Shown in pieces: positions 1 through 64,000 of a DNA stretch of 64,000 nucleotides. The notes below the pieces were generated by a model. It worked only from the letters and a program-made list of their open reading frames with translations. It had not been told where the DNA came from and did not search any database. Source of the DNA: Halorubrum sp. PV6. GTDB lineage: Archaea; Halobacteriota; Halobacteria; Halobacteriales; Haloferacaceae. Made by a program: the position numbers and the translations under genes. The stretch covers positions 2,170,001 through 2,234,000 of the forward strand of contig NZ_CP030064.1 in the NCBI RefSeq assembly GCF_003990725.2. Direction: 5' to 3'. Position 1 is the stretch's first letter; every line of letters begins with the position of its first letter.

Positions 1-1
1 C

Positions 2-844
2 GTGCTCGTCAGTCCCGACTGGGTCGACGCGCGACTCGACCGGTTCGTCGACGACGACCCCGCCTTCCGACTGCTCGAAGTCGACGTCAACACCGCGTTC
101 TACGACACGGGTCACGTGCCGGGGGCGGTCCGCGTCGACTGGCGAACGGACCTGCGGTCGGCGGCGGCACACGACATCCTCGGGCCGGCGGAGATGGAGT
201 CGTTCCTCGGCTCGCGCGGGATCACCGAGGACACGACCGTCGTCGTCTACGGGGACAACTCGAACTGGTTCGCCGCCCACCTGTACTGGCAGCTCACGTA
301 CTACGGACACCCCGACGTTCGGATCATGGACGGCGGCCGCGAGTACTGGATGGACTACGAGTACCCGACCGCGACCGGCCCGGTCGACCCGCAGACGGTG
401 TCGTACGGCGGCACGCTGTCGCCGCCGGCGAATCCGGGAGTCCGGGCCTACCGCGACGAGGTGCGAGAGGCGCTCGACACCGAGACGAAGCTGATCGACG
501 TGCGGCTGCACGAGGAGTTCCGGGGGGAGATTACGAAGCCGCCGGGTAGCAACGAGGGGGCCGTGCGGGGCGGACACATCCCCGGAGCGACGAACGTCTT
601 CTGGGCCGAAAACGTCCGGCCCGACGGGCGGTTCAAGTCGCCCGCGGATCTCCGGGAGGTGTACGCGTCGTACGGGTTCGCCCCCGACGACGACGTGATC
701 GTCTACTGTCGGATCGGGGAGCGGTCGTCGGTCACGTGGTTCGTCCTCGAACAGCTACTCGGGTACGAACGCGTGCGAAACTACGACGGCTCGTGGACCG
801 AGTGGGGGAACATGATCGGCGTGCCCATCGAGGTCGGCGACTGA
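2..844 (+). CDS. thiosulfate/3-mercaptopyruvate sulfurtransferase (two rhodanese domains), possibly 5'-truncated
   Basis: Transfers sulfane sulfur from thiosulfate or mercaptopyruvate to an acceptor such as cyanide or a thiol. Two rhodanese domains are visible, at about residues 1-125 (inactive, no Cys loop) and 145-278. The second carries the active-site loop CRIGERSS with Cys at about residue 236. The 280 residues match the usual two-domain length. The first codon in the window is GTG at base 2; relatives usually have a few residues more, so the true start may lie left of the window edge. The exact sulfur donor cannot be told from sequence. Confidence 0.88.
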   Translation: MLVSPDWVDARLDRFVDDDPAFRLLEVDVNTAFYDTGHVPGAVRVDWRTDLRSAAAHDILGPAEMESFLGSRGITEDTTVVVYGDNSNWFAAHLYWQLTYYGHPDVRIMDGGREYWMDYEYPTATGPVDPQTVSYGGTLSPPANPGVRAYRDEVREALDTETKLIDVRLHEEFRGEITKPPGSNEGAVRGGHIPGATNVFWAENVRPDGRFKSPADLREVYASYGFAPDDDVIVYCRIGERSSVTWFVLEQLLGYERVRNYDGSWTEWGNMIGVPIEVGD

Positions 845-1047
845 GGGCCGGTGGGCGCCCGGCGCGAGCCGGGCCGAGAGCGGTGCACCGCGACGAGTCG
901 AGCACGCGAGTTGTCCTACGACAAGCGTACACACTACCTGATACGCTCGTGAGTTACACGAGTGAGACACGTCCACTCCAAAGCGGCTCACCGGGGCACA
1001 TCGCAGAGCGAACCGACAGGTCGACCGGGGATAGCGGGTCCGGCCCG

Positions 1048-1413
1048 ATGAGCAGAGTCGACACCGGTGACGAGGAGCCGGCGTCCATCGAGCGACTCCT
1101 CAACGCCCTCAGCGCCGAAACGACCCGAGAGATTCTCACGACGCTCAGCGAGCCGATGACGGTCGCGGAGCTGGTCGCCGAGTGTGACATCTCGAGTTCC
1201 ACCGTGTACCGGCGGCTGAACCTCCTCAGCGACATCGGGGTCGTCGAAGAACAGATCGTGGTCAACGGCGACGGCGAGCAGTGCAGCCGGTACGAACGCA
1301 ACATCGAGCGGTTCTCCGTCTCCGTCGGCGAGGACGGGCAGCTCACGGCGCGCGGCGTCGGGTTGGGCGGGGACGGGACCGAAGAGAGAACGTGGAACGA
1401 AGAGGGGTCGTAG
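1048..1413 (+). CDS. winged-helix (ArsR/HTH_20-like) transcriptional regulator
   Basis: Small DNA-binding regulator of 121 residues. Residues 15-80 form a winged helix typical of haloarchaeal ArsR-like or bacterio-opsin-activator-like HTH proteins: a leading helix (RLLNALSAETTREIL), a recognition helix around SSSTVYRRLNLL, and a wing ending near EQIVVNGDG. The frame stays open further upstream, but the ATG at 1048 fits the family start. The 204 bases before it contain short inverted repeats (a TTGTC/GACAA hairpin near 910-925 and CTCGT/ACGAG near 945-961) that could be operators. The ligand is unknown. It is unlikely to share a transcript with the rhodanese, given the gap. Confidence 0.75.
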   Translation: MSRVDTGDEEPASIERLLNALSAETTREILTTLSEPMTVAELVAECDISSSTVYRRLNLLSDIGVVEEQIVVNGDGEQCSRYERNIERFSVSVGEDGQLTARGVGLGGDGTEERTWNEEGS

Positions 1414-1491
1414 GCGACGCGCCGGTCGGTGTGCGCGGACGGCGTCGACCGCGCGGTGCGGCGTCCCACGGTGAGACGGTAGCCATGACAT

Positions 1492-1512
1492 AAATGTATA
1501 GGATACACATTT
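1492..1512. promoter_or_regulatory. small inverted repeat in an A+T-rich gap
   Basis: AAATGT at 1492-1497 and ACATTT at 1507-1512 form a 6-base inverted repeat with a 9-base centre. It lies about 90 bases before the next gene and 80 bases after the HTH gene, in a stretch more AT-rich than its surroundings. It could be an operator. Only the symmetry supports this. Confidence 0.3.
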
Positions 1513-1600
1513 CTACAGCCCCTTGAGCGCTAACTAGCGAGCACAAGCAACCCAGTAAATGAGGTATTTAAACCATTAAAGTAGAGAATTTCGCCGAATA

Positions 1601-1996
1601 ATGACAGGACTTATCCCGCACCCCACACGCATTTATATTGTGGTGAACTCACAAAACAACTCGGCGAGTCGGATCGGCTCACTCACGCAGCTCCAGTGGC
1701 TGGCGGTCGCGTTGGTCCTCGTCACGGGGGTGCTACACGTGTACGCGGGGGTCGTCGAAGGGCGGGTTCCCGTGGCGCTCGCGGGCGTCGGTTACGCCGG
1801 CGCGCTCGCGCTCTTCTTCCGCGACTACCGGCGGCGGCTACTCTACCTGATCGGGGTCCCGTACACGGCCGTGCAGTTCCCCATCTGGATCGTCGCGAAA
1901 ACGGAGTACGGCGTCGTCGACTACGTTGACAAGGCGGCGCAAGCCGTCCTGATCGTCGTCTTGGTCTACCTGTACCTGAACGCTCCGTCCGAGTGA
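1601..1996 (+). CDS. small integral membrane protein, unknown function
   Basis: A 131-residue membrane protein with about four hydrophobic segments (residues about 30-48, 55-72, 80-98 and 108-128). Positively charged RDYRRR sits between segments 2 and 3. I do not recognise a functional family; similar 120-130-residue proteins occur widely in haloarchaea. The ATG at 1601 is supported by a TATA-like tatttaaa at 1564-1571, about the right distance for a leaderless or nearly leaderless mRNA. A GTG start at about 1641 is also possible, since the first 14 residues look poorly conserved. It precedes the nickel regulator but runs convergent to it. Confidence 0.7.
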   Translation: MTGLIPHPTRIYIVVNSQNNSASRIGSLTQLQWLAVALVLVTGVLHVYAGVVEGRVPVALAGVGYAGALALFFRDYRRRLLYLIGVPYTAVQFPIWIVAKTEYGVVDYVDKAAQAVLIVVLVYLYLNAPSE

Positions 1997-2037
1997 GCCG
2001 CGGGTATCACGGCGGGCTGAGCGCACGGGAACGGCGT

Positions 2038-2454
2038 TCAGCTGTCGCGTATCACCATGATTTTCACTCGGTTCACGCCGTCGAAGTTGCGGAGCTGGTA
2101 GGTCAGTTCCCGGACGCGCTGGCTGGACCCCTGACAGAAGAGCGACTCCAGACACCACTCCCCTTGGTGGGTGTGGCTCGTGTTGAGGATCACGTCCTGG
2201 TACTCGTGTTGCACGCCGTGCAGATCTTCGATCACCTCGTGATGTCGGTAGTCGAAGGCGACGAGTGCGATCACGTCCTCGCTGAGCTTCTCGAGGCGAG
2301 AGTGCGACTCGATGTACTCTTGAATAGCCTCGCGGGCAGCACGCGAGCGGTTGTCTAACCCCTCCTCTTGCCAGACCTCGTCGAACTCCGCGACGACATC
2401 GTCCGGGATATTGAAACTCGTTCGCACACGAGACGCTTCGGCATCCGAACACAA
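2038..2454 (-). CDS. nikR: nickel-responsive transcriptional regulator NikR
   Basis: NikR-type repressor of 138 residues. It has an N-terminal ribbon-helix-helix DNA-binding domain (residues about 9-52, starting RTSFNIPDDV) and a C-terminal ACT-like nickel-binding domain. The expected nickel ligands are present as His83, His94, His96 and Cys101 (NTSHTHQGEWCLES). The spacing between the last His and the Cys is four residues instead of the five I recall for E. coli NikR. The gene is divergent from a nickel/cobalt permease across 73 bases that hold an imperfect inverted repeat, so autoregulation and control of uptake are expected. Confidence 0.88.
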   Translation of the reverse strand: MCSDAEASRVRTSFNIPDDVVAEFDEVWQEEGLDNRSRAAREAIQEYIESHSRLEKLSEDVIALVAFDYRHHEVIEDLHGVQHEYQDVILNTSHTHQGEWCLESLFCQGSSQRVRELTYQLRNFDGVNRVKIMVIRDS

Positions 2455-2459
2455 GAGTC

Positions 2460-2506
2460 CCGAGTATTACGGTTCCCCCGATCGGGTATTAACAACCGTT
2501 ATTCGG
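2460..2506. promoter_or_regulatory. candidate NikR operator and shared promoter between nikR and the permease
   Basis: In the 73-base divergent gap, 2460-2474 (CCGA GTATTA CGGTT) and 2494-2506 (AACCG TTAT TCGG) form an imperfect inverted repeat, differing by a two-base indel. GTATTA also recurs as a direct repeat at 2464 and 2487. The GTATTAAC at 2487-2494 could act as a TATA box for both genes, 33-41 bases before each start. Bacterial NikR binds GTATGA half-sites, so GTATTA is suggestive but not proof. Confidence 0.5.
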
Positions 2507-2527
2507 CGCTTTTGCCAACTTTGAGGT

Positions 2528-3364
2528 ATGACGATACCTGGAGACGCGGTCGGCTTGCTGGTCGGGGCGGTCGCGCTCGGCGCCGTCCACGGCGCCGAAC
2601 CCGGTCACGGGTGGCCCGTCGCCGCCTCGTATGCGTTAGACCAGACGAACAAGTGGTTCTACGGCTTCGCGGCGAGTCTCATCCTCGGTGTCGGCCACCT
2701 CGTCAGTAGCATCGCGATGGTCGGTGTGTTCTTTTACGCGAAATCGTACTTCAGTCTCGCACAGGTCAACGAGCCGCTCACCGTGCTTGGTAGGGTTCAA
2801 ATCGGCGGGCCAGTCAGCGTGGTCGCCGGCGTCTTGCTTATCGCCCTCGGGATTCGGGAGTACCGCCACGACCACTCCCACGATACGCACGACGAAACGC
2901 ACGCTCACGACCACGAGCATCATGGCCACGAGTCAGAAGCCGCCGGCGCGCACGACCACAGTGGCGGAGCGGGCCACGATGGTTCACGGGGCGATGGCGG
3001 GCTCCGCGCTCGCGTCAAGGGTGTACTTCTGTTCGTCAGGGGTCACTCGCGGAGCCACGAGAGGCAGGACGACGTTGCCGAGCGAGGGCTGCTCGGCATC
3101 GCGTGGTTCGCCTTTCTGCTCGGGTTCGCACACGAAGAGGAGTTCGAGATAATCGCCCTCTGTGCCGGGTCGAACTACTGTCTTGAGCTGATGAGCGTCT
3201 ACGCGGTCACCGTGATCGCTGGCATCGTGGGGCTAACGATGCTGTTAATCGCGGGGTACGAGTACAACGAGGAACGGGTCAAGCGGTACACGCCGTATTT
3301 ACCGGTCGTCTCGGCGGCCGTCCTCACGATCATGGGCGTCGGCTTCGTCACGGGCGTGTTCTGA
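2528..3364 (+). CDS. nickel/cobalt transporter (NicO/RcnA-like) with His-rich loop
   Basis: A 278-residue polytopic membrane protein likely moving Ni2+ or Co2+. Transmembrane segments lie near residues 5-25, 38-65, 85-115, 178-200, 212-240 and 250-275. A conserved acidic/His motif, VHGAEPGHGW, is in segment 1. A cytosolic loop at about 116-160 is extremely rich in His and Asp (repeated HDH units), a typical metal-buffering loop of this superfamily. A second charged motif, GFAHEEEFEI, lies in segment 4. It faces nikR, so nickel control is very likely. Import versus efflux cannot be settled from sequence; pairing with NikR favours import. Confidence 0.82.
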   Translation: MTIPGDAVGLLVGAVALGAVHGAEPGHGWPVAASYALDQTNKWFYGFAASLILGVGHLVSSIAMVGVFFYAKSYFSLAQVNEPLTVLGRVQIGGPVSVVAGVLLIALGIREYRHDHSHDTHDETHAHDHEHHGHESEAAGAHDHSGGAGHDGSRGDGGLRARVKGVLLFVRGHSRSHERQDDVAERGLLGIAWFAFLLGFAHEEEFEIIALCAGSNYCLELMSVYAVTVIAGIVGLTMLLIAGYEYNEERVKRYTPYLPVVSAAVLTIMGVGFVTGVF

Positions 3365-3376
3365 CCGTCCCGGCCG

Positions 3377-4372
3377 TCACCAGCGCTGGTGGACGTGCTC
3401 GCGAACGGACGCGTCGTACACGTCGTCGACGGCATCGCGGTCGGCCTCGTCGAGGGGCGCGAGGTCGCTCACCGCCGCGTTCGATCGAATGTGTTCCGGC
3501 GTCGTCGATCCGGGAATGACCGTCGTGACGGCGTCGTGGTCGAGGATCCAGCGCAGCGAGAGTTCCGGGAGCGAGAGCCCCTCGTCGGTCGCGGGGGCCC
3601 GCTCGGCGAGGGCGTCGGCCGCTTCGAGGCCGACCTCGTAGGGGACGCCGGCGAACGTCTCGCCCACGTCGAAGGCGTCGCCGTCGCGGTTGTAGTTCCG
3701 GTGGTCGTCCTCGGGGAACGCGGTGTCCCGCGAGAGCGCGCCGGTCAGCAGGCCCGAGGCGAGCGGCACCCGACAGACCACGCCCACGTCGCGGGCGGCG
3801 GCCGCGTCGAGGAATCGGTCCGCGGGGCGCTGCCGGAAGGGGTTGAAGATTATCTGGACCGATTGGACGCCGGGGTATTCGAGCGCCTTGAGCCCCTCTT
3901 CGACGCGCTCGACGCTGACGCCGTAGTTCGCGATGCGGTCCTCGGCGGCGAGCGTGTCGAGCGCGTCGAACGTCTCCGGCCGGTAGTACACGTCCGTCGG
4001 CGGGCAGTGAAGCTGGACCAAATCTAGCGTCTCCATCCCGAGGTTCTCACGCGAACGGTCCACGAACTGCCGGAGATTCGTCTCGGAGTACGCTTCTGGG
4101 ACGTGCGGGTCGAGTCGGCGCCCGGCCTTCGTCGCCACCGTCACGTCGCCGGCGGCGATATCGGCGTCGAGCACGTCGCCGAGGATCTGTTCGGAGCGCC
4201 CGTCGCCGTACACGTCGGCGGTGTCGAAGAAGTCGATACCGGCCTCGCGGGCGGCCGCGACCGCGGCGACCGCCTCCGCCTCGCTCACGTCGCCCCAGTC
4301 GCTGCCGATCTGCCACGAGCCGTAGCCGACCTCGCTGACCGCGCCGACGTCGCCGAGCGTTCGGTGGTTCAT
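3377..4372 (-). CDS. aldo/keto reductase family oxidoreductase
   Basis: NAD(P)H-dependent reductase of 331 residues with an (alpha/beta)8 barrel. The catalytic tetrad is visible: Asp and Tyr in FFDTADVYGDG, Lys in VATKAGRR, and His in LDLVQLHCPP. The C-terminal cofactor-binding part carries VIPGSTTPEHIRSN. The frame is open far upstream but only as an antisense shadow of other genes; the protein starts at MNHRTLGDVG (a GTG two codons earlier is possible). It runs convergent to the permease, with 12 bases between the stops. Substrate unknown. Confidence 0.85.
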   Translation of the reverse strand: MNHRTLGDVGAVSEVGYGSWQIGSDWGDVSEAEAVAAVAAAREAGIDFFDTADVYGDGRSEQILGDVLDADIAAGDVTVATKAGRRLDPHVPEAYSETNLRQFVDRSRENLGMETLDLVQLHCPPTDVYYRPETFDALDTLAAEDRIANYGVSVERVEEGLKALEYPGVQSVQIIFNPFRQRPADRFLDAAAARDVGVVCRVPLASGLLTGALSRDTAFPEDDHRNYNRDGDAFDVGETFAGVPYEVGLEAADALAERAPATDEGLSLPELSLRWILDHDAVTTVIPGSTTPEHIRSNAAVSDLAPLDEADRDAVDDVYDASVREHVHQRW

Positions 4373-4465
4373 GCTCACTACCAGCCGAGGCACCGACAAG
4401 GGCGTTCCGGACCCGGAACCGCGAGCCACGGGAGATAAACGGCTCGGCGGCGTACGTCCTGATAT

Positions 4466-4795
4466 ATGCAGTTCTGTGACGACTGCGGCTCCATGATGGT
4501 CTCTCGCGACGGGGAGATGGTGTGTCAAAACGACGACTGCGGCGCCACCACCGAGCGCGACGAGTCGCTCGCGGCCGCGTTCGAGTCGACGACGGAACAG
4601 ACCGGCGACGAGGTGATAGAGACGGAGGAGGGCGCGAACTTCGAGGGGAAGCCGACCGCGACCGACGTCGTCTGTGAGGAGTGCGGTCACGGCGAGGCGT
4701 GGTACACGATCAAACAGACCGGCGCGGCCGACGAGCCGCCGACGCGCTTTTTTAAATGCAAGGAGTGCGGTCGCCGCTGGCGCGGGTACAACTGA
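4466..4795 (+). CDS. tfs: transcription factor S (archaeal TFIIS/RPA12-like cleavage factor)
   Basis: RNA polymerase-associated factor that stimulates cleavage of the nascent transcript in stalled complexes. The 109 residues have two zinc ribbons: an N-terminal one (CDDCG...CQNDDCG) and a C-terminal one (CEECGHGE...CKECGRRW). The tip of the second ribbon keeps the acidic pair in ADEPPTRFFKC that reaches the polymerase active site in this family. An AT-rich element (gagataaac, about 4430) lies 30 bases upstream. Length and motifs are fully typical. Confidence 0.93.
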   Translation: MQFCDDCGSMMVSRDGEMVCQNDDCGATTERDESLAAAFESTTEQTGDEVIETEEGANFEGKPTATDVVCEECGHGEAWYTIKQTGAADEPPTRFFKCKECGRRWRGYN

Positions 4796-4799
4796 CCCC

Positions 4800-5357
4800 A
4801 TGGCCGGCCGAAGCGCACGCGGTGGGCGGTGTCGAGGGTCGCGGGCGCTCTCCGCGGCGGTCCGCCTGCTCGCGGTCTCTCTCCTCGCCGTCCCCCTCGC
4901 CGTTCTCGTCGGCCAGTCGGTCGGGTTCTGGCGCGTCAGGCTCGCGTTCGCGAAACTCCTCGCGCTGTTGCCGGACGACGGGGTCCCGAACCACGTCCGG
5001 GTGCTGCCGCCGCCGGCGGACGAGTACGCCGGAACGCTGCCCACGACGCCCGGCGAGACCCGAGAACAACTCCCCGAACACGGCTTCTCCGAACTCTTCC
5101 GGGCGTACTTCCACGCGTACGACCGCGACGAAGAGCGAGTCTTCGAGGTCGGCAGTTTCGTCCATCGCCCCGAGGGGCGCTTCGGCGACTGGCAGGTCCA
5201 CGTCCGACTGTTCCCCGCGCCCGACGGCTCCACGGAGGTGTGGGCACACTGGGAGCGAAACCCGTACGTGGCGCCGCTGGCTCACCTCCGGCGAGACGGT
5301 TACGACACGGCTCGCGGCCGGCGCATGGCGGCGGAACTGATCGACGACCTCGGCTGA
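4800..5357 (+). CDS. conserved haloarchaeal membrane-anchored protein, unknown function
   Basis: A 185-residue protein starting 4 bases after the tfs stop, so probably co-transcribed. An N-terminal hydrophobic segment at about residues 18-42 anchors it; the rest is soluble and probably outside. The soluble part has alternating beta-like stretches (VFEVGSFVHRPEG, WQVHVRLFPAPDG, TEVWAHWERNPY). I do not recognise a domain. Relatives that I recall are annotated only as hypothetical. Confidence 0.75.
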   Translation: MAGRSARGGRCRGSRALSAAVRLLAVSLLAVPLAVLVGQSVGFWRVRLAFAKLLALLPDDGVPNHVRVLPPPADEYAGTLPTTPGETREQLPEHGFSELFRAYFHAYDRDEERVFEVGSFVHRPEGRFGDWQVHVRLFPAPDGSTEVWAHWERNPYVAPLAHLRRDGYDTARGRRMAAELIDDLG

Positions 5358-5460
5358 CGGGGACTCGGGGCGGCGCGCGTCGCTGACGGGAGGCGAAGAC
5401 GGACCTCCGAGATCACCCCTGATGCGACGGTTTTTGCTCGTGGACCGGCTATCTCGGGTC

Positions 5461-7137
5461 GTGACCGACGGGCAGGCTGAGCCACCGACGCCGGAGCGCG
5501 TGCCTCCTCCCCGAGAGTGTCTGGAACGCGATGGCGGGTCGGCGACAGGGGTGACGGGAGCCGGCGGATCCGACGCCGACCCGACCGGCGTGGACCCGTC
5601 TGCCTCCGACCCGACCGGCGCCGTCGTCTGGCACCGCGATCAGCTCCGGATACGCGACCAGCCGGCCGTCGCCGCGGCGACGGAACACGCCGACGTCGTG
5701 CTCCCGCTTTTCGTGTTCGATCCGGGCTTCTACGGCGACGACGGGCTGGCCTGTGACGCCCGCGTCCGCTTTCTCCACGAGTGTCTCGTCGACCTGAGCG
5801 ACCGCTACGACACCGCGAGCGGCGGTCGCGCGCGGCTCACGTACGCGCACGGCGATCCGACCGCGGTCCTCGCGGCCGCCGTCGACGCCGGCTGGACGGT
5901 GTTCGCCGCGCGGGGCCCGACCGGGCGCTACGGGCTCGAACGCGACGCGGCGGCGGCCGACCTCGGCGTTCGGTTCGTCTCCGGCGACGGGCTCCGCCGG
6001 GGCGTCGAACGCCCCCGCGACGGGTGGAGCGACCACGTGGAAGCGTGGTTCGAGGCCGACCAGCACCGCCCGTCCTTCGAGGGGACCGCCCTGACCGACC
6101 TCGACACGGGCGTGAGCGTCGAGGGAATCGAGGCCGAGTACGACACCGACCCGTCGAAGTCGCCGGTCCCCGAGGGGGGCACGACCGCCGCCCGCGAGAC
6201 GCTGCGCTCGTTCGTCGAGCGGATAGCCGAGTATCCCGGTTCCATCTCGTCGCCGCTCGACGCTCGCGAGGGGTGTAGCGGACTGTCCCCGTATCTCACC
6301 TTCGGCTGTCTCTCGACGCGACAGGTGTACCAGTACGTCCACGAGCACGCCCCGTCGGGCCGCGGGCGAGACATGTTCGTCTCGCGGCTGTTCTGGAACC
6401 GCCACTACCACCAGAAGCTCGAAGACTGGCCCGGATGGCTCGACACCGCGGTGAACCCGGAGCTGGCGGGGTTCAACCGCGACACCTACGACCCGGCGCT
6501 GGTGGCGGCGTGGAAGGCGGGGCGGACGGGGTACCCGATGATCGACGCCGCGATGCGCTGTCTCGAAGCGACCGGGTGGCTCAACTTCCGGATGCGAGCG
6601 ATGGCGGCCAGCGGGTACTTCCACCTCCTCCAACAGCCCTGGCGGATCGGCGCCGACTGGTATCACCACCACCTCATCGACTCGGACGCGGCGATAAACT
6701 ACACCCAGTGGCAGTCGCAGGCGGGACTGATCGGGAAGCCGAGCCTCCGACTGTACAACCCCCGGAAGCAGGTGCGCGACCAGGACCCGGACGGGGAGTG
6801 GATCCGGCGGTGGGTCCCGGAACTGACGGGGCTCCCGCCGGAGCACCTGCCCAGACCGGAGCTGACGCCGCCGGCCGTCCAGGCCGACTGCGGCGTCGTC
6901 ATCGGCGACGGGCCGGACGCGGACTACCCCCGTCCGGTCGTCGAGTACGAGGCGGCGAAAGAGCGGTTCTGGCGGCGGTACGAGGGGCCGAAGGCGGCCG
7001 CCGCGGCCCGCCTCGCCGACGAGGAGGTCGCCAGGCGCGCCTCGTTCTCGCGCGGGCTCGCCGGCGCGAAGGCCATCGCGAGCAAGTACGGCGAGCGAGA
7101 GCCGACCGGCACCCAGACCGGTCTCGACGATTTTTAA
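5461..7137 (+). CDS. photolyase/cryptochrome family flavoprotein
   Basis: Light-dependent DNA repair enzyme or blue-light flavoprotein, about 558 residues. The N-terminal antenna-binding domain (VVWHRDQLRIRDQPAVAAA) is followed by the FAD-binding helical domain with WNRHYHQKLEDW, GYPMIDAAMRCLEATGWLNFRMR and the flavin-contact loop DSDAAINYTQWQSQ. That loop differs from the DGDLAANNGGW form of classical CPD photolyases, so this may be the Phr1-like haloarchaeal type rather than the main CPD photolyase. I chose the GTG at 5461: a T-rich TATA-like run lies about 30 bases before it. An in-frame ATG at 5422 would add 13 residues. A Gly/Asp-rich insert (about residues 20-50) precedes the core. Confidence 0.82.
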   Translation: MTDGQAEPPTPERVPPPRECLERDGGSATGVTGAGGSDADPTGVDPSASDPTGAVVWHRDQLRIRDQPAVAAATEHADVVLPLFVFDPGFYGDDGLACDARVRFLHECLVDLSDRYDTASGGRARLTYAHGDPTAVLAAAVDAGWTVFAARGPTGRYGLERDAAAADLGVRFVSGDGLRRGVERPRDGWSDHVEAWFEADQHRPSFEGTALTDLDTGVSVEGIEAEYDTDPSKSPVPEGGTTAARETLRSFVERIAEYPGSISSPLDAREGCSGLSPYLTFGCLSTRQVYQYVHEHAPSGRGRDMFVSRLFWNRHYHQKLEDWPGWLDTAVNPELAGFNRDTYDPALVAAWKAGRTGYPMIDAAMRCLEATGWLNFRMRAMAASGYFHLLQQPWRIGADWYHHHLIDSDAAINYTQWQSQAGLIGKPSLRLYNPRKQVRDQDPDGEWIRRWVPELTGLPPEHLPRPELTPPAVQADCGVVIGDGPDADYPRPVVEYEAAKERFWRRYEGPKAAAAARLADEEVARRASFSRGLAGAKAIASKYGEREPTGTQTGLDDF

Positions 7138-7190
7138 GTGAGCCCTCGCGTCGGCGACGGCCGCGAAACGCCGGCTGACCCGACCGGGCG

Positions 7191-7817
7191 CTACCGGTCA
7201 GCGCGCAGTCGCGCCGCGAGGAACGTCGCCGCCGCCTCGCCCGCGTCTCCCGCTCGCCCGACGAAGAAGTGGTCCGACTCGAAGGGGGTCGTCTCGACGC
7301 CGAGGTCGGCCGCCCGCTCGACCACCGGCTCCCAGTCGACCGTCGAGTCGCGGGTGGCGTACAGCACGCGCGTCGGCACGGAGAGTGCGACGAGGTCGTC
7401 GAGGGACGCGACCGCGTCGACGTCCGGGGCCAGCCGCGCGGTCGGCGCGAGCGCACAGACGGCGTCGAGGCCGGGGCGGGCGGCGGCCGCGACGAGCGCG
7501 ATCGTCGCCCCGAACGAGAAGCCGAACAGCCCGACGCGGTCGTAGCGCTCGCGCGCCCAGCCGACCGCGTTGTCGGCGTCGGTGCTCTCGCCGTACCCCT
7601 CGTCCCAGGCGCCGTAATCGATGCGGAGACAGTCGACGTCGCGGTCGGTCAGCGCGTCGCTGAGGGCGGTCAGGCGCTCGTCGCCGCGGTGGCCCCCGTG
7701 TTGCGGATGCGGCGGGCAGGCGACGACGACGGCATCGCTCCGCGCACCGGCGCTCGCGGCGGTGTCGAGGGTCGCGCGCACGTCTCTGCCGCCGGGGACG
7801 AGGACGGTCTCGCTCAC
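7191..7817 (-). CDS. alpha/beta hydrolase (dienelactone-hydrolase-like)
   Basis: A 208-residue single-domain alpha/beta hydrolase. The nucleophile elbow is GFSFGAT with Ser at about residue 109. The acid is probably Asp in LYATRDSTVD and the histidine is in FESDHFFVG. CPPHPQHGGHRGD near the N-terminus resembles the oxyanion region of the small KANL3/Tex30-like hydrolases. The start codon is GTG. It lies 22 bases after the DUF5778-like gene on the same strand, so the two may be transcribed together. Substrate unknown. Confidence 0.8.
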   Translation of the reverse strand: MSETVLVPGGRDVRATLDTAASAGARSDAVVVACPPHPQHGGHRGDERLTALSDALTDRDVDCLRIDYGAWDEGYGESTDADNAVGWARERYDRVGLFGFSFGATIALVAAAARPGLDAVCALAPTARLAPDVDAVASLDDLVALSVPTRVLYATRDSTVDWEPVVERAADLGVETTPFESDHFFVGRAGDAGEAAATFLAARLRADR

Positions 7818-7839
7818 GTATTTAAAAGAAAGTGGGCGG

Positions 7840-8238
7840 TTACGGGACCTGCGTCACGCGGTCGACGCCGTCGAGCGCGCCGAGGTCCGCGGCAAGCGCC
7901 TCCTGGTCGACGCCGGCCTCGTAGTAGAAGACCAGGTCGAAGGTGCCGTCTCGGAGGAGCTGCTGGCACTCCCAGACGAACGCCTCGTCGTCGAGCGTGA
8001 GCCCCTGGAACTGGTTCGACGAGAAGCTCGTGTCGTCGTTGCCGGCCTCGATGTACGCCTCGCCTTTGTCGGCGTGGTCGGCGATGACCTCGTTGATCGC
8101 GACCGTCAGTTCGTGCATCTCCAAGTCTTCGTCGCCGCCGAGCGTCGTGTGGACGATACAGCCGACGAGTTCGATCTCGCCGGGCTCCAGTAAGGCCTTC
8201 GTGCGCGTGTAGAGGTCGGCGTCGACGGTTTCGCTCAT
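7840..8238 (-). CDS. conserved haloarchaeal protein (resembles DUF5778)
   Basis: A 132-residue soluble acidic protein beginning MSETVDADLYTRTKALL. It contains a conserved-looking ELVGCIVHTTLGGDEDLEMHEL segment but no catalytic motif that I can identify. I recall a haloarchaeal family called DUF5778 with this opening; the name is from memory. A good TATA element (TTTATAAA, about 8257-8264) lies about 22 bases before the start, so the mRNA is probably leaderless. Function unknown. Confidence 0.75.
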   Translation of the reverse strand: MSETVDADLYTRTKALLEPGEIELVGCIVHTTLGGDEDLEMHELTVAINEVIADHADKGEAYIEAGNDDTSFSSNQFQGLTLDDEAFVWECQQLLRDGTFDLVFYYEAGVDQEALAADLGALDGVDRVTQVP

Positions 8239-8407
8239 ACGCGACGTTGCACCTCTATTTATAAACGAATGACGGTTCCCCGCCGGCATCTCGCGTTCGC
8301 CGGGCGGTTCGGCGCAGTCGGTTTATAAAAGCGAACGCGTGGGGTCCGGAGCGACGCGGGGTGGAATCTGAGAGACGGCTCGGGGCGTCGGGAACCACGT
8401 GCCGGCC

Positions 8408-9403
8408 CTACCGAAGCCGAGCCGTTAGTTCGCCGTTCGCCTCCTCGGTCTGGACGAGGCCGTCGTCGGCCAGGTCCGAGAGGAGACCTCGGAGCCACTC
8501 GCGGCCGTGCTCGCCGTCGGGCGCGTAGTCCACGCGAATCCGGTGGCCGAGCGCGTCCAGTTCCATCGCGTCGTGTTCGCCGAGGAGCCGAACGATCCGC
8601 CCGCGGAACTGCCGCCTGCTCCCTTCGAAACTCGGCTGTGTGGGCACGTCCGGGGCGGTGAAATCGCCGGTCTGGTACGCGTGACACCACTCGCGCCACG
8701 GGCAGCCGGCCTCGTCACATCGCGGTTTCTTCCCGCAGGCGACGCCGCCGAGCTCCATGATCGCGTTGTTCCAGATTCGGGACTCGCCGTCGGGCAGTAT
8801 CGCGGAGGCGACCCGCTCGAAGGCGTCGTCGTCGTCCGGGACGTCGAAGGCGCGGTACAGGACGCGCTTGACGTTGGTGTCGACCACCGCGTCGCCGTTG
8901 TTGAACGCGAACGACGCCACCGCGTTGGCGGTGTACGGGCCGACGCCCATCAGCGCCTCCAACTCGTCGGGCGCGTCGGGGAACGCGCCGTCGTACTCGG
9001 CTTCGATCTGACCGGCCGCCTCGTGGAGGTATTTCGCGCGGTTGTTGTAGCCGAGCGAGTGAGTCGACCAGAACGCGACCACGTCGCCGCGGTCAGCGGC
9101 CGCGAGGTCGGCCGTCGTCGGCCACTCCTCGACGAACGCCTCCCACGCCGGGACGACTCGGTCGAGTTGGGTCTGTTGGCTCATCACCTCGCTTATCAGA
9201 ATCTCGTAGGGGTCGTCGGTGCGGCGCCACGGAAAGTCGCGGTGGTCGGCCGCGTACCACGCGGTCAGCGCCTCGCGGACGGCGTCGCGGTCGGCCGGCA
9301 GGCCGGGGGCGTCCCCGTCTTCTATCCCCTCCGTGCCGCCGTCCGTGCGAAGGGACGCGTCGCGCTCGGCGGGTCGCTCCGGCCTCGCGTCCGTATCGGT
9401 CAT
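8408..9403 (-). CDS. mutY: A/G-specific adenine DNA glycosylase (MutY) with an atypical C-terminus
   Basis: Removes adenine mispaired with 8-oxoguanine. The 331 residues begin with a 45-residue acidic extension, then the HhH-GPD core: catalytic Glu in ISEVMSQQTQ, the helix-hairpin-helix ALMGVGPYTANAV, and the catalytic Asp in VDTNVKRVL. The iron-sulfur loop has four Cys as C-x5-C-x4-C-x5-C, unlike the usual C-x6-C-x2-C-x5-C. The bacterial NUDIX-like 8-oxoG reader is absent; the last 75 residues look like a winged helix (LGEHDAMELDALGHRIR...LLSDLADDGLV). Base specificity is therefore inferred mainly from the core. Confidence 0.87.
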   Translation of the reverse strand: MTDTDARPERPAERDASLRTDGGTEGIEDGDAPGLPADRDAVREALTAWYAADHRDFPWRRTDDPYEILISEVMSQQTQLDRVVPAWEAFVEEWPTTADLAAADRGDVVAFWSTHSLGYNNRAKYLHEAAGQIEAEYDGAFPDAPDELEALMGVGPYTANAVASFAFNNGDAVVDTNVKRVLYRAFDVPDDDDAFERVASAILPDGESRIWNNAIMELGGVACGKKPRCDEAGCPWREWCHAYQTGDFTAPDVPTQPSFEGSRRQFRGRIVRLLGEHDAMELDALGHRIRVDYAPDGEHGREWLRGLLSDLADDGLVQTEEANGELTARLR

Positions 9404-9428
9404 TACCAGCGGTCGGGCCGGCGGTCGT

Positions 9429-10076
9429 TTATCGGTGCTGGTCTCCGCCGGTGTCGACCGGGGCCATCGAGCGCGGGTCGCGGTCGGGACCCGGATACTC
9501 GCCGCCGACGGCGGTCGGGTACAGCTTCGCCGGCGAGAAGACGGTCGCGAACGCCCGCGGTTCGCGGACGCTCACCGCCAGCCGGTCGCGGAGCCCGGCC
9601 GCGGCCTGCGCGCCCGTGAGCGACGGGTCGAGACTCACGACCTGCATCGCGGCGCCGTGATACGCCGACGCCAGCGCCGGGTGGTCGCCGACCGGCTGTG
9701 ACGCCGGCTCGCGCCACGCCTCGACCGCCTCCCGCCAGTCGGCCGCCAGCGAGGGGGCGGCGACGGCGGCGATGACCGCCTCGGCGTCGTCGAGGAGCGG
9801 GTCGGTGGCGACGAGCGTCGTCCACGAGTGCGAGCGCAGCGTGTCGAGCGCCTCGCGGGCCGGACCGCCGACGAGGAGGTCCGCCGCGAGCACGTCGGCG
9901 TCGGCGACGACGCGGGCGGGGCTCGGCTCGCGGTCGACGGGGGACGGCTCGTCGGTGGCATCCTCGTCGTCGTCGCCGGACGGTGGCGTCGAGCGACGCT
10001 CGGCCAGCGCCGCGCGTATCGAGTCGCTGTCCGTCTCGTACCCGGCGGCAGCGTCGAAGAGGTCGGCGAACGTCAT
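9429..10076 (-). CDS. conserved haloarchaeal protein, possibly PIN-like
   Basis: A 215-residue soluble protein. Residues about 55-105 read VVADADVLAADLLVGG...SHSWTTLVATDPLLDDAEAVI, where an acidic residue after a beta strand followed by a helix recalls the start of a PIN nuclease fold. The catalytic set is not clearly complete. Residues 25-50 are a disordered Asp/Pro-rich linker. It ends 25 bases beyond the mutY start, on the same strand. I do not know its function; the PIN idea is inference. Confidence 0.65.
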   Translation of the reverse strand: MTFADLFDAAAGYETDSDSIRAALAERRSTPPSGDDDEDATDEPSPVDREPSPARVVADADVLAADLLVGGPAREALDTLRSHSWTTLVATDPLLDDAEAVIAAVAAPSLAADWREAVEAWREPASQPVGDHPALASAYHGAAMQVVSLDPSLTGAQAAAGLRDRLAVSVREPRAFATVFSPAKLYPTAVGGEYPGPDRDPRSMAPVDTGGDQHR

Positions 10077-10168
10077 TGTCTGAAGATTGCGGGCGAGCGG
10101 TATCGGGTTTGCGGCCGGCGATGGGCCGAGCGCGTGGAAGCGTCTACGAGCGCAAGAGGGTGGAGAAG

Positions 10169-10240
10169 AGCCTAGGCCGAGATTTGAACTCGGGGTCTCG
10201 TCCTTACCAAGGACGCGCTTTACCGCTAAGCTACCCAGGC
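10169..10240 (-). tRNA. tRNA-Thr (anticodon GGT)
   Basis: Read on the minus strand this folds into a full cloverleaf: acceptor GCCTGGG/CCTAGGC (one G-T pair), D arm GCTT...AAGC, anticodon stem CGTCC/GGACG with loop TTGGTAA, and T arm CCGAG TTCAAAT CTCGG. The discriminator is T, as in other haloarchaeal threonine tRNAs that I recall. No intron is present and CCA is not encoded. It lies between two unnamed protein genes on the same strand. Confidence 0.96.
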
Positions 10241-10334
10241 GCAATCAGTCGTTGTCGGGAGCCGACTTTAGTGGTTTCGATTCGGGGGCGTCTCGTCACG
10301 CGACCACACACCATCCCCGCGCCGTCCGGCGACC

Positions 10335-11000
10335 TCACCGATCGGTCGCGCTCACGGCGCGGTCGGAGATGTCGGCGATGCGGTCGGCGGTCGCCTCCGG
10401 CAGTGCGCTGCCGGCCGGAGGGAACTCGCCGTCGCAGTCCGCCGCGAGTTCGCGGGCGTAACGCAGCAGCTCCTCGGGCGGGTCGCTGTCGGCGGCCGCG
10501 GTGCCGGCGACGACCGCCAGTTCGAGGGCGTCGACCTCCAGGTTCCGGTCGAGGGCGGTCGCCGCCGCGGGGTCGGTCCCCTCGCGATCTCGGAGCGTCT
10601 GGTCGCGGCCGAACCCGCGGACGACCTCGACCGCGGCCGCGGCGGCGTCGGTACACGCGAGAAGCGAGAACCCGCGCGAGACGAGCACGTCGGCGGCGAG
10701 CACGTCCATGTCGGCGTCGATGTCCGTCTCCCGCGTCGGGGCGGTCACCCACGGTTCGGCGTGAGCCACCGACCGCGTGAGTCGAAGCCCCTCGTAGATG
10801 AGCTGGACGCCGACCGCCCGGTCGACCACCTCGTCGGCGTCGACCTGGGCGTTCGTCGCTCGGGCGGTGACGAGCGTCAGAACGCCGGGCGTCACGGCAG
10901 CGTTCGCGATCCGGTCTTCGAGGGCCTCACGCAGCTGATCGGGCTCGACGTCGGCGAGCGCCTCACACGCGGCGTCACGCGCTCGCGCGGCATCGTCCAT
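10335..11000 (-). CDS. conserved haloarchaeal protein (tentatively DUF7114)
   Basis: A 221-residue, mostly helical, acidic protein. It has ADMDVLAADVLVSRGFSLLACTDAAAAAVEVVRGFG in its middle, an arrangement that recalls helical isoprenoid-synthase-like folds without the DDxxD metal motifs. A DVLAAD-x-LV string also occurs in the neighbour on the other side of tRNA-Thr. Family assignment is from memory and weak. An alternative start 7 codons upstream exists. It is divergent from the enoyl-CoA hydratase gene. Confidence 0.65.
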   Translation of the reverse strand: MDDAARARDAACEALADVEPDQLREALEDRIANAAVTPGVLTLVTARATNAQVDADEVVDRAVGVQLIYEGLRLTRSVAHAEPWVTAPTRETDIDADMDVLAADVLVSRGFSLLACTDAAAAAVEVVRGFGRDQTLRDREGTDPAAATALDRNLEVDALELAVVAGTAAADSDPPEELLRYARELAADCDGEFPPAGSALPEATADRIADISDRAVSATDR

Positions 11001-11059
11001 TACGTAACGGTACTCTATCAAGGGGCAAAGACCTTTGGAAACGAACGGGATACGCAGAC

Positions 11060-11755
11060 GTGATTCGCACCCGAGACGACGACGGCGTCCGCGTCGTGAC
11101 CATCGACCGCCCCGCGAGCCGGAACGCGCTCCGGCCCGACGACCTCTCGGCGCTCCGAACCGCCGTCGCCGAGGCCGACGCGCCGGTGACGTATCTGCGG
11201 GGCGCCGGCGACGCGTTCTGTGCCGGCGCCGACCTCGACGTCGTCGCCGCCCTCGACGACCCCGCGGAGTTCGCCCGCGCGGGCCAGCACACCGCGACCG
11301 CCATCGCGGACGCGGAGACCGTCGTCGTCTGCGGAATCGACGGCCCAGCGCGCGGCGGGGGCGTCGAACTCGCGCTCGCGGCCGACCTCCGGATCGCCAC
11401 GCCCGCGGCGACGTTCGGCGAGCCCGGCGTCGAGTTCGGCCTGTTCGGCGCGTGGGGCGGGACGGCCCGCCTCCCGCGAGTGATGGGCGAGGGCGAGGCG
11501 CTCGACTTCGCGCTCTCGGGACGGGTGCTCGACGCGGAGGCGGCGCTGCGGACCGGGCTCGTCTCCCGCATCGTCGACGACCCCCGCACGGTCGCGGACG
11601 CGGTCGCGGAGGGCGCGCCGGACGCCCTCCGAGTCACCAAGCGGCGGGTCCGCGACCGGCGCGACGCGGAGGCTCAAGAGGCGGCGGAGGCGAGCGCGTT
11701 CGCCGACCTCGTGGAGGCCCACGCCGACGACATCGCGGCGATGCGGGGCGCGTGA
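11060..11755 (+). CDS. enoyl-CoA hydratase/isomerase family protein
   Basis: A crotonase-fold protein of 231 residues, at the short end for the family (about 255). The oxyanion-hole motifs are visible: GAGDAFCAGADLDV at about residues 48-61 and DGPARGGGVELALAADLR at about 95-112. PGVEFGLFGAWGGT carries a Glu at one usual catalytic position, but the second Glu is less clear, so reaction type is uncertain. The start is GTG. It is monocistronic and upstream of tRNA-Gly. Confidence 0.85.
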   Translation: MIRTRDDDGVRVVTIDRPASRNALRPDDLSALRTAVAEADAPVTYLRGAGDAFCAGADLDVVAALDDPAEFARAGQHTATAIADAETVVVCGIDGPARGGGVELALAADLRIATPAATFGEPGVEFGLFGAWGGTARLPRVMGEGEALDFALSGRVLDAEAALRTGLVSRIVDDPRTVADAVAEGAPDALRVTKRRVRDRRDAEAQEAAEASAFADLVEAHADDIAAMRGA

Positions 11756-11841
11756 GTCGATTCCGTCCCGTCGACCGTCCGCCGTCGGTCGGATGTGACA
11801 GGTTTAAGTAATCCTCCACCCAACCGATGAATGCGAAGCAC

Positions 11842-11912
11842 GCACCGGTAGTGTAGTGGTATCACGCAACCTTGCCATGGTTGCAACCCGAGTTCAAATC
11901 TCGGCCGGTGCA
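11842..11912 (+). tRNA. tRNA-Gly (anticodon GCC)
   Basis: A complete cloverleaf: acceptor GCACCGG/CCGGTGC, D loop AGTGGTA, anticodon stem CAACC/GGTTG with loop TTGCCAT, T arm CCGAG TTCAAAT CTCGG, and discriminator A. No intron is present and CCA is not encoded. A TATA-like gtttaagta lies about 30-40 bases upstream. The last 15 bases of the mature body recur downstream (see the repeat entry), which marks this tRNA as a former integration target. Confidence 0.96.
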
Positions 11913-12034
11913 TCTTCTCGCTACGCTCGAAGATACACCGGCCTGACTCCCCGCTCGCTGCGTCGCCGGCGCTGCGCGCCGGCTGCCAGAGAGACCGGAG
12001 GTCTCTCGCTGCTCGCGGGAATCTCGGCCGGTGC
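11897..12034 (+). repeat. direct repeat of the tRNA-Gly 3' end (candidate att scar)
   Basis: AATCTCGGCCGGTGC is found in the tRNA T arm/acceptor at 11897-11911 and again at 12020-12034. Between the copies lie only 108 bases with two perfect hairpins (GCCGGCG/CGCCGGC at 11965-11983 and GAGAGACC/GGTCTCTC at 11989-12007). This is the pattern left when an element integrates at a tRNA 3' end and is later lost. No integrase gene is visible nearby. Confidence 0.6.
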
Positions 12035-12601
12035 CTTTCTCGAACGACGTGAACGAAGTCACCGAGAGGGCTCGCTGTACCAGTACGTAGCGCTGGTTTG
12101 GACTCAGTTACCTTGGATCGCTCCCTTCTGAGCCGCTATCGACCTTTTATAAATAGATCTTGTGGTCGGCGCGCGCCTGTGAGCGCCCACCGGGCGCGAG
12201 GAGCGCGTGCGAGGGAGTCGGCCGACCGGAGCGAAGCGACGGGAGGCCGACGAGGGTGGGGAGGTGTGAGGTGCTGTGCGGTGCGGGGTGGGACTCAAAG
12301 GGGCAGCCACGAGGACGAAGGCGACCGCCATAAGCACCGCAACAAGTGAGCGAAGCGAACGAGCGAGGAGCACAGTAAGGCCTCCGAGTCGTCGTGGCTG
12401 GGGCTTTGGAGGCGTTCGTCGCCAGTGCGATATCTCCGAGTGATACGTGATGGCGACCGTGAGCGCCTGCTCGAACGAACCGCTCCCCAGCGACTCCCAC
12501 ACGCCGATCCAAACGCCAGACCGTCACGGTTAGGTTCGCCCGTTCGTTTAGACAGGTAGACCCGTCTCGTCGGCACCCACACCGGCGAACCCGACCCACC
12601 C
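12035..12601. other. gene-free, hairpin-rich intergenic block
   Basis: About 570 bases with no convincing coding sequence. It contains a strong TATA box (12146-12155), then hairpins GCGCCC/GGGCGC (12183-12197), GTCGGCC/GGCCGAC (12217-12251) and GCCTCC/GGAGGC (12380-12413), plus GCGAAGCGA-type low-complexity runs. The body looks like GC-rich repeats that I recall from Halorubrum intergenic regions, which may be dispersed elements or non-coding RNA genes. The last 60 bases hold the thyA promoter (gtttagac near 12547). Confidence 0.5.
12146..12155 (+). promoter_or_regulatory. orphan TATA box
   Basis: TTTATAAATA preceded by an ACC-like element is one of the best TATA boxes in the window. A plus-strand transcript would begin near 12175, directly before three successive hairpins. 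No reading frame of note follows. It suggests a non-coding transcript or the promoter of a lost gene. The box is nearly symmetrical, so minus-strand use cannot be excluded. Confidence 0.5.
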
Positions 12602-13630
12602 ATGCAACAGTACCTCGACCTCGTCGACGACACCCTGTCGACGGGCACGTACAAGCCGAACCGAACCGGCGTCGACACGATCGCGACGTTCAGCGGGCAG
12701 TACACCGTCGACCTCGCAGAGGGGTTCCCGCTCCTCACCACCAAGAAGATGGACGGCTACCGCTGGAACTCGCTGATCCACGAGGTGCTGTGGTACCTCT
12801 CCGGGCAAGAGCACATCCGCGACCTCCGCGAGGAGACGAAGATCTGGGACGCGTGGGCCGACGACGAGGGGAAGCTCGACACCGCCTACGGCCGGTTCTG
12901 GCGCCGGTTCCCCGTCCCGGACGGGGTCGACGCGCTCCCCGGTGAGACGTGGCCCGAAGACGCGCATCGCTGGGTGACGGTCGAGGAGGGCCCGGACGGG
13001 ACCGAGCGTCGGACCTTCGATCAGATCCAGTACGTCCTCGACACCCTCGAAGAGAACCCGCACTCGCGCCGGATGGTCGTGAACGCGTGGCACCCCGCCA
13101 ACGCGGCGGTCTCCACGCTGCCGCCCTGTCACTACACCTTCGTCGTGAACGTCCAGGACGGCCGGCTCAACCTCCACCTCACGCAGCGGTCGGGCGACAT
13201 CGCGCTCGGCGTCCCCTTCAACATCGCCGCCTACGCCCTGCTCGCGAACGCGCTCGCCCAGCGGACGGGGTTCGAGGTCGGCGAGTTCGGCCACACCGTG
13301 GTCGACGCGCACGTCTACTGCGGGCGCGGCGAGCGCGGGAAGTGGTACGCGAACAACCTGCGATACGTGCAGGACCGCCTCGCGACCGTCGAGAGCAAGG
13401 CCGACTACCTCGACGTGAAAAGCTGGGTCGAACGCACCGCCCCCGACGAGGCGGACGGCGAGGTCGGCTACGACCACGTCCCCGGCCTGCTCGAACAGCT
13501 CTCCCGAGAGCCGCGCGAGCGACCGCGGATCGAGATCGCCGACGTGCCGCTCGATCAACTCACCTACGACGACATCGAGGTCGTCGACTACGACTCCGCG
13601 GACGGCATCTCGTTCGCGGTCGCGGAGTGA
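12602..13630 (+). CDS. thyA: thymidylate synthase
   Basis: Makes dTMP from dUMP with methylene-tetrahydrofolate. The 342 residues show the folate/dUMP site RTGVDT near the N-terminus, the catalytic Cys in STLPPCHYTF, the dUMP-binding LTQRSGDIALGVPFN, and VVDAHVY near the C-terminal part. The protein is longer than bacterial ThyA (264), with an insert around residues 95-140 and a C-terminal extension, as in haloarchaeal Hts enzymes. The dihydrofolate reductase gene follows after 4 bases. Coupling makes sense because this reaction yields dihydrofolate. Confidence 0.96.
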   Translation: MQQYLDLVDDTLSTGTYKPNRTGVDTIATFSGQYTVDLAEGFPLLTTKKMDGYRWNSLIHEVLWYLSGQEHIRDLREETKIWDAWADDEGKLDTAYGRFWRRFPVPDGVDALPGETWPEDAHRWVTVEEGPDGTERRTFDQIQYVLDTLEENPHSRRMVVNAWHPANAAVSTLPPCHYTFVVNVQDGRLNLHLTQRSGDIALGVPFNIAAYALLANALAQRTGFEVGEFGHTVVDAHVYCGRGERGKWYANNLRYVQDRLATVESKADYLDVKSWVERTAPDEADGEVGYDHVPGLLEQLSREPRERPRIEIADVPLDQLTYDDIEVVDYDSADGISFAVAE

Positions 13631-13634
13631 GCCG

Positions 13635-14150
13635 ATGGCGTCCGCTCCCGAGGTCGTCCTCGTCGCCGCGGTCGCGGAGAACGGCGTCATCGGCGCCGAC
13701 GGCGGGATGCCGTGGCACTACCCGGCCGACCTCGCCCATTTTAAACGGCTCACGACCGGCCACCCGGTGATCGTCGGGCGCGCGACCTACGAGAACATCG
13801 CCGAGCGACTCGGCGGCCCCCTCCCCGACCGCACCAGCGTCGTGTTGACGACGCGCGAGCGAGACCTCCCCGAGGGCGCCGTCGTCGCGAACGACATCGA
13901 GGAGGCGGTCGCCGTCGCCACGGCGGACGCCGCCGACCGCGGCGTCGACGAACTGTACGTCATCGGCGGAGCGACCGTCTACGAGCAGTTCCTCGACCGC
14001 GCCGACCGGCTGGTGGTGACCGAGGTCCCCGAGCGCCCCGACGGCGACACGCGCTTTCCGGACCGCGACCCCGACGCGTGGACGGAGACGGCGCGAGAAG
14101 CGGCCGATGGCGGGCTCGCCTTCGTCACGTACGAGCGGATCGACGACTGA
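13635..14150 (+). CDS. folA: dihydrofolate reductase (HdrB-like)
   Basis: Reduces dihydrofolate to tetrahydrofolate with NADPH. The 171 residues show the substrate/cofactor motif GVIGADGGMPWHYPADLAHF, the NADPH site VIVGRATYENI, and the conserved LYVIGGATVYEQFL. It starts 4 bases after thyA and is certainly in the same operon, as for hts-hdrB in Haloferax. The start ATG (MASAPEVVLV) gives the normal DHFR N-terminus. Confidence 0.96.
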   Translation: MASAPEVVLVAAVAENGVIGADGGMPWHYPADLAHFKRLTTGHPVIVGRATYENIAERLGGPLPDRTSVVLTTRERDLPEGAVVANDIEEAVAVATADAADRGVDELYVIGGATVYEQFLDRADRLVVTEVPERPDGDTRFPDRDPDAWTETAREAADGGLAFVTYERIDD

Positions 14151-14177
14151 CGCGCCGGGGGCGTCGCGGGCGGCGGT

Positions 14178-15338
14178 TCAGCTTCGCAACGCGTCCACCG
14201 GTCGCTCGTTCGCCGCCTGCCAGGCCGGGTACGCCCCGCTGACTATCCCCACGCCGACGCCGAACACGAGCGCCAGGAGGAGGTAGTAGCCGTTCGTCGG
14301 ATCTAAGACGAGCGCGGCGTCGACGGCGGGCGTCGATATCACCAGTCCGGCGACGAGCAGGACGGTCAACGCGGTTCCGGCGACCGCGCCCGCGGCACCG
14401 ATGAGGCCGGCCTCCGCGAGCAGCACGCGCAACACGTCGCGGCGCGTCACGCCGACCGCGCGCATCACGCCGATCTCCTGGCGGCGTTCGACGGTGCTCA
14501 TGAGCATGACGTTGAGGATCGAGACGCCGGCGACGACGAGCGAGATGGCGCCGAGCCCGAGCAGGAACGTGCTTAAGAGATCGAAGAAGCCGTTGATCTC
14601 GTCGACGATCGCCGCCAGCTCGAACAGGCTGACGCGCTCCTCGCGGGCGTTCACCGACTCGCGGATCGCCGAGGCCGCCGCCCGCGCCGTCTCCCCGGAG
14701 TCGGCCACCACGAGCACCTGGGCGTAGCCGTCGGCGGCGAACGCCGACTCCGGGAGGAAGACGGCGTTGTCGGGCGCGACCGGACTGAACGACTCGCTCT
14801 CCGCGAGGACGGCGACGACGCGGACCTGTCTGCCGGCGATCTCGACCGCGTCGCCCGTCTCGACGCCGATGTCCGCGGCGACGTCCGCGCCGACGATCAC
14901 GCCTCGCCGGTGGCGGTCGGGGAGCGACCCCTCGGCGGCCGCGAACGCGAGCCCCGGCTGCTCGACGCCGTACACCGTCGCGAACGTCTGAGAACTCGTC
15001 CCCGCGACGACCGCGTTGTCCGAGTACAGCGGGACGACGGCCGGGTCGCCGACGGCCGGGTCGCTGACGGCGCGCCGGATGGCCGTCACGTCGGCCGTCG
15101 AGAGCGACTCCACGCCGGCGTCCGCGTTCGGCGAGACAACCACCTGCGTGCCGATGTCGCCGATCGCGTCGGCGGCGCCGAGCGCGAGGACGTTCCCGAA
15201 GATCCCGAGCGCCGCGACGGCGAGGACGCCGATCGTGACGCCGAGGACGGCCAATACGGTCCGGATCCGATTCCGGCGGAGGTTCCGCGCCGCCATCGAG
15301 GCGGCGGGCCGCCAGCCGCGGAGCCAGCCGCCGCTCAT
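14178..15338 (-). CDS. ABC transporter permease (MacB/FtsX type)
   Basis: A 386-residue permease. One transmembrane segment near residues 25-50 is followed by an extracytoplasmic domain (about 50-255, MacB periplasmic-core-like) and an FtsX domain with three transmembrane segments (about 265-375). Its start codon overlaps the stop of the ATPase gene by 4 bases (ATGA), so the two are translationally coupled. Members export lipoproteins, peptides or drugs, or act in cell-envelope signalling. The substrate is unknown. Confidence 0.9.
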   Translation of the reverse strand: MSGGWLRGWRPAASMAARNLRRNRIRTVLAVLGVTIGVLAVAALGIFGNVLALGAADAIGDIGTQVVVSPNADAGVESLSTADVTAIRRAVSDPAVGDPAVVPLYSDNAVVAGTSSQTFATVYGVEQPGLAFAAAEGSLPDRHRRGVIVGADVAADIGVETGDAVEIAGRQVRVVAVLAESESFSPVAPDNAVFLPESAFAADGYAQVLVVADSGETARAAASAIRESVNAREERVSLFELAAIVDEINGFFDLLSTFLLGLGAISLVVAGVSILNVMLMSTVERRQEIGVMRAVGVTRRDVLRVLLAEAGLIGAAGAVAGTALTVLLVAGLVISTPAVDAALVLDPTNGYYLLLALVFGVGVGIVSGAYPAWQAANERPVDALRS

Positions 15339-16153
15339 CGTTCCTCCGGCGCGAGCGGCGAGTCGGCGTCTGCCTCACCCGACGAGTCGCTCCCCCCCGT
15401 TTGTGGAGCGTCGGCGTCGTGGTCCGACGGGGAGTCGGCGTCGTGGTCCGGCGGAGCGTCGCCGCCCGCGTGCGTCGGCGAGTCCGCGATGCCGCCGACC
15501 AGCACCCCGTCGGTGAGCTCGACGACGCGGTCCGCGTACTCCTCGACCAGCGGGTCGTGGGTGACGGCGATGACGGCGACCCCTTCCGACTTCACTCGCT
15601 CGAACTCGGCGAGGATCGACTCGCCGGTCTCCGTGTCGAGGTTCCCCGTCGGCTCGTCGGCGAGCAGCACCGATGGATTATTTATAAGCGACCGCGCGAT
15701 GGCGACGCGCTGTTTCTGCCCGCCGGACAGTTCCGAGGGCTCGTGGTCGAGGCGCTCGCCGAGGCCGAACCGCCGGAGCAGGTCGGTCGCCCGGTCGGTC
15801 GCGTCGCCCGGATCGAACGCCGTCGGCAGCGCAACGTTCTCGACCGCCGTCAGCGTCGGCAGGAGGTGGAAGTCCTGAAACACGAAGCCGATCGACTCCT
15901 TGCGAGCCGCGGTGCGCTCGCCGACCGTGAGCTCGGTCACGTCGGTGCCGTCGAGCAGGCGCCACCCCTCGGTGGGATCGTCGAGGAGGCCGAGCACGTT
16001 GAGCAGCGTCGACTTCCCGGAGCCGCTGGGGCCGACGACCGCGACGAACTCGCCCGGTTCGACCGCGAAGTCCACGTCGTCGAGCGCCACCACCGGCTCG
16101 TCGCCCCCGCCCGGATACCGCTTGGTCACGCCGCGAAGCTCGACGCTATACAT
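15335..16153 (-). CDS. ABC transporter ATP-binding protein (LolD/MacB type)
   Basis: A 272-residue ATPase with Walker A GPSGSGKST, signature LSGGQKQR, Walker B VLLADEPTGNLD and the H-loop in IAVTHDPLVEEY. The last 45 residues are an unusual Asp/Ser-rich tail with repeated DHDADSPSD-like units, absent from bacterial LolD. It overlaps the exported adaptor gene upstream by 8 bases and the permease gene downstream by 4, forming a three-gene operon. Confidence 0.93.
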   Translation of the reverse strand: MYSVELRGVTKRYPGGGDEPVVALDDVDFAVEPGEFVAVVGPSGSGKSTLLNVLGLLDDPTEGWRLLDGTDVTELTVGERTAARKESIGFVFQDFHLLPTLTAVENVALPTAFDPGDATDRATDLLRRFGLGERLDHEPSELSGGQKQRVAIARSLINNPSVLLADEPTGNLDTETGESILAEFERVKSEGVAVIAVTHDPLVEEYADRVVELTDGVLVGGIADSPTHAGGDAPPDHDADSPSDHDADAPQTGGSDSSGEADADSPLAPEER

Positions 16154-17516
16154 CGCGCCGGCGGATCACGGTCCCGGCGACTGCGACCCCCGCGACGCCG
16201 ACGAGGCCGATGATCCCGACGGTGCCGAAGGTGCCGATCGCCCCGGATTCGCCGTCGCTCCCGTCGGACGCGTCGGGGAGTGCGACCGTCGTGGTCTCGG
16301 TGTACCGGACGCCGCGTTCGGTGTACGCGATTTGGATCGGAATCTCGTCGGCCACGGAGGCGTTCGCCGTGGTCCGCACGTCGAAGGCGACGAAGTCGCC
16401 TGCCCCCACGCTGCCGACGAAGTACGCCTGTCCGGTCGGCGTCGGGTCGACCCCGTCGGCGCCGGCGACGGAGACGACGACCCCGGTTAGCTCGCCGGTG
16501 CCCGCGTTGCCGAGGTTGGCGTCGACGACGACCCGGCCGTCGTCGAGCGTCTGTACCGTCGCGTCGGTGACGGTCGGCTGCCCCTCGCGTGTCGGGTATC
16601 GGAGGGTCGCCGTCGTCGACCGGTTCGCGCTCGCGCCGGCCGCAGCGTCGAGTTCGGACCGGAAGGCGGCAGTGACCGTCACGTCGGAGCGCTCCGCCAG
16701 CGGCCCGAGGTCGACGATCACGCGCCGCTCCTCGCCGGGCGCGACATCCTCGACGACGAAGGGGCCGACCTCGACAGTCGGCTCGGCCTCGCCGTCCGCG
16801 CCGACCGGCACGCCAACGGCGGTCAGGCTCACGCGGTCAGCGGTGGCCGTCCCCGTGTTGACGACGGTCACCTCGACCGGCGAGTCGGCCGCGGCGGCGA
16901 GTTCCTCGTCGTCGTCGGCGTTCTGGAGCCCGCCACCGCCGCCGAAGAGGCCGTCGATGCCGTTGAGGCTGATCCCGCCGGCGCTCTGGTCGTCCTCCTC
17001 GCTCTGGAGGTCCGCCGGGGAGAGCGGCCGAGTGCGAACGTCGAGCGCGACCTCGGCCGGCTGTACGTCGACGATCACGTCGCGCGTCACGCGGACGGTG
17101 GTGTCGGCCTCCTCGTCGCCGTCGGTGGCCTCCTGCTCGGCGACGACTTCGACCGTGAGGCGGTGTTCGCCCGGCTCGTCGAAGCGGGTCCACAGCGTCA
17201 CGTCGGTCGCGTCGCCGGCGGAGAGCGCCCCGACGGCGGTCGCCTCGTCGCGGATGTCGTCGTCTCGGTCGTCCGCGTCGTCCGCGTCGCCCGCGTCGAA
17301 GACCCGAACGCTGGTCACGTCGGCCGCCGACGGGCTTCCGCCGGAGTTGGAGAGGCTCACGTTCAGGGCCGTCCGCTCGCCGACGACCGGCTCGCTCGAA
17401 CTCGTGGCGACGCCGTCGATGGCGATTCGGGCGTCGGGCACCGCCGCGCCCGCGCCGACGGCCCCCAGAAGCACCAGCAGGGCCAACAGCGCGGCAATCG
17501 TTCTCGTGGAAGTCAC
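16146..17516 (-). CDS. exported CARDB-like protein with C-terminal anchor, ABC exporter partner
   Basis: A 456-residue cell-surface protein. It has a signal peptide (residues about 5-25), then several beta-sandwich repeats with the CARDB/NEW3-like pattern VTVVNTGTATADRVSLT and ANLGNAGTGELTGVVVSV, and a C-terminal transmembrane segment (about 430-450) ending RRRDV. An acidic Gly-rich linker lies at about 180-210. The start is GTG with a TATA element (gaatatatcc) about 35 bases before it. It is first in the operon with the ABC ATPase and permease, so I infer an extracellular partner role analogous to COG1361 proteins. Confidence 0.82.
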   Translation of the reverse strand: MTSTRTIAALLALLVLLGAVGAGAAVPDARIAIDGVATSSSEPVVGERTALNVSLSNSGGSPSAADVTSVRVFDAGDADDADDRDDDIRDEATAVGALSAGDATDVTLWTRFDEPGEHRLTVEVVAEQEATDGDEEADTTVRVTRDVIVDVQPAEVALDVRTRPLSPADLQSEEDDQSAGGISLNGIDGLFGGGGGLQNADDDEELAAAADSPVEVTVVNTGTATADRVSLTAVGVPVGADGEAEPTVEVGPFVVEDVAPGEERRVIVDLGPLAERSDVTVTAAFRSELDAAAGASANRSTTATLRYPTREGQPTVTDATVQTLDDGRVVVDANLGNAGTGELTGVVVSVAGADGVDPTPTGQAYFVGSVGAGDFVAFDVRTTANASVADEIPIQIAYTERGVRYTETTTVALPDASDGSDGESGAIGTFGTVGIIGLVGVAGVAVAGTVIRRRDV

Positions 17517-17695
17517 AATCAGTCCTGTTAGGGGACCGCGCCGGATATATTCGTCGTCGCCAGCGATCCCGACGGCGGCGGCTCCGGAGACGACGGCTCC
17601 GGCGACGGCTTCACCGACGACGGATAGCCTCCCGGATCCCGCCGGGCGGTACCGGTTACGGATGCTTTTTCAACCGTCCGGCGTAATACCGGGTA

Positions 17696-17737
17696 ATGAG
17701 TCAGTGCGACACCGCGAGAGCGGGTGATGGGCGATGA
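17696..17737 (+). other. 13-codon upstream reading frame overlapping the proteasome gene start
   Basis: ATG at 17696 opens a frame encoding MSQCDTARAGDGR and stops at TGA 17735-17737, which overlaps the ATG of the proteasome gene in an ATGA arrangement. It follows a TATA-like gcgtaatac by only about 15 bases. It could be a leader peptide or chance. Confidence 0.3.
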
Positions 17738-18492
17738 TGGGCGGTAACGATCAGCAGGCGTACGACCGCGGCACGTCGCTGTTCTCGCCGGACGGCCGGA
17801 TCTACCAGGTCGAGTACGCCCGCGAGGCGGTCTCTCGCGGCGCGCCGAGCGTCGGCATCAGAACGGCCGACGGCGTCGTCTTCGTCGCGATGTCTCGCGC
17901 CTCCTCGACGCTGATGGAGGCCGAGAGCATCGAGAAGCTCCACAAACTCGACGACCACCTCGGCACCGCGAGCGCCGGCCACGTCGCCGACGCCCGGCAG
18001 CTCATCGACCTCGCGCGCCGCCAGTCGCAGGGGAACCGCCTCCGCTACGGCGAGCCCGTGGGCGTCGAGACGCTGACGAAGTTCGTCACCGACCACATCC
18101 AGGAGAACACCCAGCGGGGCGGCACCCGACCCTACGGCGCCGCGCTGCTCATCGGCGGCATCGAGAACGGCGAGCCGCGCCTCTTCGCCGCCGACCCCTC
18201 GGGCACGCCCAACGAGTGGAAGGCGACCGTCATCGGCGGCGGGAGAAAGGACATCCAGGGACACCTCGAAGAGGAGTGGACCGACGACCTCTCGCTCGAC
18301 GCGGGGGTCGAACTCGGCATCGCCGCCCTCGCGGCCCACGAAGACGAGTTCGAGCCGGCCGACCTCGCCGTCGCAACGATCACGGACGACGAGGGCTACC
18401 AGACCCTCCCCGTGGAGGCGGTCGCGGAGTCCTTCGAGGCGGCCGGCCTGACGGTCGAAGACGACGACGAAGACGCGGACGACGAGGAGTAA
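17734..18492 (+). CDS. psmA: proteasome alpha subunit (alpha-2/PsmC-like)
   Basis: Forms the outer rings of the 20S proteasome and controls substrate entry. The 252 residues open with the gate region QAYDRGTSLFSPDGRIYQVEYAR, then SAGHVADARQLIDLAR and RPYGAALLIGG, all typical of alpha subunits; there is no catalytic Thr or propeptide. The stretch LMEAESIEKLHKLDDHLG resembles Haloferax alpha-2 (PsmC) more than alpha-1, so it may be the second alpha type. The C-terminus is an acidic tail. A second ATG follows immediately at 17737. It stands alone, divergent from the exporter operon. Confidence 0.94.
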   Translation: MMGGNDQQAYDRGTSLFSPDGRIYQVEYAREAVSRGAPSVGIRTADGVVFVAMSRASSTLMEAESIEKLHKLDDHLGTASAGHVADARQLIDLARRQSQGNRLRYGEPVGVETLTKFVTDHIQENTQRGGTRPYGAALLIGGIENGEPRLFAADPSGTPNEWKATVIGGGRKDIQGHLEEEWTDDLSLDAGVELGIAALAAHEDEFEPADLAVATITDDEGYQTLPVEAVAESFEAAGLTVEDDDEDADDEE

Positions 18493-18619
18493 CCGCGCTC
18501 TCGGGCCGTCCGTCCCGCACACGGACTTTCTTCCGCGCGCCGTCGCCGTTCGGCGCGCCGTCGCCGTCGCTTTCCTCCCCCGTCCGGACCCTTTTATCGA
18601 CGCCGGCCGAACCACGGCC

Positions 18620-19531
18620 ATGGCACGCATCGCGGACCTCGTCGCGTACCCGTTGAAATCGAACGACGGCGCGGTCGTCGATCGCGCCGAGATCGGGCCG
18701 AAGGGGGCGCTCCGGGGCGACCGCACGTACGCGCTCGTCGAGGCCGGGGTCGACCCCCACGCCGCCTCCGTCGGCGGCAACGGCGGGTACGTCAACGGGA
18801 AGAGCGAGCCGGCGGTCCACGCGCTCCGCGCCGAGTACGACCGCTCAGGGCCGACGGACGCGACGCCGACGGCGGTGACGCTCTCGCGACCGGCGCGTCC
18901 CGAGACGGGCGCCGACGCCGACGAGCGCACCTTCGCGCTGCCCGCGGACGGCGACGCGTTGGAAGCGTGGGTCGGCGAGTACCTCGGCTACGCGGTCGAC
19001 CTCGTTCGCGAACCGGACGGCGGCCTCCCCGACGACCGGGCGGCGCCGGGACCCACGGTCGTCTCGCGGGCGACGCTGGAGACGGTCGCCTCGTGGTTCG
19101 ACGAGGTGGCGGACGCGACCGAGATGCGGCGACGGCTCCGACCGAACGTCGTGCTCGACGACTGCCCGGCGTTCTGGGAGGACCGCCTGTTCGCCGACCA
19201 CGGTGAGGCCGTCCGGCTCTCGGTCGGGAGGACGGCGCTGCTCGGCGTCAATCCCTGCCAGCGCTGTGTCGTCCCCTCGCGACACCCGGACACGGGCGCG
19301 GAGATCGACGACTTCCGTGAGACGTTTATAAGGAAGCGCCGCGAGACGCTCCCTGACTGGCTCGACAGCGACCGCTTCGACCACGAGTTCCGACTGATGG
19401 TGAACACCGCCGTTCCGGAGTCGGAGTGGGGGGCGTCGCTGTCAGTCGGCGATCGAGTGACCGTCGAAGAGACGGTCGACATCGCCGAGTCCGGCCGGCA
19501 CGGCGCGACCGCGACGGGGGGCGACCGATGA
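18620..19531 (+). CDS. MOSC domain protein (YcbX/mARC-like)
   Basis: A 303-residue protein with an N-terminal MOSC_N beta barrel (MARIADLVAYPLKSNDG) and a C-terminal MOSC domain. The conserved Cys that binds molybdenum in this family is in GVNPCQRCVVPSRHPDTG, with the upstream RPNVVLDDCPAFWED segment also typical. Members reduce N-hydroxylated compounds or sulfoxides with an electron-transfer partner. TATA cttttatcg lies about 28 bases upstream. The next gene overlaps its stop by 4 bases. No reductase partner is adjacent. Confidence 0.88.
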   Translation: MARIADLVAYPLKSNDGAVVDRAEIGPKGALRGDRTYALVEAGVDPHAASVGGNGGYVNGKSEPAVHALRAEYDRSGPTDATPTAVTLSRPARPETGADADERTFALPADGDALEAWVGEYLGYAVDLVREPDGGLPDDRAAPGPTVVSRATLETVASWFDEVADATEMRRRLRPNVVLDDCPAFWEDRLFADHGEAVRLSVGRTALLGVNPCQRCVVPSRHPDTGAEIDDFRETFIRKRRETLPDWLDSDRFDHEFRLMVNTAVPESEWGASLSVGDRVTVEETVDIAESGRHGATATGGDR

Positions 19532-20070
19532 CACGACGGGGGACACCTGGCCGCGAGAACGCGGCGGCCCGGTCGACGGAGCGACAGATCTGGTACGGGT
19601 ACGGACAGTTGACCCGCGTCGAGAAGAGCCGCTTCGGCGTCTTTCTCCACGACACCACTCGGTTGTTCGCGGAGGTGTCGGTGTTCTCGCTGCCCGTGCT
19701 GTTTTCGGTCATGGAGTACCCGGCGACCGGATGGTTCGACGCGAAGGCGACGGGCATCGTCGCGTGGCTCACCGCGGTGCTCGTCGGGACGCTCGTCAGG
19801 GGCGGGTTCATTCGACCCCTCGCGACGACGACTCCCGGCTGGGTCACGCTCTCGCCGTCGCTGCTGCTGGCGCGGGTCCCCTACTTCAACGCCGGGCTGG
19901 CGCTCGCGATCTTCGGCGGCCTCCACGTCGGGCAGTCGGTGACGGGGCTCACTCTGGCGAACGGTGCCGCCGGCGCCGCCACCGGGCTCGCGTGGGCGGC
20001 CGGCGTCGCGACGCTCCTCTCGCTGTGTTTCCCCTGGTTCGCGGAGCGGTGGCTCTCAGTTATCGGGTAA
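19528..20070 (+). CDS. integral membrane protein, unknown function
   Basis: A 180-residue membrane protein whose ATG overlaps the MOSC stop codon (ATGA). The N-terminal 45 residues are soluble and basic (ERQIWYGYGQLTRVEKSRFGVFLHD). About four hydrophobic segments follow (about 50-66, 75-92, 115-133 and 140-165). No known domain was recognised. Translational coupling to the MOSC gene suggests joint expression, perhaps as a membrane partner. Confidence 0.75.
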   Translation: MTRRGTPGRENAAARSTERQIWYGYGQLTRVEKSRFGVFLHDTTRLFAEVSVFSLPVLFSVMEYPATGWFDAKATGIVAWLTAVLVGTLVRGGFIRPLATTTPGWVTLSPSLLLARVPYFNAGLALAIFGGLHVGQSVTGLTLANGAAGAATGLAWAAGVATLLSLCFPWFAERWLSVIG

Positions 20071-20100
20071 CAGACCGGACGCGAGTCGCGAGTCCCGCGC

Positions 20101-20994
20101 TCAGCGCCCGCCGTCGGTCATCGCAACCGGCTCCTCCTCGGGGGCGTCGGCCGACCCGTCGCCGGCCGACTCCTCGACGCTCGCGGTGTCGGGCGTCACC
20201 TCGCCGACACCGAAGTGGTTCCAGAGCGTGACGACGACGACCGCGTACGCGACGAGGTCGTAGTGGACGGTCCCCTCGAAGGCGGTGAACGCGGCGAGCG
20301 TGCTGTAGCCGAAGAGGGCGACGACGCTGCCGACGAACACGCTTTCGCTCGTGAACCGCCCGGCCGTCGCACTCGCGACGGCCCGCTTGATCATCGGCCC
20401 GCAGGCGACGAGGAACGCGATGCCGGACAGCGAGCCGAGGTTGACGAAGAAGTGCGTCGACATCCGCGAGTCGAGGAGCGACTGCAGGTAGTCGACCGTG
20501 ACGGGGTCGTAGAACAGCCACTCGATCCGGGTCGGGTACAGCACCGCGATGTACGGCGTCGCGACCATCAGCCCGAACAGCACGGCGACGGCGACGCGGG
20601 CCGAGGCGAACTGCGAGGCCCGGCGGATCTCGAAGGCACGGTCCGCCGGGTCGACGATGAGTCCGCACGCCTCTAAGACGTCTTGGACGTCGGCTCGGGA
20701 CACCGAGGGGCCGTGGTGGACGCCGACGGTGCCGTTTCGCTCGGTCGCCGAGGCGGCGCTCACGCCCTCGTGATCGCGGAGGACCGCCTCCAACAGCGCC
20801 TCTCGGCGCTTCGTGTCGATGCCATCCACGGAGAAGGTGTCGTGGACGTGTGGCTCGGGCACTCGGGCGACTCGCGGTCCCGACCGGGAGGTCGACGCGG
20901 ACGCGTCCGACCCGTCGCCGGCCGGTGCGTCGATCCCCCGTTCGCGGACCACGGCGTCGAGCCGCGTCGACCGCCCGTGGTGGTCGTCTGGCAT
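20101..20994 (-). CDS. HMA-like membrane protein, resembling the N-terminal part of a copper P-type ATPase
   Basis: A 297-residue protein. Residues about 50-115 resemble a heavy-metal-associated domain (beta strand DTFSVDGIDTKRREALLEAVL, then VGVHHGPSVSRADVQDVLEACGL), but the CxxC metal site is absent. Five or so transmembrane segments follow (about 130-265), as in the first membrane block of CPx-type ATPases, but there is no DKTGT phosphorylation domain. The start codon lies inside a perfect palindrome (20991-21007). The N-terminal 45 residues and the C-terminus are acidic and probably disordered. Function unknown; metal sensing or transport is an inference. Confidence 0.72.
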   Translation of the reverse strand: MPDDHHGRSTRLDAVVRERGIDAPAGDGSDASASTSRSGPRVARVPEPHVHDTFSVDGIDTKRREALLEAVLRDHEGVSAASATERNGTVGVHHGPSVSRADVQDVLEACGLIVDPADRAFEIRRASQFASARVAVAVLFGLMVATPYIAVLYPTRIEWLFYDPVTVDYLQSLLDSRMSTHFFVNLGSLSGIAFLVACGPMIKRAVASATAGRFTSESVFVGSVVALFGYSTLAAFTAFEGTVHYDLVAYAVVVVTLWNHFGVGEVTPDTASVEESAGDGSADAPEEEPVAMTDGGR

Positions 20995-21007
20995 GTGCTA
21001 CACATGC
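20991..21007. promoter_or_regulatory. perfect palindrome over the start codon of the HMA-like gene
   Basis: GCATGTG CTA CACATGC is a 7-base perfect inverted repeat with a 3-base centre. The start codon (20992-20994 on the minus strand) lies within its left arm. A repressor binding here would block translation initiation or transcription of a leaderless mRNA. It could also form a hairpin. Confidence 0.5.
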
Positions 21008-21076
21008 GGCCGTACCGGTATGAAACTTGCCCCGCGTGAGTCGGCGCGAGAGGCGGGTGACGTGGGGCGTTGCCGA

Positions 21077-21946
21077 TCAGGAGTTGACCGACTCCATGTA
21101 GGAAGTGACGATCATCTGCCCCTTTCGCGTGAGCGCGGCCCCGGACTCGCCGTCGACGACGAGCCGCTCCTCGCGGAGCGTCTCCAAGACCATCTCCGTC
21201 TGGGTGACGTCGCCGGTGACGACGTCGGCGATGTTCGCCTCGCCGCCGGCGGAGTAGATCGACACGAGGATCTCGAGCTGCTCTTCCGTCGGATCGAACG
21301 CCTCCACGTCCGCCATCACCTCGTCGTACTCCAGTTTGATGTACCGGCCGAGGACGTTGAGGATGCGCTTGTCGGGGACGGTCGCAATGGACGTCATCGT
21401 CTGGGTGTCCGGAACGTGGCGGAACACGAGCGCGGGCCGCTTTGTGCCGCCGAGCGTGCGGCTGGTGCGCTCGTAGTCGATGACCGTGGAGAGATCGACT
21501 TTGAAGGGATCGGGGCAGCCGGAGAAGCCGATCGCCCCCGGCGAGAGGCTGATCGACGCGGTGTGGTCGGACGCGTCGGTGACGCGCCCGCCGAGTTTCG
21601 CCGGGTGGCGAACCGTGACCGTCACGCCGCGCAACAGCGCCTTAAAAAGCAGTCTGGTGAACCGGTCCATATCGTCCGGCTCGCCCTCGACGAGCGCCGT
21701 GCGCCGGGCGCCGTCCTGCTGATAGGCGATGGTGACGCTGTCGCTGAAAAACGATTGGAGGTCGTCGGGGACGCTACCGACGACGATGTCGAACACCTTC
21801 GAGAGGGGGACGGTCGTCTTGCCGGCGTCGGCGACGAGCACCAGCCGACGCTGGCTCAGGATGACACGGCCCGTCACCGGTTCGTCGCGTGCCAGATCGG
21901 TCGTGTGGACGCGGCCGACGAAATCGGCGACGACGGACTCTTCCAT
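21077..21946 (-). CDS. cheF: taxis protein CheF
   Basis: CheF is the archaeal adaptor that links the chemotaxis system (CheY) to the archaellum motor complex. The 289 residues have the N-terminal CheF core (FVGRVHTTDLARDEPVTGRVILSQRRLVLV), the middle PSKVFDIVVGSVP-like part, and a C-terminal winged-helix-like end (TQTEMVLETLREERLVV). No other che or arl genes are nearby, which is unusual because cheF is normally in the main taxis cluster; this may be a second copy. The ATG at 21946 is preceded in frame by TTG. It is divergent from ferredoxin. Confidence 0.85.
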   Translation of the reverse strand: MEESVVADFVGRVHTTDLARDEPVTGRVILSQRRLVLVADAGKTTVPLSKVFDIVVGSVPDDLQSFFSDSVTIAYQQDGARRTALVEGEPDDMDRFTRLLFKALLRGVTVTVRHPAKLGGRVTDASDHTASISLSPGAIGFSGCPDPFKVDLSTVIDYERTSRTLGGTKRPALVFRHVPDTQTMTSIATVPDKRILNVLGRYIKLEYDEVMADVEAFDPTEEQLEILVSIYSAGGEANIADVVTGDVTQTEMVLETLREERLVVDGESGAALTRKGQMIVTSYMESVNS

Positions 21947-21991
21947 CAACCGGTGCTAGCGGCCCTCGACTATTTACTGTTACTCACGCCG

Positions 21992-22005
21992 TATCACTCG
22001 TGATA
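21992..22005. promoter_or_regulatory. TATCAC-TC-GTGATA palindrome between cheF and ferredoxin
   Basis: A 6-base perfect inverted repeat with a 2-base centre, about 50 bases before the cheF start and 115 bases before the ferredoxin start. The size and symmetry suit a dimeric regulator. A tract tatttactg just to its left may be the cheF TATA region on the other strand. Confidence 0.4.
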
Positions 22006-22024
22006 ACGAAGCAACACGAGCGCT

Positions 22025-22040
22025 CCCGAACGCGTTCGGG
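22025..22040. promoter_or_regulatory. 16-base perfect palindrome upstream of ferredoxin
   Basis: CCCGAACGCGTTCGGG is fully self-complementary. It lies about 80 bases upstream of the ferredoxin ATG. It may be a regulator site or a cruciform-forming element; there is no T-run after it. Confidence 0.4.
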
Positions 22041-22117
22041 CACGAGCAGGTTCGATCGCCGTGCCGAAAGCGAGTGAACAGCAAAGCCTAATGAGGGGGG
22101 CGCCCAACACTCAGGTG

Positions 22118-22507
22118 ATGCCCACAGTAGAATACCTCAACTACGAAGTGCTCGACGACCACGGCTGGTCGATGGACGACGACGACCTCTTCGAGGCGGC
22201 CGCAGACGCCGATCTCGACGAGGAAGACTACGGGAGCCTCGACGTAAACCAGGGCGAGTACATCCTGGAGTCCGCCGAGGCGCAGGGCTACGACTGGCCC
22301 TTCTCGTGCCGCGCCGGCGCCTGTGCGAACTGCGCCTCCATCGTCAAGGAAGGCGACATCGAGATGGACATGCAGCAGATCCTCTCCGACGAGGAAGTCG
22401 AAGAGAAGAACGTCCGCCTCACCTGCATCGGTAGCCCGGCGACCGACGAGGTCAAGATCGTCTACAACGCGAAACACCTCGACTACCTGCAGAACCGCGT
22501 CATCTAA
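22118..22507 (+). CDS. fdx: 2Fe-2S ferredoxin (halophilic plant type)
   Basis: The main electron carrier of haloarchaea, used by 2-oxoacid:ferredoxin oxidoreductases and other redox enzymes. The 129 residues match the well-known Halobacterium ferredoxin almost throughout. The cluster ligands are Cys64, Cys69, Cys72 and Cys103 (CRAGACANC and LTCIG). The acidic halophilic insertion ([20 protein letters not shown]) is present near the N-terminus. The frame extends upstream, but the mature family start is PTVEYLNYE, which fixes the ATG at 22118. Confidence 0.97.
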
Positions 22508-22625
22508 CGCCGACTCGACCACGCTGGTCGTTTTCACAGACGGTGTTCGATGTGGTCACCCCCATCGGTGCCACCGTTTTTTCAAACCACGCTTCGAGCC
22601 GCGCCGCCGCGCAGAGCCCCGCCCC

Positions 22626-23276
22626 CTACCAGGCCGACCACGCCGTCAGACTCTCGTCGCGGCCGTACACCCGCTTGCAGTCTTTGGCGTACGCGAAGTC
22701 GCCGTCGTGGTCGAGCTTTTCGTGGCGGTACTCCGGGGCGTCCTCGCGGATCTGGACCCCCTCAACCGCGAACTCCTCCTCGCCGAACTCGACGGTCTCT
22801 CCGACGGTGAACTCGTAGTCGCCGGGGACGTTCACCCGGATCGAGCGCGTCTCGTCCGCGTTCCCGTCTTTCGGGTGCAGCGTGATCGGGACGGAGACGT
22901 TGTCGACCGCGCGGGTCCACAGCGTCTCGACGGTCTCGATGTCGGCCTCCTCCACGCGCTGTTCCGGCCCGACCTCGATGCCGGTCACGCGGACCTGCAT
23001 CAGCGCGTCGGGGGAGTCGACGACGAACTCCTCGCCCGTCTCCACGTAGGTGTCCGCGGGCACGTCCATGCGGGTGGTGAACGACTCGCCGTCCTGTGAG
23101 ACGACGACTTTCAGTTCGACGGTGTCCTCCTCCGGGATTTCGGTTTTGTAGGTGTGGTCGCAGTCGGTACACCGAACGGTCGCTTGGCCGCCGGGCCGCA
23201 GCACCTCGTGGACGGTCGGCTCGCCCGGTGAACACGACGGGCAGGCGAGGCCGACTCGGTCTCCTGTTTCGGTCAT
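22626..23276 (-). CDS. HVO_0476-family zinc finger protein
   Basis: A 216-residue archaeal protein with an N-terminal zinc ribbon (CPSCSPG... CTDCDHTYKTEIP) followed by beta-rich domains. These include VELKVVVSQDGESFTTRMDVPADTYVETG and a KOW/OB-like FTVGETVEFGEEEFAVEGVQIRED segment. I recall this as the HVO_0476 family, conserved in euryarchaea and without a proven function; the zinc ribbon suggests a link to transcription or translation. It lies alone, divergent from prs. Confidence 0.8.
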   Translation of the reverse strand: MTETGDRVGLACPSCSPGEPTVHEVLRPGGQATVRCTDCDHTYKTEIPEEDTVELKVVVSQDGESFTTRMDVPADTYVETGEEFVVDSPDALMQVRVTGIEVGPEQRVEEADIETVETLWTRAVDNVSVPITLHPKDGNADETRSIRVNVPGDYEFTVGETVEFGEEEFAVEGVQIREDAPEYRHEKLDHDGDFAYAKDCKRVYGRDESLTAWSAW

Positions 23277-23423
23277 TACGGCGTCGTATCCGCCGCTCGC
23301 GTAAATATCCGCCCCTGTGGGCGCGGTGCGTCACACGCTCGCGTGGGGCTTGGGAGGGGCGACCGGGCCCCGGACCGGGAGAGTAAGGAAACTGGTTTAT
23401 CGGTGTCTTGGAAACGGACGCCC

Positions 23424-24278
23424 ATGATCGTACCCGGATCCAGCTCACAGCTGCTCGCGGCCGCGCTCGCGGAGGAGACGGGACGGCCGCTGGCGACGCC
23501 GACATACGACCGGTTCCCGGACGGCGAGACGCTCGCGGCGGTTCCCGACTTCGACGGCGACGAGGCGACGATAGTCGCCGCGACCGACTCCGACGAGGCG
23601 TGGGTCGAACTGCTCCAGCTGCAGGACGCCGTCCGCGAGGCCGGCGCGGAGCGCGTGACGACGGTGATTCCCTACATGGGCTACGCCCGACAGGACGACT
23701 CGTTCGGGGAGGGCGAGCCAGTCTCGGCGCGCGCGATGGCGCGAGCCATCTCGACCGGAACCGATCGGGTCGTCCTCGTGAACCCCCACGAGGCCGGCGT
23801 CACCGACTTCTTCGACGTGCCGGTCGAGACGGTCGACGCCGCCGGTGTGCTCGCGGCGCCGCTGCCGGCCGACCTCGCTGAGCCGCTGTTCCTCGCGCCG
23901 GACGAGGGCGCGGTCGGCATCGCCGAGACGGTCCGGGACGCGTACGGGACGGGCGAGACGGACTACTTCGAGAAGCACCGCGACCGCGATACCGGCGCGG
24001 TCACGGTGTCGCCCTCGGACGCGACCGTCGCGGACCGGGACGTGGTCGTCGTCGACGACATCGTCGCGACCGGGTCGACGATGAGCGAGTCGGTCGCGGT
24101 GTTGAACGACCGCGGCGCGGCGCGCGTGCTCGCGGCCTGCGTCCATCCGATGCTCGCGACAAACGCCGTGACGAAGCTCCGCGGGGCCGGCGTCGACCGA
24201 ATCGTCGGCAGCGACACCATCGAGCGCGGCTGTAGCGTCGTCAGCGTCGCCCCGGTGCTCGCCGACGCCCTCGCGTGA
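23424..24278 (+). CDS. prs: ribose-phosphate diphosphokinase (PRPP synthetase)
   Basis: Makes 5-phosphoribosyl diphosphate from ribose 5-phosphate and ATP for nucleotide, His and Trp synthesis. The 284 residues contain the PRPP-binding loop VVVVDDIVATGSTM, the ATP/metal site DRFPDGET, and IPYMGYARQDDSF, all typical. Archaeal length is normal. I chose ATG 23424 (MIVPGSSS), which matches the family N-terminus; the open frame upstream is not conserved-looking. A 6-base stem hairpin follows at 24350-24364. Confidence 0.95.
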   Translation: MIVPGSSSQLLAAALAEETGRPLATPTYDRFPDGETLAAVPDFDGDEATIVAATDSDEAWVELLQLQDAVREAGAERVTTVIPYMGYARQDDSFGEGEPVSARAMARAISTGTDRVVLVNPHEAGVTDFFDVPVETVDAAGVLAAPLPADLAEPLFLAPDEGAVGIAETVRDAYGTGETDYFEKHRDRDTGAVTVSPSDATVADRDVVVVDDIVATGSTMSESVAVLNDRGAARVLAACVHPMLATNAVTKLRGAGVDRIVGSDTIERGCSVVSVAPVLADALA

Positions 24279-24349
24279 GCGAGGACGACGGGGAGTCCAA
24301 CAGGGTGTCGATTCCGCCGAACCGATTCCGCTGAGCCGACTACGCAAAC

Positions 24350-24364
24350 AGCCCGTTCCGGGCT
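24350..24364 (+). terminator. short hairpin after prs
   Basis: AGCCCG TTC CGGGCT is a perfect 6-base stem with a 3-base loop, 72 bases after the prs stop and 56 bases before the next small gene. It has no T-run, so terminator function is uncertain. It may separate prs from the small gene. Confidence 0.35.
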
Positions 24365-24419
24365 CGACGGCGACGCGCGTCGGCCACAACACTATGCCGA
24401 CACGGGCCGTAATCCACTC

Positions 24420-24566
24420 ATGCGCTCCGAAGACGAGATTCGCGAGCAGTACGAGTTCCTGCGCGAGCAGCTCGACGACGAGGAGATGAGCCACCGCGGC
24501 GTCGAAGAGCTGTTCGTCCACTACAAGCGCGCGCTCGGCTGGGTGTTAGAAGAAGAACACATGTAG
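24420..24566 (+). CDS. 48-residue acidic protein, unknown function
   Basis: A small gene encoding 48 residues that starts MRSEDEIREQYEF and ends WVLEEEHM. It is rich in charged residues and predicted to form two amphipathic helices (EDEIREQYEFLREQLDDE and GVEELFVHYKRALGWVLEEE). The codon use has the strong G/C third-position bias of its neighbours. I do not recognise a named family. It is the only gene between prs and the candidate small RNA, and the region upstream is cactatgcc rather than a strong TATA. Confidence 0.7.
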   Translation: MRSEDEIREQYEFLREQLDDEEMSHRGVEELFVHYKRALGWVLEEEHM

Positions 24567-24599
24567 CGCTCGCTCGTTAACTTTATCAATCGGTGTGCT

Positions 24600-24686
24600 A
24601 TACGAACAGGTGACGCTTCGTCTGGAGGGCCGAAGCGTCAGCGGGGACCAACGGCAGGCCCGACGCGGCTTTTTTCCGCGTCGGGC
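24600..24686 (+). ncRNA. candidate structured small RNA
   Basis: Downstream of a TATA-like element, hairpin 1 is GACGCTTCG/CGAAGCGTC (24612-24620 with 24631-24639, 10-base loop). Hairpin 2 is an 11-base perfect stem GCCCGACGCGG/CCGCGTCGGGC (24658-24668 with 24676-24686), whose loop is CTTTTTT. The linker between the two hairpins is GC-rich. An RNA of about 85 bases ending at the T-rich loop is plausible. No family was recognised. Confidence 0.45.
24658..24686 (+). terminator. 11-base-stem hairpin with a six-T loop
   Basis: The perfect stem has a six-T run in its loop. Archaeal RNA polymerase stops at T-runs, so this can end transcription of the preceding small RNA or small gene. It is the strongest single hairpin in the window. 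Confidence 0.5.
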
Positions 24687-24980
24687 GTGCCTCTTTCCGA
24701 AACCGCACAACTTGGTGAGTGACGCCGCCGCGTCCGCCCGCCGACCGATCTGTTGTCACACGGTCGTCAGATTCTCGTCGAAATCGACCGAGACGGCAGA
24801 AACAGTCAGCGATCCTAAGCGAACTCGACGCGCCGTGACCGCGGTCAAACCGGACTGGAGGTTGCTTTGCTGACACAACGGATCCCGTAGCACACGCGGG
24901 TCACGCCGAGCGGACGCGCGATGAACACATCATATAACGGTGTATTTATTTATTCACGCTGAGTATGTGTGGATCGTTGT

Positions 24981-25256
24981 ATGTACGACCTTACGGGTTT
25001 CCAGCGTGACCTGCTCTACGTGATTGCCGGCTTAGACGAGCCTCACGGCCTCGCCATCAAGGAGGAACTCGAAGAGTACTACGAAAAGGAGATCCACCAC
25101 GGGCGGCTCTACCCGAACCTCGACACGCTCGTCGAGAAGGGGCTCGTCGAGAAGGGCCAACGCGACCGGCGCACGAACTACTACACGCTGACCCGCCGCG
25201 GCCGACGCGAGATCGACGCCCGGACCGAGTGGGAGTCGCAGTACGTCGACCACTGA
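24981..25256 (+). CDS. PadR-family transcriptional regulator
   Basis: A 91-residue winged-helix regulator. The PadR core is clear: FQRDLLYVIAGLDEPHGLAIKEELEEYY, the recognition helix HHGRLYPNLDTLVEKGLV, and the wing RRTNYYTLTRRGRREI. The C-terminal dimerisation helices of longer PadR proteins are absent. I chose ATG 24981 because a TATA element (tatttatttatt at about 24943-24954) lies about 30 bases before it; a GTG 4 codons earlier is possible. The gene stands alone, so its targets cannot be read from context. Confidence 0.9.
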   Translation: MYDLTGFQRDLLYVIAGLDEPHGLAIKEELEEYYEKEIHHGRLYPNLDTLVEKGLVEKGQRDRRTNYYTLTRRGRREIDARTEWESQYVDH

Positions 25257-25545
25257 TCGGCTCGCTCGCCCGCCGCTCCGTCCACCGGTAGCATCTGCTT
25301 TCCGCCTTCGTCCACCGTCAGAGCCGTCTTCGCCCGTCACGGCTCCCCCGGCTTGTCCGGCTTTTCGGCGTCTCCGACTGTCCTCACCTCCTCCAACTGT
25401 CCTCACCTTGTCCGACGTTTCCCACCTCGTCCGACTTCGGCGCGGTCCGAGTAGCCGCGTTCGAACAGCGCCACGCTGCTTGGAGATTTCTCCAACCGTG
25501 CGCCGATCGCCTTGATTTTATTCGCCCCGAGCATCACTGATCGGC

Positions 25546-26886
25546 ATGGATCGCGACACCGCCACCCCCGACGTGACCGACCTGCCGGGCGATCGGGCCC
25601 GCGAGTGGGTGGAGTACCACCACGAGTCGGCCGCGCCGAGCACGTACGTGTACGAGTTCGTCTGGGACCGCACCGCGCCGGCGGAGGGGCCGTTCTGTAC
25701 CGACGTCGACGGCAACGTCCTCATGGACTTCACGAGCCACGTCGCCGCCGCGCCGCTCGGGTACAACAACCCGAAAGTGATGGAGCCGCTCGCGGAGTTC
25801 GATCTGGTCGATCCGTTAAAAATCGCCGGACAAGACTTCTACGTCGCCGGCGGCGACTCGCCCGGCGACGGCCTCCCCGGCTCGTCGGGACTGATGGAGC
25901 GGCTCACCGACGTTACGTCCCACTACGACATGGACACCGTCTTCCTCTCGAACTCCGGCGCGGAGGCGGTCGAGAACGGGATCAAGATCGCCTACGACGA
26001 CTCCGGGGGCGCGAAACACGCGATCACCTTCGAAGGGGCGTTCCACGGCCGGACGCTCGGCGCGCTCTCGCTCAACCGGTCGAAGTCGGTCTACCGGCGT
26101 GACTTCCCCGAGATCAGCGGCGTCCACGACGCGCCGTTCTGTGACGACCGAACCTGTTCGCCGGCGACCTGTTCGTGCGGCTTCTTCGCGGACGGCGTCT
26201 CGCGGCTCCGAGAGAAACTGGACCCCGAGCGGGGCCACATCGACCCCGACGACGTGGCGTACCTCATCATGGAGCCGATTCAGGGGGAGGGCGGCTACCG
26301 CTTCCCCTCCGACGCGTTCACCGACGAGATCGCCGCCTTAGTCGACGAACACGACATCACGCTGATCGCCGACGAGATCCAGTCGGGCGTCGGTCGAACC
26401 GGCGAGATGTGGGGCTCCGACCACTACGCGCTCGAACCCGACGTGATCACGAGCGCGAAGGGGCTCCGCGTCGGCGCGACGATCTCCCGTTCGGACGTGT
26501 TCCCCGAGAAGAAGAGTCGGCTCTCCTCGACGTGGGGCGCGGGAGACATCATCGCCTCGGCGCAGGGAGCGCTCACGCTCGATGCGATCCGCGAGAACGA
26601 CTTACTGGACAACGCCACGATCAGGGGGCGGCAGTTTAAAGAGACGATGCGCGACGCCGACCTCGACGGCGTCGAGGACGTTCGAGGCAAAGGGCTGCTG
26701 CTGGCGATGGAGTTCGACTCGAAGGAGCGCCGGGACGCGACGATGAAACACGCGTTCGGTCGGGGGCTGCTCACGCTCTCCTGTGGACACGACGTGCTTC
26801 GAGTGCTCCCGCCGCTCGACGTCACCGAGCGCGAGATCGAACTCGGCTGTGAGATCCTCACTGCGGCGGTCGCCGACGCGGCCTAA
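25546..26886 (+). CDS. class III aminotransferase (4-aminobutyrate/ornithine type) with Cys-rich insert
   Basis: A PLP-dependent omega-aminotransferase of 446 residues. SNSGAEAVENGIKIA binds the cofactor phosphate, EGAFHGRTLGALSL and LIADEIQSGVGRTG (Asp contacts the PLP ring nitrogen) are typical, and the Schiff-base Lys is in ITSAKGLRVG. A Cys-rich insertion (CDDRTCSPATCSCGFF, near residue 200) has five Cys and could bind zinc or an Fe-S cluster; I know it from haloarchaeal and thermococcal relatives only. The substrate may be 4-aminobutyrate, ornithine or another omega-amine. TATA gattttattc precedes it by about 30 bases. Confidence 0.88.
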   Translation: MDRDTATPDVTDLPGDRAREWVEYHHESAAPSTYVYEFVWDRTAPAEGPFCTDVDGNVLMDFTSHVAAAPLGYNNPKVMEPLAEFDLVDPLKIAGQDFYVAGGDSPGDGLPGSSGLMERLTDVTSHYDMDTVFLSNSGAEAVENGIKIAYDDSGGAKHAITFEGAFHGRTLGALSLNRSKSVYRRDFPEISGVHDAPFCDDRTCSPATCSCGFFADGVSRLREKLDPERGHIDPDDVAYLIMEPIQGEGGYRFPSDAFTDEIAALVDEHDITLIADEIQSGVGRTGEMWGSDHYALEPDVITSAKGLRVGATISRSDVFPEKKSRLSSTWGAGDIIASAQGALTLDAIRENDLLDNATIRGRQFKETMRDADLDGVEDVRGKGLLLAMEFDSKERRDATMKHAFGRGLLTLSCGHDVLRVLPPLDVTEREIELGCEILTAAVADAA

Positions 26887-26904
26887 GACCGCACCGGTCG
26901 CCTC

Positions 26905-27540
26905 TCAGCGGTCCGCGTACCACTCGGCGAACTTTTCGAGCGCGCGGCCGCGGTGTGAGATCGCGTTTTTCCGATCGGTGCTCATCTCGGCGAGCGTCTC
27001 GCCGTCGTGTTCGAAGATGGGGTCGTAACCGAACCCGCCCTCCCCGCGGGGCGCGACGATCCGCCCGGGGACGTATCCCTCGAAGAGTTTGACGGGGAGC
27101 GCGTCGGGCGCCGCCTCGGGGTCGCCTTCGTCCGGACCCGCCGCGGCGGCCGCGTTCCGGTCGCCCCGGTCGACGGGGTCGGGGCTCGCCGCGAAGTCGT
27201 CGCCGTCGCAGTAGCCGAGGACGCAGCGGAACGCGGCGCGGCGGTCGTCGAGGTCGGCGGCGATGTCGTGGACGCGCTCGATCCCCAGCGTCTCCTCGAC
27301 GTACGAGGAGTAGGGGCCGGGGAAGCCGTCGAGCCCCTCGACGAACAGCCCCGCGTCGTCGACGAGGACCGGCTCGTCGGCGTGGCGGTACGCCTCGCGG
27401 GCGCCTTGGGCCGCGATCGGCCCGAGCTCTGTCGCCTGTATCTCGGGGTAGTCGAAGTCGAGTCGCGCTATCGAGTCGTTCGGGAGGTAGCGCTCCGCCT
27501 CGCGCACCTTACCGGGGTTCGTCGTCACGTATCTGAGCAC
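26905..27540 (-). CDS. XTP/dITP diphosphatase (Ham1/RdgB)
   Basis: Hydrolyses non-canonical purine nucleoside triphosphates. The 211 residues include the N-terminal VTTNPGKVREAERYL, the catalytic acidic loop PVLVDDAGLFVEGLDGFPGPYSSYV, and GFGYDPIFEHDG and SHRGRALEKF at the C-terminus. An insert of about 30 residues, Ala/Asp-rich (about residues 120-150), is absent from most relatives and lies in a surface region. The start is GTG. It runs convergent to the aminotransferase and divergent from the deaminase. Confidence 0.92.
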   Translation of the reverse strand: MLRYVTTNPGKVREAERYLPNDSIARLDFDYPEIQATELGPIAAQGAREAYRHADEPVLVDDAGLFVEGLDGFPGPYSSYVEETLGIERVHDIAADLDDRRAAFRCVLGYCDGDDFAASPDPVDRGDRNAAAAAGPDEGDPEAAPDALPVKLFEGYVPGRIVAPRGEGGFGYDPIFEHDGETLAEMSTDRKNAISHRGRALEKFAEWYADR

Positions 27541-27671
27541 GGGTGAGACTGGGAGCGGCCGGGACGAATAGCCGTCGGTCGCGGGAGGCGGTGGTCGGGG
27601 CCGAGGCGGTGGGCCGCCGCCGACTTCCGAGGGACACCCTCTTAAGAATCGGCCGTCAGGAACGGACGGAC

Positions 27672-28997
27672 ATGCTGATCGCCGGAACCGTCATCGCCGA
27701 CTCCGAGACCGTCATCCCCGAGGGCGCCGTCGTCGTCGAGGGCGAGACAATCGCCGCGGTCGGCAGCGCAGCGACCCTCCGCGAGCAGTACCCCGGTCAC
27801 GAGCGCCGCGAGTGCGACCTCGTCGCCCCCGGACAGATCGGCGGTCACATCCACTCGGTGCAGTCGCTCGGCCGCGGGATCGCCGACGACGACGCCTTAC
27901 TCGACTGGCTGTTCGACGCCGTGTTGCCGATGGAAGCGGCGATGGACGCCGACGCGACCCGCGCCGCCGCCGAGCTCGGCTACCTGGAGTGTCTCGAATC
28001 GGGGACGACGACCGTCGTCGATCACCTCTCGGTCAACCACGCGGGAGAGGCGTTCGAGGCCGCCATCGAGACGGGGATCCGCGCGCGGCTCGGGAAGGTG
28101 TTGATGGACAAGGAGTCGCCCGCGGGCCTGTTGGAGGACACCGACGCCGCGCTCGCGGAGAGCGAGGACCTGATAGAGAAGTACCACGGGGCCGCCGACG
28201 GTCGGGTGCGCTACGCGGTGACGCCGCGGTTCGCCGTCACCTGTTCGGAGGCGTGCCTGCGGGGCTGCCGCGACCTCGCCGACCGCTACGACGGCGTGAC
28301 GATCCACACCCACGCGAGCGAGAACGAGGACGAGATCGCCGCCGTCGAGACGGACACGGGGATGCGGAACGTCCACTGGCTCGACGAGGTCGGCCTCACG
28401 GGCCCCGACGTGACGCTCGCCCACTGCGTCCACACCGACGAGGCGGAGCGGGAGGTCCTTGCCGAGACCGACACGGTCGTCACCCACTGCCCGTCCTCGA
28501 ACATGAAGCTCGCCAGCGGCATCGCGCCGGTGCAGGACTACCTCGACCGCGGGATCACGGTCGCGCTCGGCAACGACGGGCCGCCCTGCAACAACACGCT
28601 CGACCCCTTTACCGAGATGCGGCAGGCGAGCCTCCTCGGGAAGGTCGACGCCCGCGACCCGACCCGGCTCCCGGCCGCGACCGTGCTGGAGATGGCGACG
28701 ACGAACGGTGCGCGCGCCGCCGGCTTCGACCGCCTCGGGACGCTACGGGAGGGCCAGCGCGCGGACGTGATCGGACTCACGACCGACCGCACGCGCGCCA
28801 CCCCGCTTCACGACCCGCTCTCGCATCTGGTGTACGCCGCCCACGGCGACGACGTGACGTTCACCATGGTCGACGGCCGGGTGCGGTACGATGACGGCGA
28901 GCACGTGGGGATCGACGCCGACGCGGTCCGCGGGCGCGCGACGCGCCACGCGGAGCGCGTGGTCGAAGAAGCCGGTATCGAGACGGCCGGCCCGTGA
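27672..28997 (+). CDS. amidohydrolase (S-adenosylhomocysteine/5'-deoxyadenosine deaminase or SsnA type)
   Basis: A 441-residue metal-dependent hydrolase of the cytosine/adenosine deaminase group. Metal ligands are visible: GGHIHS near residue 57 (where the family has HxH), HTHASEN at about residue 216, the catalytic Glu, VTLAHCVHTDEAE, and the Asp in VALGNDGPPCNNT. Many haloarchaeal relatives are annotated as S-adenosylhomocysteine/methylthioadenosine deaminases, but sequence alone cannot name the substrate. ATG 27672 lies about 30 bases after cctcttaag; the frame is open upstream without conserved-looking sequence. Confidence 0.87.
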   Translation: MLIAGTVIADSETVIPEGAVVVEGETIAAVGSAATLREQYPGHERRECDLVAPGQIGGHIHSVQSLGRGIADDDALLDWLFDAVLPMEAAMDADATRAAAELGYLECLESGTTTVVDHLSVNHAGEAFEAAIETGIRARLGKVLMDKESPAGLLEDTDAALAESEDLIEKYHGAADGRVRYAVTPRFAVTCSEACLRGCRDLADRYDGVTIHTHASENEDEIAAVETDTGMRNVHWLDEVGLTGPDVTLAHCVHTDEAEREVLAETDTVVTHCPSSNMKLASGIAPVQDYLDRGITVALGNDGPPCNNTLDPFTEMRQASLLGKVDARDPTRLPAATVLEMATTNGARAAGFDRLGTLREGQRADVIGLTTDRTRATPLHDPLSHLVYAAHGDDVTFTMVDGRVRYDDGEHVGIDADAVRGRATRHAERVVEEAGIETAGP

Positions 28998-29122
28998 GGC
29001 GCTCGTAACTCTGTATCGCATATAAACGCCGGCGCGAGCGCCGCTAACTCATCTTAAACCGGATGAATCCGGGGTGAAGGTCGGCGACATATATCCGCTT
29101 TGGCGCCGTGTCTCTGTTCACG
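28998..29122. promoter_or_regulatory. promoter region of the DUF4382 gene
   Basis: The gap holds two TATA-like elements: catataaac (29019-29027) and catatatcc (29089-29097). The second is about 30 bases before ATG 29123 and probably drives the lipoprotein gene. CCGGAT GA ATCCGG (29059-29072) is a perfect 6-base inverted repeat between them, a possible regulator site. Confidence 0.45.
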
Positions 29123-30124
29123 ATGACAGACCGATCACAGACGCCGAGCGACGAGCGTTCACCGGACGGCCGCGGCGACGGGTTCAGACGGCGGGAGTTC
29201 GTCGCGCTCGGCGCGGGCGCGAGCGCAGCGATGCTCGCCGGGTGTGCCGGCGATAGCGGAACTGGCCAGTCGGACGGCTCTGACGGCTCCGACGGCTCCG
29301 ACGACTCGGACGGGACCGACGGCTCCGATGGCTCCGACGACTTAGCGAGTACCACCGGCAGTTTCCGACTGCTCATCAGCGACGCCCCGGCCGACATCGC
29401 CGACTTCGACCGGCTCGACGTTACCCTCGACGAGGCGCGGGTCTTCGAATCCGGTGGCGACGGTGAGGACGACGAGGGTGACGAAACAGACGACGAGACT
29501 GGCAACGAAACCGCGGAGGCCGATGCCACGAACGAGACCGATTCCACAAACCAGACCGACGACGCGGCCGGCGACACGGAGGACGACGAGGAGGGCGAGG
29601 ACGACTCCGACCGCGGCTTCACCGTCGTCAGCCTCGACGGCGTGACGGTCGACCTGACGCAGGTGATCGAAGACGACGCAATCGCCGTGTTCGACGGCGA
29701 GATCCCGGTCGGGAGCTACGAGAAGATCGAACTCTCGGTCACGACGGTCGAGGGGATCGTCGACGGCGAGTCGGTTGCGGTCAAACTCCCCAGCGAGAAG
29801 CTCCAGATCACGAACGGCTTCGAGGTGACGGCCGAGGAGCCGGTGAGCTTCGTGTTCGACATCAACGTCGTCAAGCGCGGCCCGAAGAACGGCTACATCC
29901 TCAAACCCGTCATCTCCGGGAGCGGTGTCGCCGGACGCGACGTCGAGGTGAACGAGGTCGGCGATGAAACTGGAGAGGAAGAGGACGAAGAGGACGAAGA
30001 CGAAGATGGGGAAGACGAGGACGGCGACGGCACCGGCGACGAGTCGACCGCGGGCGGTAATCAGACCGACACCGGATCTGGCGGCAACGAGACCGACGGC
30101 TCGACAAACGAAACTGAGAGCTAA
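29123..30124 (+). CDS. DUF4382 domain lipoprotein (Tat-exported)
   Basis: A 333-residue surface lipoprotein. The N-terminus has a Tat-type signal (FRRREFVALGAGASAAMLAGCAG) with a lipobox Cys. An SDGSDGSDD low-complexity linker follows. The DUF4382 core comprises TGSFRLLISDAPADI, an acidic Asp/Glu/Thr-rich insert, FTVVSLDGVTVDLTQV, IPVGSYEKIELSV and the end GYILKPVISGSG. The C-terminal 60 residues are again acidic and Gly/Asn-rich. DUF4382 proteins are surface proteins of unknown function. ATG 29123 agrees with the TATA element 28 bases upstream; a GTG 5 codons earlier is less likely. Confidence 0.88.
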   Translation: MTDRSQTPSDERSPDGRGDGFRRREFVALGAGASAAMLAGCAGDSGTGQSDGSDGSDGSDDSDGTDGSDGSDDLASTTGSFRLLISDAPADIADFDRLDVTLDEARVFESGGDGEDDEGDETDDETGNETAEADATNETDSTNQTDDAAGDTEDDEEGEDDSDRGFTVVSLDGVTVDLTQVIEDDAIAVFDGEIPVGSYEKIELSVTTVEGIVDGESVAVKLPSEKLQITNGFEVTAEEPVSFVFDINVVKRGPKNGYILKPVISGSGVAGRDVEVNEVGDETGEEEDEEDEDEDGEDEDGDGTGDESTAGGNQTDTGSGGNETDGSTNETES

Positions 30125-30222
30125 TCGCGGCGGGCGTCAGCAGACTAGTTCACGGCCGAGTGGATCGGCCACCCGCGTCGGCCATGCGGTCGATTTTTGC
30201 CGAGGGGGCTCCGATGACGCGT

Positions 30223-30546
30223 ATGACCATCGACCCGTCGACTATCGCCGATCTCATCGAAGCGGGGATTCCGGACGCCGTCGCCCGCGTGACGACGCCG
30301 CGCGTCCACAACGACGAGGACGAGGACGCCCACTTCGCGGCGTGGGTCGTCTCGCCCGCCTTCGAGGGACAGTCGCTCGTCGACCAACACCAGCGCGTGT
30401 ACGACGCGGTCGGCGACCACATGACCCGGTCGGTCCACGCGCTAGAGATCAAGACGTACACGCCCGAGGAGTACGCGGAACACGGAGACGGTGGCCTCGA
30501 CGAGGACCTCCGCGACGCGGGATTGTTCCCGGTCGACGAGGCGTAG
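30223..30546 (+). CDS. BolA family protein
   Basis: A 107-residue BolA-like protein, a small class II KH-type fold that acts with monothiol glutaredoxins in iron-sulfur or iron homeostasis in other organisms. Evidence: a leading helix IADLIEAGIPDAVARV, the central EDAHFAAWVVSPAFEGQSLVDQHQRVYDAV (the BolA signature F.G.s...RH..V is recognisable), and the C-terminal VHALEIKTYTPEEY. The mutually supporting TATA (cgattttt, about 30190) and length favour ATG 30223; ATG 30214 is possible. The following membrane gene starts 40 bases later. Confidence 0.88.
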   Translation: MTIDPSTIADLIEAGIPDAVARVTTPRVHNDEDEDAHFAAWVVSPAFEGQSLVDQHQRVYDAVGDHMTRSVHALEIKTYTPEEYAEHGDGGLDEDLRDAGLFPVDEA

Positions 30547-30586
30547 GCGCCCGCCGCAAACGACACCCACCGATCCCCACGAACCA

Positions 30587-31042
30587 GTGCGCTCCGCCCT
30601 CCGTCGCGCCCTCCGTGGAACCCTGTCGGGAGTCTCGGCGCTGGCGTTCCTCGCGTTCGGGGGCGCGCTCTACGCCCGCGCCGCACCGCCGGCCGTCCTC
30701 GCCGGGCTCGCCGCCGTCGCGGTCGGGACGCTGCTTGCTGCGGGCGGTCGGTCGGCGGTGCGGGAACTGCTCGGGCGCGGACCGGCCGCGGGCGACGAGG
30801 ACGCGACCGTCGGCGCCAAACAGGACACCGACTGGTGGCTCGCGCGGGTCGAACCCGCGCTCGACGACTCCTGGAACCGCTGGTCAGAGGTCGTGCTGAC
30901 GGTCGGTCTCGCGGCCGTCGGCGTCGGCTCCTTCGTGCTGGTGGCGACGCACACCGGCGAGGAGCCGCCGCTCGGACTGCTCGTCACCGGAACGCTCGGG
31001 ATCAACGGCGCGCTGTTGACGCTGGCGTTCGTGTTCGACTGA
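30587..31042 (+). CDS. small membrane protein, unknown function
   Basis: A 151-residue protein with four likely transmembrane segments (about residues 14-32, 33-50, 100-118 and 128-150). The loop between the pairs (LGRGPAAGDEDATVGAKQDTDWWLARVEPALDDSWNRW) is hydrophilic. Start by GTG at 30587. No named domain recognised. It lies between BolA and fumarase on the same strand. Confidence 0.7.
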   Translation: MRSALRRALRGTLSGVSALAFLAFGGALYARAAPPAVLAGLAAVAVGTLLAAGGRSAVRELLGRGPAAGDEDATVGAKQDTDWWLARVEPALDDSWNRWSEVVLTVGLAAVGVGSFVLVATHTGEEPPLGLLVTGTLGINGALLTLAFVFD

Positions 31043-31086
31043 CCGCTTTCAGTAGTTTTTACCCGGTCTCGTGGGAACGCGCACGT

Positions 31087-32496
31087 ATGAGCGAAGACTA
31101 CCGCACGGAGGAGGACAGCCTCGGAGAGATGCAGGTGCCGGCGGAGGCGTACTGGGGCGCACAGACTCAGCGCGCCGTCGAGAACTTCCCCATCTCGGGG
31201 ATCGGCATGAGCCGGCGATTCGTCCGTGCGCTCGGTGTCGTGAAGAAGGCGGCCGCGCAGGCCAACCGCGATCTGGGCCTCCTCGACGACGACACCGCGG
31301 AGGCGATCGTCGCCGCCGCGGACGAGGTGATCGCCGGCGATCACGACGACCAGTTCCCGGTCGATGTGTTCCAGACCGGCTCCGGCACCTCCTCGAACAT
31401 GAACGCCAACGAGGTCATCGCCAACCGCGCCGCCGAGATCGCCGGCGCCGAGATCGGCGACCGCGTCGTCCACCCGAACGACCACGTCAACTACGGGCAG
31501 TCCTCGAACGACGTGATCCCGACCGCGATGCACGTCGCCGCGCTCGAAGCCGTCGAGAAGGATCTGGTTCCCGCGCTCGAAACGCTCCACGCCGAGTTAG
31601 AGGCGAAGGAGACCGCGTTCGACGGCGTCGTCAAGACGGGCCGCACGCACCTCCAGGACGCGACGCCGATCCGCCTCGGGCAGGAGTTCAGCGGCTACCG
31701 GACGCAGGCCGCGAAGGGCATCGAACGCGCCGAGCGCGCCCAGTCGAACCTCCGCGAGCTCGCGCTCGGCGGCACCGCGGTCGGCACCGGGCTCAACACC
31801 CACCCCGACTTCCCGGAACTGGCCGCGGAGTACATCTCCGACGAGACCGGGACGACGTTCCGCGAGGCCGACAACCACTTCGAGGCGCAGGCGGCCCACG
31901 ACGCGATGGCGGACGCACACGGGGCGCTCCGCACCATCGCGGGCAGCATGAACAAGATGGCCAACGACCTGCGGCTGCTCGCCTCCGGCCCGCGCAACGG
32001 GCTCGGCGAGGTCGAACAGCCGGAGAACCAGCCCGGCTCCTCGATCATGCCCGGCAAGATCAACCCCGTCGTCGCCGAGACCGTGAACCAGGTCCACAAG
32101 CAGGTCGTCGGCAACGACGCCGCGATATCGGCCGGCGCCGCCCGCGGCGAGATCGACCTGAACCTTTATAAACCCGTCATCGCGCACAACTTCCTCGAAT
32201 CCGCCAAGCTGCTCTCGAACGCCGCCGAGACGTTCGGCGAGCGCTTCGTCGCGAAGTTGGAGGCCAACGAGGAGTTCTGCGAGACGCGCGTCGAGCAGTC
32301 GATGGCGCTCGCGACCGCGCTGAACCCCGCGATCGGCTACGACAAAGCGTCGAAGGTCGCGAAGACGGCCTTAAAAGAGGACAAGAGCGTGCGGGAGGCC
32401 GCCGTCGAGGCCGGCTACCTCACCGAAGACGAGGCCGACGAGGTGCTCGACCCCGAAGCGATGACCCACCGCGTCATCCTCGGCGACGAGGAGTAA
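31087..32496 (+). CDS. fumC: fumarate hydratase, class II
   Basis: Interconverts fumarate and (S)-malate in the citric acid cycle. The 469 residues match FumC throughout. FQTGSGTSSNMNANEV and NYGQSSNDVIPTAMH bind substrate, TGRTHLQDATP carries a catalytic His, and the fumarase/aspartase signature GSSIMPGKINP is present. KINPV distinguishes it from argininosuccinate lyase only in context, but length and motifs are diagnostic. TATA-like agtagttttta precedes the start by about 30 bases. It lies one gene away from succinyl-CoA synthetase, another cycle enzyme. Confidence 0.96.
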   Translation: MSEDYRTEEDSLGEMQVPAEAYWGAQTQRAVENFPISGIGMSRRFVRALGVVKKAAAQANRDLGLLDDDTAEAIVAAADEVIAGDHDDQFPVDVFQTGSGTSSNMNANEVIANRAAEIAGAEIGDRVVHPNDHVNYGQSSNDVIPTAMHVAALEAVEKDLVPALETLHAELEAKETAFDGVVKTGRTHLQDATPIRLGQEFSGYRTQAAKGIERAERAQSNLRELALGGTAVGTGLNTHPDFPELAAEYISDETGTTFREADNHFEAQAAHDAMADAHGALRTIAGSMNKMANDLRLLASGPRNGLGEVEQPENQPGSSIMPGKINPVVAETVNQVHKQVVGNDAAISAGAARGEIDLNLYKPVIAHNFLESAKLLSNAAETFGERFVAKLEANEEFCETRVEQSMALATALNPAIGYDKASKVAKTALKEDKSVREAAVEAGYLTEDEADEVLDPEAMTHRVILGDEE

Positions 32497-32522
32497 GCCC
32501 CGAGCGTCGCCCCGACCGCCGT

Positions 32523-32906
32523 TCAGTCGGCGACGACACAGCCCAATTCTTCCAACCGCTCGACGGCGGCCGGCAGGTCGGTCCGCTTGACGAACACGTG
32601 GTCGGTCGCGTACGCGGAGATGACGAACACGGAGACATCGACCTCGGCGAGCGCCGACGCGACCACTCCCAAGAACCCGACGAGCTCGAAGGGGAGGTCC
32701 ATCTCGAAGGTCAGCCGCGCCCACCCCGGTTCGACGCTGCTCGCGGTCGCGTCGTCGACCCGCCGCTGATCGACGACCACCGTCGGTTCGTCCGCGTCGC
32801 GAACCGTCGCGAACGCGTCGGGGTACTCGCGGTCGGTCAGGCACACGGCGTACGTCTCGTCGGAGACGCTGACGCGCCCGTCTCGAAGGAACTCGCTCGG
32901 ATCCAT
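32523..32906 (-). CDS. ACT domain protein
   Basis: A 127-residue protein made of an ACT-like fold repeated in part: VSDETYAVCLTD near the start and ARLTFEMDLPFELVGFLGVVASALAEVDVSVFVISAY in the second half, followed by FVKRTDLPAAVERLEELG. Proteins of this CASTOR/ACT_7-like type are usually amino-acid sensors. The expected ligand is unknown. It lies between fumC and sucC on the opposite strand; the promoter contains ataaataag (about 32930). Confidence 0.82.
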   Translation of the reverse strand: MDPSEFLRDGRVSVSDETYAVCLTDREYPDAFATVRDADEPTVVVDQRRVDDATASSVEPGWARLTFEMDLPFELVGFLGVVASALAEVDVSVFVISAYATDHVFVKRTDLPAAVERLEELGCVVAD

Positions 32907-33032
32907 GCGTGGGTGGACCCGCCGGACCGATAAATAAGCGAGCGACGACCGGCCCGTTGACCGTCCCGTCGCCGCGGCGGTCGGCGCGGAATCGGCACCA
33001 TTTAAGCCGATGTCGGTCACGATTCAACACGG

Positions 33033-34178
33033 ATGAAACTACACGAACATCAAGCGAAGACTATCTTCGCCGACGCCGGGATCCCGGTCCCGGACTCCCG
33101 GCTCGCGACGACCGTCGACGAGGCGCTCGACGCGGTCGACGAGATCGGCTATCCAGCCGCGATCAAAGCGCAGGTCCACGTGGGGGGGCGCGGGAAGGCC
33201 GGCGGGATCAAGATCGCGACCGACCGCGACGAGGCCGAGCAGTACGCCGAGGAGATCCTGGGGATGGATCTGAAAGGGTACACCGTCGATCAGGTCCTCG
33301 TCGAGGCGGGCGTCGACTTCGTGGACGAGCTGTACGTCGGCGTCACGATGGACCGCGGCGAGGGCAAGCCCGTCCTGATGGTCTCGACCGAGGGCGGCGT
33401 CAACATCGAGGAGGTCGCCGAGGAGAACCCCGACGCCATCGCGCGCGAACACGTCGACCCCGCGTTCGGCCTCCACCCGTATCAGGCCCGGAAGGTCGTC
33501 TACGAGGCCGGCGTCGACGCCGACGTCGCGCTCGACGTGGCCTCGATCCTCTCGACGCTCTACGATCTGTACGAGGAGAACGACGCCTCCGAGATCGAGG
33601 TCAACCCGGTCATGATCACGAGCGACCGCGACGTGATCGCCGCGGACGCCGTGATGAACATCGACGAGGACGCGCTGTTCCGCCAGCCCGACCTCGCCGA
33701 GATGGCCGAGGCGTCCTACGAGGACGACCTCGAACGCAAGGCCGGCGAGTACGGCTTCGACTACGTCCGCCTCTCCGGAAACGTCGGCATCATCGGCAAC
33801 GGCGCCGGACTCGTGATGACGACGCTCGATCTGGTCGACTACTACGGCGGCGCGCCCGCCAACTTCCTCGACATCGGCGGCGGCGCGAAGGCCGAGCGCG
33901 TCACGCAGGCGCTCGACATGGTGTTTTCCGACGACAACGTCGACGCCGTCGTCTTCAACATCTTCGGCGGGATCACCCGCGGCGACGAGGTCGCCAAGGG
34001 GATCAACGAGGCCTTAGAGCAGTTCGACGAGATCCCGAAGAAGGTGGTCGTCCGACTCGCCGGCACGAACGCCAAGGAGGGCATGGAGATCCTGAACACG
34101 GACCTCGTGGAAGTCGAGAAGACGCTGGAGGATGCGGTCCAGCGTGCGGTCGCGAACGCTGATGAGGTGACCCAATGA
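33033..34178 (+). CDS. sucC: succinyl-CoA synthetase beta subunit
   Basis: Beta subunit of succinyl-CoA synthetase (ADP-forming), which couples thioester cleavage to ATP formation in the citric acid cycle. The 381 residues contain the ATP-grasp domain ([22 protein letters not shown] metal site) and the C-terminal CoA-ligase domain ([16 protein letters not shown]). The start of sucD overlaps the stop by 4 bases (ATGA), assuring balanced subunits. TATA-like atttaagcc lies about 30 bases upstream. Confidence 0.96.
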
Positions 34179-35044
34179 GCATTTTCGTCGACGACGACAC
34201 GCGCGTCGTGGTACAGGGTATCACCGGCGGGGAAGGGAAGTTCCACGCCGGCCAGATGATGGAGTACGGGACCAACGTCGTCGCCGGCGCGGTTCCCGGC
34301 AAGGGCGGCCAAGAGGTCGACGGCGTGCCCGTCTACGACACCGTCGACGAGGCGGTCGAGGCGGAGGACGCGAACGCCTCGGTCATCTTCGTGCCGCCGG
34401 CGTTCGCCGGCGACGCCATCTTCGAGTCGCTGGACACGGATCTCGATCTGGCAGTCGCGATCACCGAGGGAATCCCGACCCAGGACATGGCGAAGGTGAA
34501 CAAGCGCCTGAGCGAGACCGACACCCGGCTCCTCGGCCCGAACTGCCCCGGCATCATCACGCCCGGTGAGGCGAAACTCGGCATCCTCCCCGGCAACATC
34601 TTCTCCGAGGGGAACGTCGGCCTCGTCTCCCGGTCCGGCACGCTCACCTACCAGGTCGTCGACAACCTCACCGAGCGCGGCATCGGTCAGACGACCGCCA
34701 TCGGCATCGGCGGCGACCCGATCATCGGCACGTCGTTCATCGACGCCCTCGACGCGTTCGAGTCCGACCCCGACACCGACGCCGTCGTGATGTGCGGCGA
34801 GATCGGCGGCGAGGACGAAGAGCAGGCCGCCCGCTTCATCGGCGAGCACATGGACACGCCGGTCACCGGCTTCATCGCCGGCCGCACGGCCCCGCCGGGC
34901 AAGCGCATGGGCCACGCAGGCGCCATCGTCTCCGGCTCCGGCACGGGCACCGCACAGTCGAAGATCGACGCGCTCAACGACGCGGGCGTCCCCGTCGGCG
35001 ACACCCCCGAGGAGGTCGCCGACCACGTCGAAGACTTCCTGTAA
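34175..35044 (+). CDS. sucD: succinyl-CoA synthetase alpha subunit
   Basis: Alpha subunit with the CoA-binding Rossmann domain ([22 protein letters not shown]) and the phosphohistidine loop ([17 protein letters not shown]). [16 protein letters not shown] and [18 protein letters not shown] complete the family pattern. 289 residues is the normal length. It is translationally coupled to sucC. Confidence 0.96.
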
Positions 35045-35149
35045 GCGGTCACGAACCCCGACGCGGTTCGGGGTGTGACCCCGGCGCTGCGGTCTCAGTT
35101 TCTGCTATCGGGGCGAAAGGTAGAATTGTCCGTAGCATCTTCGGGACCC

Positions 35150-37699
35150 ATGGAGCCCGATCCCGCGGACGGCCGAGACGTTCCCGCGCTCGACGCCTTC
35201 CGCGGATCGGAGCCGGCCGGCGGGGGCCCGCGGCGAGTGCTGCTCGTCGACGACGAACCGGGCGCCGCCGACCTCGCGGCCACCCACGTCGAGCGCCTCG
35301 TCGACGGCGTCGAGACGGTGACGCGGACCTCGCCGGCGGACGCGCTCGCGGTGGTCCGCGAACAGCGCGTCGACTGTGTCGTCAGCGACTACAACATGCC
35401 CGAAAGCGACGGGCTCGAACTCCTCGAAGACGTTCGGGCGGTCGACCCCGGACTCCCATTCGTGCTGTTTACCGGCCGCGGGAGCGAGGAGATCGCGAGC
35501 GAGGCGATCTCGGCGGGCGTCACCGACTACCTCCAGAAGGGCGTCGGCCGCGACCGCTTCGAGATGCTCGCGAACAGCGTCGAAAACGCCCTCGACCGGC
35601 AACGCGTCGAGCGCGACCTCCGGGGGGTGAACGCGAAGGTCACCGCGATCCACGAGTTCGCCTCCGACGTGGCCGCGGCGGAAGACGCGGAAGACGTGTT
35701 AACGCGTCTCGTCTCCGCCGCCGAGCGAATACTGTCGTTCGACCGCTGCGTCTCTGTCCGCCGCCACGGCGACCAACTCATCCCTGCGGCGCGCTCGGAG
35801 AACGTCAGCGAAGACGAGGTCAGGACGTTCGACGTCGGCGAAGGCGTCGTCGGGGCCACCGTCGCCGAGGAGCGCACCATCGTCGTCGACAACCTCAGCG
35901 TCGACCCGTCTGACCCGGAGGAGCTCGAAGACCCGAACGACCCCGGACGGGAGACGGCGGGCAGGGCCACGGAAGCGGCATCAGCCCCCGCGGACGATCA
36001 GCGTCGCGCCGAGGAGCTGGCCGACCCGGTCGGCGACGACATTCGCTCTGCGATCAGCGTCCCGATCGGTTCGTACGGCGCGTTTCAGGCCGTCTCCGAC
36101 GGGTACGCCGCCTTCGACCGGAGCGACGTCGAGTTCGCCGAGCTGCTGGCCGCGCACGCGGCCGACGCGCTCGAACAGATCGAGACGGAGAACACGCTGC
36201 GGACCGAGCGAGACCGGGTGGCGGCGCTCTTCGACGACCTCCCGCTGCCGGTGGCGAGGGCCGTTTCGTCGCCGGGGGACACGCCGAAGCTCGACGCCGT
36301 CAACGACGCGTTCGAGGCGGTGTTCGGACTCTCCGGGCCGGACCTCGACTACGCGACGATCCGCGAGGGGATCGTTCCGGAGGGGAGCGAGGATGTCGAC
36401 CCCCTCCCGGTGATAGACGCCGCGGAGCCGCTACAGCGGGAGGTTGAGCGGGAGACGACCGACGGGCGCCGCAACTTCATCCTCAACGTCCTCCCGGTCG
36501 AACAGCCGAACGAGACGATCGTCTACGCCCTCTACGCCGACATCGACGAGCAGAAGCGGGTCGCACGGACCCTCCGGCGGCTCCACGAGACGACGCGGGA
36601 GATGCTCCGGGGCGAGGACCGCGAGGAGATCGCGTCGATCGCCACCCGAGCCGCGATCGACATCTTAGAGTTCCCGAGCAGCGGGGTCCGGCTGTACGAC
36701 CCCGACACGAACACGCTGTTGCCGACCGCGATCAGCCGGGAGGCGACCGACGCGCTCGGCGAGCGCCCCGCGTACGGCCCCGGAAGCGGGCGCCTCTGGG
36801 AGGCGTTCGAGACGGGCGAGCTGGTCGTCGTCGACGACCTCAACGAGGTCGAGACCGCCATCGGCTACGGCGAGCACCGGAGCCTGCTCATCGTCCCGCT
36901 CGGCGACCACGGCATCATGCCGCTCGGCTCGCGGGAGCCGGGCGTGTTCGACGACACGGCGGTGCAGTTGGCGCGGGTCCTCGGCGCGAACGTGACCGTG
37001 GCGCTCGACCACGCGCAGCGCACGGCGCAGCTCCGCGAGCGCGACGCGGAGTTACAGCGGGAGATCGACCGCCTCGAAAAGTTCGCCGGCCTCGTCTCTC
37101 ACGACCTCCGGAACCCGCTCAACGTCGCCGCCGGGCGGCTCGCCCTCGCGCAGGGGAAGGTCGACGACGAGGGCGCGCGCGAGGAGCTCGAAGCGGTCGC
37201 GGCCGCCCACGACCGGATGGAAGAGCTCATCGAGGACCTGCTCGCGCTGGCGCGACACGGCCAGACGGTCGACGAGCCGGAACCGGTCTCGCTCGCGGAG
37301 ACGGCCGCGAGGGCGTGGCAGACCGTCGACACGGGGGACGCGGTGTTGCGGCGTCCCGACGACTCGCTCGCGGTCGAGGCCGACCCGGAGCGCCTGCGGA
37401 CGCTCTTGGAGAACCTGTTTACCAACAGCGTCGAACACGGCGCGACCGCCGCCGACGCGGGGGCGGCCGACCACACTACGGTCACGGTCGGCCCGCTCTC
37501 AGACGGCTTCTACGTCGCCGACGACGGCCCCGGTTTCGAGATGGACCCCGAGGAGGCGGTCGAGTACGGCATCTCGAGTGACCCGTCCGGGACGGGCTTC
37601 GGGCTCGCGATCGTCCGGGAGATCGCGGCCGCACACGGCTGGACGCTCACGGTGACCGACGACGACGGTGTGCGGTTCGCGTTCCGAACCGACGGCTGA
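35150..37699 (+). CDS. hybrid sensor histidine kinase: receiver-GAF-PAS-GAF-HisKA-HATPase
   Basis: A soluble 849-residue kinase. Order: receiver domain at about 28-145 (phosphoacceptor Asp in CVVSDYNMPESDG), GAF at about 165-345 with a long acidic insert, PAS at about 370-480, GAF at about 490-640, HisKA with the phosphorylated His in FAGLVSHDLRNPLNVAAG, and HATPase (NLFTNSVEHG, DDGPGF, GTGFGLAI). No transmembrane segment, so it senses a cytosolic signal. Having the receiver at the N-terminus of the kinase suggests that it takes phosphate from another kinase. ATG 35150 removes an unlikely leader. A second protein with the same REC and kinase ends is at 51478. Confidence 0.92.
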   Translation: MEPDPADGRDVPALDAFRGSEPAGGGPRRVLLVDDEPGAADLAATHVERLVDGVETVTRTSPADALAVVREQRVDCVVSDYNMPESDGLELLEDVRAVDPGLPFVLFTGRGSEEIASEAISAGVTDYLQKGVGRDRFEMLANSVENALDRQRVERDLRGVNAKVTAIHEFASDVAAAEDAEDVLTRLVSAAERILSFDRCVSVRRHGDQLIPAARSENVSEDEVRTFDVGEGVVGATVAEERTIVVDNLSVDPSDPEELEDPNDPGRETAGRATEAASAPADDQRRAEELADPVGDDIRSAISVPIGSYGAFQAVSDGYAAFDRSDVEFAELLAAHAADALEQIETENTLRTERDRVAALFDDLPLPVARAVSSPGDTPKLDAVNDAFEAVFGLSGPDLDYATIREGIVPEGSEDVDPLPVIDAAEPLQREVERETTDGRRNFILNVLPVEQPNETIVYALYADIDEQKRVARTLRRLHETTREMLRGEDREEIASIATRAAIDILEFPSSGVRLYDPDTNTLLPTAISREATDALGERPAYGPGSGRLWEAFETGELVVVDDLNEVETAIGYGEHRSLLIVPLGDHGIMPLGSREPGVFDDTAVQLARVLGANVTVALDHAQRTAQLRERDAELQREIDRLEKFAGLVSHDLRNPLNVAAGRLALAQGKVDDEGAREELEAVAAAHDRMEELIEDLLALARHGQTVDEPEPVSLAETAARAWQTVDTGDAVLRRPDDSLAVEADPERLRTLLENLFTNSVEHGATAADAGAADHTTVTVGPLSDGFYVADDGPGFEMDPEEAVEYGISSDPSGTGFGLAIVREIAAAHGWTLTVTDDDGVRFAFRTDG

Positions 37700-37801
37700 G
37701 CGCGCCGCAGACCTGGCGAAGTATATAAATGAGCCGTGGGCGTGCGGGAAGTGCGCACAGCCGAGCCACGGTTATGACCGATTCGACCGTGTACGTGTGA
37801 T

Positions 37802-38131
37802 ATGAACGACGGTACCCGCGAGCGGCTCGAACCACTCCCCCCGAGCGCCAAGTTGGTCTATTACGTCCTCGAAGAGGAGGGCCGATACGACCAGACCGGC
37901 CTCGCCGAGGAGACGCGTCTCTCGACCCGAACCGTCCGGTTCGCGGTCGAGAAACTCACCGATGTCGGTCTCGTCGAAGAGGGGCTCTGTCCCACGGACG
38001 CCCGGCGCTCCGTGTACGCCGTCGTCCCCGAGTCGGAGCGGTCGACCGAGTCCGAACCGGACGCGGCCGCCGACCCCGAGGCCACCTCCGACCCCGAGGC
38101 GACGACGGCGACGGCGGTCGCCGAGGACTGA
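37802..38131 (+). CDS. MarR/ArsR-like winged-helix protein
   Basis: A 109-residue HTH protein. The core is PPSAKLVYYVLEEEGRYDQTGLAEETRLSTRTVRFAVEKLTDVGLVEE, a haloarchaeal MarR-like winged helix. The last 35 residues are an acidic Asp/Glu/Ala/Thr tail, probably disordered. Two TATA-like elements lie upstream (tatataaat at 37722-37730, then ggttatgac near 37770), so the mRNA may carry a 50-base leader from the stronger one. Target genes unknown. Confidence 0.82.
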   Translation: MNDGTRERLEPLPPSAKLVYYVLEEEGRYDQTGLAEETRLSTRTVRFAVEKLTDVGLVEEGLCPTDARRSVYAVVPESERSTESEPDAAADPEATSDPEATTATAVAED

Positions 38132-38188
38132 CGACGCCCTCCCCAATCGTCGCGTTTTTGCCCGCGCGACCGGTAGTACGCCCACTCG

Positions 38189-39496
38189 ATGGCGACGTAT
38201 CACATCGAAACGTACGGCTGCAGTTCAAACCGGGGCGAGAGCCGGGAGATAGAGCGGACGCTCCGTGACGGCGGTCACCGCCCGGCGGACGGTCCCGACG
38301 ACGCGGACGTTGCCATCCTCAACACCTGTACGGTCGTCGAGAAGACGGAACGGAACATGCTCCGGCGCGCCGAGGAGCTAGAGGAGAAGACGGCCGACCT
38401 CGTCGTCACCGGCTGTATGGCCCTCGCGCAGGGCGACACCTTCCGCGAGGCCGGCGTCGACGCCGAGATTCTCCACTGGGACGAGGTGGCCTCGCACGTC
38501 CTCAACGGGGAGTGTCCCACCGTCACCCCCGACGCCGAACCCGTCCTCGACGGCGTCGTCGGCATCCTTCCCATCGCGCGCGGCTGTATGAGCAACTGCT
38601 CGTACTGTATCACCAAGTTCGCGACCGGCCGCGTCGACTCGCCGTCGGTCGAGGAGAACGTCGAGAAGGCGCGGGCGCTGGTCCACGCCGGCGCCAAGGA
38701 GATCCGCGTCACCGGACAGGACACCGGCGTCTACGGCTGGGACGACGGCGACCGGAAGCTCCCGGAGCTGCTCGACCGGATCTGCGACATCGACGGCGAG
38801 TTCCGGGTGCGGCTCGGGATGGCCAACCCCGGCGGGATCCACGGCATCCACGAGGAGTTGGCCGACGTGTTCGCCGAAAACGAGGAGTTGTACGACTTCA
38901 TTCACGCGCCGGTCCAGTCGGGCTCCGACGAGGTGCTCGAAGAGATGCGCCGCCAACATCGCGTCGACAAGTTCCGCGAGGTCGTCGCGACGTTCGACGA
39001 CCGGCTCGACCACTGGACGCTCTCGACCGACTTCATCGTGGGCTTCCCGACGGAGACCGACGCCGACCACGAGCGGTCGATGGATCTGCTCGCTGAGGTC
39101 CGACCGGAGAAGATCAACGTCACGCGCTTCTCGAAGCGTCCCGGCACCGACGCGGCCGAGATGAAGGGGCTCGGCGGGACAATTAAAAAGGAGCGCTCGA
39201 AGGCGATGTCCGAACTGAAGATGGAGGTCGTCGCCGAGGCGTACGAGGCGATGGTCGGCGAGACGTTCGAGGTGCTCGTCGTCGAGGAGGGCACCGGCGA
39301 CTCCGTGAAGTGTCGCGACGGCGCGTATCGCCAGATAATCGTCCAGAACGCGACCGACCGCGGGGTCGAGGTCGGAGAGTTCCTCGAAGTGACGGTAACC
39401 GGCCACAACACCGTCTACGCGTTCGGCGAACCGACGGACGCGGACGCGACCGCCGAGCGCGACGAGCGGCCGGAGTCGACGCCCTCCTCCGCGTGA
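38189..39496 (+). CDS. tRNA (N6-threonylcarbamoyladenosine(37)-C2)-methylthiotransferase
   Basis: Radical-SAM enzyme that methylthiolates t6A37 in ANN-decoding tRNAs (archaeal e-MtaB type). The N-terminal UPF0004 domain supplies Cys11, Cys47 and Cys76 for the auxiliary Fe-S cluster. The radical-SAM motif is Cys133-x3-Cys137-x2-Cys140 (GCMSNCSYC). The C-terminal TRAM domain (about 365-415: GETFEVLVVEEGTGDSVKCR... VTVTGHNTVYAFG) binds RNA. 435 residues is normal. ATG 38189 gives the family start MATYHIETYGC. Confidence 0.93.
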   Translation: MATYHIETYGCSSNRGESREIERTLRDGGHRPADGPDDADVAILNTCTVVEKTERNMLRRAEELEEKTADLVVTGCMALAQGDTFREAGVDAEILHWDEVASHVLNGECPTVTPDAEPVLDGVVGILPIARGCMSNCSYCITKFATGRVDSPSVEENVEKARALVHAGAKEIRVTGQDTGVYGWDDGDRKLPELLDRICDIDGEFRVRLGMANPGGIHGIHEELADVFAENEELYDFIHAPVQSGSDEVLEEMRRQHRVDKFREVVATFDDRLDHWTLSTDFIVGFPTETDADHERSMDLLAEVRPEKINVTRFSKRPGTDAAEMKGLGGTIKKERSKAMSELKMEVVAEAYEAMVGETFEVLVVEEGTGDSVKCRDGAYRQIIVQNATDRGVEVGEFLEVTVTGHNTVYAFGEPTDADATAERDERPESTPSSA

Positions 39497-39536
39497 GCGC
39501 GAGCCGAATTTCGTCGGAGCGTCCGGGCGCCGCGGG

Positions 39537-40646
39537 TTAGTCGCGCTCGGCGAACCCGGCCGTCGGTGACGCCGAGCCGCTACTGATCGGGCCGGCGTCG
39601 CGCTGGTCCGGAAGCCGGATGCGAACGACGGTGCCCGTCGGCTCGTTGTCGGCGAACTCGACCGTGCCGCCGGAGCGGGTGACGGTCCAGTAGATCATCC
39701 ACAGACCGAGCCCCTCGGTGTGTGCGAGGGGCGTCTCCTCGACGTTTTCCAGGGCTTCCCGCTCTTTGGGGGGAATCCCCTGGCCGGTGTCTTCGATGTC
39801 GACGCAGCGCGTCCCGTCGGCGGCCTCCCACACCCGAACCGTGACGGCGGTGTCGTCGGGCGTGTGGTCGACCGCGTTTCGGAGCGCCTCCTCTATCGCG
39901 AGCGGGACCGCAGGGTGCGCTTGGACGACGCAGTCGTCGGCGACCGCTGTCCGGATGTCGGCGTCGGGGTGGTTCGCGGTCAGCTGCGCCACGCGCTCGT
40001 CGACCACGCCGGCGAGCGCGAGCGGGTACCGCGCGTCCGTCCGCTAGATCGACGCGATCCGGCGCGTCCGGTCGCTCGTCTCCGCGAGGTCTTTTAAGTG
40101 ACTCCGGGCCGTCCCGGCCCGCTCCGCGAGTTCGTCCGCGTCGTCTACGGTTTCGATGCCGTCGAGCGTGCCGAGCGCGACCGAGAGCTCGGTCCGGATG
40201 TTGTGGCGCAACACCCGGTCGCTGATAGAGAGGAGGGTGGTGAGCTCCTGCGCCTCGGTGAGCTGTTCGTCCGCTTTGACCACGTACAGGCCGCCGCGCG
40301 ACCCGACCGCCGCACCGAGGCTCGCGGCGAACGAGACCAGAAACGAGAACTTGAACGCGTGGTGTTCGAGCCACCAGATCGTCCAGATGATGACCGCGAG
40401 GACGGAGAAAAAGAGGATCACGGCGGCACAGATGCGTACCGCCCGCCACTCGCCGGCCCGAGAGAGGTCCCATCGAGCGACGTCGACGGCGGTGTATACG
40501 CCGACGGCGGCGAGCGGGAACACGAGCGCAAACTCGAGCAGCGTCGCGACTCCCCCGCCGGCGAAGACGAGGTGGCCCGCGCCGAGCGCGACACAGACCC
40601 CTCCCAGCGCGGCGAATCCGTGGCAGGGAGCGACCCGTTGGATCAT
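39537..40646 (-). pseudogene. membrane histidine kinase interrupted by one in-frame TAG
   Basis: A single reading frame from ATG 40646 to the stop at 39537 is broken only by TAG at 40044-40046 (minus strand). The first part, 200 residues, has about four transmembrane segments (about 12-125) and a HisKA domain with His in RVLRHNIRTELSVALG. After the TAG the frame continues RTDARYPLALAGVVDERV into a complete HATPase domain (EEALRNAVDHTPDD, DTGQGIP, GLGLWMIY). Without the stop it would be a normal 369-residue haloarchaeal sensor kinase. The first half alone cannot bind ATP; the second half could start at GTG 40007. A nonsense mutation or sequencing error is the simplest reading. Confidence 0.85.
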
Positions 40647-40698
40647 CAGTAACCGTATCGCGTCCCGACGTATAGCCGTTTGCGTCGCCGGCCGGCCC

Positions 40699-42768
40699 CT
40701 ACGCGTCGTCGTAGATCATCTCCACGTCGTCGGCGAACCGGTCTAAGATGTTGCGGCGCTTCTTCTTCATCGTGGGCGTGAGAAGATCGTTGTCCTCGCT
40801 GAACTCCTCTTCGACGAGGCGGAACTGTTTGATCTGCTCGTACGACTCGAACTCCTCGTTGACGCGGTCGACCTCCGCCTCGATGCGCTCGCGGACGCGG
40901 TCGTCACGACAGATCGACCGAGGCTCGTCGGCGAGGTCGATACCGCGCGTCTCCGCCCACGACGCCAGCTTCTCGAAGTTCGGGACGATGAGCGCGGAGA
41001 CGAACTTCCGCCCGTCGCCGAGGACGACGCACTGCTCGACGAACTCGTTTGCGGCGAACCGGTCTTCGATCGGGCCGGGCGCGACGTTTTTGCCGGTCGA
41101 GAGCACGAGCAGCTGCTTTGCGCGCTCGCGGAAGGCGACGTAGCCGTCCGGCCGGAGTTGGACGATGTCGCCCGTGTTGAACCACGGGTCGTCCGGGTCC
41201 CCGCCGCGTTCGTCCGGGGGCGTGCCGGCGACGACGGCGTCGTCGGGAAGTCGGTCCGGTTCGGTGAACGCCTCCGCCGTCGCGTCCGGGCGGTTCCAGT
41301 AGCCGTCGGTCACCTGCGGCCCGCGAACGAGCAGTTCGCCCACGTCGCCGGGGAGGTTCGCGACCTCGTCGCCGACGACCGTCCCGTCGATGGCGACCTC
41401 GGTGTCGAGGACCGGCGTGCCAACGGTGCCGACCTTCGGCTCCTCGGGCGGGTTCACGCAGATCACCGGCGAGGTCTCCGTCAGCCCGTACCCCTCCAGT
41501 ATCGGCAGGTCCATCGCGTGGTACAGCGAGCAGAGCTCCGCCGACAGCGACCCGCCCCCGGAGATGAAAAACTCGATGTTGCCGCCGATCGCCTCGCGGA
41601 CCGACGAGAAGACGAGGCGGTCCGCGATAGCGCGTTTCGCGTCGAGGACGGCCCCCGGATCGTCGGCCTCGTGGTGCGCTTGCCCGACTCCGACCGCCCA
41701 CTCGAAGATGCGCTCTTTGACCGGCGACTCGCTCGCCTGCTCGCGGATCGCGTCGTACAGCTTCTCGTAGACGCGCGGGACGCTCGTCGTCGTCGTCGGG
41801 CGGACCAGTTGAAAGTCCTCTCTGAGCGTGTCGGGGCTCTCGGCGTAACAGACCGTCGCGCCGGCGGCGAACATCATGTAGTGGCCGGCGAGCCGCTCGA
41901 AGACGTGCGCGAGGGGGAGGAACGAGAGCGTCGTCGACTCGGCGCTGACGCCCGGCGTGCCGGGGGCGCGGCCGGGATGGTCGGCGAACCGCCGGTAACA
42001 CTGGTTGACGTTCTCGCGGAAGTTCGCGTGGGTGAGGCGGACGCCCTTCGGCTGGCCGGTCGTCCCGGAGGTGTAGATGAGACTCGCAAGATCCGTCATC
42101 TCGGCCGCGTCGATCCACGACTCGTAGGCCGCCACGTCGAGCGTCTCGTCGCCGAGCGCGTGGACCTCGCCGAGGGTGTACACGTCGTCGACGGACAGCG
42201 CCGAGGGCTCGTCGCCCGCGTCGCCCTCCAGCCGCCGCGCGACCGCGTCCGGGTCGATATCGTCGAACGTCACGACCGCGTCGAGCTCGTGGTCGAGGTC
42301 GTCGACGACTTCGAGCACCTCGTCGAGCAGTTCGCGGTTCTCCGCGACCACGACGGTCGCTTCCGGGTCCGCGAGCAGGTAGCGGACCTGTCGGGGCGAC
42401 GAGGAGGCGTACACGGTCGTGACCGTCGCGCCGGCGGCCAGCGCGGCGAAGTCGGTCTGAGCCCACTCCATGCGGGTCTGGGCGTACAGCGCCACGCGGG
42501 TGTCGGCCTCGACGCCGAGTTCGCGGAACCCGGCCGCGAGCCGCCGGACGATGTCGCGCATCTCGGCGTAGGTCACGTCGCCGTACTCGCCCGCACCGGC
42601 GGCCGGAAGGACGCCGCTCGAAACGAGCGACCGGTCGTAGATTCCGCCTTTATACCGCTGGGCGAGTCGGTCCGCGTTGCGCTCGGCGGACCGCTCGAAC
42701 ATCCGGGGGAGGGTCTCTCGGGCGACCACGTCGTCGGTGAACTCCCGCTCCGCCTCTCGCCAGTTCAT
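40699..42768 (-). CDS. long-chain fatty acid-CoA ligase (FadD15 type)
   Basis: Activates fatty acids to acyl-CoA with ATP. The 689 residues of the AMP-forming ligase family include the P-loop LASLIYTSGTTGQPKGV (about 230-247), the GYGLTETSPV adenine-binding motif, WFNTGDIVQLRPDGYV, and the C-terminal TMKKKRRNILDRF with likely catalytic Lys residues. The size and the long N-terminal part match the FadD15/YngI-like large ligases. TATA gtttatact (reverse of 42790-42798) lies about 25 bases before the start, so the mRNA is leaderless. Confidence 0.92.
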   Translation of the reverse strand: MNWREAEREFTDDVVARETLPRMFERSAERNADRLAQRYKGGIYDRSLVSSGVLPAAGAGEYGDVTYAEMRDIVRRLAAGFRELGVEADTRVALYAQTRMEWAQTDFAALAAGATVTTVYASSSPRQVRYLLADPEATVVVAENRELLDEVLEVVDDLDHELDAVVTFDDIDPDAVARRLEGDAGDEPSALSVDDVYTLGEVHALGDETLDVAAYESWIDAAEMTDLASLIYTSGTTGQPKGVRLTHANFRENVNQCYRRFADHPGRAPGTPGVSAESTTLSFLPLAHVFERLAGHYMMFAAGATVCYAESPDTLREDFQLVRPTTTTSVPRVYEKLYDAIREQASESPVKERIFEWAVGVGQAHHEADDPGAVLDAKRAIADRLVFSSVREAIGGNIEFFISGGGSLSAELCSLYHAMDLPILEGYGLTETSPVICVNPPEEPKVGTVGTPVLDTEVAIDGTVVGDEVANLPGDVGELLVRGPQVTDGYWNRPDATAEAFTEPDRLPDDAVVAGTPPDERGGDPDDPWFNTGDIVQLRPDGYVAFRERAKQLLVLSTGKNVAPGPIEDRFAANEFVEQCVVLGDGRKFVSALIVPNFEKLASWAETRGIDLADEPRSICRDDRVRERIEAEVDRVNEEFESYEQIKQFRLVEEEFSEDNDLLTPTMKKKRRNILDRFADDVEMIYDDA

Positions 42769-42882
42769 ACCTGCTTCGACCCACCCAAAGAGTATAAACG
42801 ATCGGGTAGTTTCGAGTTCATTCCGCGTCCGGGCCGCCTCGGCAGGAAACTTATTGTACGGTGATACGTACGGCGACGCAGT

Positions 42883-43428
42883 ATGACCGAGCGGGAACAG
42901 GCGTCGTGGTACGACTCACGGGTCGGGAGGCTCTTCTACTGGGGACTGCTGGTCGCGACGCTGATCGGCGTCGCCCTCTCGTCGACGACGGTCCTCGACA
43001 CCGAACCCGTCATCCCCGCCGGCGTGTATCTGTTCGGGTTCCTCGGGGCCACCGTCTACGCGTTCACGAGCTTCGCGAATCGGTTCGACGAGGACGGGCG
43101 GTACCGCCTGAAGGTGTTCAGCCGGACCGTCGCCGCGCTCCCGCTCGCGGCCGGGGTGTACCTGCTCGCGTTCGCGTTCACCGGCTTCGACGGTGCCGGT
43201 GCGGCCGACGGGGCGGCGAACGGAGCGCAGGGGGTCGCGGGGGACCGCGTCGTCGCCGGAGTGGTGTTCCTCGCGGGCCTGTACGTCAGCACGGCGCTTC
43301 AGGCCCTCGGCGGGGTCGCGGACCGGCTTCTCGGCGTGGACCGCGGCGATTCCGACGACGAGACGGCCGATAACGTCGACGAGAGCGCCGAGGACGGGGC
43401 GGACGCCGACGAGGCACAGACCGAGTGA
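42883..43428 (+). CDS. membrane protein with acidic tail, unknown function
   Basis: A 181-residue protein with four likely transmembrane segments (about 17-37, 45-63, 83-105 and 125-145) and a C-terminal acidic tail of about 35 residues (DRGDSDDETADNVDESAEDG). No recognisable domain. It is divergent from the acyl-CoA ligase and 69 bases before the helicase gene. Confidence 0.75.
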   Translation: MTEREQASWYDSRVGRLFYWGLLVATLIGVALSSTTVLDTEPVIPAGVYLFGFLGATVYAFTSFANRFDEDGRYRLKVFSRTVAALPLAAGVYLLAFAFTGFDGAGAADGAANGAQGVAGDRVVAGVVFLAGLYVSTALQALGGVADRLLGVDRGDSDDETADNVDESAEDGADADEAQTE

Positions 43429-43497
43429 CGCCGACGCTCGGTCGACGGATCGACCGAGAGGCGAGGGTTTAATCCCGAGAGACGGCGAGGGACCGCT

Positions 43498-45360
43498 GTG
43501 GACCCCGACCGGATCCCCGCCGAATTCCCCGCCCCCAGTTTCAGAGGGGCCCAGGAGCAGGCGCTCGCGGACATCCGCGACGCGTACGCCGCCGGCAACG
43601 ACGTGGTGTTGGTGCGCGCGCCGACCGGGAGCGGCAAGTCGCTCCTCGCGCGGGCCATCATGGGCGCGGCGGCGACCGTCGAGGAGACGGCCCCGAGCGA
43701 GGCGACGGGCGCGTACTACACCACCCCGCAGGTGTCACAGATCGACGACGTGGAGGCCGACGACCTGCTCGACGATTTGGCGGTGATCCGCGGGAAGTCG
43801 AACTACGACTGTATCCTCCCCGGCGAACACGACACGCCGGTCAACCGCGCGCCCTGCGTCCGCCAGCAGGGGTTCGACTGCTCGGTGAGACACCGCTGTC
43901 CGTACTTCTCCGACCGCGCCATCGCCTCCGGGAACCGCTACGCCGCCATGACGTTAGCCTACTTCATGCGGACCGCCGGCTCCGAGGTGTTCCGGAAGCG
44001 CGACGTGACCGTGATAGACGAGGCCCACGGGCTCGCCGAGTGGGCCGAGATGTACGCGACGATCGAACTCTCGCCCGACCGCGTGCCCGTCTGGGACGAG
44101 GTCGGCGTCCCCGACGTGAACGCCGACGCCGGACCCGAGGAGGACGCGCTCGACCGCACCGCCCGGTTCGTCGCCGCGCTCCGCGACACCGCGAAGCGAG
44201 CGAAAGACGAGCTGACGGGACGGCCCGAACTCGACCGCGAGGAGGTCGCGCGCCGCGACCGGCTCCAAGAGTTGATCAGCGAACTCGGCTGGTTCTTAGA
44301 GGACTACCGCGACCCGCAGTCGCCCACCACGTGGGTCGTCGACCAGCCCGACGGCGAGAACTCGGCGCTCGCCATCAAGCCGCTCGACCCGGCCCGCTAC
44401 CTGCAACACACGGTGTGGGACCGCGGCAACAAGTTCGCGCTGCTTTCGGCCACCATCCTCTCGAAGGACGCGTTCTGTCGCGGGGTCGGCCTCAACCCCG
44501 CGAACGTCGCGCTCGTCGACGTGGACCACACGTTCCCCCTCGCGAACCGACGGCTGTACGACGTGACGCAGGGGTCGATGACCTACGAACACCGCGAGGA
44601 GACGGTCCCGAAGATCGCCCGGCTCATCGTCCGGCTGATGGCCGAACACCCGGACGAGAAGGGGCTCGTCCACGCCCACTCGTACGACATCGCCGGACGG
44701 CTCACGGAGCTGCTCGGGCAGTTCGGCGTCGCCGCGCGCGTCAGGCGTCACGACCGCGCGAACCGCGACGCGGAGCTCGCGGCCTGGAAGGCGAGCGCGG
44801 ACCCGGAGGTGTTCATCTCGGTGAAGATGGAGGAGGCGCTCGACCTGCGCGACGACCTCTGCCGCTGGCAGGTGGTGTGTAAGGCGCCGTACCGCAACAC
44901 CAACGACTCGCGGGTCGCCCGCCGGCTCGAAGACGACCAGTGGGCGTGGTATCACCGGACCGCCCTCCGGACCGTCATCCAAGCGTGCGGTCGCGTCGTC
45001 CGTGCGCCCGACGACTACGGCGCGACGTACCTCGCCGACGACTCCCTCCTCGATCTGTTCGATCGCGCGGCGGCCGACACCCCGCCGTGGTTCCGCGATC
45101 AGATAGACGCCATGACGACGCCGACGCTGCCCGACTTCGACCCCGCGGCCGCGCTCGCCGGCATCGACGCCGAGCCGTCCGGCCCGTCGCGGGCCGGCAG
45201 CCGGACCGGGCCGACGCGCGGCGACTCGCCCGGCCGTGACGGACACGGCGGGGGTGAGTCGAGCGCAAACGCCGACAGCGGGACGACACAGACGCGCTCG
45301 GAGACGGACGCGGCGCGACGAAAGGACCATCCGCTCTCCGATATCTGGGGCGACGGCTAG
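43498..45360 (+). CDS. ATP-dependent DNA helicase of the XPD/Rad3 type
   Basis: A superfamily-2 iron-sulfur helicase of 620 residues. Motif I is APTGSGKSLL (about 41-50); DEAH is in VIDEAHGLAEW. The four Fe-S cluster Cys are Cys105, Cys120, Cys128 and Cys134. Motif VI is VIQACGRVVRAPDDYG. Residues 545-620 are a Gly/Ser/Asp-rich tail. It begins with GTG at 43498. XPD homologues unwind DNA 5' to 3' in repair; haloarchaea often have several such helicases and this one is nearer to DinG/XPD-like group members than to a specified repair role. Confidence 0.9.
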   Translation: MDPDRIPAEFPAPSFRGAQEQALADIRDAYAAGNDVVLVRAPTGSGKSLLARAIMGAAATVEETAPSEATGAYYTTPQVSQIDDVEADDLLDDLAVIRGKSNYDCILPGEHDTPVNRAPCVRQQGFDCSVRHRCPYFSDRAIASGNRYAAMTLAYFMRTAGSEVFRKRDVTVIDEAHGLAEWAEMYATIELSPDRVPVWDEVGVPDVNADAGPEEDALDRTARFVAALRDTAKRAKDELTGRPELDREEVARRDRLQELISELGWFLEDYRDPQSPTTWVVDQPDGENSALAIKPLDPARYLQHTVWDRGNKFALLSATILSKDAFCRGVGLNPANVALVDVDHTFPLANRRLYDVTQGSMTYEHREETVPKIARLIVRLMAEHPDEKGLVHAHSYDIAGRLTELLGQFGVAARVRRHDRANRDAELAAWKASADPEVFISVKMEEALDLRDDLCRWQVVCKAPYRNTNDSRVARRLEDDQWAWYHRTALRTVIQACGRVVRAPDDYGATYLADDSLLDLFDRAAADTPPWFRDQIDAMTTPTLPDFDPAAALAGIDAEPSGPSRAGSRTGPTRGDSPGRDGHGGGESSANADSGTTQTRSETDAARRKDHPLSDIWGDG

Positions 45361-45437
45361 GGATTGTCGGCGGTGGAGGTCGAAGCGGTGGTGGTCCAAG
45401 ACCCGGACCGGAGGTGTGAGTCCGTTATGTTCGGTCC

Positions 45438-45527
45438 TTACAGGAACGCGAACGAGACTCCCCACAGCACCATGGAACTGACCATGATGAAGGCAAAGAA
45501 CAGCGCGAACAGCTGTGATCTGTCCAT
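45438..45527 (-). CDS. 29-residue single-span membrane peptide
   Basis: A minus-strand frame encodes MDRSQLFALFFAFIMVSSMV and nine more residues (LWGVSFAFL). It is a charged four-residue start followed by one transmembrane helix. A TATA-like gttattacg (reverse of 45546-45554) lies about 25 bases before the ATG, the right distance for a leaderless gene. Such a clean hydrophobic frame with a promoter is unlikely by chance. I do not know its function. It lies between the helicase and the UPF0175-like gene. Confidence 0.65.
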   Translation of the reverse strand: MDRSQLFALFFAFIMVSSMVLWGVSFAFL

Positions 45528-45745
45528 ATATCAGGTACAACTGCAGAGCGTAATAACTCCTGCGGGCGCGACCGCCCCGAATTCGAGCCGCGCGTGACGA
45601 ACGTCGGTCGGTATTCGCCACACGCCCAACTGGAACGGGTTAAATTACCACGGACTGGACGATCGTCAATATATATCGTATAAGGTGTATCATGACCCTC
45701 AATCAATTAGTAACCTTCATAAACCCTCACGTCGGTACGGTAGGT

Positions 45746-45937
45746 ATGGCAACGAACGGGCTGTCGACCGCGCTGACGCTGTACGGGGCGCGAACACTGA
45801 CACTCTCTCAGGCCGCCGCACAAGCCGGACTCAGCGAAGCGGAGTTCGTCGAGCAGTTAGAACGCCGAGGCATCGACGTGACCGACTCGGAGCGCGCCGC
45901 CGCGCTCGGCGAGGAACAGCCCGCCCACGCCGACTAA
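45746..45937 (+). CDS. small UPF0175-like HTH protein
   Basis: A 63-residue protein with a helix-turn-helix-like motif: TLYGARTLTLSQAAAQAGLSEAEFVEQLERRGIDV. This resembles UPF0175 proteins, which are antitoxin-like components in some genomes, and I recall similar small haloarchaeal proteins. No toxin gene is adjacent. ATG 45746 is chosen over one 18 codons upstream because a TATA-like cataaac (45718-45725) lies about 25 bases before it. The 60 bases upstream are unusually AT-rich. Confidence 0.72.
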   Translation: MATNGLSTALTLYGARTLTLSQAAAQAGLSEAEFVEQLERRGIDVTDSERAAALGEEQPAHAD

Positions 45938-46006
45938 CGGCGACCCGCGTTCTGTGGCTGTCGGCGTTGTTTTTTATACCGTAGCGACGGCGCTCGCCGT
46001 CAGAGG

Positions 46007-47113
46007 CTATTCTTCCGGGACGAGATGGACCGTCCCGGCGTGTTCGAAGGCCAGCACCGCGTCGGCGTCGTCGTCGACGAAGTCGGGGTTCGGGACCGTC
46101 TTCGCCTCGTAGGTGACCGGGTCGAGCACCTGGATCGCGTTCTCGTCTTCGACCGTGACCACCGTCGTCTCCACGGCGTCGTCGCGACGGCCGAGCCGAG
46201 TCGCGTCCGGGGCGGCCGCGTCCTCGAACTCGGAGACGTACTCCGCGCCGGTCGCGAGGCGGACGCCGCGGAGCCGGTCGGTGACGCTCGTGACCAGCAC
46301 GGGACCGTCGCCGTCCTCGGGGTCGATTATCTCGTCGGGGGCGTACCGCGGGAGCCGGACCGCGAACGTCACCCGGTACACCTCGTTGCCGTCGCTGTCC
46401 TCGGTGACGAGCGTCGGGTACGACTCGAAGCTCCCGCCGAGCGACTCCGTGATCCGCGTCGCGACGTTCTGTGCGAGCCGGTTCGAGGAGAGCTTGATGT
46501 CCGGCCCGTCGTCGGTCTCTTTGACCTCCGTGATGAACGCCTCGCGGTCGCCGTCGGACTCCTGGTCGGCGACGTACGACTCGGCGATGTCGAGCGCCTC
46601 GGCGCGCTCGGCCGGCGTCAGGGCGCGCTCGTCGGCGCGGACCTGGACGATGCCGGCGTAGTAGCCGCCGGCGATGCGACCGCAGCGGTCACAGGTCCCC
46701 CGCGATATCTTGACCGGGACCATGACCTCGGCCGAGCGGAGCGTCCCGCGGACGACCCCCGAGAACTGACAGTGCATCCGGACGGTGTTCTGGTCGACCT
46801 GTTCGGGCTCGACGCCCCACTCGACCTCTTCGGCGTCGACGTGGACTCCGAGCGCCTCGGCGACCTCGTCGACGGCGACGTCGGTGTAGTCGCGCGCGCC
46901 CACGTCTCGCCACGACTCGCCGCGCCGGACGGCGCCGCAGCCGGAACAGACCAGCACCTCGATCCGGTCGGGCGCGTCGACCAACTCGAAGTCCTCGAAG
47001 TAGCAGTCGTCACACAGCAGCGCGTCCCGCCCTCGGGGGTCGCCGGGCAGCGGCTCGCGCCGCTCCGGGACGGTATCGCCACACCGGGGACAGAACTCCC
47101 GCGACTCGCTCAT
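46007..47113 (-). CDS. NMD3-like ribosomal protein
   Basis: Archaeal homologue of the eukaryotic 60S export adaptor NMD3, 368 residues. Four Zn-binding CxxC pairs are visible: CPRCG and CDDC in the N-terminal 40 residues, CSGCG near 57, and CDRCGR near 140. The remaining OB- and SH3-like folds are at about 180-368. In archaea it is thought to act in large-subunit quality control or assembly. It starts with ATG and is divergent from the PDCD5-like gene. Confidence 0.9.
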   Translation of the reverse strand: MSESREFCPRCGDTVPERREPLPGDPRGRDALLCDDCYFEDFELVDAPDRIEVLVCSGCGAVRRGESWRDVGARDYTDVAVDEVAEALGVHVDAEEVEWGVEPEQVDQNTVRMHCQFSGVVRGTLRSAEVMVPVKISRGTCDRCGRIAGGYYAGIVQVRADERALTPAERAEALDIAESYVADQESDGDREAFITEVKETDDGPDIKLSSNRLAQNVATRITESLGGSFESYPTLVTEDSDGNEVYRVTFAVRLPRYAPDEIIDPEDGDGPVLVTSVTDRLRGVRLATGAEYVSEFEDAAAPDATRLGRRDDAVETTVVTVEDENAIQVLDPVTYEAKTVPNPDFVDDDADAVLAFEHAGTVHLVPEE

Positions 47114-47236
47114 TGAGCGCGGCTACGCCGAGGACGCGTTTAAGCGGCCCGGACCGTCCCCGCGGGGAGGTGAGTCGGGCGCCTCGCGCCCGAAGCCTCC
47201 GAAATCGTTTTTCGCCCGGACCGAGAACAGGCGTTC

Positions 47237-47590
47237 ATGAGCGGGAACCCCGACGACGAACGGCTCGAAGAGCTGCGAGAACAGAAGATGGAGGAGCTTC
47301 GCGAGCAGAAGCAGGGCGGCGAGGCCAACGCCGAGGCGCAACAGGAGGCCCAACAGCGCGCAGAAGCCCAACAGGAAGCCGTCCTCAAACAGTACCTCAC
47401 GGACGGCGCGCGCCAGCGGCTCAACGCGGTCGCGATGTCGAAGCCGGAGTTCGGCGAGAAGGTCAAAAAGCAGGTCGCGGCGCTCGCACAGAGCGGTCGC
47501 GTGCAGGGCCAGATCGACGAAGACCAGATGCGGGACCTCTTAAAAGAGCTCCAGCCCGACCAGCAGAGTTTCGACATCCGGCGGCGATAG
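47237..47590 (+). CDS. PDCD5-related DNA-binding protein
   Basis: A small basic/acidic helical protein of 117 residues, the archaeal homologue of human PDCD5/TFAR19. The N-terminus is a long charged helix with a Gln/Glu/Ala-rich run ([20 protein letters not shown]); the core is [25 protein letters not shown] and the C-terminal end is [17 protein letters not shown]. The function in archaea is not established. The downstream PP-loop gene starts directly after its stop with no gap. Confidence 0.92.
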
Positions 47591-48184
47591 ATGGAGCTCG
47601 CGCTGCTGTACAGCGGGGGAAAAGACTCCTCGCTCGCCGCCCACCTGCTCGATCGGTTCTACGACGTGCGCTGCGTCACCGGCAGCTTCGGGCTCACCGA
47701 CGACTGGAAACACGCGGAGCGGGCGGCGTCCGAGCTCGGGTTCCCCTTCGAACGGGTCGAGCTCGACCGCGACATCGCCGAGGAGGCCGTCGAGACGATG
47801 ATCGCCGACGGCTATCCGCGAAACGGCATCCAGCACGTCCACGAACACGCCTTGGAGACGATCGGCGGGCGCGACGTCGACGCCATCGCGGACGGCACGC
47901 GCCGCGACGACCGGGTGCCGAGCGTGTCGCGCGCGCAGGCACAGAGCCTCGAAGACCGCCACGAGATCGATTACATCTCCCCGCTGTCCGGGTTCGGCCG
48001 CCACGCCGTCGACCGGCTCGTCGAGGAGACGTTCGACGTCCAGCAGGGGCCGAGCGAGGAGGTGCCGAAGGCCGACTACGAGGACGAACTCCGGACGCTC
48101 ATCGCCGACACGCACGACGCGGCGACCGTCGACGAGGTGTTTCCGGACCACCACCAGACGTACGTCCACGGTCGGACCGACTGA
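47591..48184 (+). CDS. PP-loop ATP pyrophosphatase domain protein
   Basis: A 197-residue adenine-nucleotide alpha-hydrolase-like protein with the PP-loop SGGKDSS at residues 9-15 and the second phosphate-binding part GTRRDDRVPS at about 105. It is related in fold to ATP-dependent tRNA thiolases and diphthamide ammonia ligase, but it is too short to be either. The ATG follows the TAG of the PDCD5 gene immediately, so both are co-translated. A role in nucleotide or RNA modification is possible but unproven. Confidence 0.82.
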   Translation: MELALLYSGGKDSSLAAHLLDRFYDVRCVTGSFGLTDDWKHAERAASELGFPFERVELDRDIAEEAVETMIADGYPRNGIQHVHEHALETIGGRDVDAIADGTRRDDRVPSVSRAQAQSLEDRHEIDYISPLSGFGRHAVDRLVEETFDVQQGPSEEVPKADYEDELRTLIADTHDAATVDEVFPDHHQTYVHGRTD

Positions 48185-48265
48185 CAGGGCACTCGACCGC
48201 GCGTGAGTTCTCACCGGGCCGGGACGGCCGGAACGACTTTCGGGTCCCCACCCGTATGACCGCGT

Positions 48266-48721
48266 ATGTCATCTGAACGAGTCGTCGAGCTGCTCCGAGC
48301 CGCGTACGCCGACGAGATCGAGACCGTGATGAACTACCAGACGAACGCCATCGTCCTCGACGGCGTCCGCGCCGAGGAGATCAAAGAGAGCCTGAAACAG
48401 GACATTCAGGAGGAACTCGGCCACGCAGAGCAGATCGGACAGCGACTCAAACAGCTCGACGCGCGGCCGCCGGGCTCGGCCGAGTTCACGGCCAGACAGC
48501 ACTCCTTGCAGCCGCCGGAGGACTCGACCGACGTACTCACCGTCATCAACGGCGTCCTCGACGCCGAAGAGGACGCGATCGCGACCTACCGCGACCTCGT
48601 GAACGCGGCCGACGAGGCCGACGACCCGGTCACCGAGGACCTCGCCGTGACCTTACTCTCTGACGAGGAGGCCCACCGGACCGAGTTCCGCGGGTTCCAG
48701 AAGGAGTACCAGCGCGAATAG
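48266..48721 (+). CDS. ferritin-like di-iron domain protein (rubrerythrin type)
   Basis: A four-helix-bundle protein of 151 residues. Likely iron ligands are in DEIETVMNY (helix 1), QEELGHAEQIGQ (ExxH, helix 2), LDAEEDAIATY (helix 3) and LLSDEEAHRTEF (ExxH, helix 4). There is no rubredoxin domain. Such proteins act in peroxide or iron detoxification. It is single and lies 56 bases before hisS. Confidence 0.87.
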   Translation: MSSERVVELLRAAYADEIETVMNYQTNAIVLDGVRAEEIKESLKQDIQEELGHAEQIGQRLKQLDARPPGSAEFTARQHSLQPPEDSTDVLTVINGVLDAEEDAIATYRDLVNAADEADDPVTEDLAVTLLSDEEAHRTEFRGFQKEYQRE

Positions 48722-48777
48722 GGCCGTCCCCGCCCCGAAAGGATGCTTTCAAGCGGGCGGTCGTCGAACCGACGCGT

Positions 48778-50100
48778 ATGTACGACGGCCTCAAGGGATT
48801 CCGCGACTTCTACCCCGGCGAGCAGTCCGCTCGCCGCGAGGTGACCGACGCAATCGAGGACGCCGCAAGCCGACACGGCTTCCGCGAGATCGCCACCCCC
48901 GCCTTGGAGCGCACGGAGATGTACGTCGACAAGTCCGGCGAGGAGATAGTTGAGGAGCTGTACGCCTTCGACGACAAGGGCGGCCGCGGCGTCTCGCTCA
49001 CCCCGGAGCTCACCCCGACCGTCGCCCGGATGGTCGTCGCGAAGGGGCAGGAGCTGTCGAAGCCGATCAAGTGGGTCTCCACGCGGCCGTTCTGGCGCTA
49101 CGAACAGGTCCAGCAGGGCCGCTTCCGCGAGTTCTATCAGACGAACATCGACGTGTTCGGCTCGTCGGCGCCCGAGGCCGACGCCGAGGTGCTGGCGGTC
49201 GCCGCCGACGCCCTGACCGACCTGGGCCTCACGGCCGACGACTTCGAGTTCCGCGTCTCGCACCGCGACATCTTGGGCGGGCTCGTCCGCGCGCTCGCCG
49301 ACGACCCGGACGCGGTGGACACGGAGGCCGCGATCCGCGCGGTCGACAAGCGCGCGAAGGTCGACGACGCCGAGTACCTCGGGCTCCTCTCGGACGCCGG
49401 CCTCGATCGGCCGACGGCCCGCGAGTTCGACGACCTCATCTCGGGCGTCGAGACCGTCGACGACCTCGACGCGGTCGCGGCGGCCGGCGGCGACGCGGTC
49501 GAGGCGGCGGTCGAGAACCTCCGGAACGTGCTCGCCGCGGCCGACGACTTCGGCGCGGGCGAGTTCTGTGAGGTGTCGCTGACGACCGCGCGCGGCCTCG
49601 ACTACTACACCGGCGTCGTCTTCGAGTGCTTCGACTCCACCGGCGAGGTGTCCCGCTCCGTCTTCGGCGGCGGGCGCTACGACGACCTCATCGAGAGCTT
49701 CGGCGGCCAGCCGACCCCCGCGGTCGGCGTCGCACCCGGTCACGCCACCCTCAAACTCCTCTGTCAGCGCGCCGGCGTCTGGCCCGACGAGGAGTTGACG
49801 ACCGACTACTACGTGCTCAGCGTGGGCGACACGCGGAGCGAGGCGGCCGACCTCGCGGGCGACCTCCGGGCGCTCGGCGACGACGTGGTCGTCGAACAGG
49901 ACGTCTCCGGCCGCTCGTTCGGCGCGCAGTTGGGGTACGCCGACTCGATCAACGCCGAGACGGTCGTGGTGGTCGGCGAGCGCGACTTAGCGAACGGCGA
50001 GTACACGATTAAAGACATGGCGAGCGGCGACGAGACGACCGTCCCGGTCGACGAGTTCCCGCCCGAATCGGGGCTGCCCACGTACGACGACTACGAGTAA
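48778..50100 (+). CDS. hisS: histidyl-tRNA synthetase
   Basis: Class II aminoacyl-tRNA synthetase, 440 residues. Motif 2 is FWRYEQVQQGRFREFYQTNIDVFG; the His-specific site is GLDYYTGVVFE, followed by GGGRYDDLIESFG. The C-terminal anticodon-binding domain is at about 345-430. It begins MYDGLKGFRDFYP as in other HisRS. Monocistronic. Confidence 0.96.
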   Translation: MYDGLKGFRDFYPGEQSARREVTDAIEDAASRHGFREIATPALERTEMYVDKSGEEIVEELYAFDDKGGRGVSLTPELTPTVARMVVAKGQELSKPIKWVSTRPFWRYEQVQQGRFREFYQTNIDVFGSSAPEADAEVLAVAADALTDLGLTADDFEFRVSHRDILGGLVRALADDPDAVDTEAAIRAVDKRAKVDDAEYLGLLSDAGLDRPTAREFDDLISGVETVDDLDAVAAAGGDAVEAAVENLRNVLAAADDFGAGEFCEVSLTTARGLDYYTGVVFECFDSTGEVSRSVFGGGRYDDLIESFGGQPTPAVGVAPGHATLKLLCQRAGVWPDEELTTDYYVLSVGDTRSEAADLAGDLRALGDDVVVEQDVSGRSFGAQLGYADSINAETVVVVGERDLANGEYTIKDMASGDETTVPVDEFPPESGLPTYDDYE

Positions 50101-50154
50101 CGCACCGGCCCGCATCGCGATCATTTTTCCCTCCGACCGACGATCGGTGAGACG

Positions 50155-51231
50155 ATGATCCCGCTCGCGACAGCGATGGCGTCAGGCGAGATCGCCCTCC
50201 GCGTGGCCGCCGGCGTCGGTCTCATCCTGATCAACGCCTTCTTCGTCGCCGTCGAGTTCGCCCTGACGCGGCTCCGTCAGTACCCGGAGTCGGAGATGGA
50301 CACGCCGGGGCTACGGCGCGCCTGGGAGATGACCGACGATCTGGAGTTTTACCTCACCACCTGTCAGGTGTGGATCTCCGGGACGAGCATCGCGCTCGGC
50401 ATCGTCGCGGAGCCCGGCCTCGCCGCACTGTTCGCGCCGCTGTTCGAGACCACCGCGCTGGCGTCCGCCGGCGCCGGCTCGCTCCTGGGCTTTTTCCTCA
50501 TCAACATGGTCCACCTGACGCACGGCGAGCAGACGCCGACGTACCTCGGCGTCGAGCGCTCGAAGCAGGTCGCCGGGTACGGCGCGCGGCCGCTGTACTG
50601 GTTCGCGTGGCTCATCTCGCCGCTGATAAAAGTCGGCGACTGGGTCGCGAAGGCGACGCTCCGGCTGTTCGGCATCGAGATGACCGGGTCGTGGACCGAG
50701 GCCGAAGAGGAGGTGTTGGAGACGCGCGCCGAGCTGCGCACCCGTCTCGGCTCGATGATGGAGGAGGTCGAACTCCCCGAGGAGCGCCGCGAGGAGGTCC
50801 TCAACGCGCTCGACGTCGACGGCGTCACCGTCCGGGAGATCCTGACGCCGGCCGACGAGATAATCTCGCTGTCGACGGCGGCGTCGGTCGAGGCGAACCT
50901 CGACCGCATCCGCGACACCCCACACAGCCGCTTCCCGCTCGTCGGCGACGACGCGACCGAGTTCGAGGGGATCGTCTATGCGCCCTCGATCGTCTCAAAC
51001 TTCGAGCGGCTCCGGGAGGGGGAGACGACGTTCGCGGAGCTCGCGGCCCCGCCGATGACGATATCGGCGGACGCGAGCGTCAGCGACGCCTACGACCAGT
51101 TCCAGGCCGAGTCCCAAGAGCTCGCCCTCGTCATCGAGGACGGGGCGGTCGTCGGGCTGCTCACCGCGACCGACACCATGGAGGCGGTGATGGGACAGCT
51201 CGAGGACCCGTTGGACGCCGGCGATTTATAA
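50155..51231 (+). CDS. CNNM/HlyC-CorC family transporter with CBS pair
   Basis: A 358-residue protein with an N-terminal CNNM (DUF21) membrane domain of four segments (about residues 15-160: FFVAVEFALTRLR at the start and TYLGVERSKQVA near the third helix). Next is an acidic linker (SWTEAEEEVLETRAEL). The CBS domain pair (about 215-350) begins ILTPADEIISLS; the second ends with VVGLLTATDTM. The CorC C-terminal domain is lacking. Family members export Mg2+ or act in Na+/Mg2+ exchange. Ligand of the CBS pair is presumably an adenine nucleotide. Confidence 0.9.
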   Translation: MIPLATAMASGEIALRVAAGVGLILINAFFVAVEFALTRLRQYPESEMDTPGLRRAWEMTDDLEFYLTTCQVWISGTSIALGIVAEPGLAALFAPLFETTALASAGAGSLLGFFLINMVHLTHGEQTPTYLGVERSKQVAGYGARPLYWFAWLISPLIKVGDWVAKATLRLFGIEMTGSWTEAEEEVLETRAELRTRLGSMMEEVELPEERREEVLNALDVDGVTVREILTPADEIISLSTAASVEANLDRIRDTPHSRFPLVGDDATEFEGIVYAPSIVSNFERLREGETTFAELAAPPMTISADASVSDAYDQFQAESQELALVIEDGAVVGLLTATDTMEAVMGQLEDPLDAGDL

Positions 51232-51477
51232 GCGATAACGCGGTGGCGCGGGCCGGCTCTGACCCGGCGGCTTGTGGAGCGCGCGCGGAACGCGGCGGGT
51301 GTAGCCGGCGGCGTTGGTTCACACCGGACGGACGACGGACCAATAGCCCGTCACGCGGCCGTCGGATGCGTAATAAAACACGACTAACGCCGCCACGCTG
51401 GTGAAAGACGCCGCGTGAGGGTATCGTGACTGAGAACGATGGCGCAGTATTATTATTAACTACCATGAATTTCGGCC
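51232..51477. promoter_or_regulatory. gap with promoter of the second hybrid kinase
   Basis: No gene seen. A TATA-like gtattattattaac (51446-51459) lies about 25 bases before the kinase ATG. A second AT-rich element (gtaataaaac, about 51370-51379) lies further upstream and could belong to an unrecognised transcript. Confidence 0.45.
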
Positions 51478-53976
51478 ATGGGTTGGCAGGAGAGTATTAG
51501 CGTCCTCCACGTTGACGACGAACCGGATTTTGCTGCGTTGACTGCGGAGTTTCTGAAACGCGAGGACGAGAGCTTCACCGTCGAGACCGCGGCGAGCGCC
51601 AGTGAGGGGCTGGAACGCCTCTCTCACGGCGACTTCGACTGTGTCATCTCCGATTACGATATGCCCGGTCAGAACGGTATCGAGTTCCTCAGATCCGTCC
51701 GCGAGAGGGCTCCCGAACTGCCGTTCGTGCTGTTTACCGGCAAGGGGTCCGAGGAGGTCGCCGGCGAAGCCATCTCCGCGGGCGTGACGGACTACCTACA
51801 GAAGAAGGGCGGAACCGACCAGTACACCGTCCTGGCGAACCGACTGCGAAACGCCGTCCACCGACATCGCGCGGAGAAGGATCGCAAGCGCCAGCGGAAA
51901 GCGATCGAAACCGCCAAAGAGGGCATCAGCATCCTCGACGACGCCGGAGAGTACGTCTACGTCAATCAGGCCTACGCCGACATCTACGGGTACGACCCCG
52001 AGGAGATGGAGGGGGAACACTGGGAACTGATCTACCCCGACGGCGACACGGCGGTCGCACGGGACGTTATCTTGCCGACGGTCGCCGAGGAGGGCTACTG
52101 GAGCGGGGAGACGACCGGGCTCCGGGCCGACGGGACGACCTTCGTCGAGGATCACACCGTCGCCCAGACGGACACCGGCGAGCTGATCTGTTCGGTCCGG
52201 GACCGCTCCGCACAACAGGAGCAGGAGGTCGAACTCACCCTGTTTCGAACGCTCGTCGAGACGCTCAACGACCCGGTCTACGTGCTCGACGAGACGGGGG
52301 AGTTCGAGTACGTGAACGACGCGTTCGTCGAGATGGTTGGGTACGACCGCGAGGCGATCACCGGAGCGTCGCCGGCGCTTATCAAATCGTCGGCGGCCGT
52401 TGACCGTTCGGAAGCCAATCTCGGGCGGCTGCTCTCGTCGGACGGGCCCGACAGCGTGCAGTTCGAGATCGAGGTGCAGCCGAGTCGCGGTGAGCCGATC
52501 CCCTGTGAGGACCACATGGGCGTCTTGCCGTACGAAGGGGAGTCGTTCGAGGGGTCGGTCGGGATACTGCGCGATATTACCGAGCGGAAGGAGCGCGAGC
52601 GCGAACTCGAACAGACGAACACCGTCCTTCGAACGATCGTCGAAAATCTGCCGATGGGGGTGCTCGTCGAAGACGCCGAACGCGGCGTGCTCGTAGCGAA
52701 CGACAGCTTGGGCGAGACGCTTGGCGTCCCGATCAGCGGCGAGGAGCTCACGGACTGTGACTGCGCCGAGGCGGCTGAAGATCTCAAAGACCGGTTCGCC
52801 GAGCCGGAGGCGTTCATCGAGGGGATCGCGGAGCGACTCGAACGGCGGGAGCTGGTCCAAAACGAGGAGCTCCGCCTCACGGACGGCCGCGTGTTGGAAC
52901 GCGATTACGTGCCCTACACCCTGCCCGAAGGCGAGGCGAACTTGTGGCTGTACCGCGATATCACGGCGCGCGAGCGGCAGAGCCGAGAGCTTGAGCAGGC
53001 CAACAAGTTCCTGTCACAGACCCAGACCGTCGCAGATGTCGGTGGCTGGGAGATCGACCGCCGAACTGCGTCGCTCCGCTGGACCGACGAAGTCTATCGG
53101 ATTCACGGCGTCGACATGGAGTTCGAGCCGACAGTCGGGGATGCAGTCGGGTTCTATCACCCCGAGGATCAGGCGACGATTCGGGATGCCGTCGAGCGGG
53201 TGACGACTGACGGCGAGCCGTTCGACCTGGAGTTGCGCATCGTCACGGCGGACGACGAGGTGCGATGGGTCCGCGCTCGCGGCGAGCCCTGGCGTGAGGA
53301 TGGCGAGATCGTCGGTGTGCGCGGCACGTTTCAGGACATCACCGAGCGGATAGAACGCCAGCAGAGACTGGAAGAGTTCACCAGCGTCGTGTCACACGAC
53401 CTGCGGAACCCGCTGAACGTCGCCGCCGGGCACCTCGAGTTGGTGGCCGACGAGTGTGAGAGCGACCATCTCGACGGGCTCCGGGGGGCGTTAGACAGGA
53501 TGGAGGCGCTAATCGAGGATCTCCTGACGCTGGCTCGGGATGGCAAGGAGATGACCGACACGCAGCCGGTTGCCCTCGCGACGATAGCCGACGGGTGCTG
53601 GGAGAACGTTGAGATGGAGCAAGGACAGTTAGTCACCGCTGTCGATCAGACGGTGTGGGCGGACCGCGATCGCCTCAAGCAGGTGTTTGAGAACCTGTTC
53701 CGAAACGCCGTCGAACACGGTCGGACGGATGCGACCGTGACGGTCGGGGGGCTAGACGACGGGTTCTACGTCGAGGACGACGGTCCGGGAATTCCGCCCG
53801 GCGAGCGCGACGCCGTCTTCGAGGCCGGCCACTCGCAGTCGGCGAACGGAACCGGGTTTGGACTGAGTATCGTCAGACAAATCGTCGCTGCTCACGACTG
53901 GCACGTTCGCGTGACGGACGGGAGCGAGGGCGGAGCGCGGTTCGAGATCACGAACGTCGAATTCGCGGACACGTAG
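51478..53976 (+). CDS. hybrid sensor histidine kinase: receiver-multiple PAS-HisKA-HATPase
   Basis: A soluble 832-residue kinase. The order is: receiver at about 8-125 (Asp in CVISDYDMPGQNG); four PAS-like units (about 140-245, 250-370, 380-495 and 510-625, the last with a PAS_3-like WEIDRRTASLRWTDEVYRIHG); HisKA (FTSVVSHDLRNPLNVAAG); and HATPase (NLFRNAVEHG, EDDGPGIPPG, GTGFGLSI). The kinase core is almost identical in motif to the protein at 35150, so the two are paralogues differing in sensor modules. No membrane segment. The codon use is slightly less GC-rich than that of the neighbours. Confidence 0.92.
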   Translation: MGWQESISVLHVDDEPDFAALTAEFLKREDESFTVETAASASEGLERLSHGDFDCVISDYDMPGQNGIEFLRSVRERAPELPFVLFTGKGSEEVAGEAISAGVTDYLQKKGGTDQYTVLANRLRNAVHRHRAEKDRKRQRKAIETAKEGISILDDAGEYVYVNQAYADIYGYDPEEMEGEHWELIYPDGDTAVARDVILPTVAEEGYWSGETTGLRADGTTFVEDHTVAQTDTGELICSVRDRSAQQEQEVELTLFRTLVETLNDPVYVLDETGEFEYVNDAFVEMVGYDREAITGASPALIKSSAAVDRSEANLGRLLSSDGPDSVQFEIEVQPSRGEPIPCEDHMGVLPYEGESFEGSVGILRDITERKERERELEQTNTVLRTIVENLPMGVLVEDAERGVLVANDSLGETLGVPISGEELTDCDCAEAAEDLKDRFAEPEAFIEGIAERLERRELVQNEELRLTDGRVLERDYVPYTLPEGEANLWLYRDITARERQSRELEQANKFLSQTQTVADVGGWEIDRRTASLRWTDEVYRIHGVDMEFEPTVGDAVGFYHPEDQATIRDAVERVTTDGEPFDLELRIVTADDEVRWVRARGEPWREDGEIVGVRGTFQDITERIERQQRLEEFTSVVSHDLRNPLNVAAGHLELVADECESDHLDGLRGALDRMEALIEDLLTLARDGKEMTDTQPVALATIADGCWENVEMEQGQLVTAVDQTVWADRDRLKQVFENLFRNAVEHGRTDATVTVGGLDDGFYVEDDGPGIPPGERDAVFEAGHSQSANGTGFGLSIVRQIVAAHDWHVRVTDGSEGGARFEITNVEFADT

Positions 53977-54217
53977 GCCGCTGCGTCCGCCGGGCGGTGG
54001 AGACGTTACCTGACACCGAGCCCGGTCGCCTGACCGAAGTGGACAGTCTCAGGTGCTGATGAGCGGGTGGCGACGGGCGCGCCCGCGGTTCACCGCGCCG
54101 TTCGTCGCGGCCGCCGCCGATCTCGACAGAACCGTGCCACGGACGACGAGGGATTCGGAGAGCCGACAGCCTCCGGCCGACCGGCTCCCCGCGCTGGACC
54201 GCGCGCCGCGTCGTCCG

Positions 54218-54643
54218 TCACTTCTTGTACGCCTCGCGCAGGAACACCAAGGTCCCGCCGAGCATCGCGAGGTTCCCGAAGAAGGCGAGTCGCTCGCCGC
54301 TTTTGTCGTCCTCGTCGGCGTTCCAGAAGTCGTGCATCGTCGCGGTCACCACCGTCAGGAAGGCGACCGCCGCGCCGGTCGCGATCCGCGGGAGCCTCCA
54401 GAAGGCGATGCCGACGCCCGCCGCGACCATCATCCCGGAGGCGAACGGCGCGGCGAGGTCGGGCGCGGGCACCCCCGCGGACTCGGCGTATTCGATCGTG
54501 TCGTCCATATCGCGGAAGTCCTCGGAGGCCTGTGCGGCGAGGCCGACCCCGAGCAGCACCCGGCCGATCCGCGAGGGCGCGCCGCGTCCCGCGTGGTCGT
54601 CGCTCGCTGTCGCGTCTCCCCCGTCGGCTGTTTCGTCTGCCAT
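54218..54643 (-). CDS. DoxX-like membrane protein
   Basis: A 141-residue protein with four likely transmembrane segments (about 25-42, 62-80, 85-105 and 115-135) after an acidic 25-residue N-terminus. The motif SRIGRVLLGVGLAAQASEDFRDMD followed by PDLAAPFASGMMVAAGVG and HDFWNADEDDKSGERLAFFGNLAMLGGTLVFL is typical of DoxX/SURF4-like proteins, whose roles include quinone-linked oxidation in thermophiles. Function here unknown. Confidence 0.83.
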   Translation of the reverse strand: MADETADGGDATASDDHAGRGAPSRIGRVLLGVGLAAQASEDFRDMDDTIEYAESAGVPAPDLAAPFASGMMVAAGVGIAFWRLPRIATGAAVAFLTVVTATMHDFWNADEDDKSGERLAFFGNLAMLGGTLVFLREAYKK

Positions 54644-54702
54644 GCGTATCTGTATGGTAGCACGGCACATAAATCGGCGTGTGCGGGGCCCGCGACGCGG
54701 GG

Positions 54703-55488
54703 TCACTCGATGCGGTCCAAGAGCGTCGCCGTCGCGTCGGCGTCGAACGCGAAGGGGCGCCGCCACCACGGCCCCTTCCCCGAGTCGCTCGACAGCTCGG
54801 TGACGAGGCGGTTCGCGTCCGCGCCGGCGTCCGGCTCGCTCAGCGGGACGACGCGCTCGAACGGCCCGGACGCGTCCGGGTCGCCGGCGACCACGACCCG
54901 CGCGTCGAACGGGTCTCGCTTCAGGTGGGCGTTCGTCGGGGCGAGGTCGGCCGCCGCGGCCCGATCGACCGCGGCCGAGTCGGCGGCCGCGCCCTCGCCG
55001 ACGGCGAGGAGGCGGTCGATCCGAATCCCCGCGAACAGGTACGCGCCCCAGTCGGGAGCGAGGTCGGCGTCGGGGGGCGAACCGCCGTCCGCGACCGGCG
55101 CCGCCTCCGGACCGCCCCAGCCGTGCGGGCGCAGCGACAGCGTCGCGTAGAATAACAGCCAGTCACCCGGTTCGAGGCCGGCGATGCGCCCGGCTTTCAC
55201 GCCGTGGGGGTCGCCGTAGGTCGCGCGGGTGCGACCGTGAACGCCGGGAAACTCCGGGTCGAGGTGGACCGGCGTCTCGCGCAGGTCGGCCGGCACCGCG
55301 AAGGGGAGGTCGAGGTCGGCGTAGGTCGGCAGCGGCTCGTCGACCGGAAACCGATCGCGAGGGAGCGTGGCGGCGGACTCGGGGATCGGCACGTACGCGA
55401 ACGAGCCGTCGGGGTACACGGGACCGCGGAAGCCGGGCTGGTTCGTGTTGGCGGCGACGTTGACGGCGACGGCTCGCGGGTCGGTCAT
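54703..55488 (-). CDS. Nmad3-like (nucleotide modification associated) protein
   Basis: A 261-residue protein. It resembles the Nmad3 family: FRGPVYPDGSFAYVPIPES near the start, HLDPEFPGVHG, then YGDPHGVKAG and LEPGDWLLFYATL. Nmad domains are predicted from comparative genomics to act with hypermodified DNA bases, often in phages; no biochemical role is known. Assignment is from memory of the pattern and is moderate. The rest is Ala/Asp-rich. It lies alone, between DoxX and the DJ-1 protein, with no other modification genes. Confidence 0.6.
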   Translation of the reverse strand: MTDPRAVAVNVAANTNQPGFRGPVYPDGSFAYVPIPESAATLPRDRFPVDEPLPTYADLDLPFAVPADLRETPVHLDPEFPGVHGRTRATYGDPHGVKAGRIAGLEPGDWLLFYATLSLRPHGWGGPEAAPVADGGSPPDADLAPDWGAYLFAGIRIDRLLAVGEGAAADSAAVDRAAAADLAPTNAHLKRDPFDARVVVAGDPDASGPFERVVPLSEPDAGADANRLVTELSSDSGKGPWWRRPFAFDADATATLLDRIE

Positions 55489-55509
55489 CTGAAAAATGTC
55501 ACGGGGTGG

Positions 55510-56103
55510 TCAGTCCGCGGTCGCGGCCGGCGCGCCGTGGTCGATCTCCGTACCGAGCAGTTCGAGGAACTGCGCGATCCACTCGGGGTGGTCGGGCCAC
55601 GCCTGTCCGGTGACGAGGTTCCCGTCGGTGGTCACGCCGTCGACCCACGAGCAGCCCGCGGCTTCGACCTCGGGTCTGACGGCGGGGTAGGCGGTGAGTT
55701 CGTAGCCGTCGAGAACGCCCGCCGCGGCGAGGATCTGCGGGCCGTGACAGATCGACGCGACCGGCTTGTCCGCCTCGAAGAAGTGCCGTACCGCGTCGAG
55801 CACTTCCTCGTACCCACGGAGGTACTCGGGGGCGCGCCCGCCGGGGACGACCAAGGCGTCGTAGTCCGCCGGGTCGATCTCGTCGAGCCCGTGCGTGAGC
55901 TCGAAGTCGTGGCCGCGGGTTTCGAGGTACGTCTGGTCGCCGCGGAAGTCGTGGATGGCGGTCTTGACCGTGTCACCGGCACCTCGCTCCGGACAGACAG
56001 CGTGGACCTCGTGGCCGACCGCCTGGAGCGCCTGGAACGGCACCATGATCTCGTAGTCTTCGCCGAAGTCGCCGACGATCATCAGTATCTGTTTTCCTGT
56101 CAT
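55510..56103 (-). CDS. DJ-1/PfpI family protein
   Basis: A 197-residue protein of the DJ-1/PfpI superfamily. The nucleophile elbow is SICHGPQ with Cys119 and His120, and Glu18 in GEDYE is the conserved partner of the Cys. [11 protein letters not shown] matches the family. Members are glyoxalases, deglycases or proteases; I cannot choose among them. It starts with ATG 56103 and is 21 bases upstream of the Nmad3-like gene, probably one transcript. Confidence 0.88.
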
Positions 56104-56191
56104 GTACACAACACCACGCGGACATACGCCCCGCGGGTCAATAATCGTATTGGTGGGTGGTATCGTTCCGCAAGTTTGAGGTAGAGCAGAG

Positions 56192-56214
56192 CCAGCGATT
56201 CGGCGCATCGCTGG
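56192..56214. repeat. 8-base perfect hairpin in an AT-variable gap
   Basis: CCAGCGAT and ATCGCTGG form a perfect inverted repeat with a 7-base loop, in the 266-base gap between the DJ-1 gene and the next gene. It may be a terminator, a regulator site or a remnant of a mobile element end. No target-site repeat is evident. Confidence 0.35.
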
Positions 56215-56369
56215 AACGAGGAGGGGACGGACGGGGCGACCGACGCCGCGCTTGGCACAGTTATATTTGAAACCAATAATATACTGAATATTGATACAAC
56301 TGCGTGAACGCTCTCGACCCGACGGGGAACGATCAGGAACTATACACGGCCGCCCGGTAACGGGAACGC

Positions 56370-56576
56370 ATGAGCATGCTGTGGCACGTCGGATACGTCG
56401 CGGCCGGGATCCTCGGTCTCGCCTACGTTGCCGTTCCGGAGCGGGTTCACGCGGCGGGTCTCGACTCCCTGCGGCGCTCGACGGCTGACCGATCGGACGG
56501 GTCGATCGCTCCGATCTGGTTGTATCGCGGATTAGGCGTGTTACTGTTGGTCGTCGGCGTCACGGGGCTCCGTTAA
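56370..56576 (+). CDS. 68-residue membrane protein, unknown function
   Basis: Two likely transmembrane helices (residues about 4-24 and 47-66) flank a basic/acidic loop ([11 protein letters not shown]). The last helix ends [13 protein letters not shown]-like aactatac (56337-56346) sits about 27 bases upstream, supporting a leaderless ATG at 56370. No homologous family recalled. Confidence 0.68.
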
Positions 56577-56915
56577 GCGGTGGGTCACTCCCGTCGATCC
56601 CGGCCGTTCAGCACTTCCGAGGGGTCTAAGCGTCTCACAGTCTACGAGTGCCCCATCGAACTGGCGGGGGTTATCGGCTACTGAGGCGGTGTTGATAGTC
56701 GGAGAGCCTGATGCGAACTGGATGCGAGGTACAGAGCGTGTAGTCAGCACCTGAACGGTGTTATTTTCTCCGGCTATATTCTGGATCATCCGGTAGAATT
56801 CGCTTGCGAGTTGACCAGCTAGAATCCCATCAGTCCGAGACACTACGACCTGAAGGAGAATATCGAACAATAGGTTCACAGAAAGGCTATACGTCTCTGA
56901 TGACACCGGTTCCGC
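56577..56915. other. gene-poor stretch of lower GC content
   Basis: About 340 bases without a supported gene. Its composition is more AT-rich than the neighbours, like the lipoprotein gene that follows. A minus-strand open frame covers it and overlaps genes on both sides; I do not regard it as supported. Near the end (56850-56915) AT-rich stretches may hold the lipoprotein promoter. Confidence 0.5.
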
Positions 56916-57947
56916 GTGAAACGTCGAGATCTCATCGCTACAGGATCTGTCACCCTCATTGCTGCCGGTTCTGGCTGTATGAATTTCTCGGAGAGAGAAT
57001 CTCAGGACGAGCCGCGGGTGAGTATGCCCGTCACTGTAGACAACATTAGAGTAGGCTTCGATACCGAACAAGTTATTGAGATATTCGACCTGTCAGGAAG
57101 CCAATTACCTGAGGAAAATCAGGAGCATAACGTCAGAATAGACGTTACCCCGTTAGAGCAGTATGGAGTAAACACAGAAGATCTCTCTGTCGAAACCACA
57201 CAAGGGAGATATGGACCTACAGAGGCTTACAACAACAACGTCGATACGTTGGATATCACTGACGGGACTATTGACCTCGTGATTCGTACGTCGGAAGATG
57301 CGTCCGATGCAGACCCGATCGCGTTGGCGTTGACAGGATACCAGTTCACAGATGTCGAAGCAGTGACTGAAGTCCAATACGACATTCAATCTCCCGATGA
57401 CCACGTGGAGTTCCGCCAAGGCAGTTTCCACGGTGATAAAAGCGGGAGTAAGTGTGGTTTCGCACTTTCGTTAGACGGGGAGTTCACACTCGTAGACCCT
57501 CAGTTACTCTCGCCAACACTGTGTCTGAATTCAATTAACACCTATCGTGATCGTGAGAGCCGACAAGATATCTACGTTGAGTGGCTGACTCCAGAAGCTG
57601 ACGAGGTAGTAATCGAGATTGATATATCGTTACTTGAGGAGTACGGAACAATCGAAGGCGTTACCGTTGAGCCACTGAACAAAAGTCGCAATTCTGATGA
57701 ACCTATGGTATGGGGCGCAACTCTTGACAGCTTAACAATTGATGATTGGATAATTTCGATGAAACTAGTGCCAGATGCCGGTACTAATTACGCTTCGGTT
57801 GGTGTCCAACTCGGTGGACTAAATCTCACCGTCGGAGACCCGGTCAGAGCTGTTTCATATGATATGACTGTTGAAGGAGACGTTGATGAGACGGTGGAGA
57901 CGGAATCATTCGACATCGTGGATGATCGGCCTGATGGCGATCATTAA
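56916..57947 (+). CDS. Tat-exported lipoprotein of unknown function in a low-GC patch
   Basis: A 343-residue protein with a twin-Arg start (MKRRDLIATGSVTLIAAG) and a lipobox Cys (GSGCMNF), so a lipid-anchored surface protein. The mature part has two related beta-rich halves: each has a VRIDVTPLEQYGVNTEDL / VVIEIDISLLEEYGTIEGV unit (acidic start, then EYG), suggesting an internal duplication. Codon use is clearly less GC-rich than surrounding genes (frequent A/T at third positions), a sign of transfer. It starts with GTG. No homologue known to me. Confidence 0.78.
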   Translation: MKRRDLIATGSVTLIAAGSGCMNFSERESQDEPRVSMPVTVDNIRVGFDTEQVIEIFDLSGSQLPEENQEHNVRIDVTPLEQYGVNTEDLSVETTQGRYGPTEAYNNNVDTLDITDGTIDLVIRTSEDASDADPIALALTGYQFTDVEAVTEVQYDIQSPDDHVEFRQGSFHGDKSGSKCGFALSLDGEFTLVDPQLLSPTLCLNSINTYRDRESRQDIYVEWLTPEADEVVIEIDISLLEEYGTIEGVTVEPLNKSRNSDEPMVWGATLDSLTIDDWIISMKLVPDAGTNYASVGVQLGGLNLTVGDPVRAVSYDMTVEGDVDETVETESFDIVDDRPDGDH

Positions 57948-58324
57948 TTGTCAAGACTGACTCGTTGTTTCGTGAAGTGATCTGACGAATAACTGGCAAC
58001 CAAGGTTCGGGGTGACAGGTGAGTCCTCTGTACTGAGCGATCCGGCCTGACCGAATCCGAGAGGAATTTAGTAGGAGACTCGCGCCCGCTATGCAGCAGA
58101 GCGCTGAGAGCGTCTCACCGGTCGAGGAGTTCGACAGAGCCGCCATCGATTGTGAGTGCGAGTCGAGGGGTCCTTGGGGATTTAATTTAAAAATAATTGG
58201 ATGTTATCAGATACACCAGTTGTGTTACCTATTTACCGGTGGCGTTCGACGACGCGTCGAACCGACGGCGTCGAACGCGAAGGCGACACGGCTTCGACCC
58301 GACCGGTCCCGACCCGCCCCGCGC
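57948..58324. other. gene-free stretch downstream of the catabolic operon
   Basis: 377 bases with no supported gene. It contains a run of AT bases (58180-58200), and a 7-base hairpin at 58244-58262 that may end the minus-strand operon. The left half continues the low-GC patch; the right half returns to high GC. Confidence 0.5.
58244..58262 (-). terminator. candidate terminator of the leuD-like operon
   Basis: GTTCGAC GACGC GTCGAAC is a perfect 7-base stem 63 bases beyond the stop codon of the small-subunit gene. Read on the minus strand it is followed about 55 bases later by a T-rich stretch, where archaeal polymerase could stop. Hairpin plus delayed T-run is only moderate support. Confidence 0.45.
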
Positions 58325-58852
58325 TCACTCGGTTCCGAGTTTCGCTCGCGTGTACGGTTCGAGACCGCCGCTGTCGACGAGCGACTGCAGGAACTCCGGC
58401 AGCGGGTCGGCGTCGTACCGCTCGTCGGCGGTGTGGTTGATCACGGCGCCCTCGTCGAGCCGGAGACTGATCTCGTCGCCGTCGTCGATCCGGTCGGCGT
58501 CCGGACAGATCAACACGGGCAGCCCGAGGTTGATCCCGTTCCGGAAGAAGATACGGGCGAACGACTGCGCGACGATACCGTCGACGCCGGCGCCCAGAAG
58601 CGAGAGGGGCGCGTGTTCGCGCGAGGAGCCGCTTCCGAAGTTGTGCCCGCCCACGACGAAATCGCCCGCGGCGACGTTCGGCGCGAACTCCGGCCGGAGG
58701 TCGTTGAAGGCGTTCTCGCCGAGCTCGGCCGGGTCGCTGGAGACCAGGAACCGCGACGGAATGATCTGGTCGGTGTCGATGTTGTCCCCGAACGTCCACG
58801 CCCGACCGGGGTCGGTCGTGTCGATGTCGCGGTCGGCGTCGGTGTCGCTCAT
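58325..58852 (-). CDS. leuD: aconitase-type hydratase small subunit (LeuD-like)
   Basis: A 175-residue swivel domain, one half of an isopropylmalate isomerase-type hydratase. The substrate-binding GSGSSREHAPLSLLG and the N-terminal FGDNIDTDQIIPSRFL are typical. It overlaps the large-subunit gene by 4 bases. Although nearest in annotation to LeuD, the neighbours (CoA-transferase, lyase, hydantoinase) point to a catabolic hydratase acting on a small unsaturated dicarboxylic acid. The acidic N-terminus is a halophilic trait. Symbol is by family only. Confidence 0.82.
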   Translation of the reverse strand: MSDTDADRDIDTTDPGRAWTFGDNIDTDQIIPSRFLVSSDPAELGENAFNDLRPEFAPNVAAGDFVVGGHNFGSGSSREHAPLSLLGAGVDGIVAQSFARIFFRNGINLGLPVLICPDADRIDDGDEISLRLDEGAVINHTADERYDADPLPEFLQSLVDSGGLEPYTRAKLGTE

Positions 58853-60162
58853 GCGCCCACCCCGCCGAGGACGTAGTCGTCGTACCGGTTCAACTCGACC
58901 TCCCGCGGGTCGGTTATCTCGCCGTACAGCGCCGACGCGCCGACGGTGGCGGGGCTCGCGAGGTACACCTCGCTTTCCATCGACCCCTCCCGGCCGGGGA
59001 AGTTGCGGTTCGCGGTGGCGAGACAGACGTCGCCGTCGCCTAAGACGCCCTGATGCGTGCCGAAACAGGAGCCGCAGCCCGCGCTCTGGACGATGGCGCC
59101 GGCGTCGACGAACGTCTCCATGACGCCGGTGTGCATCATCTGTTTATAAACGGATTTCGAGGCCGGGACGACGACCATCCGCGTGTTCGGGGCGAGCCGT
59201 TCGCCCTCGATGATGTCCGCGACGATCCGGATGTCCTCGTACCGGCCGTTCGTGCAGGTCCCCACGAACAGCTGGTCGATTTCGGTGCCGACGACCTCGT
59301 CGACATCGACCGCGTTCTCCGGGTTCGAGGGCGTCGACACCTGCGGCGAGAGCGACTCGGCCCGGTAGGTGTGGACCGCCTCGTATGCGGCGTCGTCGTC
59401 GGGCTGGGTGTACGCCGGGATGTCGGGTCGCTCGCCGGTCTGCGCTTCGAGGAAGTCGGCGGTGCGCTCGTCGGGCGCGACGATGCCGGCCTTCCCGCCC
59501 ATCTCGATGGCCATGTTCGAGAGGACGAGCCGCTCGTGGATCGGCATCGCCTCCACCGCCGAGCCGCCGTACTCGGCGGTCATGTACGTACAGCCGTCGA
59601 ACCCCACGTCGCCGATGAACTTCAGGATGAGGTCCTTCGCGTACACCCCATCGGGGAGGTCGCCCTCGACCTCGAACCGGAGCGTCTCCGGCACCCGGAA
59701 CCACAGTTCACCGGTCGCGAGCGTCGTCCCGAGGTCGGTCGAGCCGACCCCGGTCCCGAAGGCGCCGACCCCGCCGAAGGTGGTCGAATGCGAGTCCGCG
59801 CCGATCACCAGATCGCCCGGCGCGACGAACCCCTCCTCGACCAAGACCTGGTGACAGATCCCGTCGCCGACCTCGTACTGTTGGGCGCCGTACTCGGCGG
59901 CGAACTCCCGGACGATGTTGTGGTTGTTCGCGGCCTTGACGCCGTCCGCGGGCGCGTGGTGGTCGATGGTGATGACGGTGTTGTCCGGGTCGACGAGCTC
60001 GGCGTCGTCGCCCGTCACGTCCTCGAAGACCTCGAACGTCAACGGCCCCGTCACGTCGTGGGTCATCATCACGTCGACGCCGGCCTCCACGTAGTCGCCG
60101 GCGCGTACGTCTGTTCCCGATTTCTCCGACAGCAGTTTTTCCGAGATGGTTTTTCCAGTCAT
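58849..60162 (-). CDS. leuC: aconitase-type hydratase large subunit (LeuC-like)
   Basis: The 437-residue Fe-S subunit of an isopropylmalate isomerase/homoaconitase-type hydratase. Cluster Cys lie in FVGTCTNGRYED and GCGSCFGTHQG; substrate contacts are in TIDHHAPADGVKAANNHNI, GADSHSTTFGGVG and the NRNFPGREGS loop. Both ends overlap neighbours by 4 bases. The operon context argues against leucine synthesis: no leuA or leuB is present. Maleate, citraconate and dimethylmaleate hydratases of this fold are known, so one of these is the better guess. Confidence 0.83.
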   Translation of the reverse strand: MTGKTISEKLLSEKSGTDVRAGDYVEAGVDVMMTHDVTGPLTFEVFEDVTGDDAELVDPDNTVITIDHHAPADGVKAANNHNIVREFAAEYGAQQYEVGDGICHQVLVEEGFVAPGDLVIGADSHSTTFGGVGAFGTGVGSTDLGTTLATGELWFRVPETLRFEVEGDLPDGVYAKDLILKFIGDVGFDGCTYMTAEYGGSAVEAMPIHERLVLSNMAIEMGGKAGIVAPDERTADFLEAQTGERPDIPAYTQPDDDAAYEAVHTYRAESLSPQVSTPSNPENAVDVDEVVGTEIDQLFVGTCTNGRYEDIRIVADIIEGERLAPNTRMVVVPASKSVYKQMMHTGVMETFVDAGAIVQSAGCGSCFGTHQGVLGDGDVCLATANRNFPGREGSMESEVYLASPATVGASALYGEITDPREVELNRYDDYVLGGVGA

Positions 60163-61103
60163 GTGTTGTCCTCCGCGACGGTCGTTAACACGCGGTCGAC
60201 GGTCCCGCCCATCAGGACGTGGCTCGTCGCCCCCAAGTCGAGTCTGTCGGCGACCTCGTGTGCGACCGACTCGACGCGTTCGAACGACGCGTTCGTTCCG
60301 ATTTCCATGCTACTCAGCAGATGGACGAGGTCCTCCGTCGGGGTGTTGCCGACGCCGGCGAGCCCGTCCGGTAAGACGACGCCGCCGCCGAGCCCGCAGT
60401 GTGAGGTGTCGAACCGGTCGACCCCGCACTGCATCGCGACGAGGGTGTTCGCGAGGCTCATCCCGTTCGTGTCGTGCAGGTGGAGTCCGGCGTCAAGGTC
60501 GGGGTGTCGGTCGAAGACCGCCGTGTACATCGCCTCGATCTCGACCGGATTGGCGAGCCCCATCGTCGTCGCGAGCGTCACCTCGTCGACGCCGGCCTCG
60601 ACGACGCGGTCGACGACCGACAGCGTGTCTTCCATGGGAATCTTCCCCTCGTACGGACAGTAGAAGCTCGTCCCCATCCCGGCCTCGACCTCGATGTCCG
60701 TCCCCTCGGCCATTGCGACTATCTCCTCGACGCCTTCGAGAATCTCCTCGACGGTCATGTTCTGGTTGTGCTCGCTGTACGTCTCGCTCACGGTTACGAG
60801 GGCGTTCACCTTGTCGACGTCGGCCTCGATGGCTCGCTCCATCCCGACCGCGTTCGGCACCAGCGCGCGGTAGGTCACGTCGTCGTGACGCTCGATGCGC
60901 TTTGCGACATCGTCGGCGTCCCGTAGCGTCGGGACCGCCTTCGGGTGCGTGAAGGAGGTGATCTCGATCTCGTCGACGCCGGTCTTCGAGAGGTCGTCGA
61001 TGATCTCGACTTTCTCGTCGGTCGGGACGAACTCGTCGAGCCGCTGGAACCCGTCACGCGGGAGCATCTCGACTACTGTCACGTCCTCGGGGTACTCGAT
61101 CAT
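60159..61103 (-). CDS. HMG-CoA lyase-like enzyme without the catalytic Cys
   Basis: A 314-residue TIM-barrel lyase. The family metal/base motifs are present: LPRDGFQRLDEFVPTDEK, VEITSFTHPKAVP, LHLHDTNGMSLAN. The G-loop reads GLGGG (residues 237-241) where HMG-CoA lyases have GLGGCPYA, so the catalytic Cys is missing; a Cys just before the loop (236) is not a clear substitute. It probably cleaves another 3-hydroxyacyl-CoA, such as citramalyl- or dimethylmalyl-CoA (inference). It overlaps the CoA-transferase gene and the large hydratase gene by 4 bases each. Confidence 0.8.
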   Translation of the reverse strand: MIEYPEDVTVVEMLPRDGFQRLDEFVPTDEKVEIIDDLSKTGVDEIEITSFTHPKAVPTLRDADDVAKRIERHDDVTYRALVPNAVGMERAIEADVDKVNALVTVSETYSEHNQNMTVEEILEGVEEIVAMAEGTDIEVEAGMGTSFYCPYEGKIPMEDTLSVVDRVVEAGVDEVTLATTMGLANPVEIEAMYTAVFDRHPDLDAGLHLHDTNGMSLANTLVAMQCGVDRFDTSHCGLGGGVVLPDGLAGVGNTPTEDLVHLLSSMEIGTNASFERVESVAHEVADRLDLGATSHVLMGGTVDRVLTTVAEDNT

Positions 61104-62383
61104 ATGACGCCCTCCGCGTCGAGTTCGGCAAGCGTCTCCTCGTCGTACGACAGCCGCTCGCCGTACACCGCCTCGTTGTGCGCGCCGAGCGGCGGCCCGA
61201 GATGCGAGATCGATCCCGGCGTCTCCGAGAGGTGCGGGATGGTGTTTTGGACCGCGCCGATCCCGATCTCGTCGTCGGGGATCTCCACGACCGCGTCGCG
61301 CGCCTGATAGTGCTCGTCGTCGAGGATGTCGGCCACGTTGTAGATCGGCGCGATGGTCGCCTCGTACTCCTCGAACCGGTCGATGACCTCCTCGCGGGTG
61401 TGGTCGTCCATCCAGTCTTGGATGGCCGCGTCGAGCTCCTCGACGTTCTCCAGTCGCTTCTCGTTGTCCGCGAAGCGCGGGTCGTCTTTTAAATCGGGAC
61501 GCTCGATGGCGTCGAACACCCGCATCGCGATCGGCTGTGCGCTCGCCGAGATGGCGACCGCCCGCCCGTCGCCCGTCTGGTAGACGTTCCGCGGCGCGGA
61601 CGAGGTGGAGCGGTTCCCCGACCGCTCTTCGATCTCGCCGAGTTGCTGGTATCGGAGCGGCTGCGGCCCGATGAGCGAGAAGATCGGTTCGATGAGGCTC
61701 GTGTCGATGTACTGCCCGGAGCCGCCGTTCGCGTCGCGGTTGTACAGCGCGAACGCGACCGCCATCGTCGAGAACATCGCCGCGATGCCGTCTGCCAATC
61801 CGGTCGGCGGCAGCAACGGCTCCCGGTCGGGGTAGCCGTTGAGGAACGCGAACCCGGACATCGCCTCCGCGAGGGTGCCGAAGCCGGGCCGGTCGCTGTA
61901 CGGCCCCGTCTGCCCGAACCCGCTCAGCCGGAGCATCACGAGGCCGGGGTTGAGCTCGGAGAGGTGGTCGTAGCCGAGGTCCCACCGTTCGAGGGTGCCC
62001 GGCCGGAAGTTCTCGATGAGCGCGTCCGCGTCGGCGACCAGATCCTCGAAGACGACCTTCCCCTCCTCGGTGGAGATGTCGAGCGTCACCGACTGCTTGT
62101 TGCGCCCGAGGTACTTCCACCAGAGCCCGACGCCCTCCTTCTGCGGCCCGAAGTGGCGCAGGTGGTCGCCGGTCGCCGGGTGTTCGACCTTGATCACGTC
62201 CGCGCCGAAGTCCGCGAGCAGGCGCCCCACCGTTCCGATCGAGATCATCGAGCCGGCCTCGACCACGGTGAGACCGTCGAGCGGGCCGGCGGAGGTGTCG
62301 GAATCGTCGTCGCTCGTAGCGTCGGCGCGTTCACCGTCTGCGTCGTCGTCTGCGCCGCCGTCCGTGGCCGCGTCGCGACTCAT
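61100..62383 (-). CDS. CaiB/BaiF (class III) CoA-transferase with Glu at the catalytic position
   Basis: A 427-residue family III CoA-transferase, which moves CoA between carboxylic acids. An acidic 32-residue start is followed by LDGLTVVEAGSMISIGTVGRLLADFGADVIKVE, RPGTLERWDLGYDHL, LSGFGQTGPYSDRPGF and the end ETPGSISHLGPPLGAHN. At the place of the catalytic Asp (Asp169 in formyl-CoA transferase) it reads IDTSLIEPIFS, that is Glu232. The gene is upstream of and coupled to the lyase, so it likely activates the acid that the lyase cleaves. Confidence 0.85.
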   Translation of the reverse strand: MSRDAATDGGADDDADGERADATSDDDSDTSAGPLDGLTVVEAGSMISIGTVGRLLADFGADVIKVEHPATGDHLRHFGPQKEGVGLWWKYLGRNKQSVTLDISTEEGKVVFEDLVADADALIENFRPGTLERWDLGYDHLSELNPGLVMLRLSGFGQTGPYSDRPGFGTLAEAMSGFAFLNGYPDREPLLPPTGLADGIAAMFSTMAVAFALYNRDANGGSGQYIDTSLIEPIFSLIGPQPLRYQQLGEIEERSGNRSTSSAPRNVYQTGDGRAVAISASAQPIAMRVFDAIERPDLKDDPRFADNEKRLENVEELDAAIQDWMDDHTREEVIDRFEEYEATIAPIYNVADILDDEHYQARDAVVEIPDDEIGIGAVQNTIPHLSETPGSISHLGPPLGAHNEAVYGERLSYDEETLAELDAEGVI

Positions 62384-62495
62384 CGGCGCCTCGTGAGTGT
62401 CTCGGCGGCGCCGTGTGCGGCGCGCGCCGGTCGATTCGTCGTCGGTCGAATGCTGTGTCGTGTCATGTGCGTGTGTCCGTGTTCGTTGGGTGGTG

Positions 62496-62533
62496 GATCG
62501 CCCGCGCCCGGTCCCGGCCTGAGCCGGGCGATC
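62496..62533 (-). terminator. 9-base-stem hairpin between hydantoinase and CoA-transferase genes
   Basis: GATCGCCCG (62496-62504) and CGGGCGATC (62525-62533) form a perfect 9-base stem with a GC-rich 20-base loop, about 30 bases beyond the hydantoinase stop in the 176-base gap. It may end or weaken transcription between the two parts of the operon, so they could be independently regulated. No T-run follows. Confidence 0.45.
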
Positions 62534-62559
62534 GGGCGACGGCGATCGGTCCGGGACGG

Positions 62560-63954
62560 TCAGATCGGGCGGTCGATGTGGGTCCCGTGGCCGCGTTCGC
62601 CGACCACCTCGCCGTTCTCGTAGGCGACCTGGCCGCGGACGACCGTGTGCGTCGGCCAGCCGGTCACGTCGCGTCCCTCGTACGGGGAGTAGTCCGCGCC
62701 GCCCTGGAGCAGCTCGGGGGTCACCGTCTTCGTCTCGTCGAGGTCGACGACCGCGAGGTCTGCGTCACTTCCGACCTGAATCGACCCCTTCTTCGGATAT
62801 ATATTGAACGCTTTCGCGGTGTTCGTCGATGTCACCTCGACCGCGCGCTCCAGCGAGATACGCCCCTCGTGGACGCCCTCGGAGAGCATGAGCGGGAGCA
62901 GCGTCGCCGACGAGGGGAAGCCGGGGAGGCTGTCGGGCACGTCCTCGCCGACCTTGTCGTCGCGCAGGTTCGCGCAGTGGTCGGTGCCGATACAGGAGAT
63001 GGTCCCGTCCGCGACCCGGCTCCATAAGGTCTCCTGGTCCGCCTTCGACCGGACCGGCGGGTTGACGTTGTGGCGCTCGTCACACTCCTCGGTCGTGAGA
63101 CAGAGGTAGTGCGTACACGTCTCGCCGGTGATCTCCCAGCCCGCGTCGTGGAGCATCGCCAGTTCGTCGGCGGTCCGTCCCGCCGAGACGTGGACCGCGT
63201 AGAAGCTGTCGTCGTAGTCGTGTTGGCGGGCCAGCGACCCGCTCGCGGTCATGCTCTGTGCCTCCGCGTAGTCCGGGAACTGGTCGACCAACACGTCGTA
63301 GCCGCGGTACTCCTGGTCGTCGTCGACCGCGGAGTCGAGGTACGGGTTGTCGCCGAGCGCGCTCGTGATCTCCATGTTCTCGGAGTGGTGGCCGAGCGTC
63401 GTAGGGGCGTCCTGGGCGGCGAGTTCCTGGATGAACGCGTCCGCCCAGTCGTCGTGCATCTTCGAGTCGGTGCCGAACTTCTCCGGGGCGACGTCCTTGT
63501 AGTTTTTATACCATTTAAATGACGTAATACCGAGCTCATCGACGATGTACGGGATCTCGTCGATGTGTTCGAACGAGAGCAGTCCCAACGAGAAGAAGTA
63601 GTCGTGGTAGTAGTTCGGCTCCGCCTCGGCGAAGTAGCCGTCCATGATCTCCTCGTAGGAGCCGCCCCGCCGGAAGTAGTTCCCGATGGTCGTGACGCCG
63701 CCGACCAGATCGGAACGCGACTCCGACTCGGCGTCGGCGTCGAGGCCGCGATAGATCCCGTGGTGGGTGTGCGGGTCGATGGCGCCGGGGAGGACGTGGT
63801 TGCCCGCGGCGTCTATCACCCGGTCGCCGGAGAGGGTCCCCGGACTCGCGATCGCCGAGATCGTGTCCCCGTCGGCGGCCACGTCCGCCTCGAAGACGCC
63901 GAGTTCGGGCGTGACGACGGTGCCGTTCGCGATGACGAGGTCGTGGTCCGTCAT
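62560..63954 (-). CDS. hydantoinase/dihydropyrimidinase-type cyclic amidohydrolase
   Basis: A 464-residue binuclear metal hydrolase that opens cyclic imides or amides. The metal-binding HxH is His62/His64 in DPHTHHG; the likely carboxylated Lys is Lys147 in SFKWYKNYK; further His are in TTLGHHSENME and AVHVSAGRT; the catalytic Asp is in GTDHCANLRD. The C-terminal half is like other members (GSIQVGSDADLAVVDLD). Substrate could be a hydantoin, imide or dihydropyrimidine. The start overlaps the preceding gene by 4 bases. It is followed by the CoA-transferase gene set. Confidence 0.87.
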   Translation of the reverse strand: MTDHDLVIANGTVVTPELGVFEADVAADGDTISAIASPGTLSGDRVIDAAGNHVLPGAIDPHTHHGIYRGLDADAESESRSDLVGGVTTIGNYFRRGGSYEEIMDGYFAEAEPNYYHDYFFSLGLLSFEHIDEIPYIVDELGITSFKWYKNYKDVAPEKFGTDSKMHDDWADAFIQELAAQDAPTTLGHHSENMEITSALGDNPYLDSAVDDDQEYRGYDVLVDQFPDYAEAQSMTASGSLARQHDYDDSFYAVHVSAGRTADELAMLHDAGWEITGETCTHYLCLTTEECDERHNVNPPVRSKADQETLWSRVADGTISCIGTDHCANLRDDKVGEDVPDSLPGFPSSATLLPLMLSEGVHEGRISLERAVEVTSTNTAKAFNIYPKKGSIQVGSDADLAVVDLDETKTVTPELLQGGADYSPYEGRDVTGWPTHTVVRGQVAYENGEVVGERGHGTHIDRPI

Positions 63955-64000
63955 GCCTCGATCCCCTCCACCCACGACTCCACCTCGTCGCGTTCGAGCA
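63951..64000 (-). CDS. C-terminal fragment of a gene cut by the right window edge
   Basis: Only the last 15 codons are in the window (LERDEVESWVEGIEA, then TGA overlapping the hydantoinase ATG by 4 bases). It shows that the operon continues to the right. Identity cannot be told from this. Confidence 0.7.
   Translation of the reverse strand, partial: LERDEVESWVEGIEA

Follow-up and report, generated by a model that had tools for sequence, protein, structure and literature searches.

Sporulation kinase B (KinB; PDB 3d36) is among the kinases of solved structure that are matched by the family profile of a Halorubrum membrane kinase, the match covering the DHp and ATPase domains (residues 144-348). 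Compared with PDB 3d36, the archaeal group adds membrane helices in front of these domains. Within the genus, kinases that share both locus (mtaB-fadD) and architecture with the copy in Halorubrum sp. PV6 occur in Halorubrum sp. Boch-26 (L041), H. salipaludis (L042), and H. distributum (L044); they are 56-65% identical to it and have the H-box and ATPase motifs in common with it. However, each of the three is encoded by one uninterrupted open frame with TGG (Trp) at a column where PV6 has an in-frame TAG, so that the PV6 copy is interrupted between its two domains. A literature search for published Halorubrum histidine-kinase pseudogenes gave nothing. We analyzed this locus in a window of 64,000 nucleotides, the whole stretch of DNA under study, which belongs to a 3.04-Mb, 2-contig genome of the Halorubrum group; a single assembly of the species was used.

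The interrupted kinase reading frame

The kinase gene occupies positions 40646 to 39537 of the window on the minus strand, a strand that an earlier, sequence-only reading of the same DNA had left unstated. Translation of this strand gave a frame of 369 codons whose sole interruption is a TAG at 40046-40044 (codon 201), with 200 residues before it and 168 residues after it, up to a TAA at 39537-39539. Neither translation nor alignment revealed a frame shift, a second internal stop, or a gap anywhere in the frame, and the halves before and after the TAG both align with the same single homologous proteins, from residue 1 to about 351-369. These results confirm the claim of the sequence-only reading that a single TAG, with the frame unshifted, divides what is one kinase on both sides. 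GC contents at the first, second, and third codon positions were 0.69, 0.48, and 0.87 before the TAG and 0.74, 0.51, and 0.90 after it; since third-position GC is high on both sides, both halves have the coding character of this genome. By computation, about 2.5% of random substitutions in the gene would be nonsense. Two intact genes served as synteny anchors, namely mtaB (38189-39496, plus strand; tRNA threonylcarbamoyladenosine methylthiotransferase, MiaB-like-B; TIGR01578 over cut-off) and a gene for a fadD-like, AMP-forming acyl-CoA synthetase (40699-42768, minus strand), which ends in a TAG of its own. Elsewhere in the window, positions 35075-37699 encode a hybrid protein that combines a response-regulator receiver at its N-terminus with a histidine kinase at its C-terminus and is kept near the locus in relatives.

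The N-terminal part of the kinase (40047-40646, minus strand; 200 codons) carries membrane helices and a complete DHp hairpin, and the H-box RHNIRTEL is read there, its His148 being invariant in the alignment. Beyond the TAG the frame continues unchanged into the C-terminal part (39540-40043, minus strand), with the N-box EEALRNAVDH and the motifs DTGQGIP and GLGLW. The read-through product matched HATPase_c (PF02518) with 57.7 bits against a curated cut-off of 26.4, and the C-terminal open reading frame scored as HATPase_c in Pfam even alone. In the kinase part before the TAG, Pfam returned no HisKA match and no other match. Of the proposed order, HisKA before the stop and HATPase after it, the latter therefore stood, while the former was not recovered as a Pfam domain and was replaced by a DHp assignment based on the H-box, the AlphaFold model, and the profile matches to solved kinases. 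For the read-through protein, AlphaFold (mean pLDDT 78.8, pTM 0.58) predicted helices at residues 7-29, 33-59, 63-93, 100-162, and 170-202, and the ATPase fold from residue 207; judging from model and sequence, the first three of these and the start of helix 100-162 would be the membrane helices. Since helix 170-202 is followed by the ATPase fold from residue 207, codon 201 is predicted to lie where the second DHp helix ends, right before the ATPase domain. The read-through product fits a sensor histidine kinase, having HATPase_c and a DHp hairpin with a phosphoacceptor histidine; in the assembly, where codon 201 is TAG, the two domains do not stand on a single continuous polypeptide.

The codon in relatives and losses of the gene

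A genus-wide search identified the 29 closest Halorubrum homologues, and the column of the TAG is occupied by Trp in every one of them (29/29). A same-locus set was formed by 17 homologues that adjoin the same mtaB and fadD or dinG and are readable at the site, and the codon there is invariably TGG (17/17). All close relatives accordingly have a sense codon, as expected of a recent nonsense pseudogene, albeit not the CAG or GAG that the sequence-only reading had anticipated for this comparison, and from TGG the PV6 codon is reached by one transition (G-to-A). Two clearly separate genes at this place, an arrangement that had been held to speak against a broken kinase, were found in none of the 17 same-locus orthologues, nor in any homologue found. 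The possibility that the stop is conserved in relatives was rejected, since several sequences flagged as containing internal stops have them at or beyond the protein ends; the exception is H. californiense, with a TGA at another codon. The H. saccharovorum kinase (L038:1516-2616, L049:6001-7101) has an insertion of roughly 20 residues between the DHp helices and is otherwise open.

At least 14 relatives lack the kinase and have fadD close behind mtaB, and the short mtaB-fadD gaps of relatives without the kinase held no convincing kinase remnants. By mtaB plus fadD, the closest relatives of PV6 are the genomes G017 and G037, and the genus search found a close kinase homologue in neither; in G017, fadD comes directly after mtaB. 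At the place of the kinase between these two genes, G017 has a differing short reading frame that resembles a small membrane protein (L122:2840-3110). The orthologue of H. californiense DSM 19288 (L048/L025; L048:5930-7092) is, like the PV6 copy, broken at the same locus by a nonsense codon at a Trp position, but it differs in that another codon is affected (TGA, near residue 59) and in that a frameshift is also present near the start (residue 25-30). It is an independent loss, and one that is further advanced. Since so many relatives lack the kinase and the H. californiense copy is broken, the kinase is dispensable, an accessory gene within the genus that is repeatedly absent or broken between mtaB and fadD. 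The H. coriense (G008) orthologue is split over two contig ends (L052:6001-6417, L129:24-551) with about 75 codons missing, possibly by a mobile element or repeat, or merely by an assembly gap.

Constraint on the gene and age of the stop

Using FastTree, we constructed one tree of the kinase and one of its neighbor genes (mtaB plus fadD). The ratio of substitutions at codon positions 1+2 to those at position 3 was 0.197 on the PV6 kinase branch vs. 0.181 for the whole kinase tree and, for the part after the TAG, 0.162 on the PV6 branch vs. 0.173 for the tree; with 0.069 on the PV6 branch, the neighboring fadD is under far stronger constraint. As codon-position constraint on both sides of the TAG is like that of intact copies, these ratios indicate that ordinary constraint acted on the kinase through most of its history, and that the stop is either recent or a base error. 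Long-term decay is unsupported by the ratios, although the PV6 copy has the most private changes of the set, with 11 at 120 otherwise invariant columns as compared to at most 5 of about 110 in the other copies. In the kinase tree no terminal branch is longer than that of PV6, and in the neighbor-gene tree only one is; the surplus of private changes could reflect either this long branch or a longer spell of relaxed constraint.

Explanations for the stop codon

Among the options offered by the sequence-only reading, a fresh nonsense mutation is the best supported, and we consider it very probable that the TAG arose recently and inactivated a dispensable membrane histidine kinase. TAG would have replaced TGG, a Trp codon that is otherwise invariant, through a single G-to-A transition. 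The uniformity of that codon in relatives, the absence from the PV6 frame of any other stop, gap, or frameshift, the retention of the catalytic motifs, the comparable constraint on both sides of the TAG, and the patchy, repeatedly lost orthologues all argue for this explanation; on the other side, the analysis drew on a single assembly of the species, which leaves some probability of a base-call error, and the private changes at invariant columns are most numerous in the PV6 copy. Following such a mutation, translation would yield the membrane helices and the dimerization domain (DHp) but end short of the ATPase domain. We infer that the truncated product would remain able to dimerize but be unable to autophosphorylate, and that signaling through the kinase would consequently be lost. 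The PV6 copy would then represent one more loss of this accessory kinase gene, caught early. Such ordinary gene decay matters little beyond annotation, in which the locus should appear as an interrupted kinase and not as two genes, but it does provide a clean example of the repeated loss of accessory signaling kinases in a single archaeal genus.

A base error of sequencing or assembly, the true genome having TGG and an intact kinase, is an unlikely explanation. It would agree with the equal constraint before and after the TAG, with the intactness of all motifs, and with the reliance on one assembly only. However, the TAG site is outside any homopolymer and the change is a substitution, whereas indels are the error type typical of poorly polished long reads. 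Moreover, the neighboring mtaB, fadD, HTH, and hybrid-kinase genes match their relatives over their length, and relatives lose the affected gene in any case.

We regard as very unlikely a newly split histidine kinase, in which both halves are made and reassemble, the membrane/DHp protein being phosphorylated in trans by a separate ATPase-domain protein that starts at GTG 40007. The corresponding mechanical open reading frame (39540-40007, minus strand) has 156 amino acids. The predicted position of the TAG at the DHp/ATPase hinge, the HATPase_c score of the C-terminal frame alone, and the constraint kept in both halves would suit such a split, but one stop may fall at a hinge by chance. All 17 same-locus orthologues are unsplit. 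The GTG encodes Val214, which lies in helix 211-225, the first of the ATPase domain, and it is not kept as a start by relatives; the 40 bases before it show no obvious Shine-Dalgarno sequence. With neither split relatives nor a conserved internal start, the two-gene kinase is disfavored.

Recoding or readthrough of the TAG by pyrrolysine, a suppressor tRNA, or a programmed mechanism is extremely unlikely: the frame beyond the TAG is open and constrained, as this explanation would predict, but a pyrrolysine-recoded gene was rejected since the genome yielded no pyrrolysyl-tRNA synthetase (PylS) above the family cut-off and no CUA-anticodon tRNA among the tRNA genes found (RF00005 search, a list not strictly complete; an intron-bearing tRNA-Trp that it missed was found separately and has the anticodon CCA), TAG is a routine stop with which about 9 further likely genes in the window terminate, fadD included, relatives carry Trp and not a stop at the site, and the archaeal stop-codon readthrough so far demonstrated is named as selenocysteine and pyrrolysine (2021 review, PMC8211752). 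No positive support was found for either the split kinase or readthrough.

The tetranucleotide CTAG is strongly avoided in the window (positions 1-64000), with 12 occurrences vs. about 41 expected from the counts of CTA, TAG, and TA, and one of these 12, at position 40044, would have been created by the nonsense mutation.
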